From: Pseudomonas sp. B28(2017)
GTDB taxonomy: Bacteria; Pseudomonadota; Gammaproteobacteria; Pseudomonadales; Pseudomonadaceae
Reading direction: 5' to 3'
Length of the DNA stretch: 64,000 nt
Assembly (NCBI RefSeq): GCF_002113025.1
Contig: NZ_NEJH01000012.1
Location: 62,001-126,000, forward strand
Position 1 is the stretch's first letter. Every line of letters begins with the position of its first letter. Below the pieces are notes generated by a model. That model saw nothing but the letters and a program-made list of their open reading frames with translations. It had not been told where the DNA came from and did no database searches. The translations under genes were made by a program, and so were the position numbers. This document shows, piece by piece, positions 1 through 64,000 of this stretch.

Positions 1-57
1 GATGAGCTACCGGAAGAGAAAATTCGTGAGGGGTTTGCGCAGGTGGCGGCGGAGTAA
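1..57 (+). CDS. 3' end of an unidentified gene
   Basis: The first 57 bases read open in frame 1 and end at a TAA stop, giving the last 18 residues of a protein that begins before the window. The tail is charged and helical (it ends EGFAQVAAE). It faintly resembles the end of a PLP-dependent aminotransferase, but it is too short to identify. Confidence 0.5.
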   Translation, partial: DELPEEKIREGFAQVAAE

Positions 58-86
58 GCTCCAACATTTTCAGCGGGCCTGATGCC

Positions 87-157
87 GCCATCGCGAGCAG
101 GCTCGCTCCCACATTTGAAATGCGGTCCCTTGTGGGAGCGAGCCTGCTCGCGATGGC
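87..157. repeat. REP doublet (TGTGGGAGCGAGC type)
   Basis: Two REP palindromes face each other: GCCATCGCGAGCAGGCTCGC at the left and its inverted copy at the right, separated by about 15 bases. It lies between a converging gene end and the end of the GntR gene, as is usual for these intergenic elements in fluorescent pseudomonads. Confidence 0.9.
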
Positions 158-160
158 AAT

Positions 161-850
161 TTATCCGGCAACACGATTATGGCTGACTACTGATCCAGAG
201 TTCAGCAGTACCTCCTCAAGATGATCCAGATGCCGGTTCATCAACATTTCGGCCAACACAATATCCCCACGCTCCACCGCATCGACAATCTGTATGTGCT
301 CCTGCCAGCCGCAATAATCATCTGTCTGGGCGTCAAACTGCGCAATCGCCAATGAGGTCAGAGGCACCAGGCTGCCAAGAAAATGCACCAGCGGTGCATT
401 TCCCGCCATTTCGGCCAGTTGCAAGTGAAACGCCCCCGATAACCGAATCGATGGACCACGTTCCTTGCATTGGCGTTCGCTTTCGATCAAGGCACGCAGG
501 CGTTTCAGGTCTTGCGCGCAGGGTCGCTGACACGCCAGCCGTACCAGCATGGTCTCGGTCAACCGCCGGGCATGCAGTGTCTGCCGGGTCTGCTCGGCAT
601 CAAGTTCGGCGACGCGGGGACGATGGTTGACTCGAAGGAGGATGATTTGCTGATGGGACAGTCGCGTCAGCACATCACGCACATCGTTGCGTCGAACACC
701 GAACATCTGCGCCAGGCTTTCTTCCGTGAAGCGGCTGGCCGAATGGATGCGCTGTTCGAAAATGGCATCGAGGATCCGCGAATACAGATCATCCACCGAA
801 GGGCGGATGGGCAGGGTAACGAGTGTTTGTGGCGAGGCGAAGCCGATCAT
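161..850 (-). CDS. GntR-family transcriptional regulator with FCD domain
   Basis: This is a DNA-binding metabolite-responsive regulator of 229 residues. An N-terminal winged helix-turn-helix (about residues 20-80, with FTEESLAQMFGVRRNDVR) is followed by an all-helical FCD ligand domain, with conserved helices including FHLQLAEMAGNAPL and the C-terminal RHLDHLEE. The start is placed at the ATG at 850, because GGAG lies 7 bases upstream; a TTG two codons earlier is less likely. The gene sits 25 bases downstream of a second GntR gene on the same strand, so the two are probably cotranscribed. The ligand cannot be told from the sequence. Confidence 0.8.
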   Translation of the reverse strand: MIGFASPQTLVTLPIRPSVDDLYSRILDAIFEQRIHSASRFTEESLAQMFGVRRNDVRDVLTRLSHQQIILLRVNHRPRVAELDAEQTRQTLHARRLTETMLVRLACQRPCAQDLKRLRALIESERQCKERGPSIRLSGAFHLQLAEMAGNAPLVHFLGSLVPLTSLAIAQFDAQTDDYCGWQEHIQIVDAVERGDIVLAEMLMNRHLDHLEEVLLNSGSVVSHNRVAG

Positions 851-875
851 GGCCAATCTCCAGTTCGAAGAGGGT

Positions 876-1580
876 TCAACTGCCGAGGTTGTCTTCCGGG
901 ATGTTCAGTTCGATGCCCATGCGCTGGCCTTCGCGCAAAATGTGCCGACGCATCTCGGCACTGGCCTGGGCGCTGTTCTTGCTGCGGATCGCCCGCACCA
1001 CGGCTTCGTTTTCTTCAAGGCGTTCAGCCAGATGCTCCGGGGAGTTGCGCAACACTTCGGCGCTTTGCTTGAGGGCATTGCTGGTTTGCTGGACCACGCT
1101 CTGGAAGATCGGGTTCGAGGTCAAGGTGAACAACTCCTCGTGGAAGGCGATATAAGCGCTGACTCCGGCTTCACTATCGCCAGCCTCCAGGGCTTCGCGC
1201 ATGTCCATCAGGGTCAGGCGCAGTTGCCCGACTTCCTTGCTGCTGATGGACTGCGCCACGAGGCCGACGATGAACGGTTCCAGGGTGTAGCGCAGTTGCA
1301 GCACATCTTCGAGGCTGGCTCCGGCCACGGCGCTGTCATGGCTTGCGTTGTCGCTGAGTTGCGCGTCGAGCACCACAACGCCTTTACCCGGCATTGAACG
1401 CACGAGGCCGAGGGTTTCCAGCACGATCACCGCTTCGCGCAGGCTCGGGCGGCTGATGCCCAGTTGTTCGGCCAGTTCACGCTGGCCCGGCAACATGTCG
1501 CCGGAGCGCCACTGCCCCCTGGCCAAAGCGGCCCGAAGTTTTTCTACCACTGAGTTGACGACGGTTGATGAGGTAATCAC
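876..1580 (-). CDS. GntR-family regulator, FadR/LldR/PdhR type
   Basis: This 234-residue regulator begins with a GTG codon preceded by GGAG at a 7-base spacing. Residues about 10-75 form the winged helix, with the family signature LPGQRELAEQLGISRPSLRE and the wing GMPGKGVVV-like stretch (SMPGKGVVVL). The rest is an FCD domain (about 90-220) with FHEELFTLTSNPIF and a C-terminal MRRHILREG helix. It lies just downstream of the DctA gene on the same strand. The dctA promoter region holds two GGTCTTACC sites of the kind bound by LldR and PdhR, so control of dctA is a reasonable inference. Confidence 0.85.
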   Translation of the reverse strand: MITSSTVVNSVVEKLRAALARGQWRSGDMLPGQRELAEQLGISRPSLREAVIVLETLGLVRSMPGKGVVVLDAQLSDNASHDSAVAGASLEDVLQLRYTLEPFIVGLVAQSISSKEVGQLRLTLMDMREALEAGDSEAGVSAYIAFHEELFTLTSNPIFQSVVQQTSNALKQSAEVLRNSPEHLAERLEENEAVVRAIRSKNSAQASAEMRRHILREGQRMGIELNIPEDNLGS

Positions 1581-1598
1581 TTGTTCGCTCCGTGAGCC

Positions 1599-1620
1599 GT
1601 GCCTGCGGGTCGGCAGGCAC
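1599..1620 (-). other. GC-rich hairpin between dctA and gntR
   Basis: GTGCCTGC and GCAGGCAC form an 8-bp stem in the 49-base gap between the dctA stop and the GntR start. No T-run follows it on either strand, so it is not a canonical terminator. It may reduce read-through or stabilise an mRNA end. Confidence 0.45.
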
Positions 1621-1629
1621 GGCGGTCAT

Positions 1630-2943
1630 TCAGAATTCTTTGGCTGCCGCTTGAGCAACCGGTTTTCGCGGCTGGAAGGTATAACCCGTCTGACCGGAAA
1701 GTACCTTGTTCGCCCGCTGCACATCGATGTCCTTTTCCCAGCGTGCGATGGCGACGGTCGCCACACAGTTGCCGATCAGGTTGGTCAGTGCCCGGCCGAT
1801 GCCCATGAACCAGTCCACGGCCAGCACCAGCACCAGACCCACCACTGGAATCGCCGGAATGGCGGTAAGGGTGGCCGCCAGAATCACCAGCGCCGAGCCC
1901 GGAATACCGTGGGCACCCTTGGAGGTGATCAACGATACCAGCAGAATCGTCAGCAGGTCGGTCATGGCCAGCGGCGTGCCGGTGGCGTTGGCGATGAACA
2001 CAATGGCCAGGGTCAGGTAGATCGAGAAACCGTCGAGGTTGAACGAGTAACCCGTTGGAATCACCAGGCCGACTGTCGAACTACCGATGCCCAGATGCTC
2101 GAGCTTGCGCATGATTTGCGGCAGCACGGCATCGGATGAAGCGGTGCCCAGGACAATCAATAGTTCTTCGCGCAGGTACTTGAGCAATGGCCACATCTTC
2201 AAGCCGGAGAGGCGCATCACCAGGCCGAGAATCAGGGCAACGAAGGCCACGCAGGTCAGGTAGAACAAACCGACCAGGCTGCCCAGGTGTTGCAGCGAGT
2301 CCAGGCCATATTTGCTGGTGGTGAAGGCGATCGCGCCAAATACACCGATCGGTGCCAGTCGCACGATCATGCCCATGATGCGGAAGATCACGTGGCTGAG
2401 CTCATTGATCAGCCGCGAAATACCCGAAGCCGCCTCGCCCACCAGATTCAGTGCACTGCCGAACAACACTGAAAACAGCAGGACCTGCAGGATATTGTTA
2501 TCGGCAAAGGCACCGATCACCGAAGTCGGAATCAAGTCCATCAGGAACTGTGTGGTGGTGTGCATGTGCTGGCCACGTTGGGCAATGTCGCCCATGTCGG
2601 CAGCGGAAAGCTGTTCCAGGTGAATGTTCGCGCCGCTGCCGATGCCGGTGCTGAAGGCGAACACCAGGCCGATCACCAGGGCGATGGTGGTCAGCACTTC
2701 AAAGTAGATCACTGATTTGAGGCCGATGCGCCCGACCTTTTTCAGGTCGCCGGCACCGCTGATGCCGCTGACCACCACGCAGAACACAATCAGGCCGATG
2801 AGCATTTTGATCAGCTTGATAAAACCGTCACCGAGCGGTTTGAGCTGAGCGGAGTATTCGGGAAGGGTCAGCCCGCAGACGATGCCGAGCACCAGTCCGA
2901 GAACCACTTGGAGGAAGATTGAACGCGAGCACCATCTGAGCAT
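1630..2943 (-). CDS. dctA: C4-dicarboxylate:cation symporter, DctA family
   Basis: This inner-membrane carrier imports succinate, fumarate, malate or a related organic acid with protons or sodium. The ATG at 2943 has AGGA 8 bases upstream and gives 437 residues, near the usual length; longer reading adds an unlikely arginine-rich head. Family marks include the first membrane helix (SIFLQVVLGLVLGIVCGL), the serine-rich re-entrant loop (TASSDAVLPQIM) and the NLDGFSIYLT segment that carries substrate and cation contacts. Two GntR-family regulators follow it. Because the upstream sites resemble LldR/PdhR operators, the true substrate may be a 2-oxo- or hydroxy-acid rather than succinate. Confidence 0.85.
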   Translation of the reverse strand: MLRWCSRSIFLQVVLGLVLGIVCGLTLPEYSAQLKPLGDGFIKLIKMLIGLIVFCVVVSGISGAGDLKKVGRIGLKSVIYFEVLTTIALVIGLVFAFSTGIGSGANIHLEQLSAADMGDIAQRGQHMHTTTQFLMDLIPTSVIGAFADNNILQVLLFSVLFGSALNLVGEAASGISRLINELSHVIFRIMGMIVRLAPIGVFGAIAFTTSKYGLDSLQHLGSLVGLFYLTCVAFVALILGLVMRLSGLKMWPLLKYLREELLIVLGTASSDAVLPQIMRKLEHLGIGSSTVGLVIPTGYSFNLDGFSIYLTLAIVFIANATGTPLAMTDLLTILLVSLITSKGAHGIPGSALVILAATLTAIPAIPVVGLVLVLAVDWFMGIGRALTNLIGNCVATVAIARWEKDIDVQRANKVLSGQTGYTFQPRKPVAQAAAKEF

Positions 2944-3008
2944 GGGAGGAATCCTGGTCGGTGTCCTGGCTGCCGTGCGCAAGGCGCATCGACTTCGGGA
3001 CTTAATTA

Positions 3009-3025
3009 TTGTGGTCTTACCGGTA
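3009..3025 (-). promoter_or_regulatory. LldR/PdhR-like operator, promoter-proximal copy
   Basis: TTGTGGTCTTACCGGTA contains the core GGTCTTACC, which is GGT-N3-ACC, the dyad recognised by LldR and PdhR. It lies about 65-80 bases before the dctA start. An identical core occurs 85 bases further upstream. Confidence 0.5.
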
Positions 3026-3044
3026 TGTCCAGTGCAGGCGCAGT

Positions 3045-3070
3045 CTAGGCGCTATTTTTAGATGTTCGCA
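3045..3070 (-). promoter_or_regulatory. possible sigma-70 promoter of dctA
   Basis: On the minus strand TTGCGA and TAGACT are separated by 18 bases, lying between the two GGTCTTACC sites. The match to TTGACA/TATAAT is moderate. The placement between two operators is the arrangement known for LldR at lldPRD. Confidence 0.3.
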
Positions 3071-3093
3071 AGTAAAAATTAGAAAATTGGCAT

Positions 3094-3110
3094 GACCGGT
3101 CTTACCAGTT
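3094..3110 (-). promoter_or_regulatory. LldR/PdhR-like operator, distal copy
   Basis: GACCGGTCTTACCAGTT carries the same nine-base core GGTCTTACC as the site centred at 3017. The two centres are 85 bases apart, about eight helical turns, which would suit DNA looping by a GntR-family dimer pair. Confidence 0.5.
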
Positions 3111-3120
3111 GTGCTGATCC

Positions 3121-3220
3121 TGTAGGAGCGAACTTGCTCGCGAGGGCCGTCAACGATAACGAGTGCTTGCTGGTTCAACGCATCATCATTGAAATCATCG
3201 CGAGCAAGCTCGCTCCTACA
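3121..3220. repeat. REP doublet / REPIN (TGTAGGAGCGAGC type)
   Basis: TGTAGGAGCGAACTTGCTCG at the left is inverted at the right, ending CGCTCCTACA. The internal spacer shares CGTCAACGATAACG with the element at 22386-22487, so the two are copies of one full-length mobile unit. Confidence 0.9.
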
Positions 3221-3236
3221 GAAGCATTTCACGGGC

Positions 3237-3264
3237 GAAAAAAAACCGGCCATCTCTGGCCGGT
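3237..3264 (-). terminator. intrinsic terminator of glyA
   Basis: On the minus strand AAACCGGCC and GGCCGGTTT pair around a 6-base loop and are followed by a run of T, 30 bases after the glyA stop codon. Confidence 0.85.
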
Positions 3265-3293
3265 TTCTCATGACTGCGGTTAAGCGGGGCTGA

Positions 3294-4547
<1,254 letters not shown>

Positions 4548-4671
4548 GGCGGTCCTCAAGGATCGGGGGCGGAAAAGGGGGGCATTCTAACCCAATGGGT
4601 TTTAGATGGCATATGAAACGGCATCATGTCGCAGACAAGTGGGCTTCATGACTGATATGCGGCATCTGTGC

Positions 4672-4705
4672 AGGCCTAATCGCTGGCTTGCCAGCGATTA
4701 GGCCT
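4672..4705. repeat. perfect inverted repeat, REP variant or morA terminator
   Basis: AGGCCTAATCGCTGGC and its exact reverse complement are separated by only TT, giving a 16-bp uninterrupted stem. It lies 20 bases after the morA stop and about 125 bases before the glyA start. There is no strong T-run, so a REP-like role is as likely as termination. The rest of the 177-base gap shows nothing else. Confidence 0.6.
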
Positions 4706-4724
4706 ACAGTCTCACTGCAAAATT

Positions 4725-7700
4725 TCAGTCAAACATGAACAGTGCATCATTGCTGAACTGCCCTTCGAACCGGCCTGCCGGCATCGGGTGGCCAAACAGG
4801 TAACCCTGCACCTCGTCGCAACCGTGCTCTCTCAGGAAATCAAGCTGCTCGTGGGTTTCCACGCCTTCGGCGATCACCGCCAGGTTCAGGCTGTGGGCCA
4901 TGGCAATGATCGCCCGGGCGATCTGCGCATCCTGTTCACCCGACGGCAGGCCGTCGACGAAGGTGCGGTCGATTTTCAGTACGTCGATCGGGAACTGCTT
5001 GAGGTAGTTGAGCGATGAGTAACCGGTACCGAAATCGTCGACCGCAATGCTCAGGCCGAGGTTTTTCAGGCCATCGAGGATCTGCATCGCCTCGCTGACT
5101 TCGCGCATCAGGATACTTTCGGTGAGTTCCAGTTCCAGGCACGCCGGTGGCAGACCGGTTTCTTTGAGGATGGTGGCGATCCGCGTGCCGAGTTGCCCGT
5201 CGGAGAACTGCCGCGCCGAGATGTTCACCGACACCTTCGGCACCCGTACCCTGGCCTGATGCCAGGCCTTGAGCTGGCGGCAGGCTTCGCTGATCACCCA
5301 GTCGCCGACATCCACGACCAGCCCGAGCTCTTCCAGCACTGGAATGAAATCCCCCGGTGGCACCAGCCCGCGGCGTGGGTGGCGCCAGCGCAACAGTGCC
5401 TCGGCACCGGTCAGGCGCTTGCCGTCTCCGCTGAACTGCGGTTGGTAATACAGTACGAATTCATTCTGCTCCAGGGCATGGCGCAAGTCGCTTTCCAGCT
5501 CCAGGCGTTCCAGCGCACTGGCGTTCATGTCTGCCTGATAGAACTGGAAGTTGTTCTTGCCACGCTCCTTGGCGTGGTACATCGCTGTGTCGGCATTCTT
5601 CATCAACTGGCTGAGTTCGTTGCCGTCCTGCGGGCTCAGGGCGATGCCGATACTGGCCGTGACGAAGAACTCACGGCCTTCGAGCACAAACGGTTTCACC
5701 AGGCTGGCGAGAATCTGTTCGGCCACATGAATGGCCCGGTTCAGGGCAATTTCACGGTTGGCTCGCGGTTGCAGAAGCAAGGTGAATTCGTCACCGCCCA
5801 TGCGCGCCACGGTGTCGTCATCGTCGACGCAACCGAGCAGGCGCGCGGCCATTTCCTTGAGCATGCGGTCGCCGGCGGCGTGGCCCAGGGAGTCGTTGAT
5901 CGGCTTGAAGCGATCAAGATCGAGGAACATCAGCACCACCCACGACTTCTGTCGTTCGGCCGATTGCAGTGCCGTGTGCAGGCGATCCTGGAACAGTGTG
6001 CGGTTGGGCAGGTGGGTCAGGGCATCGTAGTAGGCGAGGCGGTGAATCCGCTGCTCGCTGGCCTTGCGCTCGCTGATGTCGCTGAAGAAGCACACATAAC
6101 TGGCCAGGTCGCCTTCGTCGTCGAGTACGGCGGTGATCCCGACCCAGGCCGGGTAGTGCTCGCCGTTGCGGCGCTTGAGCCAGACTTCGCCTTCCCAGGT
6201 GCTGTGCTGGCCCAATTGCTTGAGCACATAACGCAGATGGGTTTCCTGCTGCTCGTCGACGGTCAGCATGTTCGGCAACTGGTCGAGGACCTGCTCCACG
6301 GCATAACCGCTGACACGGCTGAAGGCTTCGTTGGCCTGGACGATGTAGCCGGCCGGGTCGGTGATCAGGATCGCCGAGGTCGAGTGTTCGAATACCGTGG
6401 CGGCCATGCGCAAGTCTTTTTCGGCCCGGCGTTGCTGGCTGATGTCGCGGCCGACGCCGAGCACGCCTTCGAACGTACCGTGCTCGTCCCAGACCAATAC
6501 CAGGCGCAGTTCGATCGGGATCTTGCGCCCGTCGGCCCGCAGACAATCGAACAGGAACAGTTGGGTTTGCACCTGGCTGCGTAATAGAGCCAGTTGGTCC
6601 GGCTGATCCAGCGCTTTGCTGACCCGGTCCATCAGGTGGTAGATACCGGTCAGTTGTTGCGGGTTGGCAATGGTCGATTGCCAGCCGTTCTGGAAAATCC
6701 ACTCGACGTCGTAGCCCAGCACGGCTTGCACCGAAGGGCTGACGTAGTTGAGGTTAAGGCGGCTGTCGGTGGAGAAAATCACGTCGCTGATGCTTTCGGC
6801 GAGCATCCGGTAGCGCTGCTCGCTGTCGCGCAGCGATTCGCTGGCTTCGATCTGGTCGGTGATGTCCTTGGCCACGCCGATGATCCGCGTGACCTGATCG
6901 TCCTTGTCCCGCGCCAGTGCCTGTTCGCGAATCTCGAAGCGTCGCCACTGGCCGTCTCGATGGCGGAAGCGCAACTGGCACTGCATCAATTGGCGATAAC
7001 CGGCCTGGCGCTGGACCTGGCGTGAGCGATGGTAGTAGTCGGCGTCTTCGGGGTGCAGGAGGATTTCCCAGAAATATTCGCCCATCTGCTGCAGTTCGGT
7101 GCGGCTGTAACCCAGGGTCTGGCCCAGGTGGTGGTTGCTGAAGATCATGCGCTGGCTGATCACATCCTGCACATACAGGTGATCCGGCACCGTGCGCACC
7201 ACGTCCGACCAGAACCCTTCGCGCTCCTGCAATGACAGTTCGATGAGCTTGCGGCTGGTGATGTCGGTGATGCTCAGGATCACCGCGTCATAGTCGTCCG
7301 GGGGTTGCGGCAGACGCAGCACCAGCCACAGGTGCTGGTCGCGACCGCTGGCGTCCTGGTGCTTGATTTCCAGCTCAAGCTGTTGCTGCCGGTTGAGCAG
7401 CGCGTCGAGCACCTGGTTACCGATGGCGGTGCCGTCCTGCGGATTGCTGTCGACCAGCAGTTTCCAGGCGTTGTCGGTGCTATCGACATTAAGCAGTTGC
7501 AGCGCGACCTGGTTGACCTCGGTAATCCGCAGTTCCTTCAGCAATTGCCGGCGTTGCTCCGGGATCGCCAGCCATGCTTGCAGTTGCTCGCTGCCCTGCA
7601 GTTGTGCCTTGTCGAAAAAGACCTTGAGCCCCGACATGTCGAGCACGCACAAAGCCACGCCGGTGCCTTCGAAAATGTCCTGATAACGCCGGCGGCCTTC

Positions 7701-8573
7701 ATTCAATTGGCGCTGACGTCGGCGCATGTTCAGCAAGGCAAGAAACGGCAGCATGGAAAGTGCCAGGCCCAGCAGGCATTTGCCGATGAACGCCGGCAGC
7801 AGTTCCTCCAGCACGCGCTGACGGTCGAACAAGCCGCGCAATTGCCAATCGCTGCTGCTCAGCGGAACCGTCAGCACGCTGTTGGCGATGTCGTCGGCGG
7901 TCAGCGTCCCCGGGTTGACCGAGGGCAACGCTTCGTCACGGCTGACGATCTGATGATTGATGCGGTTTTCCACCAGCCACAACGGACGGTCCCCGGCCTC
8001 GCTTTGCTTGGTCAAGGACGAAAAGAAGGTGGGGGGCAGGCGCAAGACCCAATAGCCTCGGGAGCTGCCGCTGGCCTGATGCAACAATAGATGCACCACG
8101 GAACCGTCGGTGGCATTGCTGAAGTAGTGTGCCTGGACGTGGCTGCGGCGTACCAGTTCACCCAGGTAGTCGCTGTCATCGCTGTCGGGAGCGCTGTCAC
8201 TGATGACTCTTCCCGAGGGGCTGAGCAAAGCCAGGCTGCGCAGATCGGGCAGCGACTGTTGCAGCTTGCGCAACAGGGCCTGCAGTTCATCGGCGTCCTG
8301 CGGTTGTTCGACGATCGGCAACAGGTTGAGGGCGATCTGCGCGTTGAGTGCCATGTTCAGGCTGACCTGCGCGGCCAGATCGGCGGTGTAGTCGATGGTG
8401 TACTGACGCTGGTTCTTCTGGGTTTCCCGCAACTGGTCGAGCAACTGCCAGAACAGCAGGGCCAGCAGCAAAAGTACGAGTGTCGCCAAGGTGCCCTTCA
8501 AAGTCCCGCGCAGGGGAGCGCCGGGCGCAGTGGCCGGCGCACTGGAAGGCAGAGGCGGGGGGACATTGGACAA
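4725..8573 (-). CDS. morA: MorA-type PAS-GGDEF-EAL membrane protein (cyclic-di-GMP turnover)
   Basis: This 1282-residue inner-membrane protein likely makes and degrades cyclic-di-GMP to control motility and biofilm formation. Hydrophobic segments near residues 25-45 and 265-285 flank a periplasmic region. PAS-like units follow at about 300-440, 450-580, 585-715 and 720-845. The cyclase domain carries an intact GGDEF motif at residues 926-930, but the inhibitory-site arginine of RxxD is replaced (DDDD precedes TVARM). The phosphodiesterase domain has EALLRW (EAL at 1058-1060), DDFGTGYSSL and IAEGVET, so both activities look possible. The start is TTG with AGGA 8 bases upstream. The name rests on domain layout plus the glyA neighbour, as in P. 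aeruginosa. Confidence 0.85.
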   Translation of the reverse strand: MSNVPPPLPSSAPATAPGAPLRGTLKGTLATLVLLLLALLFWQLLDQLRETQKNQRQYTIDYTADLAAQVSLNMALNAQIALNLLPIVEQPQDADELQALLRKLQQSLPDLRSLALLSPSGRVISDSAPDSDDSDYLGELVRRSHVQAHYFSNATDGSVVHLLLHQASGSSRGYWVLRLPPTFFSSLTKQSEAGDRPLWLVENRINHQIVSRDEALPSVNPGTLTADDIANSVLTVPLSSSDWQLRGLFDRQRVLEELLPAFIGKCLLGLALSMLPFLALLNMRRRQRQLNEGRRRYQDIFEGTGVALCVLDMSGLKVFFDKAQLQGSEQLQAWLAIPEQRRQLLKELRITEVNQVALQLLNVDSTDNAWKLLVDSNPQDGTAIGNQVLDALLNRQQQLELEIKHQDASGRDQHLWLVLRLPQPPDDYDAVILSITDITSRKLIELSLQEREGFWSDVVRTVPDHLYVQDVISQRMIFSNHHLGQTLGYSRTELQQMGEYFWEILLHPEDADYYHRSRQVQRQAGYRQLMQCQLRFRHRDGQWRRFEIREQALARDKDDQVTRIIGVAKDITDQIEASESLRDSEQRYRMLAESISDVIFSTDSRLNLNYVSPSVQAVLGYDVEWIFQNGWQSTIANPQQLTGIYHLMDRVSKALDQPDQLALLRSQVQTQLFLFDCLRADGRKIPIELRLVLVWDEHGTFEGVLGVGRDISQQRRAEKDLRMAATVFEHSTSAILITDPAGYIVQANEAFSRVSGYAVEQVLDQLPNMLTVDEQQETHLRYVLKQLGQHSTWEGEVWLKRRNGEHYPAWVGITAVLDDEGDLASYVCFFSDISERKASEQRIHRLAYYDALTHLPNRTLFQDRLHTALQSAERQKSWVVLMFLDLDRFKPINDSLGHAAGDRMLKEMAARLLGCVDDDDTVARMGGDEFTLLLQPRANREIALNRAIHVAEQILASLVKPFVLEGREFFVTASIGIALSPQDGNELSQLMKNADTAMYHAKERGKNNFQFYQADMNASALERLELESDLRHALEQNEFVLYYQPQFSGDGKRLTGAEALLRWRHPRRGLVPPGDFIPVLEELGLVVDVGDWVISEACRQLKAWHQARVRVPKVSVNISARQFSDGQLGTRIATILKETGLPPACLELELTESILMREVSEAMQILDGLKNLGLSIAVDDFGTGYSSLNYLKQFPIDVLKIDRTFVDGLPSGEQDAQIARAIIAMAHSLNLAVIAEGVETHEQLDFLREHGCDEVQGYLFGHPMPAGRFEGQFSNDALFMFD

Positions 8574-8862
8574 GCTGTAATCCTGCGGTTTGGCTGGACT
8601 GGCGCGACGTGCACTATAAGCCGGACGCCCGAAGGGCGGCTAGCATGCCTTGAGTTGTGGCGAAGTGCCAGCCCCTGTCCGTCGGCTGGACTGCCACTGG
8701 TCAATAAGGTAGCTTTGCCGGTTACGCGGGGGCGTTCCAGCTCCTAGACTCAGACTTTTTTCAGCGCGCACGTTTTGATCCCCTCAAGCGAGCGACGCGC
8801 ACGGTCTGGCCAGGCATTGCCTGCGCTCCAATCATTCATCAGTCACTGACCCTAGGTTCTCC
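8574..8862. other. divergent intergenic region between morA and ettA
   Basis: This 289-base region must hold the promoters of both morA (leftward) and ettA (rightward). I see no clear operator, REP or RNA gene in it. Confidence 0.4.
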
Positions 8863-10527
<1,665 letters not shown>

Positions 10528-10550
10528 TTTCGGGTTGGTTGCATAAAGAG

Positions 10551-10578
10551 CGGAGCCTTCGGGCTCCGTTTTTTTTTT
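10551..10578 (+). terminator. intrinsic terminator of ettA
   Basis: CGGAGCC-TTCG-GGCTCCG forms a stem with a stable tetraloop followed by ten T residues. Confidence 0.95.
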
Positions 10579-10609
10579 GCGTTTTTTTCAGGTGCACCGA
10601 GTTGTGTTC

Positions 10610-10699
10610 ATCGCAGGCAAGCCAGCTCCCACAGGAAATGAGTAAAGCCCGGAATGTGTGAACACCACTAGAACCAGTGGGAGCTGGCTTGCCTGCGAT
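10610..10699. repeat. REP doublet of a different sequence class
   Basis: ATCGCAGGCAAGCCAGCTCC begins a 23-base arm that is exactly inverted at 10677-10699. The motif GCAGGCAAGCCAGCTCCCAC differs from the GAGCGAGC elements elsewhere in the window, so at least two REP families are present. Confidence 0.85.
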
Positions 10700-10728
10700 A
10701 GCGGTGTCACTAATGGTGCGGGATTTGA

Positions 10729-12728
<2,000 letters not shown>

Positions 12729-12940
12729 GGAATTCTCCTGGTACAGGGTTTGGATCATGGTCGCAGGCATCTGGTTTCACTGGATGTCTGAAAGCGACTT
12801 ACGGCGAGTGATTGGCCCTGGCCTATCACTCGCCACATTTCGAACTCCCATGCCCCAACGGCCCATAAGGAAAGTCTAGAAGCCGGCTCGCCAGGATGGT
12901 GTGCCAGGGCGGTGAAAAATCCATTCAACACCGCATTCCC

Positions 12941-12973
12941 CTTGTAGGAGTGAGCAAGCCCGCTCCCACAGGG
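12941..12973. repeat. single REP palindrome
   Basis: CTTGTAGGAGTGAGCAAGCC pairs imperfectly with CGCTCCCACAGG. It is the only recognisable element in the 260-base gap between the GreA/GreB-type gene and the DUF4105 gene. Confidence 0.75.
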
Positions 12974-12991
12974 GCGGTGGTGTGTATCAGG

Positions 12992-14845
12992 TCAGTAGTG
13001 ATACCACTTCATCTCAAGCATCACTTCGTTCTCGGGCGTCGCCAAATGGCTGAACTCGCGCCGGGCACTCAAGCGCAGTCCGAGATTGCGGGATATTTCC
13101 CATTGCTGATTCAGACTCAGGCTACGACGCACTTCGCCATTGGTGAAAAAATCACCTTTGGTTTCCAGGCTGAAATTACCCATCGGGTTTTTCCACAGCA
13201 CACCACTGTTGAAGCCTGCGGCCGGCGCGATGAAGGCGGCGAAGTCGTTATTGTGTTCGATACGCACAGTGCCCAGGGCAAATCCGAGCAGGTCATCGCC
13301 CAGTTGCCAGGTCCCACCGCCACCGCCGTTGACGTGGCTGACCAGGGTCTGGTCATCGTGCTTGCCCGGCACTCGCTCCAGACCACCGGTGACTTGCCAT
13401 GAGAGTGGTTGCAGCAATTGGTTGCGCGGGGTCAGAGAGCGAATGGTCGCCAGGTCCAGTTGCTGCACTTGCCAGTCATTGCCTTCGTACTGGCGCAGTT
13501 TCAATTGCAGAATTTCGATCTGCGCGCCCAGTGGAAAGCTTTCGCTGTTGTCATTGAGGTCGTGATAAGCCATGCGCAAGCCGTACTCGCCAAAGGCTTT
13601 ATCACCACGGGTGCCGAGGCCGAGCTGCCAGGTACGGGACTCGTGACCGTCTTCGGGCAGGCCGGGTTGCGCGATGTCCAGCTCCGGCGCCGGGTTCTGG
13701 TTGATTGCCCGCAGCAGTTCGAAGCTGCGCCGGGCCTGCGCCGGGTCGCGTTCCTGGCCATTGGCGCGGTAGCGCTCCAGTCGATAGGCCGCATCGATGA
13801 TCAGTGCCTGGCGCTCGCGGGGTTGTGCCTTGAACGCCGGGTCCTGCAATCGGTTCTGATCGGCGCTGACTTTCAGCACCCATTGCTGCTCTTCAGGGGG
13901 CAGCGGCTCGGCGCGACTGAGCAACTCGCGCTCCCGGGACGGACGATACAGGATGGATTCCACCAGCCCGGCATTCTTCACGGCTTTGACGGTGTCGGTC
14001 GGGATAGCCGTGAGCGGGAATTGCCCGGTCAGGCGCAAGCTCGGGCGGGCCACTTGCAGCAGTTCCAGTAAACGGTATGAGCAGTTTTCGTCGAAGAAGA
14101 AATAGTCGAACTTGATCTGCTTCAGCTCCCAGACGTGCTCGACCATGCGTGCGGTTTCCTGCCGGGTCAGGTTCAGCCGGTATTCCCACAGGTCGCGGTT
14201 TTCCAGGCTGCGGTATTCCGAGAGTTTTTCCTGGTAGGGCACCATTGCGAACAAGCCGGGGTAGCCGCCCATCAGGCCTTTCCAGGCATAGAGGATGCTG
14301 TTGTCCGAGCCCTCGATGTAGGCGCCGAAGTTGATCGCGTAACTGAGCAGCGAAGTCTTGTCGCTCTTCACTTCGGCCTGATCGATGCGCAGCAGGGTGT
14401 GGCCGAACATCGAGGACGGGCTGTTCAGATAGGCTGCCGGGAAGATCATCACCGCACTGTCCGGTGAGACGTCCTTGAACCATTGCCTGAACCCGGCGCA
14501 ATCCGGCGTCGGCAGGCCGGTCAGGCCGAGCTGTTCTTTCAGCCAGCGGGTGCGGGCCGGATAGACGCATTGAGCGTGTGTTTCACCGGTACTGGCCGGG
14601 GCGTACAAGGCTTGTACCGTCGCCGCCAGTTCATGGTCGGGGTTTTCATTGCCGTCGGCGGCGAGGAAGAATTTCCTGTCGCTGACATGGCTGCGCCAGC
14701 CGCCGAGCTTGGCGGTTTCGTAATGGCCCAGAGATATCCAGAAAGGGTCGTTGGCCAGTTGCTGCAAACGTTGTGGGTCGATGTGAGGCGCGGCGGACAG
14801 TGGGGCGCAGACACACAGCGCCAGCCAGACAAGGCGTTTGAGCAT
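12992..14845 (-). CDS. DUF4105 periplasmic/outer-membrane-associated protein
   Basis: The 617-residue protein begins with a signal peptide (MLKRLVWLALCVCAPLSAAP, cleavage after about residue 18). Residues about 100-330 match what I know as DUF4105, with YLNSPSSMFGHTLLRI, the YAINFGAY segment and FFFDENCSYRLLELL, in which His and Cys could be catalytic in a peptidase-like fold. The C-terminal half reads as alternating beta strands ending with an aromatic residue (MKWYHY), as in outer-membrane barrels. It lies downstream of the DUF3015 gene on the same strand but beyond a terminator. The function is unknown to me. Confidence 0.75.
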   Translation of the reverse strand: MLKRLVWLALCVCAPLSAAPHIDPQRLQQLANDPFWISLGHYETAKLGGWRSHVSDRKFFLAADGNENPDHELAATVQALYAPASTGETHAQCVYPARTRWLKEQLGLTGLPTPDCAGFRQWFKDVSPDSAVMIFPAAYLNSPSSMFGHTLLRIDQAEVKSDKTSLLSYAINFGAYIEGSDNSILYAWKGLMGGYPGLFAMVPYQEKLSEYRSLENRDLWEYRLNLTRQETARMVEHVWELKQIKFDYFFFDENCSYRLLELLQVARPSLRLTGQFPLTAIPTDTVKAVKNAGLVESILYRPSRERELLSRAEPLPPEEQQWVLKVSADQNRLQDPAFKAQPRERQALIIDAAYRLERYRANGQERDPAQARRSFELLRAINQNPAPELDIAQPGLPEDGHESRTWQLGLGTRGDKAFGEYGLRMAYHDLNDNSESFPLGAQIEILQLKLRQYEGNDWQVQQLDLATIRSLTPRNQLLQPLSWQVTGGLERVPGKHDDQTLVSHVNGGGGGTWQLGDDLLGFALGTVRIEHNNDFAAFIAPAAGFNSGVLWKNPMGNFSLETKGDFFTNGEVRRSLSLNQQWEISRNLGLRLSARREFSHLATPENEVMLEMKWYHY

Positions 14846-14894
14846 AGATGGCAACTTGAATACTTGGGAAAAAGACCCAAAAAGGGGCAGGTCC

Positions 14895-14927
14895 AAAAAA
14901 CAAAACCCGCTTCCCGAAAGAAGCGGG
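14895..14927 (-). terminator. intrinsic terminator after the DUF3015 gene
   Basis: On the minus strand CCCGCTT and AAGCGGG form a stem followed by TTTTGTTTTTT, twelve bases after the DUF3015 stop and before the DUF4105 start. Confidence 0.8.
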
Positions 14928-14938
14928 GCAGGTCGAGC

Positions 14939-15427
14939 TTAAGCTTGAGTCGCGTACTTGGCCAGACGAGGGTCGGCTTTGAGCACGGCCAGGGTATTGG
15001 CATGCACGTCTTCGGCAGTCACGTCAGCCTTGTTGAAGATCTGCTGGAAGTGCTCGTGAGTGACGGCGGCGAAATGCGCACGGTCTTCCGGCGCCACGCC
15101 CAGTACCACGGCATAGGTGGTCAGCGCTTCGCCCTGACCTTTGGCCATGTCTTCGGACAGCTCGTTCATCATGCCATTCATGGCAAACCAGGATTTGCCG
15201 CCATAGGTCAGCGACGCATTGGTCGCGCAACCGTTGGTGCCGGAGGTCATGCCGAAGGTGGCGTTGCCGGAGGTGCCGTTGGTGGTGGATGCCAGGAAGT
15301 GAGCCGGAGTGCCACGCTGGCCTTCGAACAGCATGTTGCCCCAACCGCAATCCGGCCCGCCTGGCGCCTGAGCCATGGCGTTGATGGATACAGCGGTGAA
15401 GAGAGTACCGAGAAGAATCCGTTTCAT
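14939..15427 (-). CDS. DUF3015 family secreted protein
   Basis: The 162-residue protein starts with a signal peptide (MKRILLGTLFTAVSINAMAQ). Its body is rich in glycine, asparagine and threonine near the start (GPDCGWGNMLFEGQ, then a run with STTNGTSGNATFGMTSG) and ends in a helical part. This matches the DUF3015 family as I recall it. Two cysteines (in PDCGWG and NGCATN) could form a disulphide. The protein should be periplasmic; no activity is known to me. Its own terminator follows. Confidence 0.8.
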   Translation of the reverse strand: MKRILLGTLFTAVSINAMAQAPGGPDCGWGNMLFEGQRGTPAHFLASTTNGTSGNATFGMTSGTNGCATNASLTYGGKSWFAMNGMMNELSEDMAKGQGEALTTYAVVLGVAPEDRAHFAAVTHEHFQQIFNKADVTAEDVHANTLAVLKADPRLAKYATQA

Positions 15428-15530
15428 AGCTTTGTTCTCTTTAGGTGCCTGCCAATGGACATGGGTCTGGCCCGTCTGGTGCCAGTGGGCCGGTCATTAG
15501 TCCAGCCGCGCAGTTTGGAGTTTAGGCACG

Positions 15531-15553
15531 ATCACGGGGTTCCGTGATTTTTT
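15531..15553 (+). terminator. orphan intrinsic terminator between divergent genes
   Basis: ATCACGG-GGTT-CCGTGAT forms a 7-bp stem followed by a T-run on the plus strand. No plus-strand gene lies upstream in this divergent gap (15428-15703), so it may end a small RNA or act as a leader attenuator for the Lon-type gene. Confidence 0.5.
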
Positions 15554-15703
15554 GCAGAACATTCATGGGGAACGGCGGCGAAAGCCCGGCCCGCCTGGGG
15601 TTGGCGGATTGACGCTGCTCAGGCCTACGGCGCTCCTTGCCAGTCGGGTATGGGCGGCGCCAGAATGCTGCCATCTGCCCCGCCTGATTGTTAAGGAAGC
15701 CCG

Positions 15704-18142
15704 ATGCCTGATCCTGTTGCTGCCAGCTTGCGTCTAGCGCCCGAAGCGCTGACCCGTCCGTTTTCCGCTGAACAGTTCAGCTTCTCTACCACCAATGATC
15801 TGGAGCCCTTTCGCGGTGTGCTTGGCCAGGAACGTGCGGTCGAAGCCTTGCAGTTCGGTGTGGCCATGCCGCGCCCCGGTTACAACGTATTCGTCATGGG
15901 CGAGCCTGGCACTGGCCGGTTTTCGTTCGTCAAACGCTACCTCAAGGCCGAAGGCAAGCGCCTGCAGACCCCGGCGGATTGGGTCTACGTCAACAATTTC
16001 GATGAGCCTCGCGAGCCGCGCGCACTGGAACTGCCGTCGGGCAGCGCTGGCGCGTTCATCGGTGACATCAACGGCTTGATCGACAACCTGCTGGCGACGT
16101 TTCCGGCGGTTTTCGAGCATCCGTCCTATCAGCAGAAGAAAAGCAGCATCGACCGCGCCTTCAATCAGCGCTACGACAAGGCCCTGGACGTCATCGAGCG
16201 TCTGGCGCTGGAAAAGGACGTCGCGCTGTACCGCGACGCCAGCAATATCGCTTTCACCCCGATGAGCGACGGCAAGGCGCTGGACGAAGCTGAATTCGCC
16301 CAGTTGCCGGAAGCCGAGCGCGAGCGCTTTCACGAGGATATTTCGGCCCTGGAGGAGCGCCTGAACGAGGAACTCGCCAGCCTGCCGCAATGGAAGCGTG
16401 AGTCGAGCAACCAGTTGCGTCATCTGAACGAAGAAACCATCACCCTGGCCTTGCAGCCATTGTTGTCGCCATTGTCTGAAAAATACGCCGAGAACGCGGC
16501 GGTTTGCGGTTATCTGCAAGCCATGCAGGTGTACTTGCTCAAGACCGTGGTCGAGCAACTGGTGGACGACAGCAAGACTGACGCTGTCGCCCGCAAGTTG
16601 CTGGAGGAACAATACGCGCCGAGCCTGGTGGTCGGCCACTCGGCCAGCGGCGGTGCGCCCGTGGTGTTCGAGCCGCACCCGACTTACGAAAACCTCTTCG
16701 GTCGTATCGAATACAGCACCGACCAGGGCGCGCTGTATACCACCTACCGCCAGCTGCGGCCGGGGGCCTTGCACCGGGCCAACGGTGGGTTCCTGATCCT
16801 TGAAGCGGACAAGATGCTCAGCGAGCCGTTCGTGTGGGACGCTCTGAAACGTGCCCTGCAATCGCGCAAGCTGAAAATGGAATCACCGCTGGGTGAGCTG
16901 GGCCGCCTGGCCACCGTGACCCTGACTCCGCAGTACATTCCGTTGCAGGTCAAAGTCGTCATCATCGGTGCCCGTCAGCTGTATTACACGCTGCAAGACC
17001 TCGATCCGGACTTCCAGGAGATGTTCCGCGTCCTGGTGGATTTCGACGAAGACATCCCGATGGTCGACGAGAGCCTGGAACAGTTCGCCCAGTTGCTCAA
17101 AACCCGTACTTCCGAAGAAGGCATGGCACCGCTGACCGCCGATGCGGTGGCACGTCTGGCGACTTACAGTGCCCGTCTGGCCGAGCACCAGGGGCGCTTG
17201 TCGGCGCGAATCGGTGACTTGTTTCAACTGGTCAGCGAGGCGGACTTCATCCGCCATCTGGCCAGCGATGAAATGACCGACGCAGGGCACATCGAGCGCG
17301 CGCTCAAGGCCAAGGCCACGCGGACCGGGCGGGTTTCGGCGCGGATTCTCGACGACATGCTGGCCGGGATCATCCTGATCGACACCGCTGGCGCGGCGGT
17401 CGGCAAGTGCAACGGCTTGACCGTGCTGGAAGTCGGCGACTCGGCCTTTGGTATACCGGCGCGGATTTCCGCCACGGTGTACCCGGGCGGCAGCGGCATC
17501 GTCGACATCGAGCGCGAGGTCAATCTCGGCCAGCCGATCCACTCCAAAGGCGTGATGATCCTTACCGGTTATCTGGGCAGTCGTTACGCCCAAGAGTTTC
17601 CGCTGGCGATTTCGGCGAGCATCGCCCTGGAACAATCCTACGGTTATGTCGATGGCGACAGTGCTTCCCTGGGCGAGGCCTGTACCCTGATCTCGGCCTT
17701 GTCGAAAACCCCGCTCAAGCAGTGCTTTGCCATCACCGGTTCGATCAACCAGTTCGGCGAGGTGCAGGCGGTCGGCGGAGTCAACGAGAAGATCGAGGGC
17801 TTTTTCCGTCTGTGTGAAGCCCGTGGGTTGACCGGTGAGCAGGGGGCAATCATTCCTCACGCCAACGTCGCCACACTGATGCTCGACGAGAAGGTGCTGG
17901 CGGCGGTGCGAGCGGGGCAGTTCCATGTCTACGCGGTCCGTCAGGCCGACGAAGCCTTGAGTTTGCTGGTTGGCGAGCCGGCCGGCGAGCCGGACGAGAA
18001 TGGCGAATTCCCTGAAGGCAGCGTGAACGCGCGGGTCGTGGAGCGTCTGCGGGTTATCGCGGAAATGATCAGCGAAGATGATCTGAAAGAAGCCGAGAAG
18101 GAGTTGGCGCAAGAGGCTTTGGCGGAAACCAAACCGGCCTGA
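15704..18142 (+). CDS. Lon-family (S16) ATP-dependent protease
   Basis: This 812-residue protein joins an AAA-type N-terminal half to a C-terminal S16 serine protease. The catalytic dyad is visible: serine in GDSASLGEACTL and lysine in VGGVNEKIEGFF. The nucleotide loop reads GEPGTGRFS, with arginine where classic Walker A has lysine, as is common in this LonB/YcbZ-like branch. A VVFEPHPTYENLFGRIEY segment typical of the family lies mid-protein. It lacks the N-terminal substrate domain of true Lon. It likely degrades damaged or regulatory proteins in the cytoplasm. It is monocistronic, with a palindrome after the stop. Confidence 0.9.
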   Translation: MPDPVAASLRLAPEALTRPFSAEQFSFSTTNDLEPFRGVLGQERAVEALQFGVAMPRPGYNVFVMGEPGTGRFSFVKRYLKAEGKRLQTPADWVYVNNFDEPREPRALELPSGSAGAFIGDINGLIDNLLATFPAVFEHPSYQQKKSSIDRAFNQRYDKALDVIERLALEKDVALYRDASNIAFTPMSDGKALDEAEFAQLPEAERERFHEDISALEERLNEELASLPQWKRESSNQLRHLNEETITLALQPLLSPLSEKYAENAAVCGYLQAMQVYLLKTVVEQLVDDSKTDAVARKLLEEQYAPSLVVGHSASGGAPVVFEPHPTYENLFGRIEYSTDQGALYTTYRQLRPGALHRANGGFLILEADKMLSEPFVWDALKRALQSRKLKMESPLGELGRLATVTLTPQYIPLQVKVVIIGARQLYYTLQDLDPDFQEMFRVLVDFDEDIPMVDESLEQFAQLLKTRTSEEGMAPLTADAVARLATYSARLAEHQGRLSARIGDLFQLVSEADFIRHLASDEMTDAGHIERALKAKATRTGRVSARILDDMLAGIILIDTAGAAVGKCNGLTVLEVGDSAFGIPARISATVYPGGSGIVDIEREVNLGQPIHSKGVMILTGYLGSRYAQEFPLAISASIALEQSYGYVDGDSASLGEACTLISALSKTPLKQCFAITGSINQFGEVQAVGGVNEKIEGFFRLCEARGLTGEQGAIIPHANVATLMLDEKVLAAVRAGQFHVYAVRQADEALSLLVGEPAGEPDENGEFPEGSVNARVVERLRVIAEMISEDDLKEAEKELAQEALAETKPA

Positions 18143-18153
18143 TGCAGTAATCA

Positions 18154-18182
18154 ATGTGGGAGCAAGCCCGCTCCCACATTTG
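18154..18182. repeat. single REP-like palindrome after the Lon-type gene
   Basis: AATGTGGGAGC and GCTCCCACATT flank AAGCCC. It belongs to the GTGGGAGC REP family and may also serve as a transcription end for the upstream gene. Confidence 0.75.
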
Positions 18183-18379
18183 TTTGTGTGGATAACTAGT
18201 AAGGCGTCATCGAAATGACGTCAATATTCACGCTATGACCATTCGGCGCCTTTCGGTCTCGCGTGGCCTGCAAGCCAGACTTTTCTTCTATTCTCTGCTC
18301 AGGGATATCGAGAGTAATCACAGGATCGAAACAGCCTTCCCGAGGGGGCTGAATACCGGATCTACCGAGGGTCGCCGCC
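18183..18379. other. gap with no convincing gene
   Basis: This stretch of about 200 bases has short open frames in both directions but none with recognisable composition or a good ribosome site. It presumably holds the promoter for the small gene at 18380. Confidence 0.3.
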
Positions 18380-18721
18380 ATGTCGCGCAACCTCTGCCTC
18401 ACCCGTCAATGCCTGGGCCTTGTAACCCGTATCGAGTGTGCCATCCGTCCATTGGCGGGAGATACAGGCATGTGGACTCTGCTGTTCGCCGCCGGAATGG
18501 CCGGCGAACAACCTTCGGCCATCAAGGCCCAAGGCCCGTTTCACGGGCCAGTCGTCGCTGAATCAATCCTCGACACCATCGTTGAAAGCCTGACTTTGCA
18601 CGGCTACGAGTTGGCCGACGATCCGCAAATCTGGTGCCTGCATCTGCAGGCCCAACTGCGGGAAATCAATGGTGGTCGCTGCCGAAACATGGGCGGCTTC
18701 GAGTTTCACCCCGAGCACTGA
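18380..18721 (+). CDS. conserved hypothetical protein, 113 residues
   Basis: The protein has no signal peptide and no long membrane segment. A middle region (FHGPVVAESILDTIVESLTL) looks helical, and the C-terminal part ends in a mixed region with several histidines and one cysteine. I recall a similar gene at this place in other pseudomonads, next to the Lon-type protease. The fold and role are unknown. It converges on the lipoprotein gene with only six bases between stops. Confidence 0.6.
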   Translation: MSRNLCLTRQCLGLVTRIECAIRPLAGDTGMWTLLFAAGMAGEQPSAIKAQGPFHGPVVAESILDTIVESLTLHGYELADDPQIWCLHLQAQLREINGGRCRNMGGFEFHPEH

Positions 18722-18727
18722 GTCGCA

Positions 18728-20557
18728 CTATTGATCAAGGCGCGTCATGTCGGCCTTGTCGAGTCTGACCTCGAAACCATATTGCACGGTGGCGAGGTCA
18801 GTGCGCTGATAGGTTTCCAGGCGTGCAGGCTGCCCGTAGAAGTAATGCACGGCAAACTGCGCCGGACCTTGTGCGCTCGCGCCATGGCTGACCGATAGAA
18901 TCTCCTTCAAGTAATTACCGCTGTCGTCCTTGGCGAAGAAGCGCCAGTCCTGGGCGGGAAATGCCTTCAGATCCACCACCAGTGCATTGTCTTTGAGTCC
19001 AAGGCCTTTGGGCAGTTGACGGGCATCCACAGTTTTTTTGTCGACCGTCGCCAGGAACAGCGGTATCGAGCCCACTGCATAGGCCGGCGTTTGCGGAAAC
19101 AGATTCAGATCGTAAGTGATGATGCCGCGCATGGGGTCGATCCGGTACGCCTCAGGCGGCAGTTCGATCGGCTCGTCGCGATTGCCGCGATCGTCTTCGG
19201 TGAAGAAGCTCACCGGGCTTTCACCGGGATTGAACGATGTGCCAAGCAGTTCATCGTTGAAGCTGCGCAGATGAGTGAACTCGATTCGCGCAGCGCTGGG
19301 ATCGTCGACTGACTGACTGATGCTGACGTTCTTTTTCAGTTGATCCTCAGTCAGCGTTGCCCCTTTCAGCCAGCTCGCCGCCTGGTCGTCATAGACCACC
19401 ACGGACAGGTTCAAGGGCTGGATGGTCTTGTCCGTGGTCATGGCATCAAAGCGCCGGATCGGCAGGTCGAGGTCCTTTCGGGTGACGGTTACGGCGGAAA
19501 AATCCAGCATGCTGACTTCGAGGGTTTCGATCGTCCCGTTGAAGTACACCTTCGAATAATGTCGAGCCTGCTGTTTCTCGAAGTTGCGTTGCTCTTCGTC
19601 GAGCTGTTTTTCCAGTGCCTCGCTCCAGCTCTTTTGCTGTTGCATCTTGGCCAGTTGCTGCTGATAGAAGGCAATTTGTACCGCGGTTTCGTTGATTGAG
19701 CCGGCGCGCGTGATGAATTGCCCGGTGCTGTCCCTGGCCTGGACGATCAGCGGCTTCAGCGGTGTTTCACTGACCTCGGGGGCCAGCGGCGCGCTGTTGT
19801 TGTATTCGATTTCCGCGTAGTTGTTCGTCAATGTGAGCAGGGTGACACTCAGGTTGTCATCGGTGCGAGTCTGGCCTGTATCCTTTTTCGTCAGCTCGAA
19901 GCTGTAGAGGCGGCGTGGCGCGATGACTTCGACTTTGCCTTGCAGGCTCACCGGTTGCGGTTGCTGCTTTCTGTCGATGTCGAGACCTTCGATGAAGGGG
20001 TAGGCCACGGTCAGGTCATCGGGGTTGGTCAGGTTGGAGCTCGATGGGCTGAGTTGAATGCCGGGGTCGGTTTCCGACCATTCCGGCTGGAATGGAATCA
20101 CTCGTTTATTGCTCAGGGTGACCGACTGCCATTCCAGGCCATGGGGAAACAAAAACGTGGCAGGAACGCTGAACGTGAACGGGAACACCGGTTGCAGATC
20201 GGTCAGGTAGTCGGAACCGGAGTCCTTTTGCAGCACGAACAACCCGTTGATGTAGGTGTCGACCAGGGCCTGCGGGGTCGGGTAGTGCTTGAGCATGGCG
20301 AGGGCGTCTTCGCCGTATTCGGTTTCCAGCGGTTTACTGTCGAGTTTGAGTCGGGCGCGTTCGAGCAGCAGCAGTGAGCCACCCAGCTCCGACACGACAT
20401 CCTTGAGTTTCGGGTCCTGGATGGCGTCCAGCGACTTTTCGAACTGCGCGGTTTTTTCTTCGAGGCTGACCTGGCGTTTTTCATCGCTGGGTGAGCAGCC
20501 GCTTAGCAACAGCGCCAGGCAAATACCGGCACTCGTCAAAGGCAATCGCACATCCAT
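18728..20557 (-). CDS. large lipoprotein of unknown function
   Basis: The 609-residue product has a lipoprotein signal (LALLLSGC, lipid-bearing cysteine at residue 21), so it is anchored in the outer or inner membrane facing the periplasm. The following residues are charged and helical (coiled-coil-like around 30-60 and again around 290-330, with KMQQQKSWSEALEKQLDEEQ). The rest is beta-rich without a motif I recognise. The start is supported by AGGA 8 bases upstream. It is single and divergent from the UPF0114 gene. Confidence 0.7.
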   Translation of the reverse strand: MDVRLPLTSAGICLALLLSGCSPSDEKRQVSLEEKTAQFEKSLDAIQDPKLKDVVSELGGSLLLLERARLKLDSKPLETEYGEDALAMLKHYPTPQALVDTYINGLFVLQKDSGSDYLTDLQPVFPFTFSVPATFLFPHGLEWQSVTLSNKRVIPFQPEWSETDPGIQLSPSSSNLTNPDDLTVAYPFIEGLDIDRKQQPQPVSLQGKVEVIAPRRLYSFELTKKDTGQTRTDDNLSVTLLTLTNNYAEIEYNNSAPLAPEVSETPLKPLIVQARDSTGQFITRAGSINETAVQIAFYQQQLAKMQQQKSWSEALEKQLDEEQRNFEKQQARHYSKVYFNGTIETLEVSMLDFSAVTVTRKDLDLPIRRFDAMTTDKTIQPLNLSVVVYDDQAASWLKGATLTEDQLKKNVSISQSVDDPSAARIEFTHLRSFNDELLGTSFNPGESPVSFFTEDDRGNRDEPIELPPEAYRIDPMRGIITYDLNLFPQTPAYAVGSIPLFLATVDKKTVDARQLPKGLGLKDNALVVDLKAFPAQDWRFFAKDDSGNYLKEILSVSHGASAQGPAQFAVHYFYGQPARLETYQRTDLATVQYGFEVRLDKADMTRLDQ

Positions 20558-20718
20558 TTCCAGTCTTCCTGTCCGACATCACTGAGCAGTCAATGATTTG
20601 GACACTAGCAGAAAAATTTTGATACACAGGCGCAGGTGGCGGATTTTTCGACGGTTTCTGGCCATGGACGGGCGGCTGGTATACTCGCGGCTATTTCCAA
20701 TCCAACGTGTGAGACTCA

Positions 20719-21207
20719 ATGGAACGCTTTATCGAAAATACAATGTACGCCTCTCGCTGGCTGCTGGCGCCGATCTATTTCGGCCTGTCCCTCGGGTTGC
20801 TGGCGCTGGCGCTGAAATTCTTCCAGGAAGTCTCCCACGTCATTCCGAACGTGTTTTCGATGGCTGAGTCGGACTTGATCCTGGTGCTGCTGTCGCTGAT
20901 CGACATGGCGCTGGTGGGCGGATTGCTGGTGATGGTGATGATTTCCGGCTACGAGAACTTCGTCTCGCAACTGGACATCGACGACACCAAGGAAAAGCTC
21001 AACTGGCTGGGCACCATGGACTCTTCGTCGCTGAAAATGAAGGTGGCTGCGTCGATCGTGGCGATCTCGTCCATTCACTTGTTGCGCATCTTCATGGACG
21101 CCAAGAACGTCGATCCTGAGCATCTGCAGTGGTACGTGATCATCCACATGACCTTTGTGGTCTCGGCATTCGCCATGGGTTACCTGGACAAAGTCACCAA
21201 GCACTGA
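20719..21207 (+). CDS. UPF0114 (YqhA) membrane protein
   Basis: This 162-residue inner-membrane protein has four predicted membrane segments (about residues 13-35, 55-78, 108-128 and 135-155). The segment [26 protein letters not shown] with its neighbouring acidic loop is the hallmark of UPF0114. A transport role has been supposed for the family but I know of no proven substrate. A long hairpin follows the stop. Confidence 0.85.
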
Positions 21208-21231
21208 TCCATTGCCGGCCCCATGAAACAC

Positions 21232-21263
21232 GCCGCCCGTCTGTTGCAAAACAGACGGGCGGC
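21232..21263 (+). terminator. hairpin after the UPF0114 gene
   Basis: GCCGCCCGTCTGTT and AACAGACGGGCGGC form a 14-bp stem with the loop GCAA. The following T-run is weak (GTCGTTTGTG), so termination may be partial. Confidence 0.65.
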
Positions 21264-21342
21264 GTCGTTTGTGGCTTGTGCTTTGATGCGCCGAGGCCTA
21301 TCTCTGTAATGAGATTGGCTCGCTACTGCGTGAGGTGCGCTC

Positions 21343-21633
21343 ATGAACCTGCAAGAATTGAATGCGTATGCCGTCGCCGGGAAGGTTGATGAGCTGAACC
21401 TGATCTCCATGGAGGGAGGCATTTACCTGCTTGAGGCGCGTATGCACGGAGCGGCCTATCCCTTGAACGATACGCCCGGTCACACGATGCAGTTGCGCTC
21501 GGTGGAGCATGCCCGTGATGTGCTGCGCTCCTTTCCCAAGTTGCACTTCAATCTTGTGCACACGGTCGTGCATGACGAGATGTGCGGGCTGGTTGCCGAT
21601 GTTGAGGAAAACCTGAAGGTGCCGATCGCCTGA
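21343..21633 (+). CDS. DUF6482-type small protein
   Basis: The 96-residue protein starts MNLQELNAYAVAGKVDELNL and has no signal peptide. It resembles a small Pseudomonas family I recall as DUF6482, with ISMEGGIYLLEA and the central LNDTPGHTMQLRSVEHARD. It is probably cytoplasmic. The gene lies alone between the UPF0114 and FklB genes. Confidence 0.6.
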   Translation: MNLQELNAYAVAGKVDELNLISMEGGIYLLEARMHGAAYPLNDTPGHTMQLRSVEHARDVLRSFPKLHFNLVHTVVHDEMCGLVADVEENLKVPIA

Positions 21634-21754
21634 CGTCCCTCATCAATGACATGACATCTGTGCTAGTCTGCTGGCCCTTTTGGTTCCGGGCGCTCCGGGG
21701 CGCGCTGTGTACGCATGGCAAGTTCCCGAGCCGTCCGCACAGCGGAGCAGTGTC

Positions 21755-22372
21755 ATGTCCGAAGTAAATCTGTCCACCGACGAAACCCGCGTCAGCTACG
21801 GTATTGGCCGTCAGCTGGGCGACCAACTGCGCGACAACCCGCCACCGGGCGTAAGCCTGGACGCGATCCTGGCAGGTCTGACCGACGCATTCGCCGGCAA
21901 GCCAAGCCGTGTGGGCCAGGAAGAAATGTCCGCCAGCTTCAAGGTCATCCGCGAAATCATGCAGGCCGAAGCTGCAGCCAAGGCTGAAGCGGCTGCTGGC
22001 GAAGGCCTGGCCTTCCTGGCTGAAAACGCCAAGCGTGAAGGCATCACCACTCTGGCTTCCGGCCTGCAGTTCGAAGTCCTGACCGCTGGCGAAGGCGCCA
22101 AGCCATCCCGTGAAGACTCCGTGCGTACTCACTACCATGGCACCCTGATCGACGGCACTGTGTTCGACAGCTCCTACGAGCGCGGCCAGCCTGCAGAATT
22201 CCCGGTTGGTGGCGTGATCGCCGGCTGGACCGAAGCCCTGCAACTGATGAACGCCGGCAGCAAATGGCGCCTGTACGTGCCGAGCGAACTGGCTTACGGC
22301 GCTCAAGGCGTTGGCAGCATCCCGCCGCACAGCGTACTGGTGTTCGACGTCGAACTGCTCGACGTTCTGTAA
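21755..22372 (+). CDS. fklB: FKBP-type peptidyl-prolyl cis-trans isomerase
   Basis: The 205-residue enzyme speeds proline isomerisation during protein folding. An N-terminal helical dimerisation domain (residues about 1-95, with VSYGIGRQLGDQL) precedes the FKBP fold (about 105-205), with VRTHYHGTLIDGTVFDSSY, the EFPVGGVIAGWTEALQLM stretch and the final VLVFDVELLDV. The ATG at 21755 is preferred, since an in-frame upstream extension of 25 codons has no family similarity. There is no signal peptide, so it acts in the cytoplasm. Confidence 0.9.
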   Translation: MSEVNLSTDETRVSYGIGRQLGDQLRDNPPPGVSLDAILAGLTDAFAGKPSRVGQEEMSASFKVIREIMQAEAAAKAEAAAGEGLAFLAENAKREGITTLASGLQFEVLTAGEGAKPSREDSVRTHYHGTLIDGTVFDSSYERGQPAEFPVGGVIAGWTEALQLMNAGSKWRLYVPSELAYGAQGVGSIPPHSVLVFDVELLDVL

Positions 22373-22385
22373 GTCGCGCCATTAC

Positions 22386-22487
22386 CTGTAGGAGCGAGCA
22401 TGCTCGCGATGGGCGTCAACGATAACGCGGCCATTCTGAATGAACGCGGTGTCTTTGAGTTTTTCGCGAGCAGGCTCCCTCCTACAG
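22386..22487. repeat. REP doublet / REPIN (TGTAGGAGCGAGC type)
   Basis: CTGTAGGAGCGAGCATGCTC is inverted at the right end, which closes with CCTCCTACAG. The inner CGTCAACGATAACG is shared with the element at 3121-3220. Confidence 0.9.
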
Positions 22488-22503
22488 GGTCTTGCGGTGA
22501 TTT

Positions 22504-22761
22504 TCATATTTCGATCTTGTGGTGCAGTTCACTGTGCGGGCGCAACGCCCGGGCATAGCAGAACAGAAACAGGTTACGCACCACTTCCTTGAGCACCACC
22601 GGCTCGTTGGAACTCAAGCCATTGAGATCCAGATCACCCTGATCCTGCAGCTCGCTCAAGGCTTCCTCTTCCAGTACGGCACAGACTTCCCCGGTTTCCC
22701 GGTGCAGGATCCTGAGGTAAGGGTGTGGTCGGTCCAGCCAGGCATCGATCAAATAAGTCAT
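22504..22761 (-). CDS. small conserved protein, probably iron-regulated
   Basis: The 85-residue cytoplasmic protein begins MTYLIDAWLDRPHPYLR and contains HRETGEVCAVLEEEAL. It looks like the protein I know as PA4570 in P. aeruginosa, which is reported to rise strongly in iron starvation. The ATG at 22761 fits better than one five codons upstream, with GGAG nine bases before it. A Fur-box-like sequence lies about 30-45 bases upstream of the start, which supports iron control. Its function is unknown. Confidence 0.7.
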   Translation of the reverse strand: MTYLIDAWLDRPHPYLRILHRETGEVCAVLEEEALSELQDQGDLDLNGLSSNEPVVLKEVVRNLFLFCYARALRPHSELHHKIEI

Positions 22762-22788
22762 GGTTCTCATCTCCATCGAGGGTTTTAT

Positions 22789-22807
22789 GAGAATAATTCC
22801 TATTCGT
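22789..22807 (-). promoter_or_regulatory. Fur-box-like site
   Basis: On the minus strand the 19 bases ACGAATAGGAATTATTCTC match the consensus GATAATGATAATCATTATC at 11 positions by eye. It lies just before the small gene at 22504-22761. Confidence 0.45.
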
Positions 22808-22964
22808 AAAATAGCAAGGGCCTATTGGCGGTTTGCGCTTTTTCCGGGTAGAGATTGCGTCAGGTCAAAACGACTGGCGTTTGGCTATTGGGAGGGTTTG
22901 CTGGGGGAAGCTGGGGAGGGTGGGGCGCCATCCCACGCCGGGCGCGGGATGGAGGGCAGCAGGT

Positions 22965-23306
22965 TCAGACTTTTCTGACGAACTCGGACTTGAGTTTCAT
23001 CGGGCCAATGCCGTCGATCTTGCAATCGATGTCGTGATCGCCATCGCACAGGCGGATGTTCTTGACCTTGGTGCCGACCTTGACCACCAAAGACGTACCC
23101 TTGACCTTGAGGTCCTTGATCACGGTGATGGTATCGCCGTCCTGCAGGACATTGCCGACTGAATCCTTTTTCACTGCGTCATCGGACGCCGCTTCGGCTT
23201 CACCGTTGGCGGACCATTCGTGGGCGCACTCGGGGCAGATCAGCTGGGCGCCGTCTTCATAAGTGTATTCGGAATTGCATTTTGGGCAGGGTGGCAGCGT
23301 GCTCAC
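22965..23306 (-). CDS. yjdM: YjdM/PhnA-type zinc-ribbon protein
   Basis: The 113-residue protein starts with a zinc ribbon (CPKCNSEY ... CPECAHEW, two CxxC pairs) and continues with the PhnA domain (about 45-113), with [20 protein letters not shown] and [19 protein letters not shown]. The family was once linked to phosphonate use because of its place near phn genes in E. coli, but no enzyme activity is established to my knowledge. It stands alone here. Confidence 0.9.
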
Positions 23307-23400
23307 TAAGGCTCCTTGGATTCAGGATCGCTAAAAAGCGCACATTGTATAGGGTTTTAGACGGGAGAGGGCACAGTGCAGGAAAACCTGTGGGGAACAA

Positions 23401-23496
23401 CCCTGTGGGAGCGAGCTTGCTCGCGATGGCGTCCTTTCAGTCAACAACAATGTTGAATGTAAGTGCCTAATCGCGAGCAAGCTCGCTCCCACAGGG
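23401..23496. repeat. REP doublet (TGTGGGAGCGAGC type)
   Basis: CCCTGTGGGAGCGAGCTTGC is inverted exactly at the right end, closing CTCCCACAGGG. It lies between the yjdM promoter and the end of ispB. Confidence 0.9.
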
Positions 23497-23509
23497 TTTT
23501 GCAGTGTTG

Positions 23510-24478
23510 TCAGTGTGTACGCGCGACCGCAAACTCACTCAATTCAACCAGTGCATCGCGGTATTCGCTGGAAGGCAGTGCTTCGAGGCACTTGATCGCG
23601 CGGGCCACATAGTCTCGGGCCAGTTGCGCGGTGTACTCCAGCGAGCCCGAGGCTTCCACGGCTTCTCGGATGCTTTCCAGGTCTTCGATTCCGCCTTTCT
23701 GGATCGCTTTGCGTACCAGGGCGGCCTGCTCCGGCGTGCCTTCACGCATGGTGTAGATCAGCGGCAGGGTCGGCTTGCCTTCGGCCAGATCATCACCGAC
23801 GTTCTTGCCCAGGGTTTCGGCGTCGCCTTTGTAATCAAGCAGGTCGTCGACCAGCTGGAAGGCCACTCCCAGGTGATCGCCGAATGTACGCAGGGCTTCG
23901 GCCTGCTCAGGCGTGGCTTCGCACAGGGCGGCAGCACTGTGGGTCGAGGCTTCGAAGAGCATCGCGGTCTTGCCGCGGATGACCTCCATGTAGGTTTCTT
24001 CGGTGGTGCTGGCGTCACGCACCTTCGACAGCTGCAACACTTCGCCTTCGGCGATGATGCGCGTGGCTTGCGAAAGGATCTTCATCACTGGCATGGAGCC
24101 CAGCTCGACCATCATTTCGAAGGAGCGCGAATACAGGAAATCACCGACCAGCACGCTAGGCGCGTTGCCCCACATGGCGTTGGCGGTCGAGCGGCCACGG
24201 CGCATGCCGGACATGTCGACCACGTCGTCATGCAGCAGGGTAGCGGTGTGCAGGAACTCGATGGTGGCGGCCAGCAGGCGCAGGTCGTCACCTTCCCGGC
24301 CCAGGGCCTTGCCACATAGCAACACCAATAAAGGACGCAGGCGTTTGCCGCCGGCCGAGGTAATGTAATCGCCGATTTTCGATACCAGCGGCACTCGGGA
24401 AGTCAGCTGCTTCTTGATGATGCCGTCGACGGCGCTAAAATCGTCCGCGACCGCGCGGTAGAAAGCTTGGGGTTGCAT
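23510..24478 (-). CDS. ispB: all-trans polyprenyl diphosphate synthase (IspB)
   Basis: This prenyltransferase builds the isoprenoid tail of ubiquinone from farnesyl and isopentenyl diphosphate. Both aspartate-rich magnesium motifs are present: DDVVD (in [16 protein letters not shown]) and DDLLDY (in [12 protein letters not shown]). The [12 protein letters not shown] basic motif and the GKTAMLF segment also fit. The length of 322 residues is normal. It is divergent from rplU-rpmA, an arrangement conserved in many gammaproteobacteria. Chain length (eight or nine units) cannot be read with certainty. Confidence 0.93.
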
Positions 24479-24717
24479 CAGCGACAGTCGCTCCAGAAGG
24501 GTTGCGCGGCATGCTAGGACCCACGCCTGCAGGTGTCAAGGCGCGATGGACGGCCCCTTGCAAGGCTGGCGTGGCTTGCGTACAATCGCGCACCCTGAAC
24601 TTCCTGGGCAGCACCTGCCTTACGCAATTGCAAGTCGGCCTCCAGCCCCATGCAGCCATGCCAGCCAATACCTCTTCTTATAAAGAGCTGGGTGAGCAGG
24701 ATTATCGGAGAAATACC

Positions 24718-25032
24718 ATGTCTTATGCAGTAATCGTTACTGGCGGCAAGCAGTACAAAGTCGCCCCAGGTGAATACCTGAAGATCGAAAAACTGGAAGT
24801 CGCTACCGGCGAATCCGTTACCTTTGATCGCGTTCTGTTGGTTGCCAACGGTGACGACGTGAATATCGGCGCTCCAGTTGTTGCTGGCGCTACCGTTGTG
24901 GCTGAAGTGATCTCCCAAGGTCGTCACGATAAAGTCCGCATCATCAAGTTCCGTCGCCGTAAGCACCACATGAAGCGTATGGGCCACCGCCAGTGGTACA
25001 CCGAGATCAAAATCACCGGTATTCAGGCTTAA
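24718..25032 (+). CDS. rplU: 50S ribosomal protein L21
   Basis: The 104-residue protein begins [20 protein letters not shown] and ends with the conserved [21 protein letters not shown]. It binds 23S rRNA in the large subunit. The ATG at 24718 has CGGAG upstream; the longer open frame before it is leader. It is the first gene of a pair with rpmA, 35 bases apart. Confidence 0.97.
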
Positions 25033-25067
25033 TTTCAGCCTAATTCCTCACTAGGAGAATTGAACTC

Positions 25068-25325
25068 ATGGCACACAAAAAAGCTGGTGGTAGTACCCGT
25101 AACGGTCGCGACTCAGAAGCCAAACGCCTTGGCGTGAAGATGTATGGCGGCCAGGCTATCAAGGCAGGCAACATCATCGTGCGTCAGCGCGGCACCCAAT
25201 TCCACGCTGGCTACGGCGTTGGCATGGGTAAAGATCACACCCTCTTCGCTAAAGTCGAAGGCGTGATCAAGTTCGAAGTAAAGGGCGCCTTCGGTCGTCG
25301 TTACGTGAGCGTAGTCGCAGCTTAA
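25068..25325 (+). CDS. rpmA: 50S ribosomal protein L27
   Basis: The 85-residue protein begins [20 protein letters not shown], whose flexible N-terminus reaches the peptidyl-transferase centre, and contains [25 protein letters not shown] precedes the start. It is cotranscribed with rplU and followed by a strong terminator. Confidence 0.97.
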
Positions 25326-25340
25326 TTGCGCGATCGCTGG

Positions 25341-25370
25341 AAAAGCCCTGTCTCGCGACGGGGCTTTTTC
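25341..25370 (+). terminator. intrinsic terminator of rplU-rpmA
   Basis: AAAAGCCC and GGGCTTTTT with an inner GTC/GAC pairing around TCGC form a hairpin ending in a T-run, 15 bases after the rpmA stop. Confidence 0.85.
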
Positions 25371-25481
25371 GTTTGTGGGGTGAGTCTCTTGCAAAGCTGT
25401 TTGTATGGGCTGTCGGCGTACGATGTAGGTGTCGTGGTTTGGGGTCGCTGCGCTCATTTTTGCAAGAGTCTTATGTCTTGA

Positions 25482-26744
<1,263 letters not shown>

Positions 26745-26764
26745 TTCGTTGAGATAAACTTAAG

Positions 26765-26788
26765 CGCCGCTCAATCGAGCGGCGTTTT
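26765..26788 (+). terminator. intrinsic terminator of obgE
   Basis: CGCCGCT-CAATCG-AGCGGCG followed by TTTT lies 20 bases after the stop. The T-run is short, so some read-through into proB is possible. Confidence 0.7.
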
Positions 26789-26881
26789 GGTATCTGGAAA
26801 TCGATCGTTGGTCACGAATAACCACGAATAATGTCACGGGCAGTGCCAGGTCGTGCTGCCCTCAAGCTAAGGTTGAAGATG

Positions 26882-28000
26882 ATGCGGAGCAAGGTGACAG
26901 GTGCGCAGCGTTGGGTCGTGAAGATCGGCAGCGCTTTGCTGACGGCGGACGGCAAGGGCCTGGATCGCGCGGCAATGGGTGTCTGGGTTGAGCAGATGGT
27001 GGCCTTGCATGAGGCGGGTGTCGAGCTGGTGCTGGTGTCCTCCGGGGCGGTGGCTGCCGGTATGAGCCGTTTGGGCTGGACCTCGCGACCCAGTGCGATG
27101 CACGAGCTTCAGGCCGCTGCTGCAATCGGTCAGATGGGGCTGGTGCAGGCCTGGGAGTCGAGCTTTGCCGAGCATGGCCGGCATACCGCGCAGATTCTCC
27201 TGACTCATGACGACCTGTCGGACCGCAAGCGCTACCTGAATGCCCGCAGCACCTTGCGTGCGCTGGTCGAACTCAAGGTCATTCCGGTGATCAACGAGAA
27301 CGACACGGTGGTCACCGACGAAATCCGTTTTGGCGACAACGACACCCTGGCGGCGCTGGTGGCGAACCTGGTCGAGGCGGATTTGCTGGTGATTCTGACG
27401 GACCGCGACGGCATGTTCGACGCTGATCCGCGCAACAATCCGGATGCCCAGCTGATTTACGAGGCGCGAGCCGATGATCCGGCGCTTGACGCTGTGGCGG
27501 GCGGTACCGGTGGTGCGCTGGGGCGTGGCGGCATGCAGACCAAGCTGCGCGCTGCGCGTCTGGCGGCGCGATCCGGTGCTCACACCATCATCGTCGGTGG
27601 GCGGCTTGAGCGCGTACTGGATCGCCTCAAGGCGGGTGAGCGCATTGGCACCTTGCTCTCGCCGGAGCGCGGCATGCTGGCGGCGCGCAAGCAGTGGCTG
27701 GCCGGTCATCTGCAAACCCGTGGCACCCTGGTGCTGGATGCCGGTGCCGTGATCGCGTTGTCCGAGGGCAACAAGAGCTTGCTGCCGGTCGGAGTCAAAT
27801 TGGTTCAGGGCAGCTTCCGTCGTGGTGAGATGGTGGTCTGCGTGGCGCCGGACGGTCGTGAGATTGCTCGTGGCCTGGCCAACTACAGTGCGCTGGAAGC
27901 GCAAAAAATCATCGGTCAGTCGTCCGACGCGATTGTCGGTCTGTTGGGTTACATGGCGGAACCGGAACTGGTTCACCGCGATAACTTGATTCTGGTTTGA
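26882..28000 (+). CDS. proB: glutamate 5-kinase
   Basis: This enzyme phosphorylates glutamate in the first step of proline synthesis and is inhibited by proline. The amino-acid kinase domain (about residues 1-255) shows [39 protein letters not shown] and [26 protein letters not shown] domain (about 275-365) follows. The start at 26882 ([11 protein letters not shown]) gives 372 residues, the usual length; an ATG one codon earlier is equally readable. The creA gene follows after 12 bases. Confidence 0.95.
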
Positions 28001-28012
28001 AGGAATACCTGG

Positions 28013-28477
28013 ATGCGCGTGGCAAAAGGATTGTTGGGTCTGTTGCTGGCGATGCCGCTGCTGGCTTCGGCCGAAGAGATCGGTCAGGTGTCGACGGTGT
28101 TCAAGTTCGTCGGGCCAAATGACCGGATTGTGGTCGAGGCATTCGATGATCCCAAGGTCGACGGTGTGACCTGCTACCTGTCGCGCGCCAAGACTGGCGG
28201 GGTGAAGGGTGGTCTTGGTTTGGCCGAGGATCGTGCCGAAGCGTCTATCGCTTGCCGGCAGGTCGGGCCTATCAGCTTCAAGGGTGAGCTCAAGGATGGC
28301 GATGAGGTGTTCAAGGAGCGCACGTCCCTGGTGTTCAAGACCATGCAGGTGGTGCGCTTCCTCGACAAGAAGCGCAATACGCTGGTGTACCTGGTTTACA
28401 GCGATCGCTTGATCGAAGGCAGTCCGCAGAATGCGGTGACGGCGATTCCGATCTTGCCCTGGGCGAGCGCCCAATAA
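28013..28477 (+). CDS. creA: CreA family periplasmic protein
   Basis: The 154-residue protein has a signal peptide ([20 protein letters not shown]) and the CreA pattern [20 protein letters not shown] followed by [24 protein letters not shown] lies before the start. CreA is exported in many bacteria, and its role is not established. It probably shares a transcript with proB. Confidence 0.9.
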
Positions 28478-28493
28478 TCTGACGCAATTCAAG

Positions 28494-28584
28494 CTGTGGG
28501 AGCGAGCTTGCTCGCGATGACGGATTAGCATTCAGCATCTGCATTGGCTGGATATCCGCTATCGCGAGCAAGCTCGCTCCCACG
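28494..28584. repeat. REP doublet (TGTGGGAGCGAGC type)
   Basis: TGTGGGAGCGAGCTTGCTCG at the left is inverted at the right (GCGAGCAAGCTCGCTCCCAC). It lies between creA and the shared terminator with rpsT. Confidence 0.9.
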
Positions 28585-28614
28585 GTTTTTAGTATCCATC
28601 AAATCGCAGGCAAT

Positions 28615-28642
28615 AAAAAACCGACCCTGAGGTCGGTTTTTT
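28615..28642. terminator. bidirectional terminator between creA and rpsT
   Basis: AAAAAACCGACC-CTGA-GGTCGGTTTTTT is symmetrical with A and T runs on both sides, so it can end transcripts from proB-creA and from rpsT. Confidence 0.92.
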
Positions 28643-28656
28643 AATAAACGGGTCGC

Positions 28657-28935
28657 TTAGGCAGCAGCGGCAACGTTCAGGGCCTTGACGTGGCCATTCA
28701 GGCGGCTCTTATGACGAGCGGCCTTGTTCTTGTGGATGATGCCTTTATCGGCCATGCGGTCGATAACTGGCACAGCCAGAACGTAAGCGGCTTGAGCTTT
28801 GGCAGCGTCTTTTGCGTCGATGGCTTTAACTACATTCTTGATGTAGGTACGAACCATGGAACGCAGGCTGGCGTTGTGGCTGCGACGCTTCTCAGCCTGT
28901 TTTGCACGTTTTTTGGCGGAAGGTGAGTTGGCCAC
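28657..28935 (-). CDS. rpsT: 30S ribosomal protein S20
   Basis: The 92-residue basic helical protein starts with a GTG codon (as rpsT often does with a weak codon for autoregulation) preceded by AGGAG. It has the typical [20 protein letters not shown] head and the [13 protein letters not shown] tail. It binds 16S rRNA early in assembly. It is divergent from murJ. Confidence 0.96.
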
Positions 28936-29187
28936 CGTCGAGCTCCTCGAAAGACTTTTTAGGAAATAGCAAACAAAATAGGCCGCGAATCATGCCGATG
29001 AGTTGATGTGTTGTCAAGGGCGGTTGATGCGTTCCGCTGAGTGGTCGATCTAAAGAGGCGGGATATTTATTTCCGGCGCTTGACCTGTAAACTCGCGAGC
29101 TTTGGCTCTGTGCTGTTGCGGCGCGGAGTATCGCATAAGTGGGCGCGTAGTTCGCCTGCTGTTTATCGACAGGCACAAACTCTTTCC
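28936..29187. other. divergent promoter region rpsT/murJ
   Basis: The 252-base gap should hold promoters for both genes. I see no REP, RNA gene or clear operator here. Confidence 0.4.
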
Positions 29188-30726
29188 ATGAATCTGCTCA
29201 AATCGTTGGCCGCCGTCAGCTCTATCACGATGCTTTCCCGGATTCTGGGGTTTGTTCGGGATACCCTCATCGCACGCGCATTTGGCGCGGGAATGGCGAC
29301 TGACGCCTTCTTTATCGCCTTCAAATTGCCCAATCTGCTGCGGCGAATCTTTGCCGAAGGGGCATTTTCCCAAGCGTTCGTGCCGATTCTTGCCGAATAT
29401 AAAAGCCAGAAAGGCGAGGAGGCGACGCGAACCTTCATCGCTTATGTCTCGGGCCTGCTGACGCTGGTGCTGGCGCTGGTCACAGCATTGGGCATGATCG
29501 CCGCGCCGTGGGTCATCTGGGTGACTGCGCCGGGTTTCACCGATACCCCGGAAAAATTCGAACTGACCTCCAGCCTGTTGCGGGTGACCTTTCCGTACAT
29601 TCTGCTGATTTCCCTGTCGTCGTTGGCCGGTGCGATCCTCAATACCTGGAACCGCTTTTCGGTGCCGGCCTTCGTGCCGACCCTGCTGAACGTCAGCATG
29701 ATCATCTTTTCGGTGTTTTTGACGCCGTACTTCGATCCGCCCGTAATGGCACTGGGCTGGGCGGTATTGGTCGGCGGCCTGGCGCAGTTGCTCTATCAGC
29801 TGCCGCACCTGAAAAAGATCGGCATGCTGGTGCTGCCGCGCCTGAACCTGCGCGACACGGGGGTCTGGCGGGTGATGAAGCAAATGCTGCCAGCAATCCT
29901 CGGTGTCTCGGTGAGCCAGATTTCGCTGATCATCAATACCATCTTCGCTTCGTTCCTGGTTGCCGGCTCCGTGTCGTGGATGTATTACGCTGATCGTTTG
30001 ATGGAGCTGCCATCCGGTGTGCTGGGCGTGGCGCTGGGTACGATTCTGTTGCCGACCCTGGCCAAGACCTACGCCAACAAGGATCGTAATGAGTATTCGC
30101 GCATACTCGACTGGGGCCTGCGCCTCTGCTTTGTATTGGTGCTGCCTTGCTCGCTGGCATTGGGGATTCTGGCGGAGCCGCTGACGGTTTCCCTGTTCCA
30201 GTACGGCCAGTTCAATGCGTTTGATGCATCGATGACCCAGCGCGCCTTGATCGCCTATTCGGTCGGGTTGCTCGGAATTATCATGATCAAAGTGCTGGCC
30301 CCCGGCTTTTATGCGCAACAAAATATCCGTACACCGGTAAAAATTGCGATTTTCACCCTGGTGGTGACCCAGTTGTTCAACCTGATGCTGATCGGGCCGC
30401 TGGCTCACGCGGGCCTGGCCTTGGCGATCAGTGCCGGCGCTTGCCTCAATGCCGGATTGCTGTTCTATCAACTGCGCAAGCAGCAGATGTACCAGCCGCA
30501 GCCGGGCTGGGCGAAGTTCACGTTCAAGCTGCTGGTCGCGGTGGCAGTGATGTCCGCGGTACTGTTGGGGGTAATGCATTTCATGCCGGCCTGGGATCAA
30601 GGGCATATGCTCGAACGCTTCTTGCGTCTGGGGGCTTTGGTAGCGGCGGGTGTGGTGGCTTATTTCGGCATGTTAGTGTTGATGGGCTTCCGTTTGCGCG
30701 ACTTCAATCGCAAGGCGCTGGGCTGA
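29188..30726 (+). CDS. murJ: lipid II flippase MurJ
   Basis: This inner-membrane protein of the MOP superfamily moves the peptidoglycan precursor lipid II across the membrane. The 512 residues contain about fourteen membrane helices. The start [20 protein letters not shown] and the following [14 protein letters not shown] are typical and carry arginines known to be essential in MurJ. The ATG at 29188 is chosen; the longer upstream frame (49 codons) is not part of the family. It is followed by ribF on the same strand. Confidence 0.95.
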
Positions 30727-30855
30727 GGTTCTGGCCTCGATAAACACGGGCGAGCCGGCGGTTTTGTCGGCTCGATCACTTTGGGTTACGGTGTTGCCTG
30801 TCGTCGGCCGCCGGGTGTGGTTATAATCGACCACTTTATGAGCAAGAAGCGCGTT

Positions 30856-31794
30856 ATGCAGCTGGTTCGAGGCCTCCACAATCTGCGCCCCCAGCATCGG
30901 GGCTGTGTCGCCACTATTGGCAACTTTGACGGTGTACACCGTGGCCACCAGGCTATCCTGGCGCGGTTGCGTGAGCGTGCGCTCGAGTTGGGCGTGCCCA
31001 GTTGCGTGGTGATTTTCGAGCCGCAACCGCGAGAGTTCTTTGCTCCGGAGACTGCACCGGCCCGTCTGGCCCGTCTGCGGGACAAGCTGCAATTGTTGGC
31101 TGCCGAAGGCGTCGACCGTGTTTTGTGCCTGGCTTTCAACCAGCGCTTGAGCAAGCTCAGCGCCAGCGAGTTCGTCGATACCATTCTGGTGGATGGCCTT
31201 GGTGTCCAGCACCTGGAGGTCGGTGATGACTTCCGTTTCGGCTGTGACCGCGCGGGAGATTTCGATTTCCTGCAACAGGCCGGGATCCTTCAGGGGTTTA
31301 CCGTCGAAGCGGCGCAAACCGTCGAACTCGACGGCATCCGGGTCAGCAGCACGCAGGTCCGCAATGCCCTGGCCGCCGCGGATTTCGCCCTGGCTGAACG
31401 CCTGCTCGGGCGGCCGTACCGGATCGCCGGTCGCGTATTGCATGGCCAGAAGCTCGCTCGGCAGTTGGGGACGCCCACCGTCAACATACAACTCAAGCGT
31501 CGTCGCGTGCCGTTCACCGGGGTTTACCTGGTGGACGTCGAGATCGACGGCAAGACCTGGCCCGGCGTCGCCAATATCGGCGTGCGGCCCACGGTTCAAG
31601 GTGATGGCAAGGCCCACCTGGAAGTGCATCTTTTAGATTTTGCCGGCGATCTGTATGACCGGCGTTTAACGGTGGTTTTCCACCACAAGCTGCGTGAAGA
31701 GCAGCGTTTCGCCTCTCTGGAGGCGCTGAAAACGGCGATCAACGCGGATGTCGCCGCCGCCCGTGCACTAGCCGCACCTAGCGCCCATCGCTAA
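30856..31794 (+). CDS. ribF: bifunctional riboflavin kinase/FAD synthetase
   Basis: The 312-residue enzyme makes FMN from riboflavin and then FAD. The N-terminal adenylyltransferase half shows ATIGNFDGVHRGHQAIL and later VSSTQVRNALAA. The C-terminal kinase half has GRVLHGQKLARQLGTPTVNI and GVANIGVRPTV. The start at 30856 (MQLVRGLHNL) matches the usual Pseudomonas start; an ATG six codons earlier is possible. No FMN riboswitch is visible upstream. It leads an apparent operon with ileS, lspA and fkpB. Confidence 0.95.
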   Translation: MQLVRGLHNLRPQHRGCVATIGNFDGVHRGHQAILARLRERALELGVPSCVVIFEPQPREFFAPETAPARLARLRDKLQLLAAEGVDRVLCLAFNQRLSKLSASEFVDTILVDGLGVQHLEVGDDFRFGCDRAGDFDFLQQAGILQGFTVEAAQTVELDGIRVSSTQVRNALAAADFALAERLLGRPYRIAGRVLHGQKLARQLGTPTVNIQLKRRRVPFTGVYLVDVEIDGKTWPGVANIGVRPTVQGDGKAHLEVHLLDFAGDLYDRRLTVVFHHKLREEQRFASLEALKTAINADVAAARALAAPSAHR

Positions 31795-31807
31795 TGAAGA
31801 GCCTTAA

Positions 31808-34639
31808 ATGACCGACTATAAAGCCACGCTAAACCTTCCGGACACCGCCTTCCCAATGAAGGCCGGCCTGCCTCAGCGCGAACCGCAGATTCTGCAGCGC
31901 TGGGACAGCATTGGCCTGTACGGAAAGTTGCGCGAGATTGGCAAGGATCGTCCGAAGTTCGTCCTGCACGACGGTCCTCCTTACGCCAACGGCACGATTC
32001 ACATCGGTCATGCGCTGAACAAGATTCTCAAGGACATGATCATCCGCTCGAAGACCCTGTCGGGCTTCGACGCGCCTTATGTTCCGGGCTGGGACTGCCA
32101 CGGCCTGCCGATCGAGCACAAGGTCGAAGTGACCCACGGCAAGAACCTGGGCGCGGACAAGACCCGCGAACTGTGCCGGGCGTACGCCACCGAGCAGATC
32201 GAAGGCCAAAAATCAGAATTCATCCGTCTGGGCGTGTTGGGTGACTTCGCCAACCCGTACAAGACCATGGACTTCAAGAACGAGGCCGGCGAAATCCGCG
32301 CCTTGGCCGAGATCGTCAAGGGCGGTTTCGTGTTCAAGGGCCTCAAGCCCGTGAACTGGTGCTTCGACTGCGGTTCGGCCCTGGCCGAAGCGGAAGTCGA
32401 GTACGAGAACAAGAAGTCCTCGACCATCGACGTGGCGTTCCCGATTGCCGATGAAGCCAAACTGGCGACCGCGTTCGGCCTGCCATCGCTGGCCAAGCCT
32501 GCTTCGATCGTGATCTGGACCACCACCCCGTGGACCATTCCGGCCAACCAGGCGCTGAACGTTCACCCGGAATTCACCTACGCCCTGGTCGACGTTGGCG
32601 ATAAATTGCTGGTGTTGGCTGAAGAGCTGGTCGAGTCGTGCCTGGCGCGTTATTCGCTGGAAGGCTCGGTGATCGCTACCGCCAACGGTTCGGCGCTGGA
32701 ACTGATCAATTTCCGTCACCCGTTCTACGACCGTCTGTCGCCGGTATACCTGGCCGACTACGTTGAACTGGGCGCCGGCACCGGTGTGGTTCACTCCTCT
32801 CCGGCCTACGGCGTGGACGACTTCGTGACCTGCAAGAAGTACGGCATGGTCAACGATGACATCCTCAACCCGGTACAAAGCAACGGCGTTTACGTGCCGT
32901 CGCTGGAGTTCTTCGGCGGCCAGTTCATCTGGAAGGCCAACCCGGCCATCGTCGACAAGCTGACCGAAGTCGGTGCGCTGCTGCACACCACCGTCATCGA
33001 ACACAGTTACATGCACTGCTGGCGCCACAAGACCCCGCTGATCTACCGCGCCACCGCGCAGTGGTTCATCGGCATGGACAAGCAGCCGACCACTGGCGAC
33101 ACCCTGCGCCAGCGTTCGCTCAAAGCCATTGAAGACACCACGTTCGTCCCGGCCTGGGGTCAGGCGCGCCTGCACTCGATGATCGCCAACCGTCCCGACT
33201 GGTGCATCTCCCGTCAACGCAACTGGGGCGTGCCGATCCCGTTCTTCCTGAACAAGGAAAGCGGCGAACTGCACCCACGCACCGTTGAATTGATGGAAGA
33301 AGTCGCCAAGCGTGTCGAAGTCGAAGGCATCGAGGCCTGGTTCAAGCTGGACGCCGCCGAACTGCTGGGCGATGAAGCGCCGCAGTACGAAAAGATCAGC
33401 GATACGCTGGACGTCTGGTTTGACTCGGGTACTACGCACTGGCACGTCCTGCGCGGTTCGCACCCGATGGGGCACGAAACCGGTCCACGCGCCGACCTGT
33501 ACCTGGAAGGCTCGGACCAGCACCGCGGCTGGTTCCACTCGTCGCTGCTGACCGGTTGCGCCATCGACAACCACGCACCGTATCGCGAACTGCTGACTCA
33601 CGGTTTCACCGTCGACGAGTCCGGTCGCAAGATGTCCAAGTCCCTGGGCAACGTGATCGCGCCGCAGAAAGTCAACGACACCCTGGGCGCCGACATCATG
33701 CGTCTATGGGTAGCCTCGACCGATTACTCGGGTGAAATGGCGGTTTCCGAGCAGATCCTGCAACGCAGTGCGGACGCCTACCGGCGTATCCGCAACACCG
33801 CGCGTTTCCTGCTTTCGAACCTGACCGGTTTCAACCCGGCCACCGACCTGCTGCCGGCCGAAGAAATGCTGGCGCTGGACCGTTGGGCCGTGGACCGTAC
33901 CCTGCTGCTGCAACGCGAGCTGCAAGAGCACTACGGCGAATACCGCTTCTGGAACGTGTACTCGAAGATCCACAACTTCTGCGTGCAGGAGCTGGGCGGC
34001 TTCTATCTCGACATCATCAAGGATCGTCAGTACACCACTGGCGCCGACAGCAAGGCCCGCCGTTCGTGCCAGACCGCGCTGTTCCACATTTGCGAAGCGC
34101 TGGTGCGCTGGATCGCACCGATCCTGGCGTTCACCGCTGACGAACTGTGGCAGTACCTGCCGGGCGACCGTAACGAGTCCGTCATGCTCAACACCTGGTA
34201 CGAAGGCCTGAGCGAACTGCCGGAAGGCTTCGAGCTGGATCGCGCTTACTGGGACCGGATCATGGCGGTCAAGGTCGCGGTCAACAAGGAAATGGAAATC
34301 CAGCGTGCAGCCAAGGCTGTCGGTGGCAACCTGCAAGCCGAAGTGACGCTGTTCGCCGAAGACGCGCTGACCGCCGACCTCGCCAGGCTGAGCAACGAAC
34401 TGCGCTTCGTGCTGATCACTTCGACCGCCAGCGTTGCGCCATTGGTGCAGGCACCGGCCGATGCCGTGGTCACCGAAGTCAGCGGCCTGAAGCTGAAGAT
34501 CGTCAAGTCGAGCCATGCCAAGTGCGCCCGTTGCTGGCATTGCCGTGAAGACGTCGGCGTTAACCCTGAGCATCCGGAAATCTGCGGCCGTTGCGTGGAT
34601 AACATCAGCGGCGCTGGCGAGGTCCGTCACTATGCCTAA
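31808..34639 (+). CDS. ileS: isoleucyl-tRNA synthetase
   Basis: The 943-residue class I enzyme charges tRNA-Ile. The HIGH motif reads HIGH in [12 protein letters not shown] and the KMSKS motif is [10 protein letters not shown]. The editing (CP1) domain has [13 protein letters not shown]. The C-terminus holds a zinc-binding [10 protein letters not shown] ... CGRCVDNI. This is the chromosomal, mupirocin-sensitive bacterial form by its length and zinc finger. Its stop overlaps the lspA start by eight bases. Confidence 0.97.
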
Positions 34640-35144
34640 TGCCGTTGGCCGTTTCGGACGGCTGAGCTGGCTCTGGTTGAGTTTGCTGGTCCTGGTCATC
34701 GACCAGGCCAGCAAGTTCTACTTCGAAGGCAAGCTCCAGATGTACCAGCAGATTGTAATCATCCCCGATTACTTCAGCTGGACCCTGGCCTACAACACTG
34801 GCGCGGCGTTCAGCTTCCTGGCTGACAGCTCCGGCTGGCAGCGCTGGCTGTTCGCGTTGATCGCTGTCGTGGTCAGTGCGGTGTTGGTGGTGTGGCTCAA
34901 GCGTCTGGGGCGTAACGAGACCTGGCTGGCGGTTGCGCTGGCACTGGTGCTCGGCGGCGCGCTGGGCAATCTGTATGACCGCATTGCCCTGGGCCATGTG
35001 ATCGATTTCATTCTGGTGCATTGGCAGAACCGCTGGTATTTCCCTGCGTTCAACTTTGCCGACAGTGCTATCACTGTCGGCGCTGTCATGCTGGCACTGG
35101 ATATGTTCAAAAGTAAAAAGACCGGAGAAACCGTTCATGACTGA
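34632..35144 (+). CDS. lspA: lipoprotein signal peptidase (signal peptidase II)
   Basis: This inner-membrane aspartyl protease cuts prolipoproteins before the lipid-bearing cysteine. The 170 residues hold four membrane helices. Family motifs are VIDQASKFY near the start, [10 protein letters not shown], and the two catalytic aspartates in GNLYDRI and [11 protein letters not shown]. The ATG at 34632 overlaps the end of ileS, and the gene's end overlaps fkpB, so translation is likely coupled. Confidence 0.95.
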
Positions 35145-35589
35145 ACAGGTATTGGCTGAGCAACGTATCGGCCAGAACACGGAAGTCACCTTGCATTTCG
35201 CATTGCGCCTGGAAAACGGCGACACGGTGGACAGCACCTTCGACAAGGCCCCGGCGACCTTCAAGGTCGGTGATGGCAATCTGTTGCCAGGTTTCGAAGC
35301 AGCCTTGTTTGGTTTCAAGGCCGGTGACAAGCGTACACTGAGCATCGAGCCGGAAAATGCTTTCGGTCAGCCTAACCCGCAAAACGTGCAGATCATCCCG
35401 CGCTCACAGTTCCAGAACATGGAACTGTCGCCTGGCTTGCTGGTGATCTTCAACGATGCAGCCAATACCGAGTTGCCGGGCGTGGTCAAGGAGTTCGACG
35501 ATGCGCAAGTGACCGTCGACTTCAACCACCCGCTGGCGGGCAAGACGCTGACCTTTGATGTGGAAATCATTTCCGTCAAAGCGCTGTAA
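35137..35589 (+). CDS. fkpB: FKBP-type prolyl isomerase SlpA/FkpB
   Basis: The 150-residue FKBP has the SlyD-like fold: VTLHFALRLENGDTVDSTFD, GDGNLLPGFEAALFGFKAGD, and then the inserted flap (about residues 75-125) with chaperone function. It lacks the metal-binding histidine tail of SlyD. Its start overlaps lspA by eight bases. The order ileS-lspA-fkpB-ispH is conserved in many gammaproteobacteria. Confidence 0.93.
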   Translation: MTEQVLAEQRIGQNTEVTLHFALRLENGDTVDSTFDKAPATFKVGDGNLLPGFEAALFGFKAGDKRTLSIEPENAFGQPNPQNVQIIPRSQFQNMELSPGLLVIFNDAANTELPGVVKEFDDAQVTVDFNHPLAGKTLTFDVEIISVKAL

Positions 35590-35597
35590 CTGCTTTT

Positions 35598-35698
35598 CTG
35601 TAGGAGCGAGCTCGCTCGCGATGATCGTTAACGAATACGCGTTCTTCTGGATTAACGCGTTGTCCTTTAGTTTTTCGCGAGCAAGCTCGCTCCTACAG
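35598..35698. repeat. REP doublet / REPIN (TGTAGGAGCGAGC type)
   Basis: CTGTAGGAGCGAGCTCGCTC is inverted at the right, closing GCTCGCTCCTACAG. It sits between fkpB and ispH and would place a double hairpin inside the operon transcript. Confidence 0.9.
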
Positions 35699-35718
35699 GG
35701 CAAGATACGAGGCACAGC

Positions 35719-36666
35719 ATGCAAATCAAACTCGCCAATCCCCGTGGCTTCTGCGCCGGTGTGGACCGGGCGATCGAAATCGTCAACCGCGCCCTGGAAG
35801 TCTTCGGGCCGCCGATCTACGTACGGCATGAAGTGGTCCACAACAAATTTGTCGTTGAGGACCTGCGCTCCCGTGGTGCGATCTTCGTCGAAGAGCTGGA
35901 TCAGGTACCGGACGACGTCATCGTGATCTTCAGTGCCCACGGCGTTTCCCAGGCCGTGCGCAGTGAAGCGGCTGGTCGTGGACTGAAAGTATTCGACGCC
36001 ACCTGCCCGCTGGTGACCAAAGTCCACATCGAAGTGGCGCGCTACAGCCGTGACGGTCGTGAATGCATTCTCATCGGCCACGCCGGTCACCCGGAAGTCG
36101 AAGGCACCATGGGCCAGTACGATGCCAGCAATGGCGGCGCGATCTACCTGGTCGAAGACGAGAAAGATGTCGCGGCGTTGCAGGTAAACAACCCTGAAAA
36201 GCTCGCCTTCGTGACCCAGACCACCTTGTCGATGGACGACACCAGCCGTGTTATCGACGCCCTGCGTTCGCGCTTCCCGGCCATCGGTGGGCCGCGCAAG
36301 GACGACATTTGCTACGCCACGCAAAACCGTCAGGACGCGGTCAAGCAACTGGCCGACGAGTGCGACGTGGTGCTGGTGGTCGGCAGCCCGAACAGCTCCA
36401 ACTCCAATCGCCTGCGCGAATTGGCAGAACGCATGTCCACTCCCGCCTACCTGATCGACGGTGCCGAAGACCTGCAAAAGAGCTGGTTCGACGGTGTCGA
36501 GCGTATCGGCATCACCGCTGGCGCCTCCGCCCCGGAAGTCCTGGTGCGTGGCGTGATCCAGCAATTGCAGGCCTGGGGGGCTACTGGCGCCGATGAATTG
36601 GCCGGTCGCGAGGAGAACATCACGTTCTCGATGCCTAAAGAACTGCGCGTTCGCTCGTTGCTCTGA
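35719..36666 (+). CDS. ispH: 4-hydroxy-3-methylbut-2-enyl diphosphate reductase
   Basis: The 315-residue iron-sulphur enzyme performs the last step of the MEP pathway, giving isopentenyl and dimethylallyl diphosphate. The three cluster cysteines are visible in [25 protein letters not shown] and the [14 protein letters not shown] segment. The PNSSNSNRL loop binds the diphosphate. Its last 32 bases overlap the end of the convergent fimT gene. Confidence 0.96.
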
Positions 36667-37174
36667 TTTTCTTCCTTTCTTCGCATAACGCCTGCGCAGC
36701 CTTGTCGCTGCGCAGGCTGACGCGACCGGTCCGCGCCAACACCACCTGATATTGGCTCACCGGCTCGCGGATTGCACAAATGTGCAATGTCCCTCCAATC
36801 AGTGATTCGCCCTGGCCTCTGAATCGTATAGAGCGTTCGACCGGACCGTTCCCCACAATCGACACGCGTGTGCCGTTCTGGCGTTCGGCCAACAGTGGAT
36901 TGTTGCTGTCCATATCCCCCTTGCCGCTGACATCCAGAATGATCCGCCAGCCCTGGCTCCAGTCGCCATTGATGCCATGAATCACCACGGCCTGGTTGCG
37001 GACGATGGCTTCGGTTCGGGCGGTGCGAATACCGCTGAAAAGAGCCTGTGCCGCTTGCTCTCTCTGGTTCGACTCGATCAGCGTTGCGAACGCTGGACTG
37101 ACCAGTTGCAGAACAATTCCTGTAATTGCCAGTCCCATGAGCAGTTCGATCAGGCTGAAGCCTTGTTGCCGCAT
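36635..37174 (-). CDS. fimT: FimT-type minor pseudopilin
   Basis: The 179-residue protein has a class III signal: short basic leader MRQQG followed by [19 protein letters not shown], with the conserved glutamate at mature position 5. PilD would cut after the glycine. The C-terminal part is the GspH/FimT beta domain. The ATG at 37174 has GGAGGGA upstream. It is divergent from the fimU-pilE operon and convergent with ispH. In P. aeruginosa FimT is dispensable for twitching; in other species it binds DNA for transformation. Confidence 0.88.
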
Positions 37175-37302
37175 GACATCTCCCTCCGTGGCGTGCTGTG
37201 GCTCGCGCAATCCCTGCGCAAGAAATGGCATCACAAACGTAGCGCATCGCTCGAATTGTGCCGCGCAAGAGCAGGTATAGCCGAAGGAAACAGAAGGCCC
37301 CG

Positions 37303-37776
37303 ATGGATCATCGTACAAAAGGTTTCACGCTGATCGAGTTACTGGTCGCGATCGCGATCCTTCTGATTCTGCTGACTCTGGCTGTCCCGGCGTTTACCCG
37401 CTCGATGCAAACGACGAGGGCTGATACTGAAATCGCTGATCTGCGACGAGCCCTGAATTTTGCCCGGCTCGAAGCCATCGATCGGGGCAATGCCACACGG
37501 GTGCGTCCGACGGCCGGTGGGGATGTCTGGAGTGGGGAGCTGGCGGTCTACGATGGTACTGGCGCTTTGGCCAATGTATTGCGGGTTGTTCCGGCGATGA
37601 GCGACGGCGCAACTCTGACGCTAACCTCGGGCGTGACTGCCATCGATTTCAACGGTATGGGCGGATTGTCATCACCGTCCTCAGAGGTGGTGATCAGCTA
37701 TGGGCGGGGTGCTCAAGGCAGGACGCTGAAAGTGTGTTTGAACGGACGAATTCTATTGGGTGGAAGTTGCGGATGA
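37303..37776 (+). CDS. fimU: minor pilin FimU
   Basis: The 157-residue protein has the type III leader MDHRTKG and FTLIELLVAIAILLILLTL, followed by a GspH-like globular domain with a C-terminal cysteine pair. Minor pilins FimU, PilV, PilW, PilX and PilE prime pilus assembly at the tip. The ATG at 37303 has AAGGC-type spacing upstream. Its stop overlaps the pilV start (ATGA). It is the first gene of the minor pilin operon. Confidence 0.85.
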   Translation: MDHRTKGFTLIELLVAIAILLILLTLAVPAFTRSMQTTRADTEIADLRRALNFARLEAIDRGNATRVRPTAGGDVWSGELAVYDGTGALANVLRVVPAMSDGATLTLTSGVTAIDFNGMGGLSSPSSEVVISYGRGAQGRTLKVCLNGRILLGGSCG

Positions 37777-38222
37777 GGATAGGAAGCCAAGGCACGCAGA
37801 AGGGCATGACGCTGGTTGAAGTCCTGGTGGCATTAGTCATTCTGGGGGTGGGGTTGCTAGGGGGCGCGGCGTTTCAGCTCAATGCGCTGAAGTACACGGA
37901 CAGTGCGCGCATGACCAGTCAGGCCAGTTTTATCGCCTACGACATGATGGACCGCATTCGCGCCAACGCCGCTGCGGACTACACCATCGCGCCGCCGGCT
38001 ACGGGTAATCCGGGTGTTGCCCGGGATCAGGACCTGTTCGACTTCAATTCCAACATTGTCAGCTCGCTCGGAGCCACCGCGACGGGCAGTGTCACCGTCA
38101 ATCAGCAGGTGTACACCATCACGATTACCTGGGACGACTCACGGGCTGCGAATGCTGCCGACTCGCGGCGCAGCTTCGTCCTGACCAGCCGCACGTCCAT
38201 TGATCCGGTGGTGATCCCGTGA
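37773..38222 (+). CDS. pilV: minor pilin PilV
   Basis: The 149-residue protein carries GMTLVEVLVALVILGVGLLG, with the glutamate at mature position 5 and the PilV-type LGGAAFQLNALK continuation. A short basic leader of about 12 residues precedes it. It belongs to the minor pilin tip complex. The start overlaps fimU and its stop overlaps the GTG start of pilW, so the operon is tightly coupled. Confidence 0.88.
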   Translation: MRIGSQGTQKGMTLVEVLVALVILGVGLLGGAAFQLNALKYTDSARMTSQASFIAYDMMDRIRANAAADYTIAPPATGNPGVARDQDLFDFNSNIVSSLGATATGSVTVNQQVYTITITWDDSRAANAADSRRSFVLTSRTSIDPVVIP

Positions 38223-38926
38223 GTCGTCGCAGCAGAGGCTTTGGCCTGGTCGAGTTGCTGATCGCCCTGGTATTGAGCCTGATCGTGGTGCTGGGCGTGG
38301 TGCAGGTTTTCATCGCGGCCAAAAACACTTATCTCAGTCAGAATGCAGCCGCGAACATGCAGGAGGACGCACGTTTCGTGTTGAGCAAAATGATTCAGGA
38401 AATCCGCATGGTCGGGATGTTCGGTTGCCTGGAAACGATCACTGATTCAAGTAAGAAAAGTGATTTCCATAGCAATCGTATAACGCCGATCCGTTGGGAC
38501 AGTGGCAGTCGCAGTTTGACGCTGGTTACGGCGGATGTTGGCGGCAATGGCGGCAAGCCGGACTGGACCGTGCTTTCCGATTGTCGAAACAATTCGACGG
38601 CCTACAGCGACAGTGCGACTCCTGTGGCAGGGCAACTGGCCTTTCCAATACGGCAACTGACCTACAGCTTCAGCAACAACCAACTGCTTATGAGGGGCGG
38701 GGCCGCAGCAATGCAGGTATTGGTGGACAACGTAAGCGCTTTTGACGTGAGCTTCGGCCTGGCCAGCACTGCCACTGATCTGGCTGCCTCCCGCTACAGC
38801 AGCAACCCACCGGATCCTGCGCTGATTCGTAGCGTTCGCCTGAGCCTGACGCTCACCGATCGGAACCACCGGGTGAGCAATCAAACCTTCAACGCAGTGG
38901 CCGCTCTGCGCAACCGCTTGCCATGA
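38219..38926 (+). CDS. pilW: minor pilin PilW
   Basis: The 235-residue protein starts with GTG overlapping the pilV stop. The leader MSRRSRG precedes FGLVELLIALVLSLIVVLG with Glu5 conserved. The following NTYLSQNAAANMQEDARFVL is typical of PilW. It forms part of the initiating minor-pilin complex in the inner membrane and at the pilus tip. Confidence 0.88.
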   Translation: MSRRSRGFGLVELLIALVLSLIVVLGVVQVFIAAKNTYLSQNAAANMQEDARFVLSKMIQEIRMVGMFGCLETITDSSKKSDFHSNRITPIRWDSGSRSLTLVTADVGGNGGKPDWTVLSDCRNNSTAYSDSATPVAGQLAFPIRQLTYSFSNNQLLMRGGAAAMQVLVDNVSAFDVSFGLASTATDLAASRYSSNPPDPALIRSVRLSLTLTDRNHRVSNQTFNAVAALRNRLP

Positions 38927-38936
38927 GGGAATGTCA

Positions 38937-39416
38937 ATGAACCGTTCTCCCATGACGTATTACACCCAGCGCGGCATGGCGCTGCTGGTCAGTCTGGTGT
39001 TTTTGCTCTTGTTGACACTGATTGGTCTTTCATCGATTCAAAGCGCCACCCTGCAGGAAAAAATGGCCGGTAGCGTCGCCTTGCGCAATCAGTCGTTTCA
39101 GAGTGCCGAAGCCGCATTGCGGGTGGGCGAGAGTGCAGTGCAACGGGACAGTTATGTGCTACCCGTTTGTAGCGGCATCGTTCAATGTGCACCGCCGTCC
39201 GAGTCCTCGACAATTACCGCTGCCGGTTTCAGCGCCTCGTCCGGAGTGACCTGGATAGCATCGGGCAACGGCTTTTATGGCGTGCAAAACATCGGTGTCA
39301 GCCAAGATGCGGTGAATGTGCCAATCAATACCCAGGCGACGTTGTATCGGGTAACGGCAGTAGGCATTGCGGGTCATTCGCGCAGTGTGGTGGAGAGCAT
39401 CTATGCGAAGTACTGA
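38937..39416 (+). CDS. pilX: minor pilin PilX
   Basis: The 159-residue protein has the PilX pattern RGMALLVSLVFLLLLTLIGL followed by SIQSATLQEKMAGSVALRNQ; it lacks the usual Glu5 as PilX proteins do. GAGGGA lies six bases before the ATG at 38937, which is preferred over the ATG two codons upstream. The last 14 bases overlap the next gene. In P. aeruginosa PilX works together with PilY1, which is not encoded here. Confidence 0.85.
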   Translation: MNRSPMTYYTQRGMALLVSLVFLLLLTLIGLSSIQSATLQEKMAGSVALRNQSFQSAEAALRVGESAVQRDSYVLPVCSGIVQCAPPSESSTITAAGFSASSGVTWIASGNGFYGVQNIGVSQDAVNVPINTQATLYRVTAVGIAGHSRSVVESIYAKY

Positions 39417-39816
39417 GAGATACATCCGGCGGTGGTCACAATTGTTCGGCGTATTGGTCGCGCTGAACCTGTCGGTGTCGGCGCACGCTGCCACTCCACC
39501 GGATTCGCCAGCACTGAACCGGCCAACCTGCCTGGCGAGTGGTAACTGGTACGGGTTCTACCACAGCAATCAGGGATTGAAAGCCGTCTGCCTGAGGCTG
39601 CCCGATGCAATCAGCGTTAAGATGCTCGACAGCAACGACGATGGCGTGGTCGACAGCATCGACACGCTGTCCGATGGCGTGATCTTTGTTGGTGAGCATT
39701 CGACCCAGGACATCAGCGACAATGGCGGGGCCGTGAACGATGCCACTGGCGACGATACGCCGGGGATGGAAAAATCCGGCGATAGCCGTCGCATCATGTG
39801 GCGACAAATACAGTAA
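39403..39816 (+). CDS. small secreted protein in the pilY1 position, with a PilY1-like calcium loop
   Basis: The 137-residue product has a signal peptide (about residues 1-29, ending SAHAA) and so is exported. Two cysteines (PTCLAS and AVCLRL) may pair. The loop DSNDDGVVD at about residues 77-85 fits the Dx[DN]xDGxxD calcium pattern, and D, N, D and D are spaced as in the known PilY1 site. The C-terminus RRIMWRQIQ resembles the ends of PilY1 proteins as I remember them. In P. aeruginosa this slot holds pilY1 (about 1160 residues) and pilY2. It may be a shrunken PilY1 or a PilY2-like protein. Its start overlaps pilX by 14 bases, so it is a stable operon member. Confidence 0.6.
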   Translation: MRSTERYIRRWSQLFGVLVALNLSVSAHAATPPDSPALNRPTCLASGNWYGFYHSNQGLKAVCLRLPDAISVKMLDSNDDGVVDSIDTLSDGVIFVGEHSTQDISDNGGAVNDATGDDTPGMEKSGDSRRIMWRQIQ

Positions 39817-39830
39817 GTGAGAGTTGAGGC

Positions 39831-40232
39831 ATGCGTAGTACCAACCGCGGTTTTACCCTGATCGAAATCATGATCGTGATTGCGATCATCGGGATGGTCA
39901 TGACCATTGCTGCCCCGAGTTTAACCGAGTACCTGAACAAGGGCCGTCGCGCAGAAGTGGCGGGGCTGCTCTCGGAGCAGGCGCAGATCCTGGAGCGCTT
40001 CTACTCGCAGAAAAATGTCTACACCGATGCGACGGGCCTCAGTGCCGGCAATGATTACTACAGCATCACTCCGGCCCTGACCGACCAGGCCTTTCTGCTG
40101 ACGGCGGTGCGCAAAGCTGGCACGAGCATGGCCACTGACAAGTGCGGTGATCTGACCATCACCAACACTGGTGTCCTCGGAATGGTCAACGCAAAATCCG
40201 GCCTGACCAGCAAAGATTGCTGGGGGCGCTGA
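39831..40232 (+). CDS. pilE: minor pilin PilE
   Basis: The 133-residue pilin has the leader MRSTNRG, then FTLIEIMIVIAIIGMVMTI with Glu5, and the PilE-like continuation YLNKGRRAEVAGLLSEQAQ. Two cysteines (DKCGDL and KDCWGR) should form the C-terminal disulphide loop. It is the last gene of the minor pilin operon, 14 bases after the small secreted protein. Confidence 0.88.
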   Translation: MRSTNRGFTLIEIMIVIAIIGMVMTIAAPSLTEYLNKGRRAEVAGLLSEQAQILERFYSQKNVYTDATGLSAGNDYYSITPALTDQAFLLTAVRKAGTSMATDKCGDLTITNTGVLGMVNAKSGLTSKDCWGR

Positions 40233-40288
40233 GTTTCCTTTTCGGGTGTCCTTTACATCCTCTGTCTATTTAACGATTGGATCAGAAC

Positions 40289-41389
40289 ATGACCAGGCAA
40301 CAGCAAGTGGTGATTGTCGGCGGTGGAGTGATTGGTTTGCTGACGGCCTTCAATCTCGCCTCCGAAGTGCAAAGCGTTGTGCTACTGGATCGCTCGAGCG
40401 TTGGCCAGGAGTCGTCCTGGGCCGGCGGCGGCATCGTTTCGCCGCTTTACCCGTGGCGCTACAGCCCGGCGGTCACCGCGTTGGCTCACTGGTCCCAGGA
40501 CTTTTATCCACAATTGGGCGAGCGCTTGTTTGCCGCCACCGGCGTTGATCCTGAAGTGCACACCACCGGTCTGTACTGGCTGGATCTGGATGACGAGGCT
40601 GAAGCGCTGGCCTGGGCTGCCCGGGAACATCGGCCGTTGAGTGCGGTGGATATCTCTGCAGCGCACGACGCCGTACCGGTACTGGGCGGTGGTTTTTCCC
40701 GGGCGATCTACATGGCCGACGTCGCCAACGTACGTAATCCGCGTCTGGTGAAGTCGCTCAAGGCCGCGTTGCTGGCGCTGCCGAACGTGACGATCCATGA
40801 GCAGTGCGAAGTCAGCGGGTTTGTTCGTGACGGCAATAAAGTGGTCGGCGTGCAGACCTCCACAGGTACTGTCCTGGGCGATCAAGTCGTCCTGACGGCG
40901 GGGGCCTGGAGCGGTGATTTGCTCAAGCATCTTGATCTGACGCTGCCGGTCGAGCCGGTGAAAGGGCAGATGATTCTCTACAAGTGTGCGGCGGATTTCC
41001 TGCCGAGCATGGTCCTGGCCAAGGGCCGTTATGCGATTCCCCGGCGCGATGGACACATACTGATCGGCAGTACGCTGGAGCATGAAGGCTTTGACAAGAC
41101 GCCGACCGGGTCGGCGCTGGAAAGCCTGAAGGCATCCGCGGTGGAGTTGATCCCGGCGCTGGCCGATGCCGAAGTGGTGGGGCATTGGGCCGGATTGCGC
41201 CCGGGATCACCAGAGGGCATTCCTTACATCGGCCCGGTGCCGGGGTTTGACGGGCTCTGGCTCAACTGCGGCCATTACCGTAACGGGCTGGTGCTGGCGC
41301 CGGCATCATGCCAGTTGTTTGCCGATGTGATGCTGGGCCGGGCGCCAATTATCGATCCGGCGCCTTATGCGCCTGCCGGGCGGTTCTGA
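40289..41389 (+). CDS. thiO: glycine oxidase ThiO-type FAD oxidase
   Basis: The 366-residue flavoprotein oxidises glycine to glyoxylate imine for thiazole synthesis in thiamine production. The FAD-binding dinucleotide fold shows VVIVGGGVIGLLTAFNLA, and the DAO family C-terminal segment has GLRPGSPEGIPYIGPVPG and CGHYRNGLVLAP. The ATG at 40289 is preferred over an in-frame TTG four codons upstream. It is convergent with pilR. P. aeruginosa has the same gene at this place. Confidence 0.88.
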   Translation: MTRQQQVVIVGGGVIGLLTAFNLASEVQSVVLLDRSSVGQESSWAGGGIVSPLYPWRYSPAVTALAHWSQDFYPQLGERLFAATGVDPEVHTTGLYWLDLDDEAEALAWAAREHRPLSAVDISAAHDAVPVLGGGFSRAIYMADVANVRNPRLVKSLKAALLALPNVTIHEQCEVSGFVRDGNKVVGVQTSTGTVLGDQVVLTAGAWSGDLLKHLDLTLPVEPVKGQMILYKCAADFLPSMVLAKGRYAIPRRDGHILIGSTLEHEGFDKTPTGSALESLKASAVELIPALADAEVVGHWAGLRPGSPEGIPYIGPVPGFDGLWLNCGHYRNGLVLAPASCQLFADVMLGRAPIIDPAPYAPAGRF

Positions 41390-41398
41390 CTGGCGGAC

Positions 41399-41424
41399 TG
41401 TGGGAGGAGCCTGCTCGCGATGGG
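41399..41424. repeat. degenerate half REP
   Basis: CTGTGGGAGGAGCCTGCTCG followed by CGATGG resembles one arm of the REP elements seen elsewhere. It lacks its partner and has an extra G; it sits between thiO and pilR ends. Confidence 0.6.
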
Positions 41425-41428
41425 GGCG

Positions 41429-42766
41429 TCAATCCAGTCCCAGCTTCTTGAGCCGGTAACGCATCGACCTGAATGACAGATTCAACCGCTGAGCCGCCGC
41501 CGTGCGGTTCCAGCGGGTTTCCTCCAGGGCCTGGAGTAGCAGTTGGCGTTCGACGTTTTCCAGGTAGGTTTGCAGATTGTCGATCCGGGTCAGGTCCGGC
41601 AGGCCAGCTTCAGCCCCACAGTTACCTTCGGCCAGGCGTAGGTCGCCGGCTTCGATCTGATTGTTCTCACACAGGGTGTGCGCCCGTTCAAGCATGTTTT
41701 CCAGTTCCCGCACATTGCCCGGGAAGCGATAGTTTTTCAGCACATCGAGGGCGTGGGGGTGGAGTCTCGCCGCAGGTTGACCGGTATCGGCGGCCAGGCG
41801 CTTGAGCATGTGGCTGGCCAACATTTCGATATCGTCACGACGCTCGCGCAAGGGCGGCACCCGGAGTTCGATCACGTTCAAACGGTAGTAAAGGTCATGA
41901 CGAAATCGCCCGGCGGCGACTTCGGCGCCAAGGTCCTTGTGTGTGGCGCAGAGAATGCGCACATCCACCGCCACTTCCTGCTGCCCGCCGACGCTGCGTA
42001 CGGCTTTTTCCTGAATCGCGCGCAGCAGTTTGACCTGCATTGTCAGCGGCAGGTCAGCCACTTCGTCAAGGAGCAGGGTGCCGCCGTGAGCGGTCTGGAA
42101 CAGACCGGGTTTGTCTTCGATGGCGCCGCTGAAACTGCCTTTGCGGTGGCCGAAAAACTCGCTCTCCAACAGTTCCGAAGGAATCGCCGCGCAGTTGATC
42201 GGAATGAACGGCTGATTGGCGCGGGGGCTTTGATCATGAATCAGGCGCGCGACCAATTCCTTGCCGCTGCCGGATTCTCCGCTGATGTATACCGTCGCAT
42301 GGCTACTGGCCAGTTTTGTGATGTGTTTACGCAGGTTGCGCATGGGCAATGAGTCGCCCAGCAAACGACGATCGACGCCAACCCCGCGGGCAGGAAGCAG
42401 CAGGGCGCTGGTGACCAGTTCACGCAGGCGGGTAAGGTCCACCGGTTTGGTCAGGAGGTCGAATGCCCCGGCCTTGAGCACATCGATCGCGGTTTCGAGA
42501 CTGGCATAGGCGGTGATCATCGCCACTTGGACCTGCGGGTGACGTTGCTGGATGTGCTGTACCAGCTCCAGGCCGGTACCATCCGACAACTGCATGTCGG
42601 TCAGGCATAGATCGAAGCTTTCGCGTTTAAGCAGGGATTGCGCTTCGCCGACGTTGCGGGCGTTGAACGTCTCCAGCTTCATCCTTCCCAGGGTGATTTC
42701 CAGGAGTTCGCGTATGTCCGGTTCGTCATCGACGATCAAGACTTTTTGTCGTGGTCTCGTGTTCAA
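41429..42766 (-). CDS. pilR: sigma-54-dependent response regulator PilR
   Basis: The 445-residue activator turns on pilA with sigma-54 RNA polymerase. The receiver domain (1-115) has VLIVDDEPDIRELLEI, the phospho-acceptor in LCLTDMQLSDG and the lysine in LLTKPVD. The AAA+ domain (about 130-370) has Walker A GESGSGKE and Walker B GGTLLLDEVADL. The sigma-54 contact loop reads GSFSGA, with serine in place of the usual threonine of GAFTGA. The C-terminal Fis-type helix-turn-helix ends RWNRTAAAQRLNLSFRSMRY. The likely start is TTG at 42766, overlapping the stop of the pilS remnant (TTGA). Confidence 0.88.
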   Translation of the reverse strand: MNTRPRQKVLIVDDEPDIRELLEITLGRMKLETFNARNVGEAQSLLKRESFDLCLTDMQLSDGTGLELVQHIQQRHPQVQVAMITAYASLETAIDVLKAGAFDLLTKPVDLTRLRELVTSALLLPARGVGVDRRLLGDSLPMRNLRKHITKLASSHATVYISGESGSGKELVARLIHDQSPRANQPFIPINCAAIPSELLESEFFGHRKGSFSGAIEDKPGLFQTAHGGTLLLDEVADLPLTMQVKLLRAIQEKAVRSVGGQQEVAVDVRILCATHKDLGAEVAAGRFRHDLYYRLNVIELRVPPLRERRDDIEMLASHMLKRLAADTGQPAARLHPHALDVLKNYRFPGNVRELENMLERAHTLCENNQIEAGDLRLAEGNCGAEAGLPDLTRIDNLQTYLENVERQLLLQALEETRWNRTAAAQRLNLSFRSMRYRLKKLGLD

Positions 42767-43098
42767 CGTGGGTTCCGTCCGTGAGCAAAGGTCATGCAAA
42801 AGCAACCGCGTTCCTGGCGTGCCTTGAAGTCTAGGCGGGACAGAATGCTTTCGCCCGGCTCGCCGGACAGATAAGGCCCCAGGCCCTTGGTTTGGGGGGC
42901 GGGGGCTTCGTTATCGAGTGTTTCCAGTGATTTCGGATCGAGCCGTAGCGGCGACATTTGCTCGCGGCGCTGCAGCTGCAGGACGTGTTCGATTACCCGG
43001 TTCATTCGCAGAGTGTGGTCTTGAATAATCTGCGTCAGACGTCGATCGACGCCTTTCAGTTCCTTGGGTGCGCGCGATAGTCTTCAATCGGTCGCCAT
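42763..43098 (-). pseudogene. pilS: remnant of the pilS sensor kinase gene
   Basis: Reading 43080 to 42763 gives about 105 codons that match three separated parts of PilS. The first is the second half of the dimerisation domain (KGVDRRLTQIIQDHTLRMNR, then VIEHVLQL). Next is a short altered piece like the N box to G1 region (SLETLDNEAPAP). Last is the end of the ATPase domain (KGLGPYLSGEPGES ... RLDFKARQERGCFCMTFAHG). The N-terminal membrane and PAS regions, the phospho-acceptor histidine and most of the ATP-binding core are gone. An ATG at 43098 is followed after three codons by an in-frame TGA. A kinase of about 530 residues is expected. It overlaps pilR by TTGA. Confidence 0.85.
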
Positions 43099-43111
43099 TT
43101 CGGGTGGCACG

Positions 43112-43345
43112 TCAGCGGCTACTGGAGCCCTTGTCTTGCTCGAGATGGGCCTGGCTGCAATACCACCGTTGGTCGAGGCTCAGCGCGCGGTCACGGGGCA
43201 GGTGAACGCCGCAATGGGCGCAACGGACCATGGGTGCCGCTTCCCGCTCGGCAGGGGGCCTGGGGGTGGAAGCCTGCCCCTTGAACTTACGCCAGAACCA
43301 TACTGCAGCGGCAATCAGGGCAATCCAGAACAATAAACGAAGCAT
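43112..43345 (-). CDS. PP0621-type small membrane protein with zinc ribbon
   Basis: The 77-residue protein has one N-terminal membrane helix (LRLLFWIALIAAAVWFWRKF) and a cytoplasmic tail with CAHCGVHLPRDRA and WYCSQAHL, which may hold a metal. I recall a family named after P. putida PP0621 at this place, always next to pilS. Its job is unknown. It is upstream of the pilS remnant on the same strand. Confidence 0.8.
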   Translation of the reverse strand: MLRLLFWIALIAAAVWFWRKFKGQASTPRPPAEREAAPMVRCAHCGVHLPRDRALSLDQRWYCSQAHLEQDKGSSSR

Positions 43346-43423
43346 GGTGAGCTGCTATTCGACGGATGATCCGGCAGTTTAGCCAAGGACCTGTCAGGCG
43401 CACAGTGCAATAAATCGCCGAAA

Positions 43424-43457
43424 CAAAAAAGGGAGACTCGAAAGTCTCCCTTTTTGC
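43424..43457. terminator. bidirectional terminator after bamD
   Basis: GGGAGACT-CGAA-AGTCTCCC is flanked by A-run and T-run, so it works on both strands. It separates bamD from the PP0621-type gene, 20 bases beyond the bamD stop. Confidence 0.93.
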
Positions 43458-43469
43458 ACAACCCGGGTG

Positions 43470-44492
43470 TCAGTCGAACACGCCGAAGGTCATGTAGCTG
43501 AACCACGAACGGTCGCTGTTGTTGCCTTCCGCTTCGTGATCTTCTTCTTCGACCGCGTCGCCATTATTGTCTTTAGGCTTGAGTTCGGCCGGGATTGCAT
43601 CTTTGGCGTCCTGGAACTGCCTCTGCACGTCCTGGTTGGCGCGGGTTTCGCCCGGTGGCAGCGGCGGACGGGACTCGATCAGGCCCAGGGTCGCCTTGCT
43701 CAGCCACGAACGGTTGTCGGCTTCGGCCACGGTCGGCACGAACTGACCGTCCACCAGCGTCGGGTGGTTCGGGTAGTTGAGCTTCAGGGTTTCCAGGCTG
43801 GTGGCAGCCAGTTCGTCCAGGTGCAGGCGCTGGTAGGACTCGGTCATCACCGCCAGGCCGTCGCCGACCGAAGGGGTTTCCTGGAAGTTTTCCACCACGT
43901 AACGACCGCGGTTCGCGGCGGCGACATAGGCCTGACGGGTCAGGTAGTAGTCGGCCACGTGAATTTCGTAGGCTGCCAGCAGGTTGCGCAGATAAATCAT
44001 GCGCTGCTTGGCGTCTGGTGCGTAGCGGCTGTTCGGGAAGCGGCTGGTCAGCTGGGCGAACTCGTTGTAGGAGTCGCGGGCGGCGCCCGGGTCACGCTTG
44101 GTCATGTCCAGCGGCAGGAAGCGCGCCAGCAGGCCGACGTCCTGGTCGAAAGAAGTCAGGCCCTTGAGGTAGTAGGCGTAATCGACGTTCGGATGCTGTG
44201 GGTGCAGGCGAATGAAGCGTTCCGCAGCGGACTTGGCCGCTTCTGGCTCGGTGTTCTTGTAGTTCGCGTAGATGAGTTCGAGTTGTGCCTGATCGGCATA
44301 ACGACCGAACGGATAACGCGATTCCAGAGCCTTCAGCTTGGCGATGGCACTGGTGTAGCTACTGTTGTCCAGGTCATTTTGAGCCTGTTGGTACAGCTCG
44401 ACTTCACTGAGGTTTTCGTCTACGACTTCCTTCGATGAGCAAGCAGCGGTCAATGCGAGGATGGCGATCAGCAGCAGGTGTTTCACTTGCAT
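43470..44492 (-). CDS. bamD: outer membrane assembly lipoprotein BamD
   Basis: The 340-residue lipoprotein is a core part of the BAM complex that inserts barrel proteins in the outer membrane. The lipobox is LTAACS with Cys at residue 18. Tetratricopeptide-type helices follow ([20 protein letters not shown], then [20 protein letters not shown]). The C-terminal tail after about residue 245 is an extension rich in acidic residues typical of Pseudomonas. The start at 44492 ([12 protein letters not shown]) is clear. It is divergent from rluD. Confidence 0.94.
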
Positions 44493-44643
44493 GGCGGCTT
44501 GCGTCCCTATGACGGCCGCTGTCTTGGGCGTGGCCGTCCTGTTATGATGAGCGCCCCGTTGAATAGCCTCGGGGCAAAAGACGCCGTATTTAACCACAAG
44601 CGCGCAGCCGAAACCAAAGGCTGTGCCGACGCCTAGTCTGAGC

Positions 44644-45606
44644 ATGTCCGATAAAATTGAACTCCGCGCAGAGGTGCCGTCCGAATTGGGCGGCCAACGC
44701 CTCGATCAAGTCGCCGCACAATTATTCGCTGAGCACTCGCGCTCGCGCCTTTCCGCCTGGATCAAAGACGGCCGCCTGACTGTGGATGGGGCGGTTATCC
44801 GCCCGCGAGACATCGTCCATGGTGGCGCCATCCTTGAGCTGACTGCCGAGCAGGAAGCTCAGGGCGAATGGGTCGCTCAAGACATTGCCCTGGACATCGT
44901 CTATGAAGACGACGACATCCTGGTGATCAACAAGCCTGCGGGCCTGGTGGTGCACCCGGCTGCCGGTCACGCTGATGGCACCTTGCTCAACGCCTTGCTG
45001 CACCACGTGCCGGGCATCATCAATGTGCCCCGCGCCGGTATCGTGCATCGCCTGGACAAGGACACCACCGGTCTGATGGTGGTGGCCAAGACCATTCAAG
45101 CGCAGACGCAGCTGGTTGCACAGTTGCAGAGCCGCAGCGTCAGCCGGATCTACGAGTGTATCGTGATCGGTGTGGTGACAGCCGGTGGCAAGATCAATGC
45201 GCCGATCGGTCGTCATGGCCAGCAGCGCCAGCGCATGGCCGTGATGGAAGGTGGCAAGCAAGCCGTCAGCCATTACCGCGTGCTCGAGCGCTTCCGCTCC
45301 CACACTCACGTGCGGGTGAAGCTGGAAACCGGTCGTACGCACCAGATTCGCGTGCACATGGCGCACATCAACTTCCCGTTGGTCGGAGATCCTGCCTACG
45401 GCGGTCGCTTCCGCATTCCACCGGCGGCCAACCCGAGCATGGTCGAATCCCTGAAAAACTTCCCGCGTCAGGCGCTGCATGCGCGTTTCCTGGAGCTGGA
45501 TCATCCAACCACCGGTCAGCGCATGAGCTGGGAATCACCGTTGCCGGAAGATTTCGTCTGGTTGCTGACCCTGCTCAAGCAAGACCGCGAGGCGTTCATC
45601 GGATGA
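44644..45606 (+). CDS. rluD: 23S rRNA pseudouridine synthase RluD
   Basis: The 320-residue enzyme makes pseudouridines 1911, 1915 and 1917 in helix 69 of 23S rRNA. An N-terminal S4 domain (about 15-75, with [21 protein letters not shown]) precedes the RluA-type catalytic domain, whose aspartate lies in [18 protein letters not shown]. The [14 protein letters not shown] motif is also present. The start at 44644 is chosen over one seven codons upstream. Its stop overlaps the pgeF start (ATGA). Confidence 0.94.
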
Positions 45607-46328
45607 GTGACTGGCTGATTCCTGACTGGCCCGCGCCGGCCGGGGTCAAAGCCTGTGTCACCACCCGTGCGGGTGGCGTCAGTGTGGCGCCGTTCGACAG
45701 CCTCAACCTTGGCGATCACGTCGACGACAGCCCTGAAGCAGTTGCCGAGAATCGCCGTCGCCTCACCGATCACTTTTCCATTCAACCGGCCTGGCTGCAG
45801 CAGGTCCATGGCATTGCCGTGGCCCATGCGGACCCAAGTCAGGTGGTCACTGCCGATGCCAGTTGGACGTCGACACCCGGTATCGCCTGTGCGGCGATGA
45901 CGGCCGATTGCCTGCCGGTATTGTTTTGCGACCGTGCCGGGACTCGCGTTGCAGCGGCCCATGCCGGTTGGCGCGGGTTGGCGGCGGGTGTGCTGGAGGC
46001 CACCCTCGACAGTCTGGCCGTACCACCCGGCGAGGTGCTGGTGTGGCTCGGTCCGGCCATTGGTCCACAAGCGTTTGAAGTCGGCCCGGAAGTACGCGAA
46101 ACCTTCGTGCAGCAACTGCCTCAAGCCGCAGAAGCCTTCGTGCCAAGTCAAAACCCCGGCAAGTTCATGGCCGACATCTATATGCTGGCCCGCTTGCGTC
46201 TGGCGGCTCGCGGTGTAACGGCTGTCTATGGTGGCGGTTTCTGCACCGTGACCGATCCGCGCTTCTTTTCTTATCGCCGTGCGCCCCGCACTGGCCGATT
46301 CGCCTCCCTGATCTGGCTTGACCGCTAA
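45603..46328 (+). CDS. pgeF: purine nucleoside/peptidoglycan-editing protein PgeF (YfiH)
   Basis: The 241-residue laccase-domain protein contains TADCLPVLFCDRAG, AAHAGWRGLAAGV and the GGGFCTVTD region, whose His and Cys residues bind zinc. Family members prevent wrong amino acids at the first position of peptidoglycan stems and have also been shown to act on purine nucleosides. It is coupled to rluD by an ATGA overlap, as in most proteobacteria. Confidence 0.92.
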   Translation: MSDWLIPDWPAPAGVKACVTTRAGGVSVAPFDSLNLGDHVDDSPEAVAENRRRLTDHFSIQPAWLQQVHGIAVAHADPSQVVTADASWTSTPGIACAAMTADCLPVLFCDRAGTRVAAAHAGWRGLAAGVLEATLDSLAVPPGEVLVWLGPAIGPQAFEVGPEVRETFVQQLPQAAEAFVPSQNPGKFMADIYMLARLRLAARGVTAVYGGGFCTVTDPRFFSYRRAPRTGRFASLIWLDR

Positions 46329-46358
46329 ACTCCTCTGACCTGCGTCAACTGCACGACG

Positions 46359-46386
46359 CTTGAAACTCCCAGAATCGACCACATCT
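46359..46386 (+). promoter_or_regulatory. sigma-32 heat-shock promoter of clpB
   Basis: CTTGAAA (46359-46365) and CCACATCT (46379-46386) are 13 bases apart. The consensus is CTTGAAA-N11-16-CCCCATNT, so only one fixed base differs. It is about 70 bases before the clpB start. Confidence 0.8.
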
Positions 46387-46458
46387 ATTGTGCTATCTGG
46401 CAGGTTTCTTCATTCAGGATGTTTCATAGGTCCGGCCTGCTCAAAAGGAAGGTGACCC

Positions 46459-49023
46459 ATGCGTATAGACCGTTTAACCAGCAAATTGCAGTTAGCGTTG
46501 TCCGATGCCCAATCCCTGGCCGTCGGCCACGATCATCCGGCCATTGAACCGGCACACTTGATGCAGGCCTTGCTCGAACAGCAGGGCGGCTCGATCAAGC
46601 CCCTGCTGATGCAGGTGGGCTTCGACGTCAACAGCCTGCGTAAAGAGCTGACCAAAGAGCTCGACCAGCTACCGAAAATCCAGAACCCGACCGGTGACGT
46701 GAATATGTCGCAGGATCTGGCGCGCCTGCTCAATCAGGCCGATCGTCTGGCGCAACAGAAAGGCGACCAATTCATCTCCAGCGAGCTGGTGTTGCTCGCC
46801 GCGATGGATGAGAACAGCAAGCTCGGCAAGCTGTTGCTCGGCCAGGGTGTGAGCAAGAAAGCCCTGGAAAATGCGATCAACAACCTGCGCGGTGGCGAGG
46901 CCGTCAACGACCCTAACCACGAAGAATCCCGTCAGGCTCTGGATAAATACACCGTCGACCTGACCAAGCGCGCCGAAGACGGCAAGCTCGATCCGGTAAT
47001 CGGCCGTGACGATGAAATTCGCCGGACCATCCAGGTCCTGCAACGTCGTACCAAGAACAACCCGGTGCTGATCGGTGAGCCTGGCGTGGGTAAAACCGCC
47101 ATCGCCGAAGGCCTGGCCCAACGCATCATCAATGGCGAAGTGCCGGATGGCCTCAAGGGCAAGCGCCTGTTGTCCCTGGACATGGGGGCGCTGATTGCCG
47201 GTGCCAAGTATCGCGGTGAGTTTGAAGAGCGGCTCAAGGCGTTGCTCAATGAACTGTCGAAGCAGGAAGGGCAGATCATTCTGTTCATCGACGAACTGCA
47301 CACCATGGTCGGCGCCGGCAAGGGCGAAGGCTCGATGGATGCGGGCAACATGCTCAAGCCGGCCCTGGCCCGCGGTGAGCTGCACTGCGTGGGCGCCACG
47401 ACGCTCAACGAGTACCGCCAATACATAGAGAAGGACGCCGCTCTCGAGCGACGTTTCCAGAAAGTGCTGGTGGATGAACCGAGCGAAGAAGACACCATCG
47501 CCATCCTGCGTGGCCTCAAGGAACGCTATGAGGTTCACCACAAGGTGGCGATCACCGACGGCGCGATCATTGCTGCGGCCAAACTCAGTCATCGTTACAT
47601 CACTGACCGGCAGTTGCCGGACAAGGCCATCGACCTGATCGATGAAGCGGCCAGCCGCATCCGCATGGAGATCGACTCCAAGCCGGAAGTACTGGACCGT
47701 CTGGAGCGTCGCCTTATTCAGTTGAAGGTGGAATCCCAGGCACTGAAGAAAGAAAGCGACGATGCGGCGAAGAAGCGTCTGGAAAAACTGCAGGACGAAA
47801 TCGCTCGTCATGAGCGCGAGTACTCGGATCTCGAAGAAATCTGGAATTCGGAAAAAGCCGAAGTCCAGGGTTCTGCACAGATCCAGCAGAAAATCGAGCA
47901 GTCCCGCCAGGAGCTGGAAGCGGCCCGTCGCAAAGGTGACCTGAACCGCATGGCCGAGTTGCAGTACGGGGTGATCCCGGACCTGGAGCGCAGCCTGCAA
48001 ATGGTCGACCAGCATGGCAAAAGCGAGAACCAGTTGCTGCGCAGCAAGGTGACTGAGGAAGAAATCGCCGAAGTCGTATCGAAGTGGACCGGTATTCCGG
48101 TGTCGAAGATGCTCGAAGGCGAGCGCGAAAAACTGATGAAGATGGAAAGCCTGTTGCACCAGCGTGTGATTGGCCAGGAAGAAGCGGTGGTCGCGGTTTC
48201 CAATGCGGTGCGGCGTTCCCGCGCCGGATTGGCCGATCCGAATCGTCCAAGTGGTTCGTTCATGTTTCTCGGCCCGACCGGTGTCGGTAAAACCGAATTG
48301 TGCAAGGCGCTGGCCGAATTCCTCTTCGATACCGAAGAGGCGATGGTGCGGATAGACATGTCCGAGTTCATGGAGAAGCATTCCGTGGCTCGCCTGATCG
48401 GTGCGCCACCGGGCTACGTGGGGTATGAGGAGGGCGGTTACCTGACCGAGGCCGTGCGTCGCAAGCCGTATTCGGTGATCCTGATGGATGAGGTCGAGAA
48501 AGCGCACCCGGATGTGTTCAACATCTTGCTGCAAGTGCTCGAAGACGGTCGTCTGACCGATAGCCATGGCCGCACGGTGGATTTCAAGAATACTGTGATT
48601 GTCATGACCTCCAACCTGGGCTCGGTACAGATCCAGGAACTGGTCGGTGATCGTGAGGCGCAGCGTGCAGCGGTGATGGATGCGATTTCCAGCCACTTCC
48701 GGCCGGAGTTCATCAACCGGGTCGATGAAGTGGTGATCTTCGAGCCGTTGGCGCGGGATCAGATCGCCGGCATTACCGAGATCCAGTTGGGTCGTCTGCG
48801 CAGCCGCCTGACCGAACGGGAGCTGAAGCTTGAGCTCAGCCCTGAAGCCATGGACAAGCTGATTGCGGTCGGTTACGACCCGGTGTACGGCGCACGGCCG
48901 CTCAAACGAGCGATCCAGCGCTGGATCGAGAACCCGCTGGCGCAGTTGATCCTGTCCGGTCGATTCATGCCGGGCGACACGGCACATGGCGTGGTGGAAA
49001 ACGACGAAATCGTCTTCGTCTGA
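46459..49023 (+). CDS. clpB: ATP-dependent disaggregase ClpB
   Basis: The 854-residue Hsp100 protein works with DnaK to dissolve protein aggregates. An N-domain (about 1-145) is followed by two AAA+ modules: the first with GEPGVGKTA and the pore loop [12 protein letters not shown], the second with GPTGVGKTE and GYVGYEEGG. Between them lies the middle coiled-coil domain (about 405-525) found only in ClpB. AAGGA lies before the start. A sigma-32 promoter precedes it, and a strong terminator follows, so it is a single heat-shock gene. Confidence 0.97.
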
Positions 49024-49044
49024 TCCAGATCGGCAACAAAATTG

Positions 49045-49073
49045 AAAAGGCCTCGCATTGCGAGGCCTTTTTT
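49045..49073 (+). terminator. intrinsic terminator of clpB
   Basis: AAAAGGCCTCGC-ATT-GCGAGGCCTTTTTTT forms a perfect stem with a T-run, 20 bases after the stop. Confidence 0.95.
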
Positions 49074-49323
49074 TCGTTAGGCTGTTGAACTCAAAGGAAA
49101 AGCCTTGTAAAGTGCGCCCCGCAGTAAGTCACCCGCCAGGGTTTCCGCTCACCAGGCAGGAATCCAAAATAAGTTGCAAATCATTAACTTGAAAGCAATT
49201 TAGGGGGTTGACAGAGGTTCTGAAGATTGTAGAATAGCGCGCCTCAGACACACGAACGCAGCGATGCGAACGGGTTGAAGAGAACGCAGTAAAGCTTCAA
49301 AGTTGTAAATTGAAATATGTAGT
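49074..49323. other. promoter region of the tRNA cluster
   Basis: The 250 bases before the tRNA-Asn gene turn AT-rich near 49160-49240. TTGACA at 49207-49212 and TAGAAT at 49230-49235 make a near-consensus sigma-70 promoter with a 17-base spacer. Confidence 0.65.
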
Positions 49324-49399
49324 TCCGTGATAGCTCAGTCGGTAGAGCAAATGACTGTTAATCATTGGGTCCCAGGTTCGAGTCCTGGTCACGGAGCCA
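49324..49399 (+). tRNA. tRNA-Asn (GTT anticodon)
   Basis: The 76-base gene begins TCCGTGA and ends TCACGGAGCCA, with the acceptor stem fully paired. The anticodon loop CTGTTAA gives GTT, and the T arm holds GGTTCGAGTCC. CCA is encoded. Confidence 0.97.
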
Positions 49400-49408
49400 A
49401 TTTCAAAC

Positions 49409-49485
49409 CGGGGTATAGCGCAGTCCGGTAGCGCGCCTGCTTTGGGAGCAGGATGTCAGGAGTTCGAATCCCCTTACCCCGACCA
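49409..49485 (+). tRNA. tRNA-Pro (TGG anticodon), copy 1
   Basis: The 77-base gene begins CGGGGTA and ends TACCCCGACCA. The anticodon loop TTTGGGA gives TGG. It is identical over its whole length to the copy at 49662-49738. Confidence 0.97.
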
Positions 49486-49490
49486 TTTTT

Positions 49491-49566
49491 GGGTCGTTAG
49501 CTCAGTTGGTAGAGCAGTTGGCTTTTAACCAATTGGTCGTAGGTTCGAATCCCACACGACCCACCA
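49491..49566 (+). tRNA. tRNA-Lys (TTT anticodon)
   Basis: The 76-base gene begins GGGTCGT and ends ACGACCCACCA. The anticodon loop CTTTTAA gives TTT. In P. aeruginosa the tRNA-Lys gene near clpB is an integration site for large genomic islands; here no island follows it. Confidence 0.97.
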
Positions 49567-49631
49567 TTTTTGAAACCAGGTAACACTGGGATCGAATCTT
49601 AAGATCAGACGCCAAAAGCTCTGTTCGCAGA

Positions 49632-49659
49632 AGGCGCCTCTTGAAGGTGCCTTTTTTTT
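49632..49659 (+). terminator. intrinsic terminator directly before the second tRNA-Pro
   Basis: AGGCGCCT and AGGTGCCT pair around CTTGA, followed by eight T residues. It ends two bases before the second tRNA-Pro gene, an unusual place. Confidence 0.8.
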
Positions 49660-49661
49660 AC

Positions 49662-49738
49662 CGGGGTATAGCGCAGTCCGGTAGCGCGCCTGCTTTGGGA
49701 GCAGGATGTCAGGAGTTCGAATCCCCTTACCCCGACCA
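49662..49738 (+). tRNA. tRNA-Pro (TGG anticodon), copy 2
   Basis: The 77 bases equal copy 1 at 49409-49485. It begins two bases after a T-run terminator, so it must depend on read-through or its own promoter. A terminator follows at 49742. Confidence 0.97.
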
Positions 49739-49741
49739 TAT

Positions 49742-49779
49742 TAAAAATCCTCGTATCGAAAGATACGGGGATTTTTTTT
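49742..49779 (+). terminator. intrinsic terminator after the tRNA cluster
   Basis: AAAAATCC, CGTATC-GAAA-GATACG and GGATTTTTTTT form a long hairpin with a T-run directly after the second tRNA-Pro gene. Confidence 0.9.
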
Positions 49780-49813
49780 GTCCAAAAGATCTCATACGCA
49801 CCGCAAAAGCAAC

Positions 49814-49851
49814 TGTGGTAGCAAGCTGCCCGGAGCCGGCTCGCTACCACA
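49814..49851. repeat. REP-like palindrome, variant
   Basis: TGTGGTAGC and GCTACCACA bound a 20-base inner part containing AAGCTGCCCGGAGCCGGCTC. It is a variant arm type (GTGGTAGC rather than GTGGGAGC), just after the ndh stop. Confidence 0.65.
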
Positions 49852-49860
49852 GGTTTTATA

Positions 49861-51159
49861 TCAATGCAGCTTCAAGCGCGGCTCGGTGCCGCGACCGATC
49901 TTGCTGCCCAGCATCAGCATCGCCGTGCGGAACGGTCCGTACAACGCCATCTGGTGCATGCGGTACAGCGACACGTAGAACATCCGCGCCAGCCAGCCTT
50001 CGAGCATTACGCTGCCGGTGAGGTTGCCCATCAAGTTACCCACAGCCGAAAAACGCGACAGCGAGATCAGTGAGCCGTAGTCGGTGTACTTGTACTCCGG
50101 CAATGCCTTGCCTTCGATGCGCAGTTTCAGCGATTTGGCCAGCAATGAAGCCTGCTGGTGAGCGGCCTGGGCACGTGGCGGCACATTGCGGTCGCTGCCT
50201 GGTTGAGGGCAGGCGGCGCAGTCACCGAACGCGAAGATGTTCTCGTCGCGGGTGGTTTGCAGGGTCGGCAGCACTTGCAACTGATTGATGCGGTTGGTTT
50301 CCAGGCCATCGATGTCCTTGAGGAATCCCGGAGCGCGAATCCCGGCGGCCCAGACTTTCAGGCTGGCCTTGATTTCGTTGCCGTCCGCGGTGATCAGGCT
50401 GTCGGCCGTCACTTCGCTGACAGCGGCATTGGTCATGACGTTGACCCCGAGTTTCTCCAGGGTTTTATGCACAGGTCCGCCAATCCGCTCTGGCAGCGCT
50501 GGCAGGACTCGTGGTCCGGCTTCGATCAGGGTGATGTGCATGTTTTCCGGCTTGATCCGGTCAAGGCCATAGGCCGCCAGTTCATGGGCGGCGTTATGCA
50601 GCTCGGCGGCCAGCTCGACCCCGGTGGCACCGGCACCGACGATGGCCACACTGATTTGCTCGATTGTGTCGGTCTGACCGGCGTGAGCACGCAAGTAGTG
50701 GTTGAGCAGTTGCTGGTGGAAACGCTCGGCCTGTTTACGCGTGTCGAGGAACAGGCAGTGTTGCGCAGCGCCCTGGGTGCCGAAATCGTTGGTGGTGCTG
50801 CCGACGGAGATCACCAGCGAGTCGTAAGACACTTCGCGGGCTGGCACCAGTTCCAGGCCGGCTTCGTCATAGGTGGCAGCCAGCTGGATTTTTTTCTTCG
50901 CGCGATCGAGCCCGCTCATGCGCCCCAGCTGGAACTCGAAGTGGTTCCATTTGGCCTGGGCGACATAGTTGAGTTCGTCTTCGGAAGAGTTCAGGGAACC
51001 GGCCGCCACTTCGTGCAACAACGGTTTCCAGATGTGGGTCAGGTTCGCGTCGACCAGCATCACACTGGCCGTACCACGCTTGCCCAGAGTCTTACCCAGA
51101 CGGGTAGCCAACTCCAGACCGCCGGCGCCGCCGCCGACAATGACAATACGATGGGACAT
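49861..51159 (-). CDS. ndh: type II NADH:quinone oxidoreductase
   Basis: This 432-residue peripheral membrane flavoprotein passes electrons from NADH to ubiquinone without pumping protons. The FAD fold shows HRIVIVGGGAGGLELATRL and the NADH fold VAIVGAGATGVELAAEL. The second FAD motif is NIFAFGDCAACPQPG. A C-terminal amphipathic helix region (GWLARMFYVSLYRMHQMAL) binds the membrane. The ATG at 51159 is preferred over one 12 codons upstream. It follows a DUF3094 gene on the same strand. Confidence 0.92.
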   Translation of the reverse strand: MSHRIVIVGGGAGGLELATRLGKTLGKRGTASVMLVDANLTHIWKPLLHEVAAGSLNSSEDELNYVAQAKWNHFEFQLGRMSGLDRAKKKIQLAATYDEAGLELVPAREVSYDSLVISVGSTTNDFGTQGAAQHCLFLDTRKQAERFHQQLLNHYLRAHAGQTDTIEQISVAIVGAGATGVELAAELHNAAHELAAYGLDRIKPENMHITLIEAGPRVLPALPERIGGPVHKTLEKLGVNVMTNAAVSEVTADSLITADGNEIKASLKVWAAGIRAPGFLKDIDGLETNRINQLQVLPTLQTTRDENIFAFGDCAACPQPGSDRNVPPRAQAAHQQASLLAKSLKLRIEGKALPEYKYTDYGSLISLSRFSAVGNLMGNLTGSVMLEGWLARMFYVSLYRMHQMALYGPFRTAMLMLGSKIGRGTEPRLKLH

Positions 51160-51219
51160 GGGGATAACTCGCAAGGCTAAAGGAAATCGGTGCAATTACC
51201 CGAGCGAGCGCAAGGCAGC

Positions 51220-51393
51220 TCATAGCGTCAGGTAACTGATAAGGCGGCTCAACAGGCCCAGACCAATGGTCACTGCCAATACCAGTACAAGGAGCATCCA
51301 CGGCCGGAAGGGCCGGCGCTCGACTTGGTGCTGGGACAAATGCAGGTACTCTTCGACATGCTTTTGGTCGTCTGGGTTCAGGCGGCTGGTCAT
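51220..51393 (-). CDS. DUF3094 small membrane protein
   Basis: This 57-codon gene begins at the ATG at 51393, with GAGG five bases upstream, and ends at TGA at 51220. The product starts MTSRLNPDDQKHVEEYLHLS and has one C-terminal membrane helix (MLLVLVLAVTIGLGLLSRL). The pattern matches the small DUF3094 family of pseudomonads. It lies 60 bases upstream of ndh and may be cotranscribed, so a link with the respiratory enzyme is possible but unproven. Confidence 0.85.
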   Translation of the reverse strand: MTSRLNPDDQKHVEEYLHLSQHQVERRPFRPWMLLVLVLAVTIGLGLLSRLISYLTL

Positions 51394-51444
51394 AAAGGCC
51401 TCGTCAGGTAGACGTAGCTAAATGTGTAGAAGCTACAGGCTGAT

Positions 51445-51972
51445 TTAACGAACGTTGAACGGAGCATAGCCGCTGTCCGCAAGGGGCTCGACGCTCACCG
51501 TATCGTCCAGGCGAATGATTCCACTTTGTAACACTCGGGCAGTGATTCCGCCATGTCCACGCACGGCCTGAAAGGTGCCGATGCCCAGGTTGCTTTCAAG
51601 ACGCGCGCAGGGCTGGCACCAGCCGGTGGTTTCGAACGTTGCCTGGCCAATCCGGAAGCGGCGACCCTTGAGGCTGAACAGATTGATGTCACTGATAACG
51701 AGATTGCGCCGTAGATCTTCAGGCCGGACCGGATGATCGTGCGCACGCCCCATCAACGAACTGATCACCGCCAGGTGTTCCCACTGAATCAGCGTGACCT
51801 GCCGCGCATTGCGCACGCCGGGGCGGGCGTGGTCGCCGGTCAGGCCGGCCTCGAGGCGCGCTTCCACGGCCTCGAGTTCAAGCATCGGCGAGCGTGATTG
51901 CGGACGCACGCCGATCCAGCGTACACGACCTTGTTGCGGCACCTCGGCGATCAGTTCCTGTAGCGGGCTCAC
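51445..51972 (-). CDS. MOSC domain protein
   Basis: The 175-residue protein is a stand-alone MOSC domain, the C-terminal domain of molybdenum-cofactor sulphurases, which handles Moco or sulphur. The conserved cysteine lies in TTGWCQPCARLE, and the GLTGDHARPG and RNLVISDINL segments fit the family. Its start overlaps the DUF1780 stop (ATGA), so the two genes form one unit. Confidence 0.85.
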   Translation of the reverse strand: MSPLQELIAEVPQQGRVRWIGVRPQSRSPMLELEAVEARLEAGLTGDHARPGVRNARQVTLIQWEHLAVISSLMGRAHDHPVRPEDLRRNLVISDINLFSLKGRRFRIGQATFETTGWCQPCARLESNLGIGTFQAVRGHGGITARVLQSGIIRLDDTVSVEPLADSGYAPFNVR

Positions 51973-52595
51973 AGGCTGATCCCGACGTCAAAAACAATGC
52001 TGCGCCCCAGATTGCTGCGCAAGAAGTCCGGCGCATCCGGGTGAGCGAACAGCACGCGGGCAAATGTCGGCCCGACCAATGACAGCGAGCGCCAGCCCTG
52101 GCGCAAGTATTCGGTCGGCGGCGGGAAATGGCTGTTGAGGTCCAGCACTTCGCGTTTGAGGCTGGCGAAGGCAATGATGTCCAGATCACCCAGATCCATG
52201 CCGCGCTCTTTGTAGTTGTGCGCCTTTTTGCGCAAGGTCGGCGCCAATCGCAGCAAGAATTCGTTGGCGGGGATGCGTCGTGGCTTGGCTTCGCGGCGCA
52301 CCAGTTGACTTAGGGAAAACGCGCTGCGTCGACGTTGCAATTCGTCGCGCCATTCATCGTTGAGGCGTCGGCCCTCGTCGAGCACGAAGAACACCTCGAA
52401 ACTGGCATCGCGAAACAACACATCAGGCGGCTCGCCGGCGGGGGCGAATTCATCGGCACGATAGGGAATGTTCAAGCCTTGCAGCAGGCGCTGGCAGACC
52501 CAACGCTCACGCTCCCATTTGCGGGCATTGGACAGGAACGTGTTGGCTTGCTCGGCCGCGATGGTCAGCAGGCGTAAATAGTCTGAGTCATCCAT
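51969..52595 (-). CDS. DUF1780 family protein
   Basis: The 208-residue protein begins MDDSDYLRLLTIAAEQANTF at 52595; the longer open frame upstream has no family match. The core ERWVCQRLLQGLNIPYRADE and FEVFFVLDEGRRLNDEWRDE are conserved in pseudomonads, and the acidic residues suggest a nuclease-like fold, but that is speculative. It is translationally coupled to the MOSC gene. Confidence 0.8.
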   Translation of the reverse strand: MDDSDYLRLLTIAAEQANTFLSNARKWERERWVCQRLLQGLNIPYRADEFAPAGEPPDVLFRDASFEVFFVLDEGRRLNDEWRDELQRRRSAFSLSQLVRREAKPRRIPANEFLLRLAPTLRKKAHNYKERGMDLGDLDIIAFASLKREVLDLNSHFPPPTEYLRQGWRSLSLVGPTFARVLFAHPDAPDFLRSNLGRSIVFDVGISL

Positions 52596-52687
52596 AGGCC
52601 CAAGCTTAGCGTTCAAATGTGATCGCAAAGAAGACAATTTGTCGGGGAGGGCCAATGCCTCCCGTCCCCATGCCCGTTTCAGGGCCC

Positions 52688-52702
52688 TGCACAAAATGGA
52701 TA
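52688..52702 (+). promoter_or_regulatory. XylS/BenR half-operator, distal
   Basis: TGCACAAAATGGATA fits TGCA-N6-GGNTA exactly. The start is 21 bases before that of the next copy, the spacing known at the Pm promoter. Confidence 0.75.
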
Positions 52703-52708
52703 GAGATC

Positions 52709-52723
52709 TGCGTGCACTGGATA
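52709..52723 (+). promoter_or_regulatory. XylS/BenR half-operator, proximal
   Basis: TGCGTGCACTGGATA fits TGCA-N6-GGNTA with one mismatch. It ends about 21 bases before a TACCCT -10-like hexamer (52745-52750), so it would touch the -35 position, as in class II activation by XylS. Confidence 0.7.
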
Positions 52724-52814
52724 TTGCCACGTATCGGGTGGCTCTACCCTCGGCTGTACGGACGTAAGCCGTATTACCGACGCTCTAAAAAAACAACAAC
52801 AAGAGACATATGCC

Positions 52815-54158
52815 ATGCGCAAGATCGACGTACATGAGGTTATCGACAACGCTCGCTTCAACCGCTTTCACTGGATGGTGCTGTTCTGGTGTGCCCTGAT
52901 CATCATCTTCGACGGTTACGATCTGGTGATCTACGGCGTGGTCTTGCCGATGCTGATGAAAGAGTGGGGGCTCAGTCCTTTGCAAGCCGGTGCACTGGGC
53001 AGCTATGCACTGTTCGGCATGATGTTCGGCGCGCTGTTCTTTGGTCCGTTGTCTGACAAGATCGGCCGCAAGAAGGCCATCACGATCTGCGTGATGCTCT
53101 TCAGTGGCTTCACCGTGCTCAATGGTTTCGCCCGAAACCCCACCGAGTTCGGCCTCTGTCGCTTCATTGCCGGGCTCGGCATTGGCGGCGTGATGCCTAA
53201 CGTCGTGGCACTGATGAACGAGTACGCACCGAAGAAAATCCGCAGCACTCTGGTCGCGATCATGTTCAGCGGTTACTCGGTGGGCGGCATGTTGTCCGCC
53301 GGACTGGGCATTGTGCTGATCCCGAGTTTCGGCTGGCAGTCGGTGTTTTACGTAGCGGTCCTGCCGTTACTGTTGTTGCCGCTGATCATGTATTTCCTGC
53401 CCGAATCGGTAGGTTTCATGGTGCGTCAGGGGCGTAATGAAGAGGCGCGCAATATTCTCCAGCGGATTGATCCGGCCTACGTCGCGCAAACGTCTGACCA
53501 ATTGCACATGGCCGAAGTGAAAGGCACGGGCACTCCGGTGTTGCAGTTGTTCCGTGAAGGCCGTGCGCTGCGCACGCTGATGCTGTGGCTGGCGTTTTTC
53601 TGCTGCCTGTTGATGGTGTACGCGTTGAGTTCCTGGCTGCCAAAACTGATGGCCAACGCCGGTTACAGCCTGGGTTCGAGCCTGTCGTTCCTGCTGGTGT
53701 TGAACTTCGGGGCGATCTTCGGCGCGGTTGGTGGCGGGGTGCTGGGTGACAAACTCAATCTGCCGAAAGTGCTGGCGGTGTTTTTCGCCACGGCGGCGGT
53801 GTCGATCACTCTGTTGGGCTTCAACAGCCCGATGCCGGTGTTGTACCTGCTGATCGCCGTTGCGGGTGCCACCACCATTGGCTCGCAGATTCTTTTGTAC
53901 GCCTGCGCCGCGCAGTTTTACTTCATGACGATTCGCTCTACCGGTCTGGGCTGGGCGTCGGGTATTGGGCGCAACGGGGCCATCGTCGGTCCGCTGCTGG
54001 GTGGTGCATTGCTTGGGATCAGCTTGCCCCTGCAACTGAACTTCATGGCGTTTGCCTTGCCCGGTGCGGTGGCGGCCCTGGCCATGACCGTGTTCGCCAT
54101 CAGCAGCCGACGCAGCGCTGCCGGTGTCAACCCGGCGTTGTCAGCGACCGGTGCCTGA
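52815..54158 (+). CDS. benK: benzoate MFS transporter, AAHS family
   Basis: The 447-residue inner-membrane carrier has twelve predicted helices. The aromatic acid:H+ symporter family marks are present: FDGYDLVIYGVVLPMLMKEW (charged DGYD in helix 1), the loop GPLSDKIGRKKA, and the second-half DKLNLPK loop. It likely imports benzoate with protons. It heads a transport operon with benE and benF downstream. Two XylS/BenR-type sites upstream support this. The catabolic benABCD genes are not in this window. Confidence 0.85.
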   Translation: MRKIDVHEVIDNARFNRFHWMVLFWCALIIIFDGYDLVIYGVVLPMLMKEWGLSPLQAGALGSYALFGMMFGALFFGPLSDKIGRKKAITICVMLFSGFTVLNGFARNPTEFGLCRFIAGLGIGGVMPNVVALMNEYAPKKIRSTLVAIMFSGYSVGGMLSAGLGIVLIPSFGWQSVFYVAVLPLLLLPLIMYFLPESVGFMVRQGRNEEARNILQRIDPAYVAQTSDQLHMAEVKGTGTPVLQLFREGRALRTLMLWLAFFCCLLMVYALSSWLPKLMANAGYSLGSSLSFLLVLNFGAIFGAVGGGVLGDKLNLPKVLAVFFATAAVSITLLGFNSPMPVLYLLIAVAGATTIGSQILLYACAAQFYFMTIRSTGLGWASGIGRNGAIVGPLLGGALLGISLPLQLNFMAFALPGAVAALAMTVFAISSRRSAAGVNPALSATGA

Positions 54159-54161
54159 ATC

Positions 54162-55382
54162 ATGAAAGCGTTTTTCCAGGACTTCTCGTTGTCAGCTGCC
54201 GTGGCCGGATTCATTGCCACGGTGATTTCCTATGCAGGCCCGTTGGTGATCATCTTTCAGGCGGCAGAAGCGGCGCATCTTTCGCGGGAAGTGTTGTCGT
54301 CCTGGATCTGGGCGATCTCCCTTGGCAGCGCCGTGCTCGGTATCGCTTTGAGCCTGCGCTACCGCGTTCCGGTGATCATCGCCTGGTCGGCGCCGGGCTC
54401 GGCGTTGCTGGTGACGCTGTTGCCGGAAATTTCCATGGCAGAGGCGGTGGGGGCTTATCTGGTCAGTAGCCTGATCATTTTCGTGGTTGGCATTTCGGGC
54501 GCTTTCGACCGGATCATCGGCAAGCTGCCCGCAGCCATCGCGGCAGCGATGCTGGCGGGGATCCTGTTCAGTTTCGGTACCGGGTTGTTTGTGTCGATGC
54601 AGCACAAGCCGTTGCTGGTCCTGGCGATGTTTGCCTGCTACCTGATCTGCAAGCGTGCGATGCCGCGTTATGCGGTAATGATGGTGCTGCTGGCGGGTTG
54701 TTCGATTGCCGCGTTCACCGGTGATTTGCATCGTGAAGCGCTGGTGATCGGTCTGGCCACGCCGGTGTGGATCGCGCCCGAGTTCAGCCTGGGTGCGATC
54801 CTGAACATCGCCTTGCCGCTGGTGATGGTGGCGCTGACCGGTCAGTTCGTGCCCGGCATGGCGGTGCTGCGCACCAGTGGATATCCAGTGCCAGCGAGTC
54901 CCATCGTCGCCAGTAGCGCGCTGGGTACGGCACTGTTGGCACCGTTTGGTTGCCATGGACTGAATCTGGCGGCGATCACCGCGGCGATCTGCACCGGTCG
55001 CGAATCCCATGAAGATCCTCGCAAACGCTACGTGGCCGGGGTCGTCGGTGGCCTGTGTTACCTGTTGTTGGGGGGCTTCGGCGCCACGCTGGTCTCGCTG
55101 TTTTCAGCGTTCCCCAAAGAGTTGATCGCGGCGCTGGCTGGGCTGGCCTTGTTCGCCGCCATTACCGGTGCGTTGACGGGAGCGATGGCGGTTCCGAGCG
55201 ATCGTGAAGCCGCGCTGGTGACCTTTCTGGTCACGGCTTCGGGCATGACGTTGTTCGGATTGTCCGCAGCGTTCTGGGGGCTGATTTTCGGCATGGTTAC
55301 CCATGTGTTGTTGAGCGCTCGTCGTCCCGTTCCCCGTCGCAAATCCACTGCAACTGAAGTCCTTCAACCAGTCGATCAATAA
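54162..55382 (+). CDS. benE: BenE-type benzoate transporter
   Basis: The 406-residue inner-membrane protein has about twelve hydrophobic segments with the BenE family pattern ([33 protein letters not shown], and the [14 protein letters not shown] loop). It begins three bases after benK. BenE is a second benzoate carrier in P. putida and Acinetobacter. Two carriers in one operon are normal in this genus. Confidence 0.9.
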
Positions 55383-55398
55383 CAATAAGAGAAAAACG

Positions 55399-56667
55399 AT
55401 GAAACAGATTCTCCCAACAACCGGTTCGGCGTTGTCCCTGGCTGTCGTCTCGGGTTTTTCCACGGGGGCGATGGCGGCTGAAGCCGGCTTTGTCGAAGAC
55501 ACCACCGCGACGCTGCAGGCGCGCAATTACTACTTCAGCCGCGACTATTCCGACATCGTCGGCGCCAACCAGCAATCGAAGGCTGAAGAGTGGGCCCAGG
55601 GTTTCATCCTCAACGTGAAGTCCGGATACACCCAGGGTACCGTCGGGTTTGGGGTGGATGTCATCGGCTTGCTCGGCCTCAAGCTCGACAGTGCTCCGGA
55701 CCGGACCAATACCGGTCTGCTGCCGGTGCAGGACGACGGCCGCGCGGCGGACAACTACAGCCGCCTGGAAGGCGCGTTGAAGATGCGCTACTCCAAAACC
55801 GAGCTGAAAGTCGGTGAGCTGCAACCCAATCTGCCGGTGTTGGCATTCAGCGATATTCGCCTGCTGCCACCGAGTTATCAGGGCGCGAGCATTACCTCCA
55901 GCGAGATCAATGGCCTGACGCTGCAGGGTGGTCATTTGAGTTCAACCCACCTGCGCAACGAGGCTGGCGACGAAAAGATGCAAGCGATGCTGGGTCACGT
56001 GCCGCAGCGTCAGGTCAGCAGTGACGGTTTCAATTTTGCCGGCTCTGATTATGCGTTCAATGACAAGCGCAGCTCGGTCAGCGCCTGGTACGGACAACTG
56101 GAAGATATCTACAACCAGCGTTTTCTGGGTTTAAAGCACAGTGAGCCAGTGGGCGACTGGATCCTCGGCGCCAACCTCGGTTACTACGATTCGCGCGAGG
56201 ACGGCAAAAAACTGCTGGGCAATATCGACAACCAGGCGTTCTTCTCGTTGCTGTCGGCCAAGCGTGGCGGCCATACGTTTTACGTCGGCTATCAGGGCAT
56301 GTTCGGCGACAGTGCATTTCCACGGGTATTTGCCAACATCTCGCCGCTGGGCAACGAAGTGCCGACCTACGAGTTCGCCTTCACCGATGAACGTTCCTGG
56401 CAGGCGCGCTACGACTACGACTTCGCGGCGCTCGGCGTACCGGGGCTGACCAGTACCGTGCGCTACATCAGCGGCAACAATGTCGATACCGGAAAGGGTT
56501 TCGAAGGCAAGGATCGCGAGCGTGACCTGGACATCGGCTATGTGTTGCAGAGCGGCAGCCTCAAAGGTTTGGGGATTCGCGTGCGCAATGCGATGGCGCG
56601 TTCAAACTACCGCAGTGATATCGACGAGAACCGCTTGATCCTCAGCTACACGTGGACCTTGCTGTGA
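55399..56667 (+). CDS. benF: OprD-family outer membrane porin, BenF-like
   Basis: The 422-residue protein starts with a signal peptide (about residues 1-26, ending GAMAA) and reads as an 18-strand barrel ending in an aromatic-rich strand ([10 protein letters not shown]). The OprD marks include [20 protein letters not shown] and the [15 protein letters not shown] segment. Its place after benK and benE supports uptake of benzoate or a related aromatic acid. A 16-base gap separates it from benE. Confidence 0.88.
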
Positions 56668-56676
56668 GCCCTTTGA

Positions 56677-56919
56677 TCACAGGTTGCTGGTGCAATCACC
56701 GATGACGTTGTAGGTCACGCGGTGGGTCTGGCCCTGATGGTCGACATACACCATGGTCGCCGGTACGACCCCGCACGCGGTCGCAGTGTCCGACACAGAA
56801 ACCACGCTGGCGATGTCCAGTGGCTGCTCCGGGCTGTACAGGACCGCGAGGGGCTCGTTGTCAGCGGCCATGGCCGAGGTGGCGATGACGGTCAGCAACA
56901 GGCTGATCAACGTTTTCAT
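56677..56919 (-). CDS. DUF2790 small secreted protein
   Basis: The 80-residue product has a signal peptide (about residues 1-18, ending AMAA) and the short DUF2790 body with YSPEQPLDIASVVSVSD and CGVVPATMVYVDHQG. GGAG precedes the start. The family is frequent in pseudomonads, often near metal-response genes; its role is unknown. It is convergent with benF, nine bases between stops. Confidence 0.85.
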   Translation of the reverse strand: MKTLISLLLTVIATSAMAADNEPLAVLYSPEQPLDIASVVSVSDTATACGVVPATMVYVDHQGQTHRVTYNVIGDCTSNL

Positions 56920-57040
56920 GTTGGCGTGCTCCGTGTCGGTTCTGATGTCTGAATTTTAGTCCTGGCCACCGACGGATAAAGGGGCGAACGGTGGATGCAG
57001 CCTTACATAAAACGTAACAGTCATCGCCCGAGGAGGGCTT

Positions 57041-57973
57041 ATGGATGTGCTTAACAACTTGCGCGTGTTCATCCGGGTGGTGGACTGCGCCAGTTTCACC
57101 GGGGCTGCCGATGCGCTGGATCTGTCGACCGCGCAGGTATCCCGATTGGTGGCGGATCTGGAGGAGCATGTACAGGCGCGTCTGCTGCAACGCACCACGC
57201 GGCGCTTGAGCCTGACCGACGCCGGCGAACGCTTTTTGCTGCGCAGCCGGCAAATCGTCGAAGCCATGGATGAGGCGACGGCCGAGGCTCGTGGTGCTCA
57301 TATCAATCCGGCCGGACGCCTGCGGGTGCACAGCATGAACGGCCTGGGTGCGCTGCTCACGCCGTTGATCGCCCGCTACAGTGAGCTTTATCCGGATGTG
57401 GTGTTCGAGCTGACCTTGTCGCAGCGCAATCCCGATCCGCTGGAGGAGGGGCACGATGTGGTGATTTCGATAGCTCCGGAACTGGCCGACTCGCAAATGG
57501 TTGCGCAGGCCGTCGGGCAAATCTACAGCGTACCCTGTGCCTCCCCGGACTATCTGCACCGCCGGGGCGTGCCGCAGCATCCGCTGGCGCTGAACGATCA
57601 TCAATGCCTGCGCATGCTCGACCCGCTGTACAGCGATCAATGGCTTTTCCACGACTCGCACGGCGAGCACGCCGTCAGCCCGGCCAAGACCTTTCAGTGC
57701 AATGTTGCCGAGTCGATGGTCAAGGCTTCGGAGGCGAGCATGGGCATCAGCCTGCTGCCGTTCTACACCGCGACGCGGCCCTTGAGCGACGGTACTTTGC
57801 TGCGTGTGTTACCTGCATGGCGCCTGCGCGAACGCAATGTGTATGCGCTGTATCCTTCGCGACGCTTTCTCGATGCCAAGGTCCGCACCTGGGTGGACTT
57901 TCTCAGGTCTGAGCTACCGAAGCTGTTCGCCGAACATGACGCGGTGATGAACGATCCGCGGCATTGGGCTTGA
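57041..57973 (+). CDS. LysR-family transcriptional regulator
   Basis: The 310-residue regulator has an N-terminal winged helix (about 1-60, with FTGAADALDLSTAQVSRLVA), a linker helix, and a periplasmic-binding-type effector domain (about 90-290, with LRVHSMNGLGALL and ECA-free inner pockets). GAGGAGGG precedes the start. It belongs to the CrgA/DsdC-like group whose regulators often control an oxidoreductase nearby, but no partner is adjacent here. The target is unknown. Confidence 0.85.
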   Translation: MDVLNNLRVFIRVVDCASFTGAADALDLSTAQVSRLVADLEEHVQARLLQRTTRRLSLTDAGERFLLRSRQIVEAMDEATAEARGAHINPAGRLRVHSMNGLGALLTPLIARYSELYPDVVFELTLSQRNPDPLEEGHDVVISIAPELADSQMVAQAVGQIYSVPCASPDYLHRRGVPQHPLALNDHQCLRMLDPLYSDQWLFHDSHGEHAVSPAKTFQCNVAESMVKASEASMGISLLPFYTATRPLSDGTLLRVLPAWRLRERNVYALYPSRRFLDAKVRTWVDFLRSELPKLFAEHDAVMNDPRHWA

Positions 57974-58101
57974 AGTCGAAGGGCCTGCGAGCGGCGGTGT
58001 AGACTGAGTGTCTGTTGTCTTTCGCCGAGGAGTCGCGCGTAGATGTGCACACCAGGGTCAGCGGGCATCGTGCCATGGCGCACACGGGAGTGTGTTGAAC
58101 T

Positions 58102-58791
58102 ATGATCGGTGCGCAGTTGCTGTCATCGGAAACCCTTGCGGCCGGCTGGCTGATCTATGTGCCGGTGTTGATCTGGGCGGTCTGTCGCGCGCCGTGGGTT
58201 GAACTGTTCACCGACAGCCGTCGTCAGCATCTGCTGTTTGGAACGGTGTTTGCGCTGTTTCTGCTGTGGCTGGTGCGGCAGGATTTCGATACCGGCGTGT
58301 CTTATCACCTCATCGGAATGACGGCGGTAACCCTGCTGCTGGATTGGCCGCTGGCGCTGGTCGGCGGGTTGGTTGCACAAATGGGGCTGGTGTTGCTCGG
58401 CCGACAGGACCTGGCGGCGGTCGGGGTCAATGGTGCGCTGTTGATTGCGCTGCCGGTGCTGGTCACCGAGTGTTGCGCCATTCTGGTGGAGCGTGCGCAG
58501 CCGCGAAATCTCTTCGTGTATATCTTCGTTTCCGGATTCTTTGCCGCCGCGCTGTCCGCGTTGTTGTGCCTGCTGCTGGGGCTGTGGTTGCTGTGGTTCG
58601 ATGAGCGTTTCGAAATGCCGTATTGGCTCGAGGATTTTGTCGGTTACCTGTGGTTGATCATTTTCCCCGAGGCGTTTATCAACGGCATGATCGTCAGTGC
58701 GCTGGTCGTGTTTTGTCCGGAGTGGCTTGAGACGTTCAACCGCACGCGCTACCTCTCGGCTCCCTGGAAGGACGACGATCCCAAGTCCTGA
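58102..58791 (+). CDS. energy-coupling factor (CbiM-like) permease protein
   Basis: The 229-residue inner-membrane protein has six hydrophobic segments and resembles the CbiM/PDGLE type S-component of ECF transporters (LIYVPVLIWAVCRAP, VNGALLIALPVLVTECCAIL, FPEAFINGMIVSALVVF). The substrate could be cobalt, nickel or zinc. The metal-binding N-terminal histidine of CbiM is not seen, and no ATPase genes are adjacent. No cobalamin riboswitch is visible upstream. Confidence 0.7.
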   Translation: MIGAQLLSSETLAAGWLIYVPVLIWAVCRAPWVELFTDSRRQHLLFGTVFALFLLWLVRQDFDTGVSYHLIGMTAVTLLLDWPLALVGGLVAQMGLVLLGRQDLAAVGVNGALLIALPVLVTECCAILVERAQPRNLFVYIFVSGFFAAALSALLCLLLGLWLLWFDERFEMPYWLEDFVGYLWLIIFPEAFINGMIVSALVVFCPEWLETFNRTRYLSAPWKDDDPKS

Positions 58792-58826
58792 TCCCCATCA
58801 AAACCTGGAATCGCCCACTCGATGGA

Positions 58827-59027
58827 TCAGTGACGCGGGTCGAAATCACCGCTGAACAACTCGTCCTCGGCATCGGGAGCCACTGGAATCTTGTGTTCTT
58901 CGGACGCCCAGGCGCCCAGGTCGATGAGTTTGCAGCGGTCGGAGCAGAATGGCCGGAATTTGCTCTCGGCGGTCCATTCCACGGGGGCGCCACAGGTTGG
59001 GCATTCGACGGTTGTTGGTTGGCTCAT
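58827..59027 (-). CDS. yacG: DNA gyrase inhibitor YacG
   Basis: The 66-residue protein has the zinc site [10 protein letters not shown] ... [15 protein letters not shown], followed by an acidic tail. YacG binds GyrB and blocks DNA binding. Its start overlaps the coaE stop (ATGA), as in most proteobacteria. Confidence 0.93.
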
Positions 59028-59647
59028 GACTGGCCTCCACGCAAAGTAAGATAAAAGTGATGCAGGCGTTCGACCTCGCTGTGCAGCCAGGCAAGGTCGC
59101 GGTCATTGACCACGACGTCGTCGGCATGGCTCACGCGATCCTGGCGATTGGCCTGGGCCTTCAGGATCGCCCGGACTTGCTGTTCGCTGGTCTGGTCACG
59201 TTGCAGGGTGCGTTCAACCTGCAATTGTTCCGGGGCATCGATCACCAGCACGCGTTGGGTCATGGCGTATTGTCCGGACTCGATCAGCAGCGGCGAAACC
59301 AGAATCGCATAAGGTGATTTTGCCAGCGCCAGGTGGTGAGCGATTTCCTCGCCGATCAGTGGGTGCAGGAGGGCCTCCAGCCAGCGGCGTTCTTCAGGCA
59401 CTTCGAAGATCAATTTGCGTAGCGCTGCGCGGTCCAGTTGTCCGTCGCTCTGCAACACACCGGGGCCGAAGTGTTCGACGATCTTTGCCAGTGCCGGGCG
59501 GCCAGGTTCAACGACCCAGCGAGCGGCATGATCGGCGTCGACCACATGCACACCCAGATCGATGAAGTGCTGGGCGGCCGCGCTTTTGCCGCTGCCGATG
59601 CCGCCGGTCAGGCCGAGAATCCAGGGTTTTTCCACAGGGCTATTCAT
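59024..59647 (-). CDS. coaE: dephospho-CoA kinase
   Basis: The 207-residue P-loop kinase finishes coenzyme A synthesis by phosphorylating the ribose. [14 protein letters not shown] is the Walker A motif; [11 protein letters not shown] holds the acceptor-binding aspartate. The start at 59647 overlaps the pilD stop (ATGA); the longer reading of seven codons is less likely. The order pilC-pilD-coaE-yacG is conserved. Confidence 0.95.
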
Positions 59648-60516
59648 TTCAAACCGACAGACTGCCAATAAAGGTCGGTTATTTGACCACCCCAGAGCAA
59701 CGCAATCCAGCCGGCAATGGCCAGATAGGGACCGAAAGGGATCGGCGTCGAGGTTTTTGCGTTGCGCCAGCGCAGCAATATCATCCCGATAATGGCACCC
59801 ACCAGAGAGGACAGCAGGATGGTCAGCGGCAAAATCTGCCAGCCACCCCAGGCGCCCAGCATCGCCAGCAGCTTGAAATCACCGTAGCCCATGCCGTCCT
59901 TGCCCGTGATCAGCTTGAACACCCAGAACACCGCCCACAGCACGCTGTAGCCGGCTATTGCCCCCCAAAGCGCCTCGTGCAACGACACGAACAGGCCGAA
60001 ACTGTTGACGATCAACCCCAGCCATATCAACGGAAGCACCAGCACGTCCGGCAATATCTGATGTTCGGCGTCGATCAGGCTCATCGCCAGCAACCCCCAA
60101 CTCAGGATCAGCATCAGGCAGGCAGGCCAACCGAAGCCGAAGTGCCAGGCCACAAACGCCGACAGCGCGCCACAGGCCAGTTCGATCAACGGATAGCGCG
60201 GGCTGATCGCTGCTGCGCAGGATGAACAGCGCCCGCGCAACAACACATAACTGAGCAGCGGAATGTTTTCCCAGGCGCGGATCCGGTGACCGCAATGCGG
60301 GCACTGGGAATGAGGCAGCAGCAGGTTGTAGGTCGGCACCGGCGTTTCGCCGGGCAGCCCGAGAATGTCATGGGCCTGCACACGCCACTCGCGTTCGAGC
60401 ATTTTCGGCAGGCGCCAGATCACCACATTGAGGAAACTGCCGACCAGCAGGCCGGTGATTCCCGCGAGAAGGACAAAGGCCAGCGGATAGTGAATCAGGA
60501 TTTCATTCAAGGGCAT
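59644..60516 (-). CDS. pilD: type IV prepilin peptidase/N-methylase PilD
   Basis: The 290-residue inner-membrane enzyme cuts the leader of type IV pilins and type II secretion pseudopilins and methylates the new N-terminus. The zinc-type motif CPHCGHR ... CSSC is in the N-terminal loop. The two catalytic aspartates lie in [12 protein letters not shown] and [10 protein letters not shown]. The ATG at 60516 follows the pilC stop directly. Because type II secretion also needs it, PilD can be kept even if pili are lost. Confidence 0.94.
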
Positions 60517-60517
60517 G

Positions 60518-61735
60518 TCAGATCGCTGAGCCGAGTTGGAAGATGGGCAGGTACATGGCAACTACCAGTCCACCGACGATAACACCCAGCACCACCATGA
60601 TGAACGGCTCCATCAGGCTGGTGAGGTTATCGATCATGTTATCGACGTCGTTTTCGTAGAACTCCGCGACCTTGTCGAGCATATCGTCCAGGGCGCCGGA
60701 CTCTTCGCCGATGGCGGTCATCTGTATGGCCATGTTCGGAAAGACGCCAGAGGTTCGCATGGCGAAATTCAATTGCATGCCGGTCGAAACGTCCTGCCGG
60801 ATGCGCAACACAGCACGCTTGAACACGATATTGCCGGTCGCACCGGCCACTGACTCCAGGGCCTCCAGCAGTGGCACGCCGGCAGCGAAAGTAGTCGACA
60901 GTGTGCGGGCGAACCGGGCCACGGCGGACTTGTAAATCAATGTGCCTACCAGCGGCAGTTTCAGCAGCCAGGTGTCCATCCGGTCACGAAAGGCCGGGGA
61001 TGTCCTGAGGGCGTGGCGCACACCGAAGGTCATTGCGATCACTGCGGCAAGGACCGTCCACCACCAGGCCTGCATGAATTGCGACAGGCCAATGACCATC
61101 ACGGTGAAGGCCGGCAGTTCGGCGCCAAAGCCTTTGAACACCGACTCGAACTGCGGTACGACATTGACCAGCAGAATACCGGTGACAATCGCCGCGACGA
61201 ACACCACCACCAGCGGGTAGGTCATGGCTTTCCTGATCCGGGCCTTGAGGCTTTCGCTTTTTTCCTTGTAGGTCGCGACCCGCTCCAAAAGGGTGTCGAG
61301 GGCACCGGCCTGTTCGCCGGCATCCACCAGGTTGCAATACAGTTCATCAAAGTACCGGGGCTTCTTGCGCAGGGCGGTGGCGAAACTGTTGCCGGCCGCG
61401 ACTTCCTGTTTCAGTTCGTCCACCAACTGGCGCATGGCCGGATTGTCGAAGCCTTCGCCGATGATGTCGAACGACTGTAACAAGGGCACGCCGGCCCTCA
61501 TCATCGTCGCCATTTGCCGGGTGAACAGGGCAATATCCTGGGCCTTGATGCGCTTGCCCATGTTGAAAACCGAATGGTTTTTCTTGCGAATCTTGCCGGG
61601 ATTGATGCCTTGCTTGCGCAGTTTCGCCTTGATCAGAGCCGGGTTTTGAGCGCTGAGCTCACCGGTTACCCTTGTGCCTTTGCGGTCGATGCCTTCCCAT
61701 GCATACACGCTGATTTTCGCTGCCTTGACCGCCAT
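60518..61735 (-). CDS. pilC: type IV pilus inner-membrane platform protein PilC
   Basis: The 405-residue protein has two copies of the GspF domain (about 70-195 and 275-400) with LFTRQMATMMRAGVPLLQSF and RFARTLSTTFAAGVPLLEAL. Three membrane segments anchor the platform that links the ATPase PilB to pilus assembly. No pilB gene precedes it, unlike in P. aeruginosa. It appears full length. Confidence 0.93.
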   Translation of the reverse strand: MAVKAAKISVYAWEGIDRKGTRVTGELSAQNPALIKAKLRKQGINPGKIRKKNHSVFNMGKRIKAQDIALFTRQMATMMRAGVPLLQSFDIIGEGFDNPAMRQLVDELKQEVAAGNSFATALRKKPRYFDELYCNLVDAGEQAGALDTLLERVATYKEKSESLKARIRKAMTYPLVVVFVAAIVTGILLVNVVPQFESVFKGFGAELPAFTVMVIGLSQFMQAWWWTVLAAVIAMTFGVRHALRTSPAFRDRMDTWLLKLPLVGTLIYKSAVARFARTLSTTFAAGVPLLEALESVAGATGNIVFKRAVLRIRQDVSTGMQLNFAMRTSGVFPNMAIQMTAIGEESGALDDMLDKVAEFYENDVDNMIDNLTSLMEPFIMVVLGVIVGGLVVAMYLPIFQLGSAI

Positions 61736-61899
61736 GTTCAGTCCTGGGTAATCCGCTTGAGTTGCTCTTATAGCCTAGTCAATCAACGGAGCCAAACCAG
61801 CAAGGGTGAGGTGACAAAAAACGTCAGATAGTGCTGATCCTGGTAGTAGGAAAGGGCTTTGCCGCCGCCACGGCCCCAGCCAACAGGGGGCTTTTGCCT

Positions 61900-61915
61900 T
61901 GGCACAGGCTGTGCT
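61900..61915 (+). promoter_or_regulatory. sigma-54 promoter of pilA
   Basis: TGGCACAGGCTGTGCT fits TGGCAC-N5-TTGCW with one mismatch. The GG at 61901-61902 and GC at 61913-61914 are ten bases apart, as required. It lies about 48 bases before the pilA start and is the expected PilR target. Confidence 0.85.
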
Positions 61916-61962
61916 GCCAAGGGGCAGATCATGAGCTTTCGACTCATGCATGGAGCCTGTAT

Positions 61963-62376
61963 ATGAATCAAAAAGGTTTTACCCTGATCGAGTTGCTTGT
62001 CGTGGTGGCGATCATCGGGATCCTGGCAACACTGGGTCTGCCGATGTATTCCAAATACCAGGCCCGGGCCAAAGTCACGGCGGCGCTGGCCGAGCTGACT
62101 GCGATGAAAGTGCCGTTCGAGGATGTGATCAATCAGGGGGATACCCCGACAATTGCCAACGTGGCGCCCGCCGGCGCGACTTCGACTACCCACTGCGCCC
62201 TGGCTGTGACGGCTTCGACTCCGGAGGGGGAGGGATCAATCGTTTGTACATTGCAGAATGCCCCGGGGACGGTCCTGGGCAAAACCGTCGTCCTGACACG
62301 GGACGAAGCCAAAGGCTGGTCATGTAAAAGCACCGTATCCCGGGATTACTTGCCCAAAGGGTGTTCCGCGACGTGA
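61963..62376 (+). CDS. pilA: major type IV pilin PilA
   Basis: The 137-residue pilin has a short leader MNQKG and FTLIELLVVVAIIGILATL with Glu5 intact. The C-terminal region has THCALAV and SCKSTVSRDYLPKGC, giving the disulphide loop seen in pseudomonad pilins. It is divergent from pilC-pilD, and the sigma-54 promoter sits between them. A terminator follows. Confidence 0.94.
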   Translation: MNQKGFTLIELLVVVAIIGILATLGLPMYSKYQARAKVTAALAELTAMKVPFEDVINQGDTPTIANVAPAGATSTTHCALAVTASTPEGEGSIVCTLQNAPGTVLGKTVVLTRDEAKGWSCKSTVSRDYLPKGCSAT

Positions 62377-62392
62377 ATCGCTGAATCAATTT

Positions 62393-62413
62393 CCCGCCAT
62401 TGCGGGGTTTTTT
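62393..62413 (+). terminator. intrinsic terminator of pilA
   Basis: CCCGC-CATT-GCGGG followed by GTTTTTT lies 17 bases after the stop. Confidence 0.85.
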
Positions 62414-62551
62414 CTGTTGGTCGGCCCGTCGTCAAAAGTTTCAGAGAAAGCGTAGAAATTCAGGATCTTAGGAACTTTCCATAAACCCGCAACTTGCACG
62501 CAGCATTTCGGCGTCTCGTGCATTTTGCATGGTTTCAAAATTCGTCTTACT

Positions 62552-62572
62552 TTATAAATTGTTGATTTATAA
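62552..62572 (+). promoter_or_regulatory. perfect inverted repeat upstream of a sigma-54-like promoter
   Basis: TTATAAAT and ATTTATAA surround TGTTG. The 8-bp arms are exact, and the element begins 44 bases before the GG of the -24 box, a place suited to an activator of sigma-54. Confidence 0.5.
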
Positions 62573-62595
62573 GGATTTATTAACTATCTAAAAAT

Positions 62596-62611
62596 TGGCA
62601 CAGCGTTCGCA
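62596..62611 (+). promoter_or_regulatory. sigma-54-like promoter of the BON gene
   Basis: TGGCACAGCGTTCGCA matches TGGCAC-N5-TTGCA with one mismatch. GG and GC are ten bases apart. The gene start is 66 bases downstream of the -12 element. Confidence 0.65.
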
Positions 62612-62676
62612 ACACCCTTGGTAACCCTGCCGACATGACACCCGGCAGATTTGTCAGAAAAACAGGAGTTACTCGT

Positions 62677-63033
62677 ATGAAGAAGTTCGCTATCGCTGCC
62701 GCTACTGCTACCGCGCTGACTCTGACCATGGCAAATGCGGCATTCGCCCAGACCACTCAAGCCACCCAGGCTCCAATGACCCTGGCGGCGGGTGAAATGA
62801 CCAAGGCTAAAGAAGCTACTTCCGATACCTGGATCACCACCAAAGTCAAAGCCGACCTGATGACCGAAAAAGGCATTCCAGGTACCGACATCAAGGTTGA
62901 AACCAACAAGGGCGTGGTATCGCTGTCGTCGACCGCTGCCGTGACCGATTCGCAAAAAGACATGGCTGTGGCCATTGCCAAGAAAATCAAAGGCGTCAAG
63001 GCGGTCTCCGCTGACGGCCTCAAAACCGAATAA
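62677..63033 (+). CDS. BON-domain periplasmic protein
   Basis: The 118-residue protein has a signal peptide (about residues 1-24, ending AAFAQ) and one BON domain (about 48-116), with WITTKVKADLMTEKG and VVSLSSTAAVTDSQ. It resembles OsmY-type stress proteins that bind membranes. AGGAG lies seven bases before the ATG. A sigma-54-like promoter precedes it, which would be unusual for this family. Confidence 0.85.
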   Translation: MKKFAIAAATATALTLTMANAAFAQTTQATQAPMTLAAGEMTKAKEATSDTWITTKVKADLMTEKGIPGTDIKVETNKGVVSLSSTAAVTDSQKDMAVAIAKKIKGVKAVSADGLKTE

Positions 63034-63139
63034 GGCAGGCTTCTCGCCTGGACCGGGAGAGGGCGCGACAGACGGGCCGAGTCATACGTCTGTTGCCGCC
63101 TGAGAGTTCATGCGAGCGGCCAAATGGATTTTGGCCACT
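63034..63139 (+). other. structured 3' region of the BON gene
   Basis: Two stem-loops are visible before the terminator: one pairs ACAGACG (63069-63075) with CGTCTGT (63088-63094), and one pairs GGCCAAA (63118-63124) with TTTGGCC (63130-63136). It could be part of a small RNA released from the 3' end. Confidence 0.4.
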
Positions 63140-63177
63140 ACAGGCCCCGCGCATTTTTGCCGGGGCCTGTTTTATTT
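63140..63177 (+). terminator. intrinsic terminator after the BON gene
   Basis: ACAGGCCCCG and CGGGGCCTGT form a 10-bp stem followed by TTTTATTT. Confidence 0.9.
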
Positions 63178-63212
63178 GCAGTGGTGCCAATCAATTGTGG
63201 GGGCGTGCCTGA

Positions 63213-63509
63213 TTAATTGCCGCGTTTGCTGGTGATCTGCTTCAGCCGATTACCTTCGAATCGCAAGTATTGATACATGCCGCCATTCGGTCCGTAGGTC
63301 CATTCCTCGACCTGAAATTCCTCGCGCCGGTCTGCACTGCGCTTGTAACCCAGCAAGTCGCGACTGACCGGCTCACCGCATTTCTGGATAACCTCACTCG
63401 AACGATCACCGACGCTGATCAATTGGCTGCCACAGCGCAGGGTATCGGCTGCCCAGGCCTGACTGACGGCTAGCACCAGGATCAGGCCTGTCAGCAGCCG
63501 TCGAATCAT
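63213..63509 (-). CDS. DUF2845 small secreted protein
   Basis: The 98-residue protein has a signal peptide (about residues 1-20, ending AWAA) and the DUF2845 body with LRCGSQLISVGDRSSEVIQKCGEP and a final basic strand. Two cysteines may pair. The start at 63509 overlaps the stop of the upstream DUF748 gene (TGATG); a GTG one codon earlier is possible. The role is unknown. Confidence 0.85.
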   Translation of the reverse strand: MIRRLLTGLILVLAVSQAWAADTLRCGSQLISVGDRSSEVIQKCGEPVSRDLLGYKRSADRREEFQVEEWTYGPNGGMYQYLRFEGNRLKQITSKRGN

Positions 63510-64000
63510 CACTCGGCATCCAGATGCATCGGTGTCACCACGCGGCCATCACTTTGTGCCTCGCCGAGATTGGCGTCGATGAAATACACCCGGTTATCTT
63601 CCAGCTGGGCCTTGTCGACCAGGTAATCCTTGATGCTGCTGGCGCGTTCCTGGCCCAGTTGACGCAACAGCACGTCGCTGGTGCTCCAGAATTTGATCAC
63701 CTCGGCACGCATTTTCGCGGTGCGCTCTTCCTTGCCCAGGTCCTTCCATTCGGCTGGGGGCTGGGTTTTCAGGCGGGTGCGGTAGATACCTTCGAGCAAC
63801 GGGCCTTTTTCCCCGTCCGGCACGTCCAGTAACGAAGCCTGGGCCGGGACCTTGTCGCCGCGGCGCTGGAGCATTTTGTAGTAGTTGTACTGATACTCAC
63901 GTTCCAGGCGTTGTTCAGCGATCAATGGGCCATCACTGCTCTGGGCGGCGGTGCCTTCGATTTCCAGGCGCAGGGCCGGGCGTTCCTTGAGGGCCTTGGA
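63509..64000 (-). CDS. C-terminal part of a DUF748 (AsmA-like) protein
   Basis: The frame stays open to the end of the window, so at least 163 C-terminal residues are present and the start lies outside. The segment LEREYQYNYYKMLQRRGDKVPAQ and the end TPMHLDAE, with the OmpA-like IDANLGEAQSDGRV piece, fit the end of DUF748 proteins, large inner-membrane proteins of the AsmA superfamily thought to help lipid transport. It is coupled to the DUF2845 gene. Confidence 0.8.
   Translation of the reverse strand, partial: SKALKERPALRLEIEGTAAQSSDGPLIAEQRLEREYQYNYYKMLQRRGDKVPAQASLLDVPDGEKGPLLEGIYRTRLKTQPPAEWKDLGKEERTAKMRAEVIKFWSTSDVLLRQLGQERASSIKDYLVDKAQLEDNRVYFIDANLGEAQSDGRVVTPMHLDAE

Follow-up and report, generated by a model that had tools for sequence, protein, structure and literature searches.

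What has become of PilY1 in a minor pilin operon of Pseudomonas sp. B28(2017), in which a gene of 137 codons stands where pilY1 is expected? Adhesion, mechanosensing, calcium-dependent control and pilus priming have all been ascribed to PilY1, and such roles are hard to separate in one large protein. We analysed a stretch of 64,000 nucleotides (the window; contig NZ_NEJH01000012.1, positions 62,001 to 126,000) and compared the short gene, here called mini-pilY1, with its counterparts across the genus. We propose that mini-PilY1 is a minimal donor, in trans, of a beta-strand to the tip pilin PilX, and that lineages without PilY1 supply the strand in cis. This reading, to which we give a probability of roughly 70%, is drawn from the distribution of the PilY1 C-terminal tail together with published models of the pilus tip.

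The short gene and its descent

The genes around mini-pilY1 run ispH - fimT (minus strand) - fimU - pilV - pilW - pilX - mini-pilY1 - pilE - thiO, the neighbours being named from Pfam and NCBIfam matches, position and reading (Table 1). The slot between pilX and pilE is the one in which the PilY1 family is expected. The frame opens with the ATG at 39403, overlapping pilX (end at 39416) by 14 bases, and after 137 codons closes with a TAA ending at 39816, 14 bases before pilE (39831). At E 1 the 137-residue protein matched no Pfam or NCBIfam profile, and its one PDB sequence match (an allergen, E 0.5) is due to chance. The block structure of the protein was seen solely by comparison with the DNA of relatives.

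Table 1. Positions of mini-pilY1, its parts and its operon neighbours in the window
Feature	Position	Strand	Basis or remark
fimU	37303..37776	+	PF12019 and position
pilV	37773..38222	+	TIGR02523
pilW	38219..38926	+	PilW model below cut-off (E 0.022), N-methyl motif, position
pilX, proposed acceptor	38937..39416	+	PF14341; ends SVVESIYAKY, without a tail of its own
mini-pilY1, 137 residues	39403..39816	+	ORF; aligns block by block with PilY1 of relatives
Block 1, residues 1-39, signal peptide (by eye) and start of mature PilY1	39403..39519	+	PilY1 alignment
Block 2, residues 40-67, with Cys43 and Cys63 (GNWYGFY...CLRLP)	39520..39603	+	PilY1 about 104-131, inside the vWA region
Block 3, residues 68-137, PilY1 C-terminal tail (about 949-1027)	39604..39813	+	61% over 958-1027
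EF-hand-like loop DSNDDGVVDSID, 12 residues	39628..39663	+	Not the known PilY1 calcium site
C-terminal RRIMWRQIQ, proposed PilX donor strand	39787..39813	+	22/22 distinct short genes
pilE, next operon gene	39831..40232	+	Pfam match

Against 57 related genomes, mini-PilY1 matched open reading frames of about 1050 residues in three blocks (residues 1-40, 35-71 and 71-137). An alignment of 12 short forms, two 650-residue forms and 23 full-length PilY1s, in the PilY1 numbering of the full-length relative L073, shows that the short form keeps PilY1 residues 1-39, about 104-131 and about 949-1027; an in-frame deletion has taken out about 890 others. The propeller has been lost, as has all of the vWA region, MIDAS (DDSGSM) included, except a 28-residue segment. 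The N-terminus, which by eye resembles a Sec signal peptide with a cleavage site likewise placed by eye, aligns with the N-terminus of PilY1; in this first block TPPDSPALN corresponds to FTPSDSPLL of PilY1, and identity to one full-length PilY1 (G029) is 53.8%. The second block is 55% identical over PilY1 102-134, and its C43, G47, W49, Y50, G51, F52, Y53 and C63 are invariant in 19 short sequences. In the 12 short forms the tail and cysteine segments are collinear with, and 51-64% identical to, PilY1s of about 1030 residues, and mini-PilY1 ends in the R-x-x-W tail seen in PilY1s of the genus. By its sequence, then, the 137-residue gene almost certainly descends from PilY1 by internal deletion. 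Since its pieces keep the order that they have in a large protein found widely across the genus, we take PilY1 to have been reduced rather than built up. Relative to the PilY1/PilC tip adhesins (PF05567; P. aeruginosa PilY1, 3HX6), mini-PilY1 thus has the same operon slot, N-terminus and tail by direct descent, but lacks the propeller, the vWA domain with its MIDAS and a calcium site of the 851-859 type, and has 137 residues as against about 1030.

Structure prediction leaves the lone protein mostly unstructured (pLDDT 48.9) apart from a hairpin in block 2 (strands 49-55 and 58-65; block pLDDT 63-72). A strand donor on its own could look like this, although such low confidence makes for weak evidence. 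The AlphaFold model of full-length PilY1 has a mean pLDDT of 39.4 and is most confident at about 70-160, the two-cysteine segment included.

A second pilY1 was sought and not found. The PF05567 beta-propeller has no match in the window's own genome and none over the cut-off in any of the 12 genomes with the short form, where one sub-threshold match appeared (G296, E 0.118); both controls passed. With a full-length PilY1 as query at E 0.001, the 12 genomes matched at the short gene alone, and both controls returned the whole protein. The first-pass annotation had described a settled member of the operon, with a PilY1-like end and no von Willebrand-type domain. This description stands: the 14-base overlap with pilX recurs in 12/12 sampled genomes and 18/18 named loci (sets that share genomes), the gene is under purifying selection, and block 3 is the PilY1 tail. 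The propeller, which the annotation did not count among the losses, has gone along with the vWA domain. Nor did the prospect that the protein might be PilY2, or belong to an unrelated family, find backing in the profile searches or in one comparison (E 3.0) with a 111-residue protein encoded in the PilY2 position of locus L312, which from its position and from recall we take to be PilY2. Like mini-PilY1, PilY2 of the P. aeruginosa operon is a small protein encoded near pilE; it differs in having, as judged from the L312 protein, no sequence similarity.

The median dN/dS of mini-pilY1 is 0.29 (28 non-independent pairs from 8 sequences), as compared with 0.13 for pilX, 0.10 for pilE, 0.22 for pilW, 0.20 for pilV, 0.17 for fimU and 0.02 for ispH, so the gene is constrained, though less than its neighbours. 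That its value exceeds those of pilX and pilE we count against the strand-donor proposal. The faster evolution, the large deletions and the interrupted pilY1 of two relatives (L087 and L088) could also be taken to mean that the gene is a decaying pilY1 whose frame has survived by chance. We regard this as scarcely credible, given that 19 aligned sequences, some of them as little as 50% identical, all retain the frame, the 14-base overlap, the cysteines, the loop and the tail, that dN/dS is 0.29, and that elsewhere the tail occurs in frame on PilX.

Reduced forms of PilY1 in one operon slot

Among 398 genomes of the genus, PF05567 was detected at E 0.01 in 231 (227 over the cut-off). The short ORF of the 137-residue type, in the same slot and with the same overlap, recurs in 12 of the 398, the window's own included, and all 12 lie outside the 231. 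Its carriers comprise P. jessenii, P. laurylsulfatiphila, P. laurylsulfativorans, P. moorei, P. vancouverensis and P. fluorescens C8, along with Pseudomonas strains without a species name; the named short forms are 18 loci (L100-L117) among 80 kept of 173 relatives. Three sizes of PilY1 occupy this one slot: about 1030 residues, 646-650 residues and 114-172 residues. The intermediate form, without the vWA region, was found in G295, G285, L120, L143, L145 and L147 (G295 and L143 look like one genome), and vWA-less proteins of 649-650 residues occur in P. umsongensis and P. serbica. The smallest, with junctions other than that of the 137-residue type, are those of G082, G094, G225, G092, G375, G314, G346, G398 and L118. 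Every reduced form that we read keeps the ending R-x-x-W-R.

Two side observations concern this slot. Propeller and tail are both retained in the vWA-less proteins of 646-650 residues at L079, L085, L120, L143, L145 and L147. Near pilX in L087 (G034), L088 (G410) and L086 (G204), the pilY1 frame is interrupted or lacks a start; the coding sequence for the tail persists, and PilX has no tail.

On a tree of ispH and thiO from 95 loci, the 137-residue type requires four changes (three of them forced by starred branches), the other short forms three (three forced), the fusions of the tail to PilX described below three (two forced) and the vWA-less form one. The operon tree, which like the first is unrooted, requires three changes for the 137-residue type, all three forced. 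Several changes on the trees, together with one common junction, suggest that the short form either spread by gene exchange or arose by repeated deletion.

The other candidate for what these forms have preserved is the loop. The first-pass annotation had matched DSNDDGVVD (residues 76-84, from 39628) to the pattern of the PilY1 calcium site and suggested that the small protein keeps the calcium switch; neither point finds support in the comparison with other PilY1s. The calcium site of P. aeruginosa PilY1 (3HX6), which we take to be DNNSDGVAD at propeller residues 851-859, aligns to V-NSQNVVQ of L073, whereas the loop of mini-PilY1 aligns to DLARQGVVD of 3HX6, near its C-terminus; identity with the P. 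aeruginosa site is rejected. In the full-length PilY1 of L073 itself, the P. aeruginosa-type propeller site appears to have been lost. Nineteen short PilY1s all have D76, N78, D80, G81, D84 and D87, and the short form of L118 has a similar loop as well as the tail, so that a minimal tip protein retaining a calcium switch, with the loop and not the tail as what is kept, can be envisaged. We hold this to be very improbable: the loop differs from the known site in the 3HX6 alignment, and it is lost or degraded in the eight other short PilY1s and in the PilX fusions that we read, all of which keep the RxxWR tail. The loop of mini-PilY1 may nonetheless bind calcium.

The tail on PilX

Outside the 231 genomes with PF05567 and the 12 with the short form lie 155 others, in which PilX_N was detected in 50/80 and 52/75. 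From these 102 loci we took 100 (G378 and G387 were left out) and then dropped G206, whose PilY1 is merely divergent. That protein (L205), of 1561 residues, is encoded beside PilX, ends ...PRTYWTDEKAE and was missed by PF05567 at E 0.01, so PF05567 alone is no proof that PilY1 is absent. Eight of the remaining 99 loci, those of the eight G-numbered genomes listed above for the smallest forms, have a separate PilY1 remnant of 114-172 residues and an untailed PilX. The other 91 yielded no PilY1, and in all of them it is PilX that ends R-[IVA]-x-W-R-[QE] (91/91). The tail most often lies 14 residues past the usual end of the PilX core (63 of 89 measured), and a pilE-like prepilin follows the tailed PilX within about 40 bases (35 + 44 + 12 loci). 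Three of the 91 fusions (G246, G318 and G272) have a longer stretch between PilX end and tail that contains GKML or GKIL, a PilY1 motif, which points to PilY1 as the source of the tail. PilX_N had no match in 53 genomes, of which we examined 20; 20/20 encode, downstream of ispH, a divergent PilX that ends or nearly ends in R-x-x-W-R-Q (in G278 eleven further residues come after it). For these 111 genomes the absence of PilY1 is judged from PF05567, with reading of the slot for 91, and a full-length PilY1 query had no match in any of the 20 of them searched. In view of the PilY1 that PF05567 missed in G206, we count this basis against the strand-donor proposal.

A looser pattern, R-x-x-W-[RQNK] near the C-terminus, served as a control. 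It was found on PilX in 35/35 fusion loci of the first batch, in 0/4 loci with other short forms and in 0/40 PilY1-bearing loci (12 short, two of 650 residues, 23 full-length and three interrupted or oddly starting); on IspH, PilV, PilW, PilE and ThiO it was found in 0/35, 0/4 and 0/40 each; and the PilY1 product had it wherever that product was detected at the cut-off used (39/39). The named PilY1-bearing loci number 80 and overlap the set of 40, so that the counts are not additive; in them PilX is untailed (80/80) and PilY1 ends in RRIMWRQIQ (80/80). The R-x-x-W ending was common to 18/18 further PilY1 loci, divergent ones included (18 usable of 20 regions). In the loci that we read, the tail is thus on PilY1 or on PilX, never on both and never on neither, a pattern suggesting that, of all PilY1, it is this short stretch that is indispensable.

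Is it the protein that is preserved, or the DNA? In the short genes the tail shows almost no codon variation, even at CGA and ATA, and in the window its codons lie 18-44 bases upstream of pilE, as one would expect if the 3´ end were kept as DNA for the translation of pilE. With so little variation the codon test is uninformative for the short genes, where the DNA itself may be under constraint near pilE; we count the near-fixed codons, too, against the strand-donor proposal. In the fusions, in contrast, the first tail arginine is encoded by CGA in 44, CGG in 26, CGC in 11, CGT in 6 and AGG in 4, while R, W and R are invariant in 91/91 and in frame with PilX, so the constraint is at the level of the protein. 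As R-x-x-W is also common to divergent PilY1s, retention of the tail as DNA seems extremely unlikely.

The machinery around the tail can be followed through pilO, which was present in 70/70 genomes tested, of all classes; at the level of its genes the pilus machine has therefore not obviously been lost. Where full or 137-type short PilY1 is present, the PilO model gave E-values of about 1e-47 to 1e-53; they were weaker in fusion genomes (1e-11 to 1e-47), and 1e-9 to 1e-19 where Pfam misses PilX. In 35 fusion loci (L206-L241), tblastn gave no convincing forward-strand fimU, and minus-strand fimT or short pilE-internal matches appeared instead; the minor pilin set may be reduced in these loci.

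A proposed donor strand for PilX

Published models offer a role for the tail. AlphaFold models of the Myxococcus xanthus tip have the last PilY1 residues as a beta-strand added to the PilX sheet (PMC11046646), and the same C-terminal strand addition is described for four predicted complexes, including that of Neisseria gonorrhoeae (PMC13190605). It is also reported that PilX3 was pulled down with PilY1.3 (PMC7541494) and that PilX3 is needed to stabilise PilY1.3 (PMC13190605, PMC7541494). If PilX needs such a strand, the strand-addition model predicts that it will come from a whole PilY1, from a cut-down PilY1 or from PilX itself, and this is the pattern in the loci that we read. In our proposal, the product of an internal deletion in pilY1 would have been kept because its last nine or ten residues were still needed. 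Mini-PilY1 would be exported by Sec, and its R-x-x-W-R-x-[IL] tail would add as an edge strand to the sheet of PilX, completing the tip complex and thereby allowing pilus assembly. With vWA domain and propeller gone, the resulting pilus would be without the large PilY1 adhesin and mechanosensor. In species without PilY1, PilX would carry the strand itself, a donor-strand self-complementation in cis. It is on balance probable that much of the genus can do without the PilY1 regions responsible for adhesion and mechanosensing, and that the one irreplaceable function of PilY1 is a nine-residue strand completing PilX, repeatedly kept on a tiny exported carrier or fused to PilX.

Other published observations sit less easily with this proposal. 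The strands reported for M. xanthus, LQNVYELP and SKVLIYAP, are without R-x-x-W, so that the strand may not be homologous across phyla. Deletion of the vWA domain of M. xanthus PilY1.3 is reported to have abolished motility (PMC7541494), so a vWA-less PilY1 might not support function everywhere. The tail could also be needed for a partner other than PilX, such as the alignment complex (PilO) or the secretin, or for export or stability of the tip protein. A C-terminal tag on M. xanthus PilY1.3 was located near the lower periplasmic ring and PilO was pulled down with PilY1.3 (PMC7541494), and all 70 genomes tested have pilO. We nevertheless find another partner unlikely, since the published models pair the PilY1 C-terminus with PilX, and since in the loci tested the tail occurs on PilX and not on PilV, PilW or PilE.

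Under the strand-donor proposal, the genus provides a natural deletion series that runs down to the short tail, with the tail on PilX where PilY1 is gone. The series marks the PilX-PilY1 strand as what is probably the essential link, and lends evolutionary support to a strand pairing otherwise known from structure prediction; for the PilX-PilY1 contact itself there are pull-down data from M. xanthus. Mini-PilY1 and the tailed PilX are ready-made minimal constructs for asking what licenses type IV pilus assembly without an adhesin or sensor. Strand addition by PilY1 has already been published, and our literature search found no report of a miniature PilY1 or of a PilX-PilY1-tail fusion.

Chaperone-usher pilins with donor-strand self-complementation have been made in laboratories, and like the tailed PilX they provide the strand in cis to an incomplete fold; they differ in that their fold and pathway are unrelated, and the tailed PilX is natural. 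The nearest precedent is beta-strand complementation of PilX (Treuner-Lange 2024, PMC11046646; PMC13190605), the same mechanism as proposed here, in which the donor is the full-length PilY1 of predicted complexes, whereas here it would be a remnant in trans or PilX in cis. A preprint (Ellison 2026) likewise concerns, by its title, complementation of PilX by the PilY1 C-terminus. M. xanthus PilY1.1 and PilY1.2 have DUF4114 in place of the vWA domain (PMC13190605) and so come closest to the form of 646-650 residues, but their propeller is still present and their N-terminal domain is a different one.
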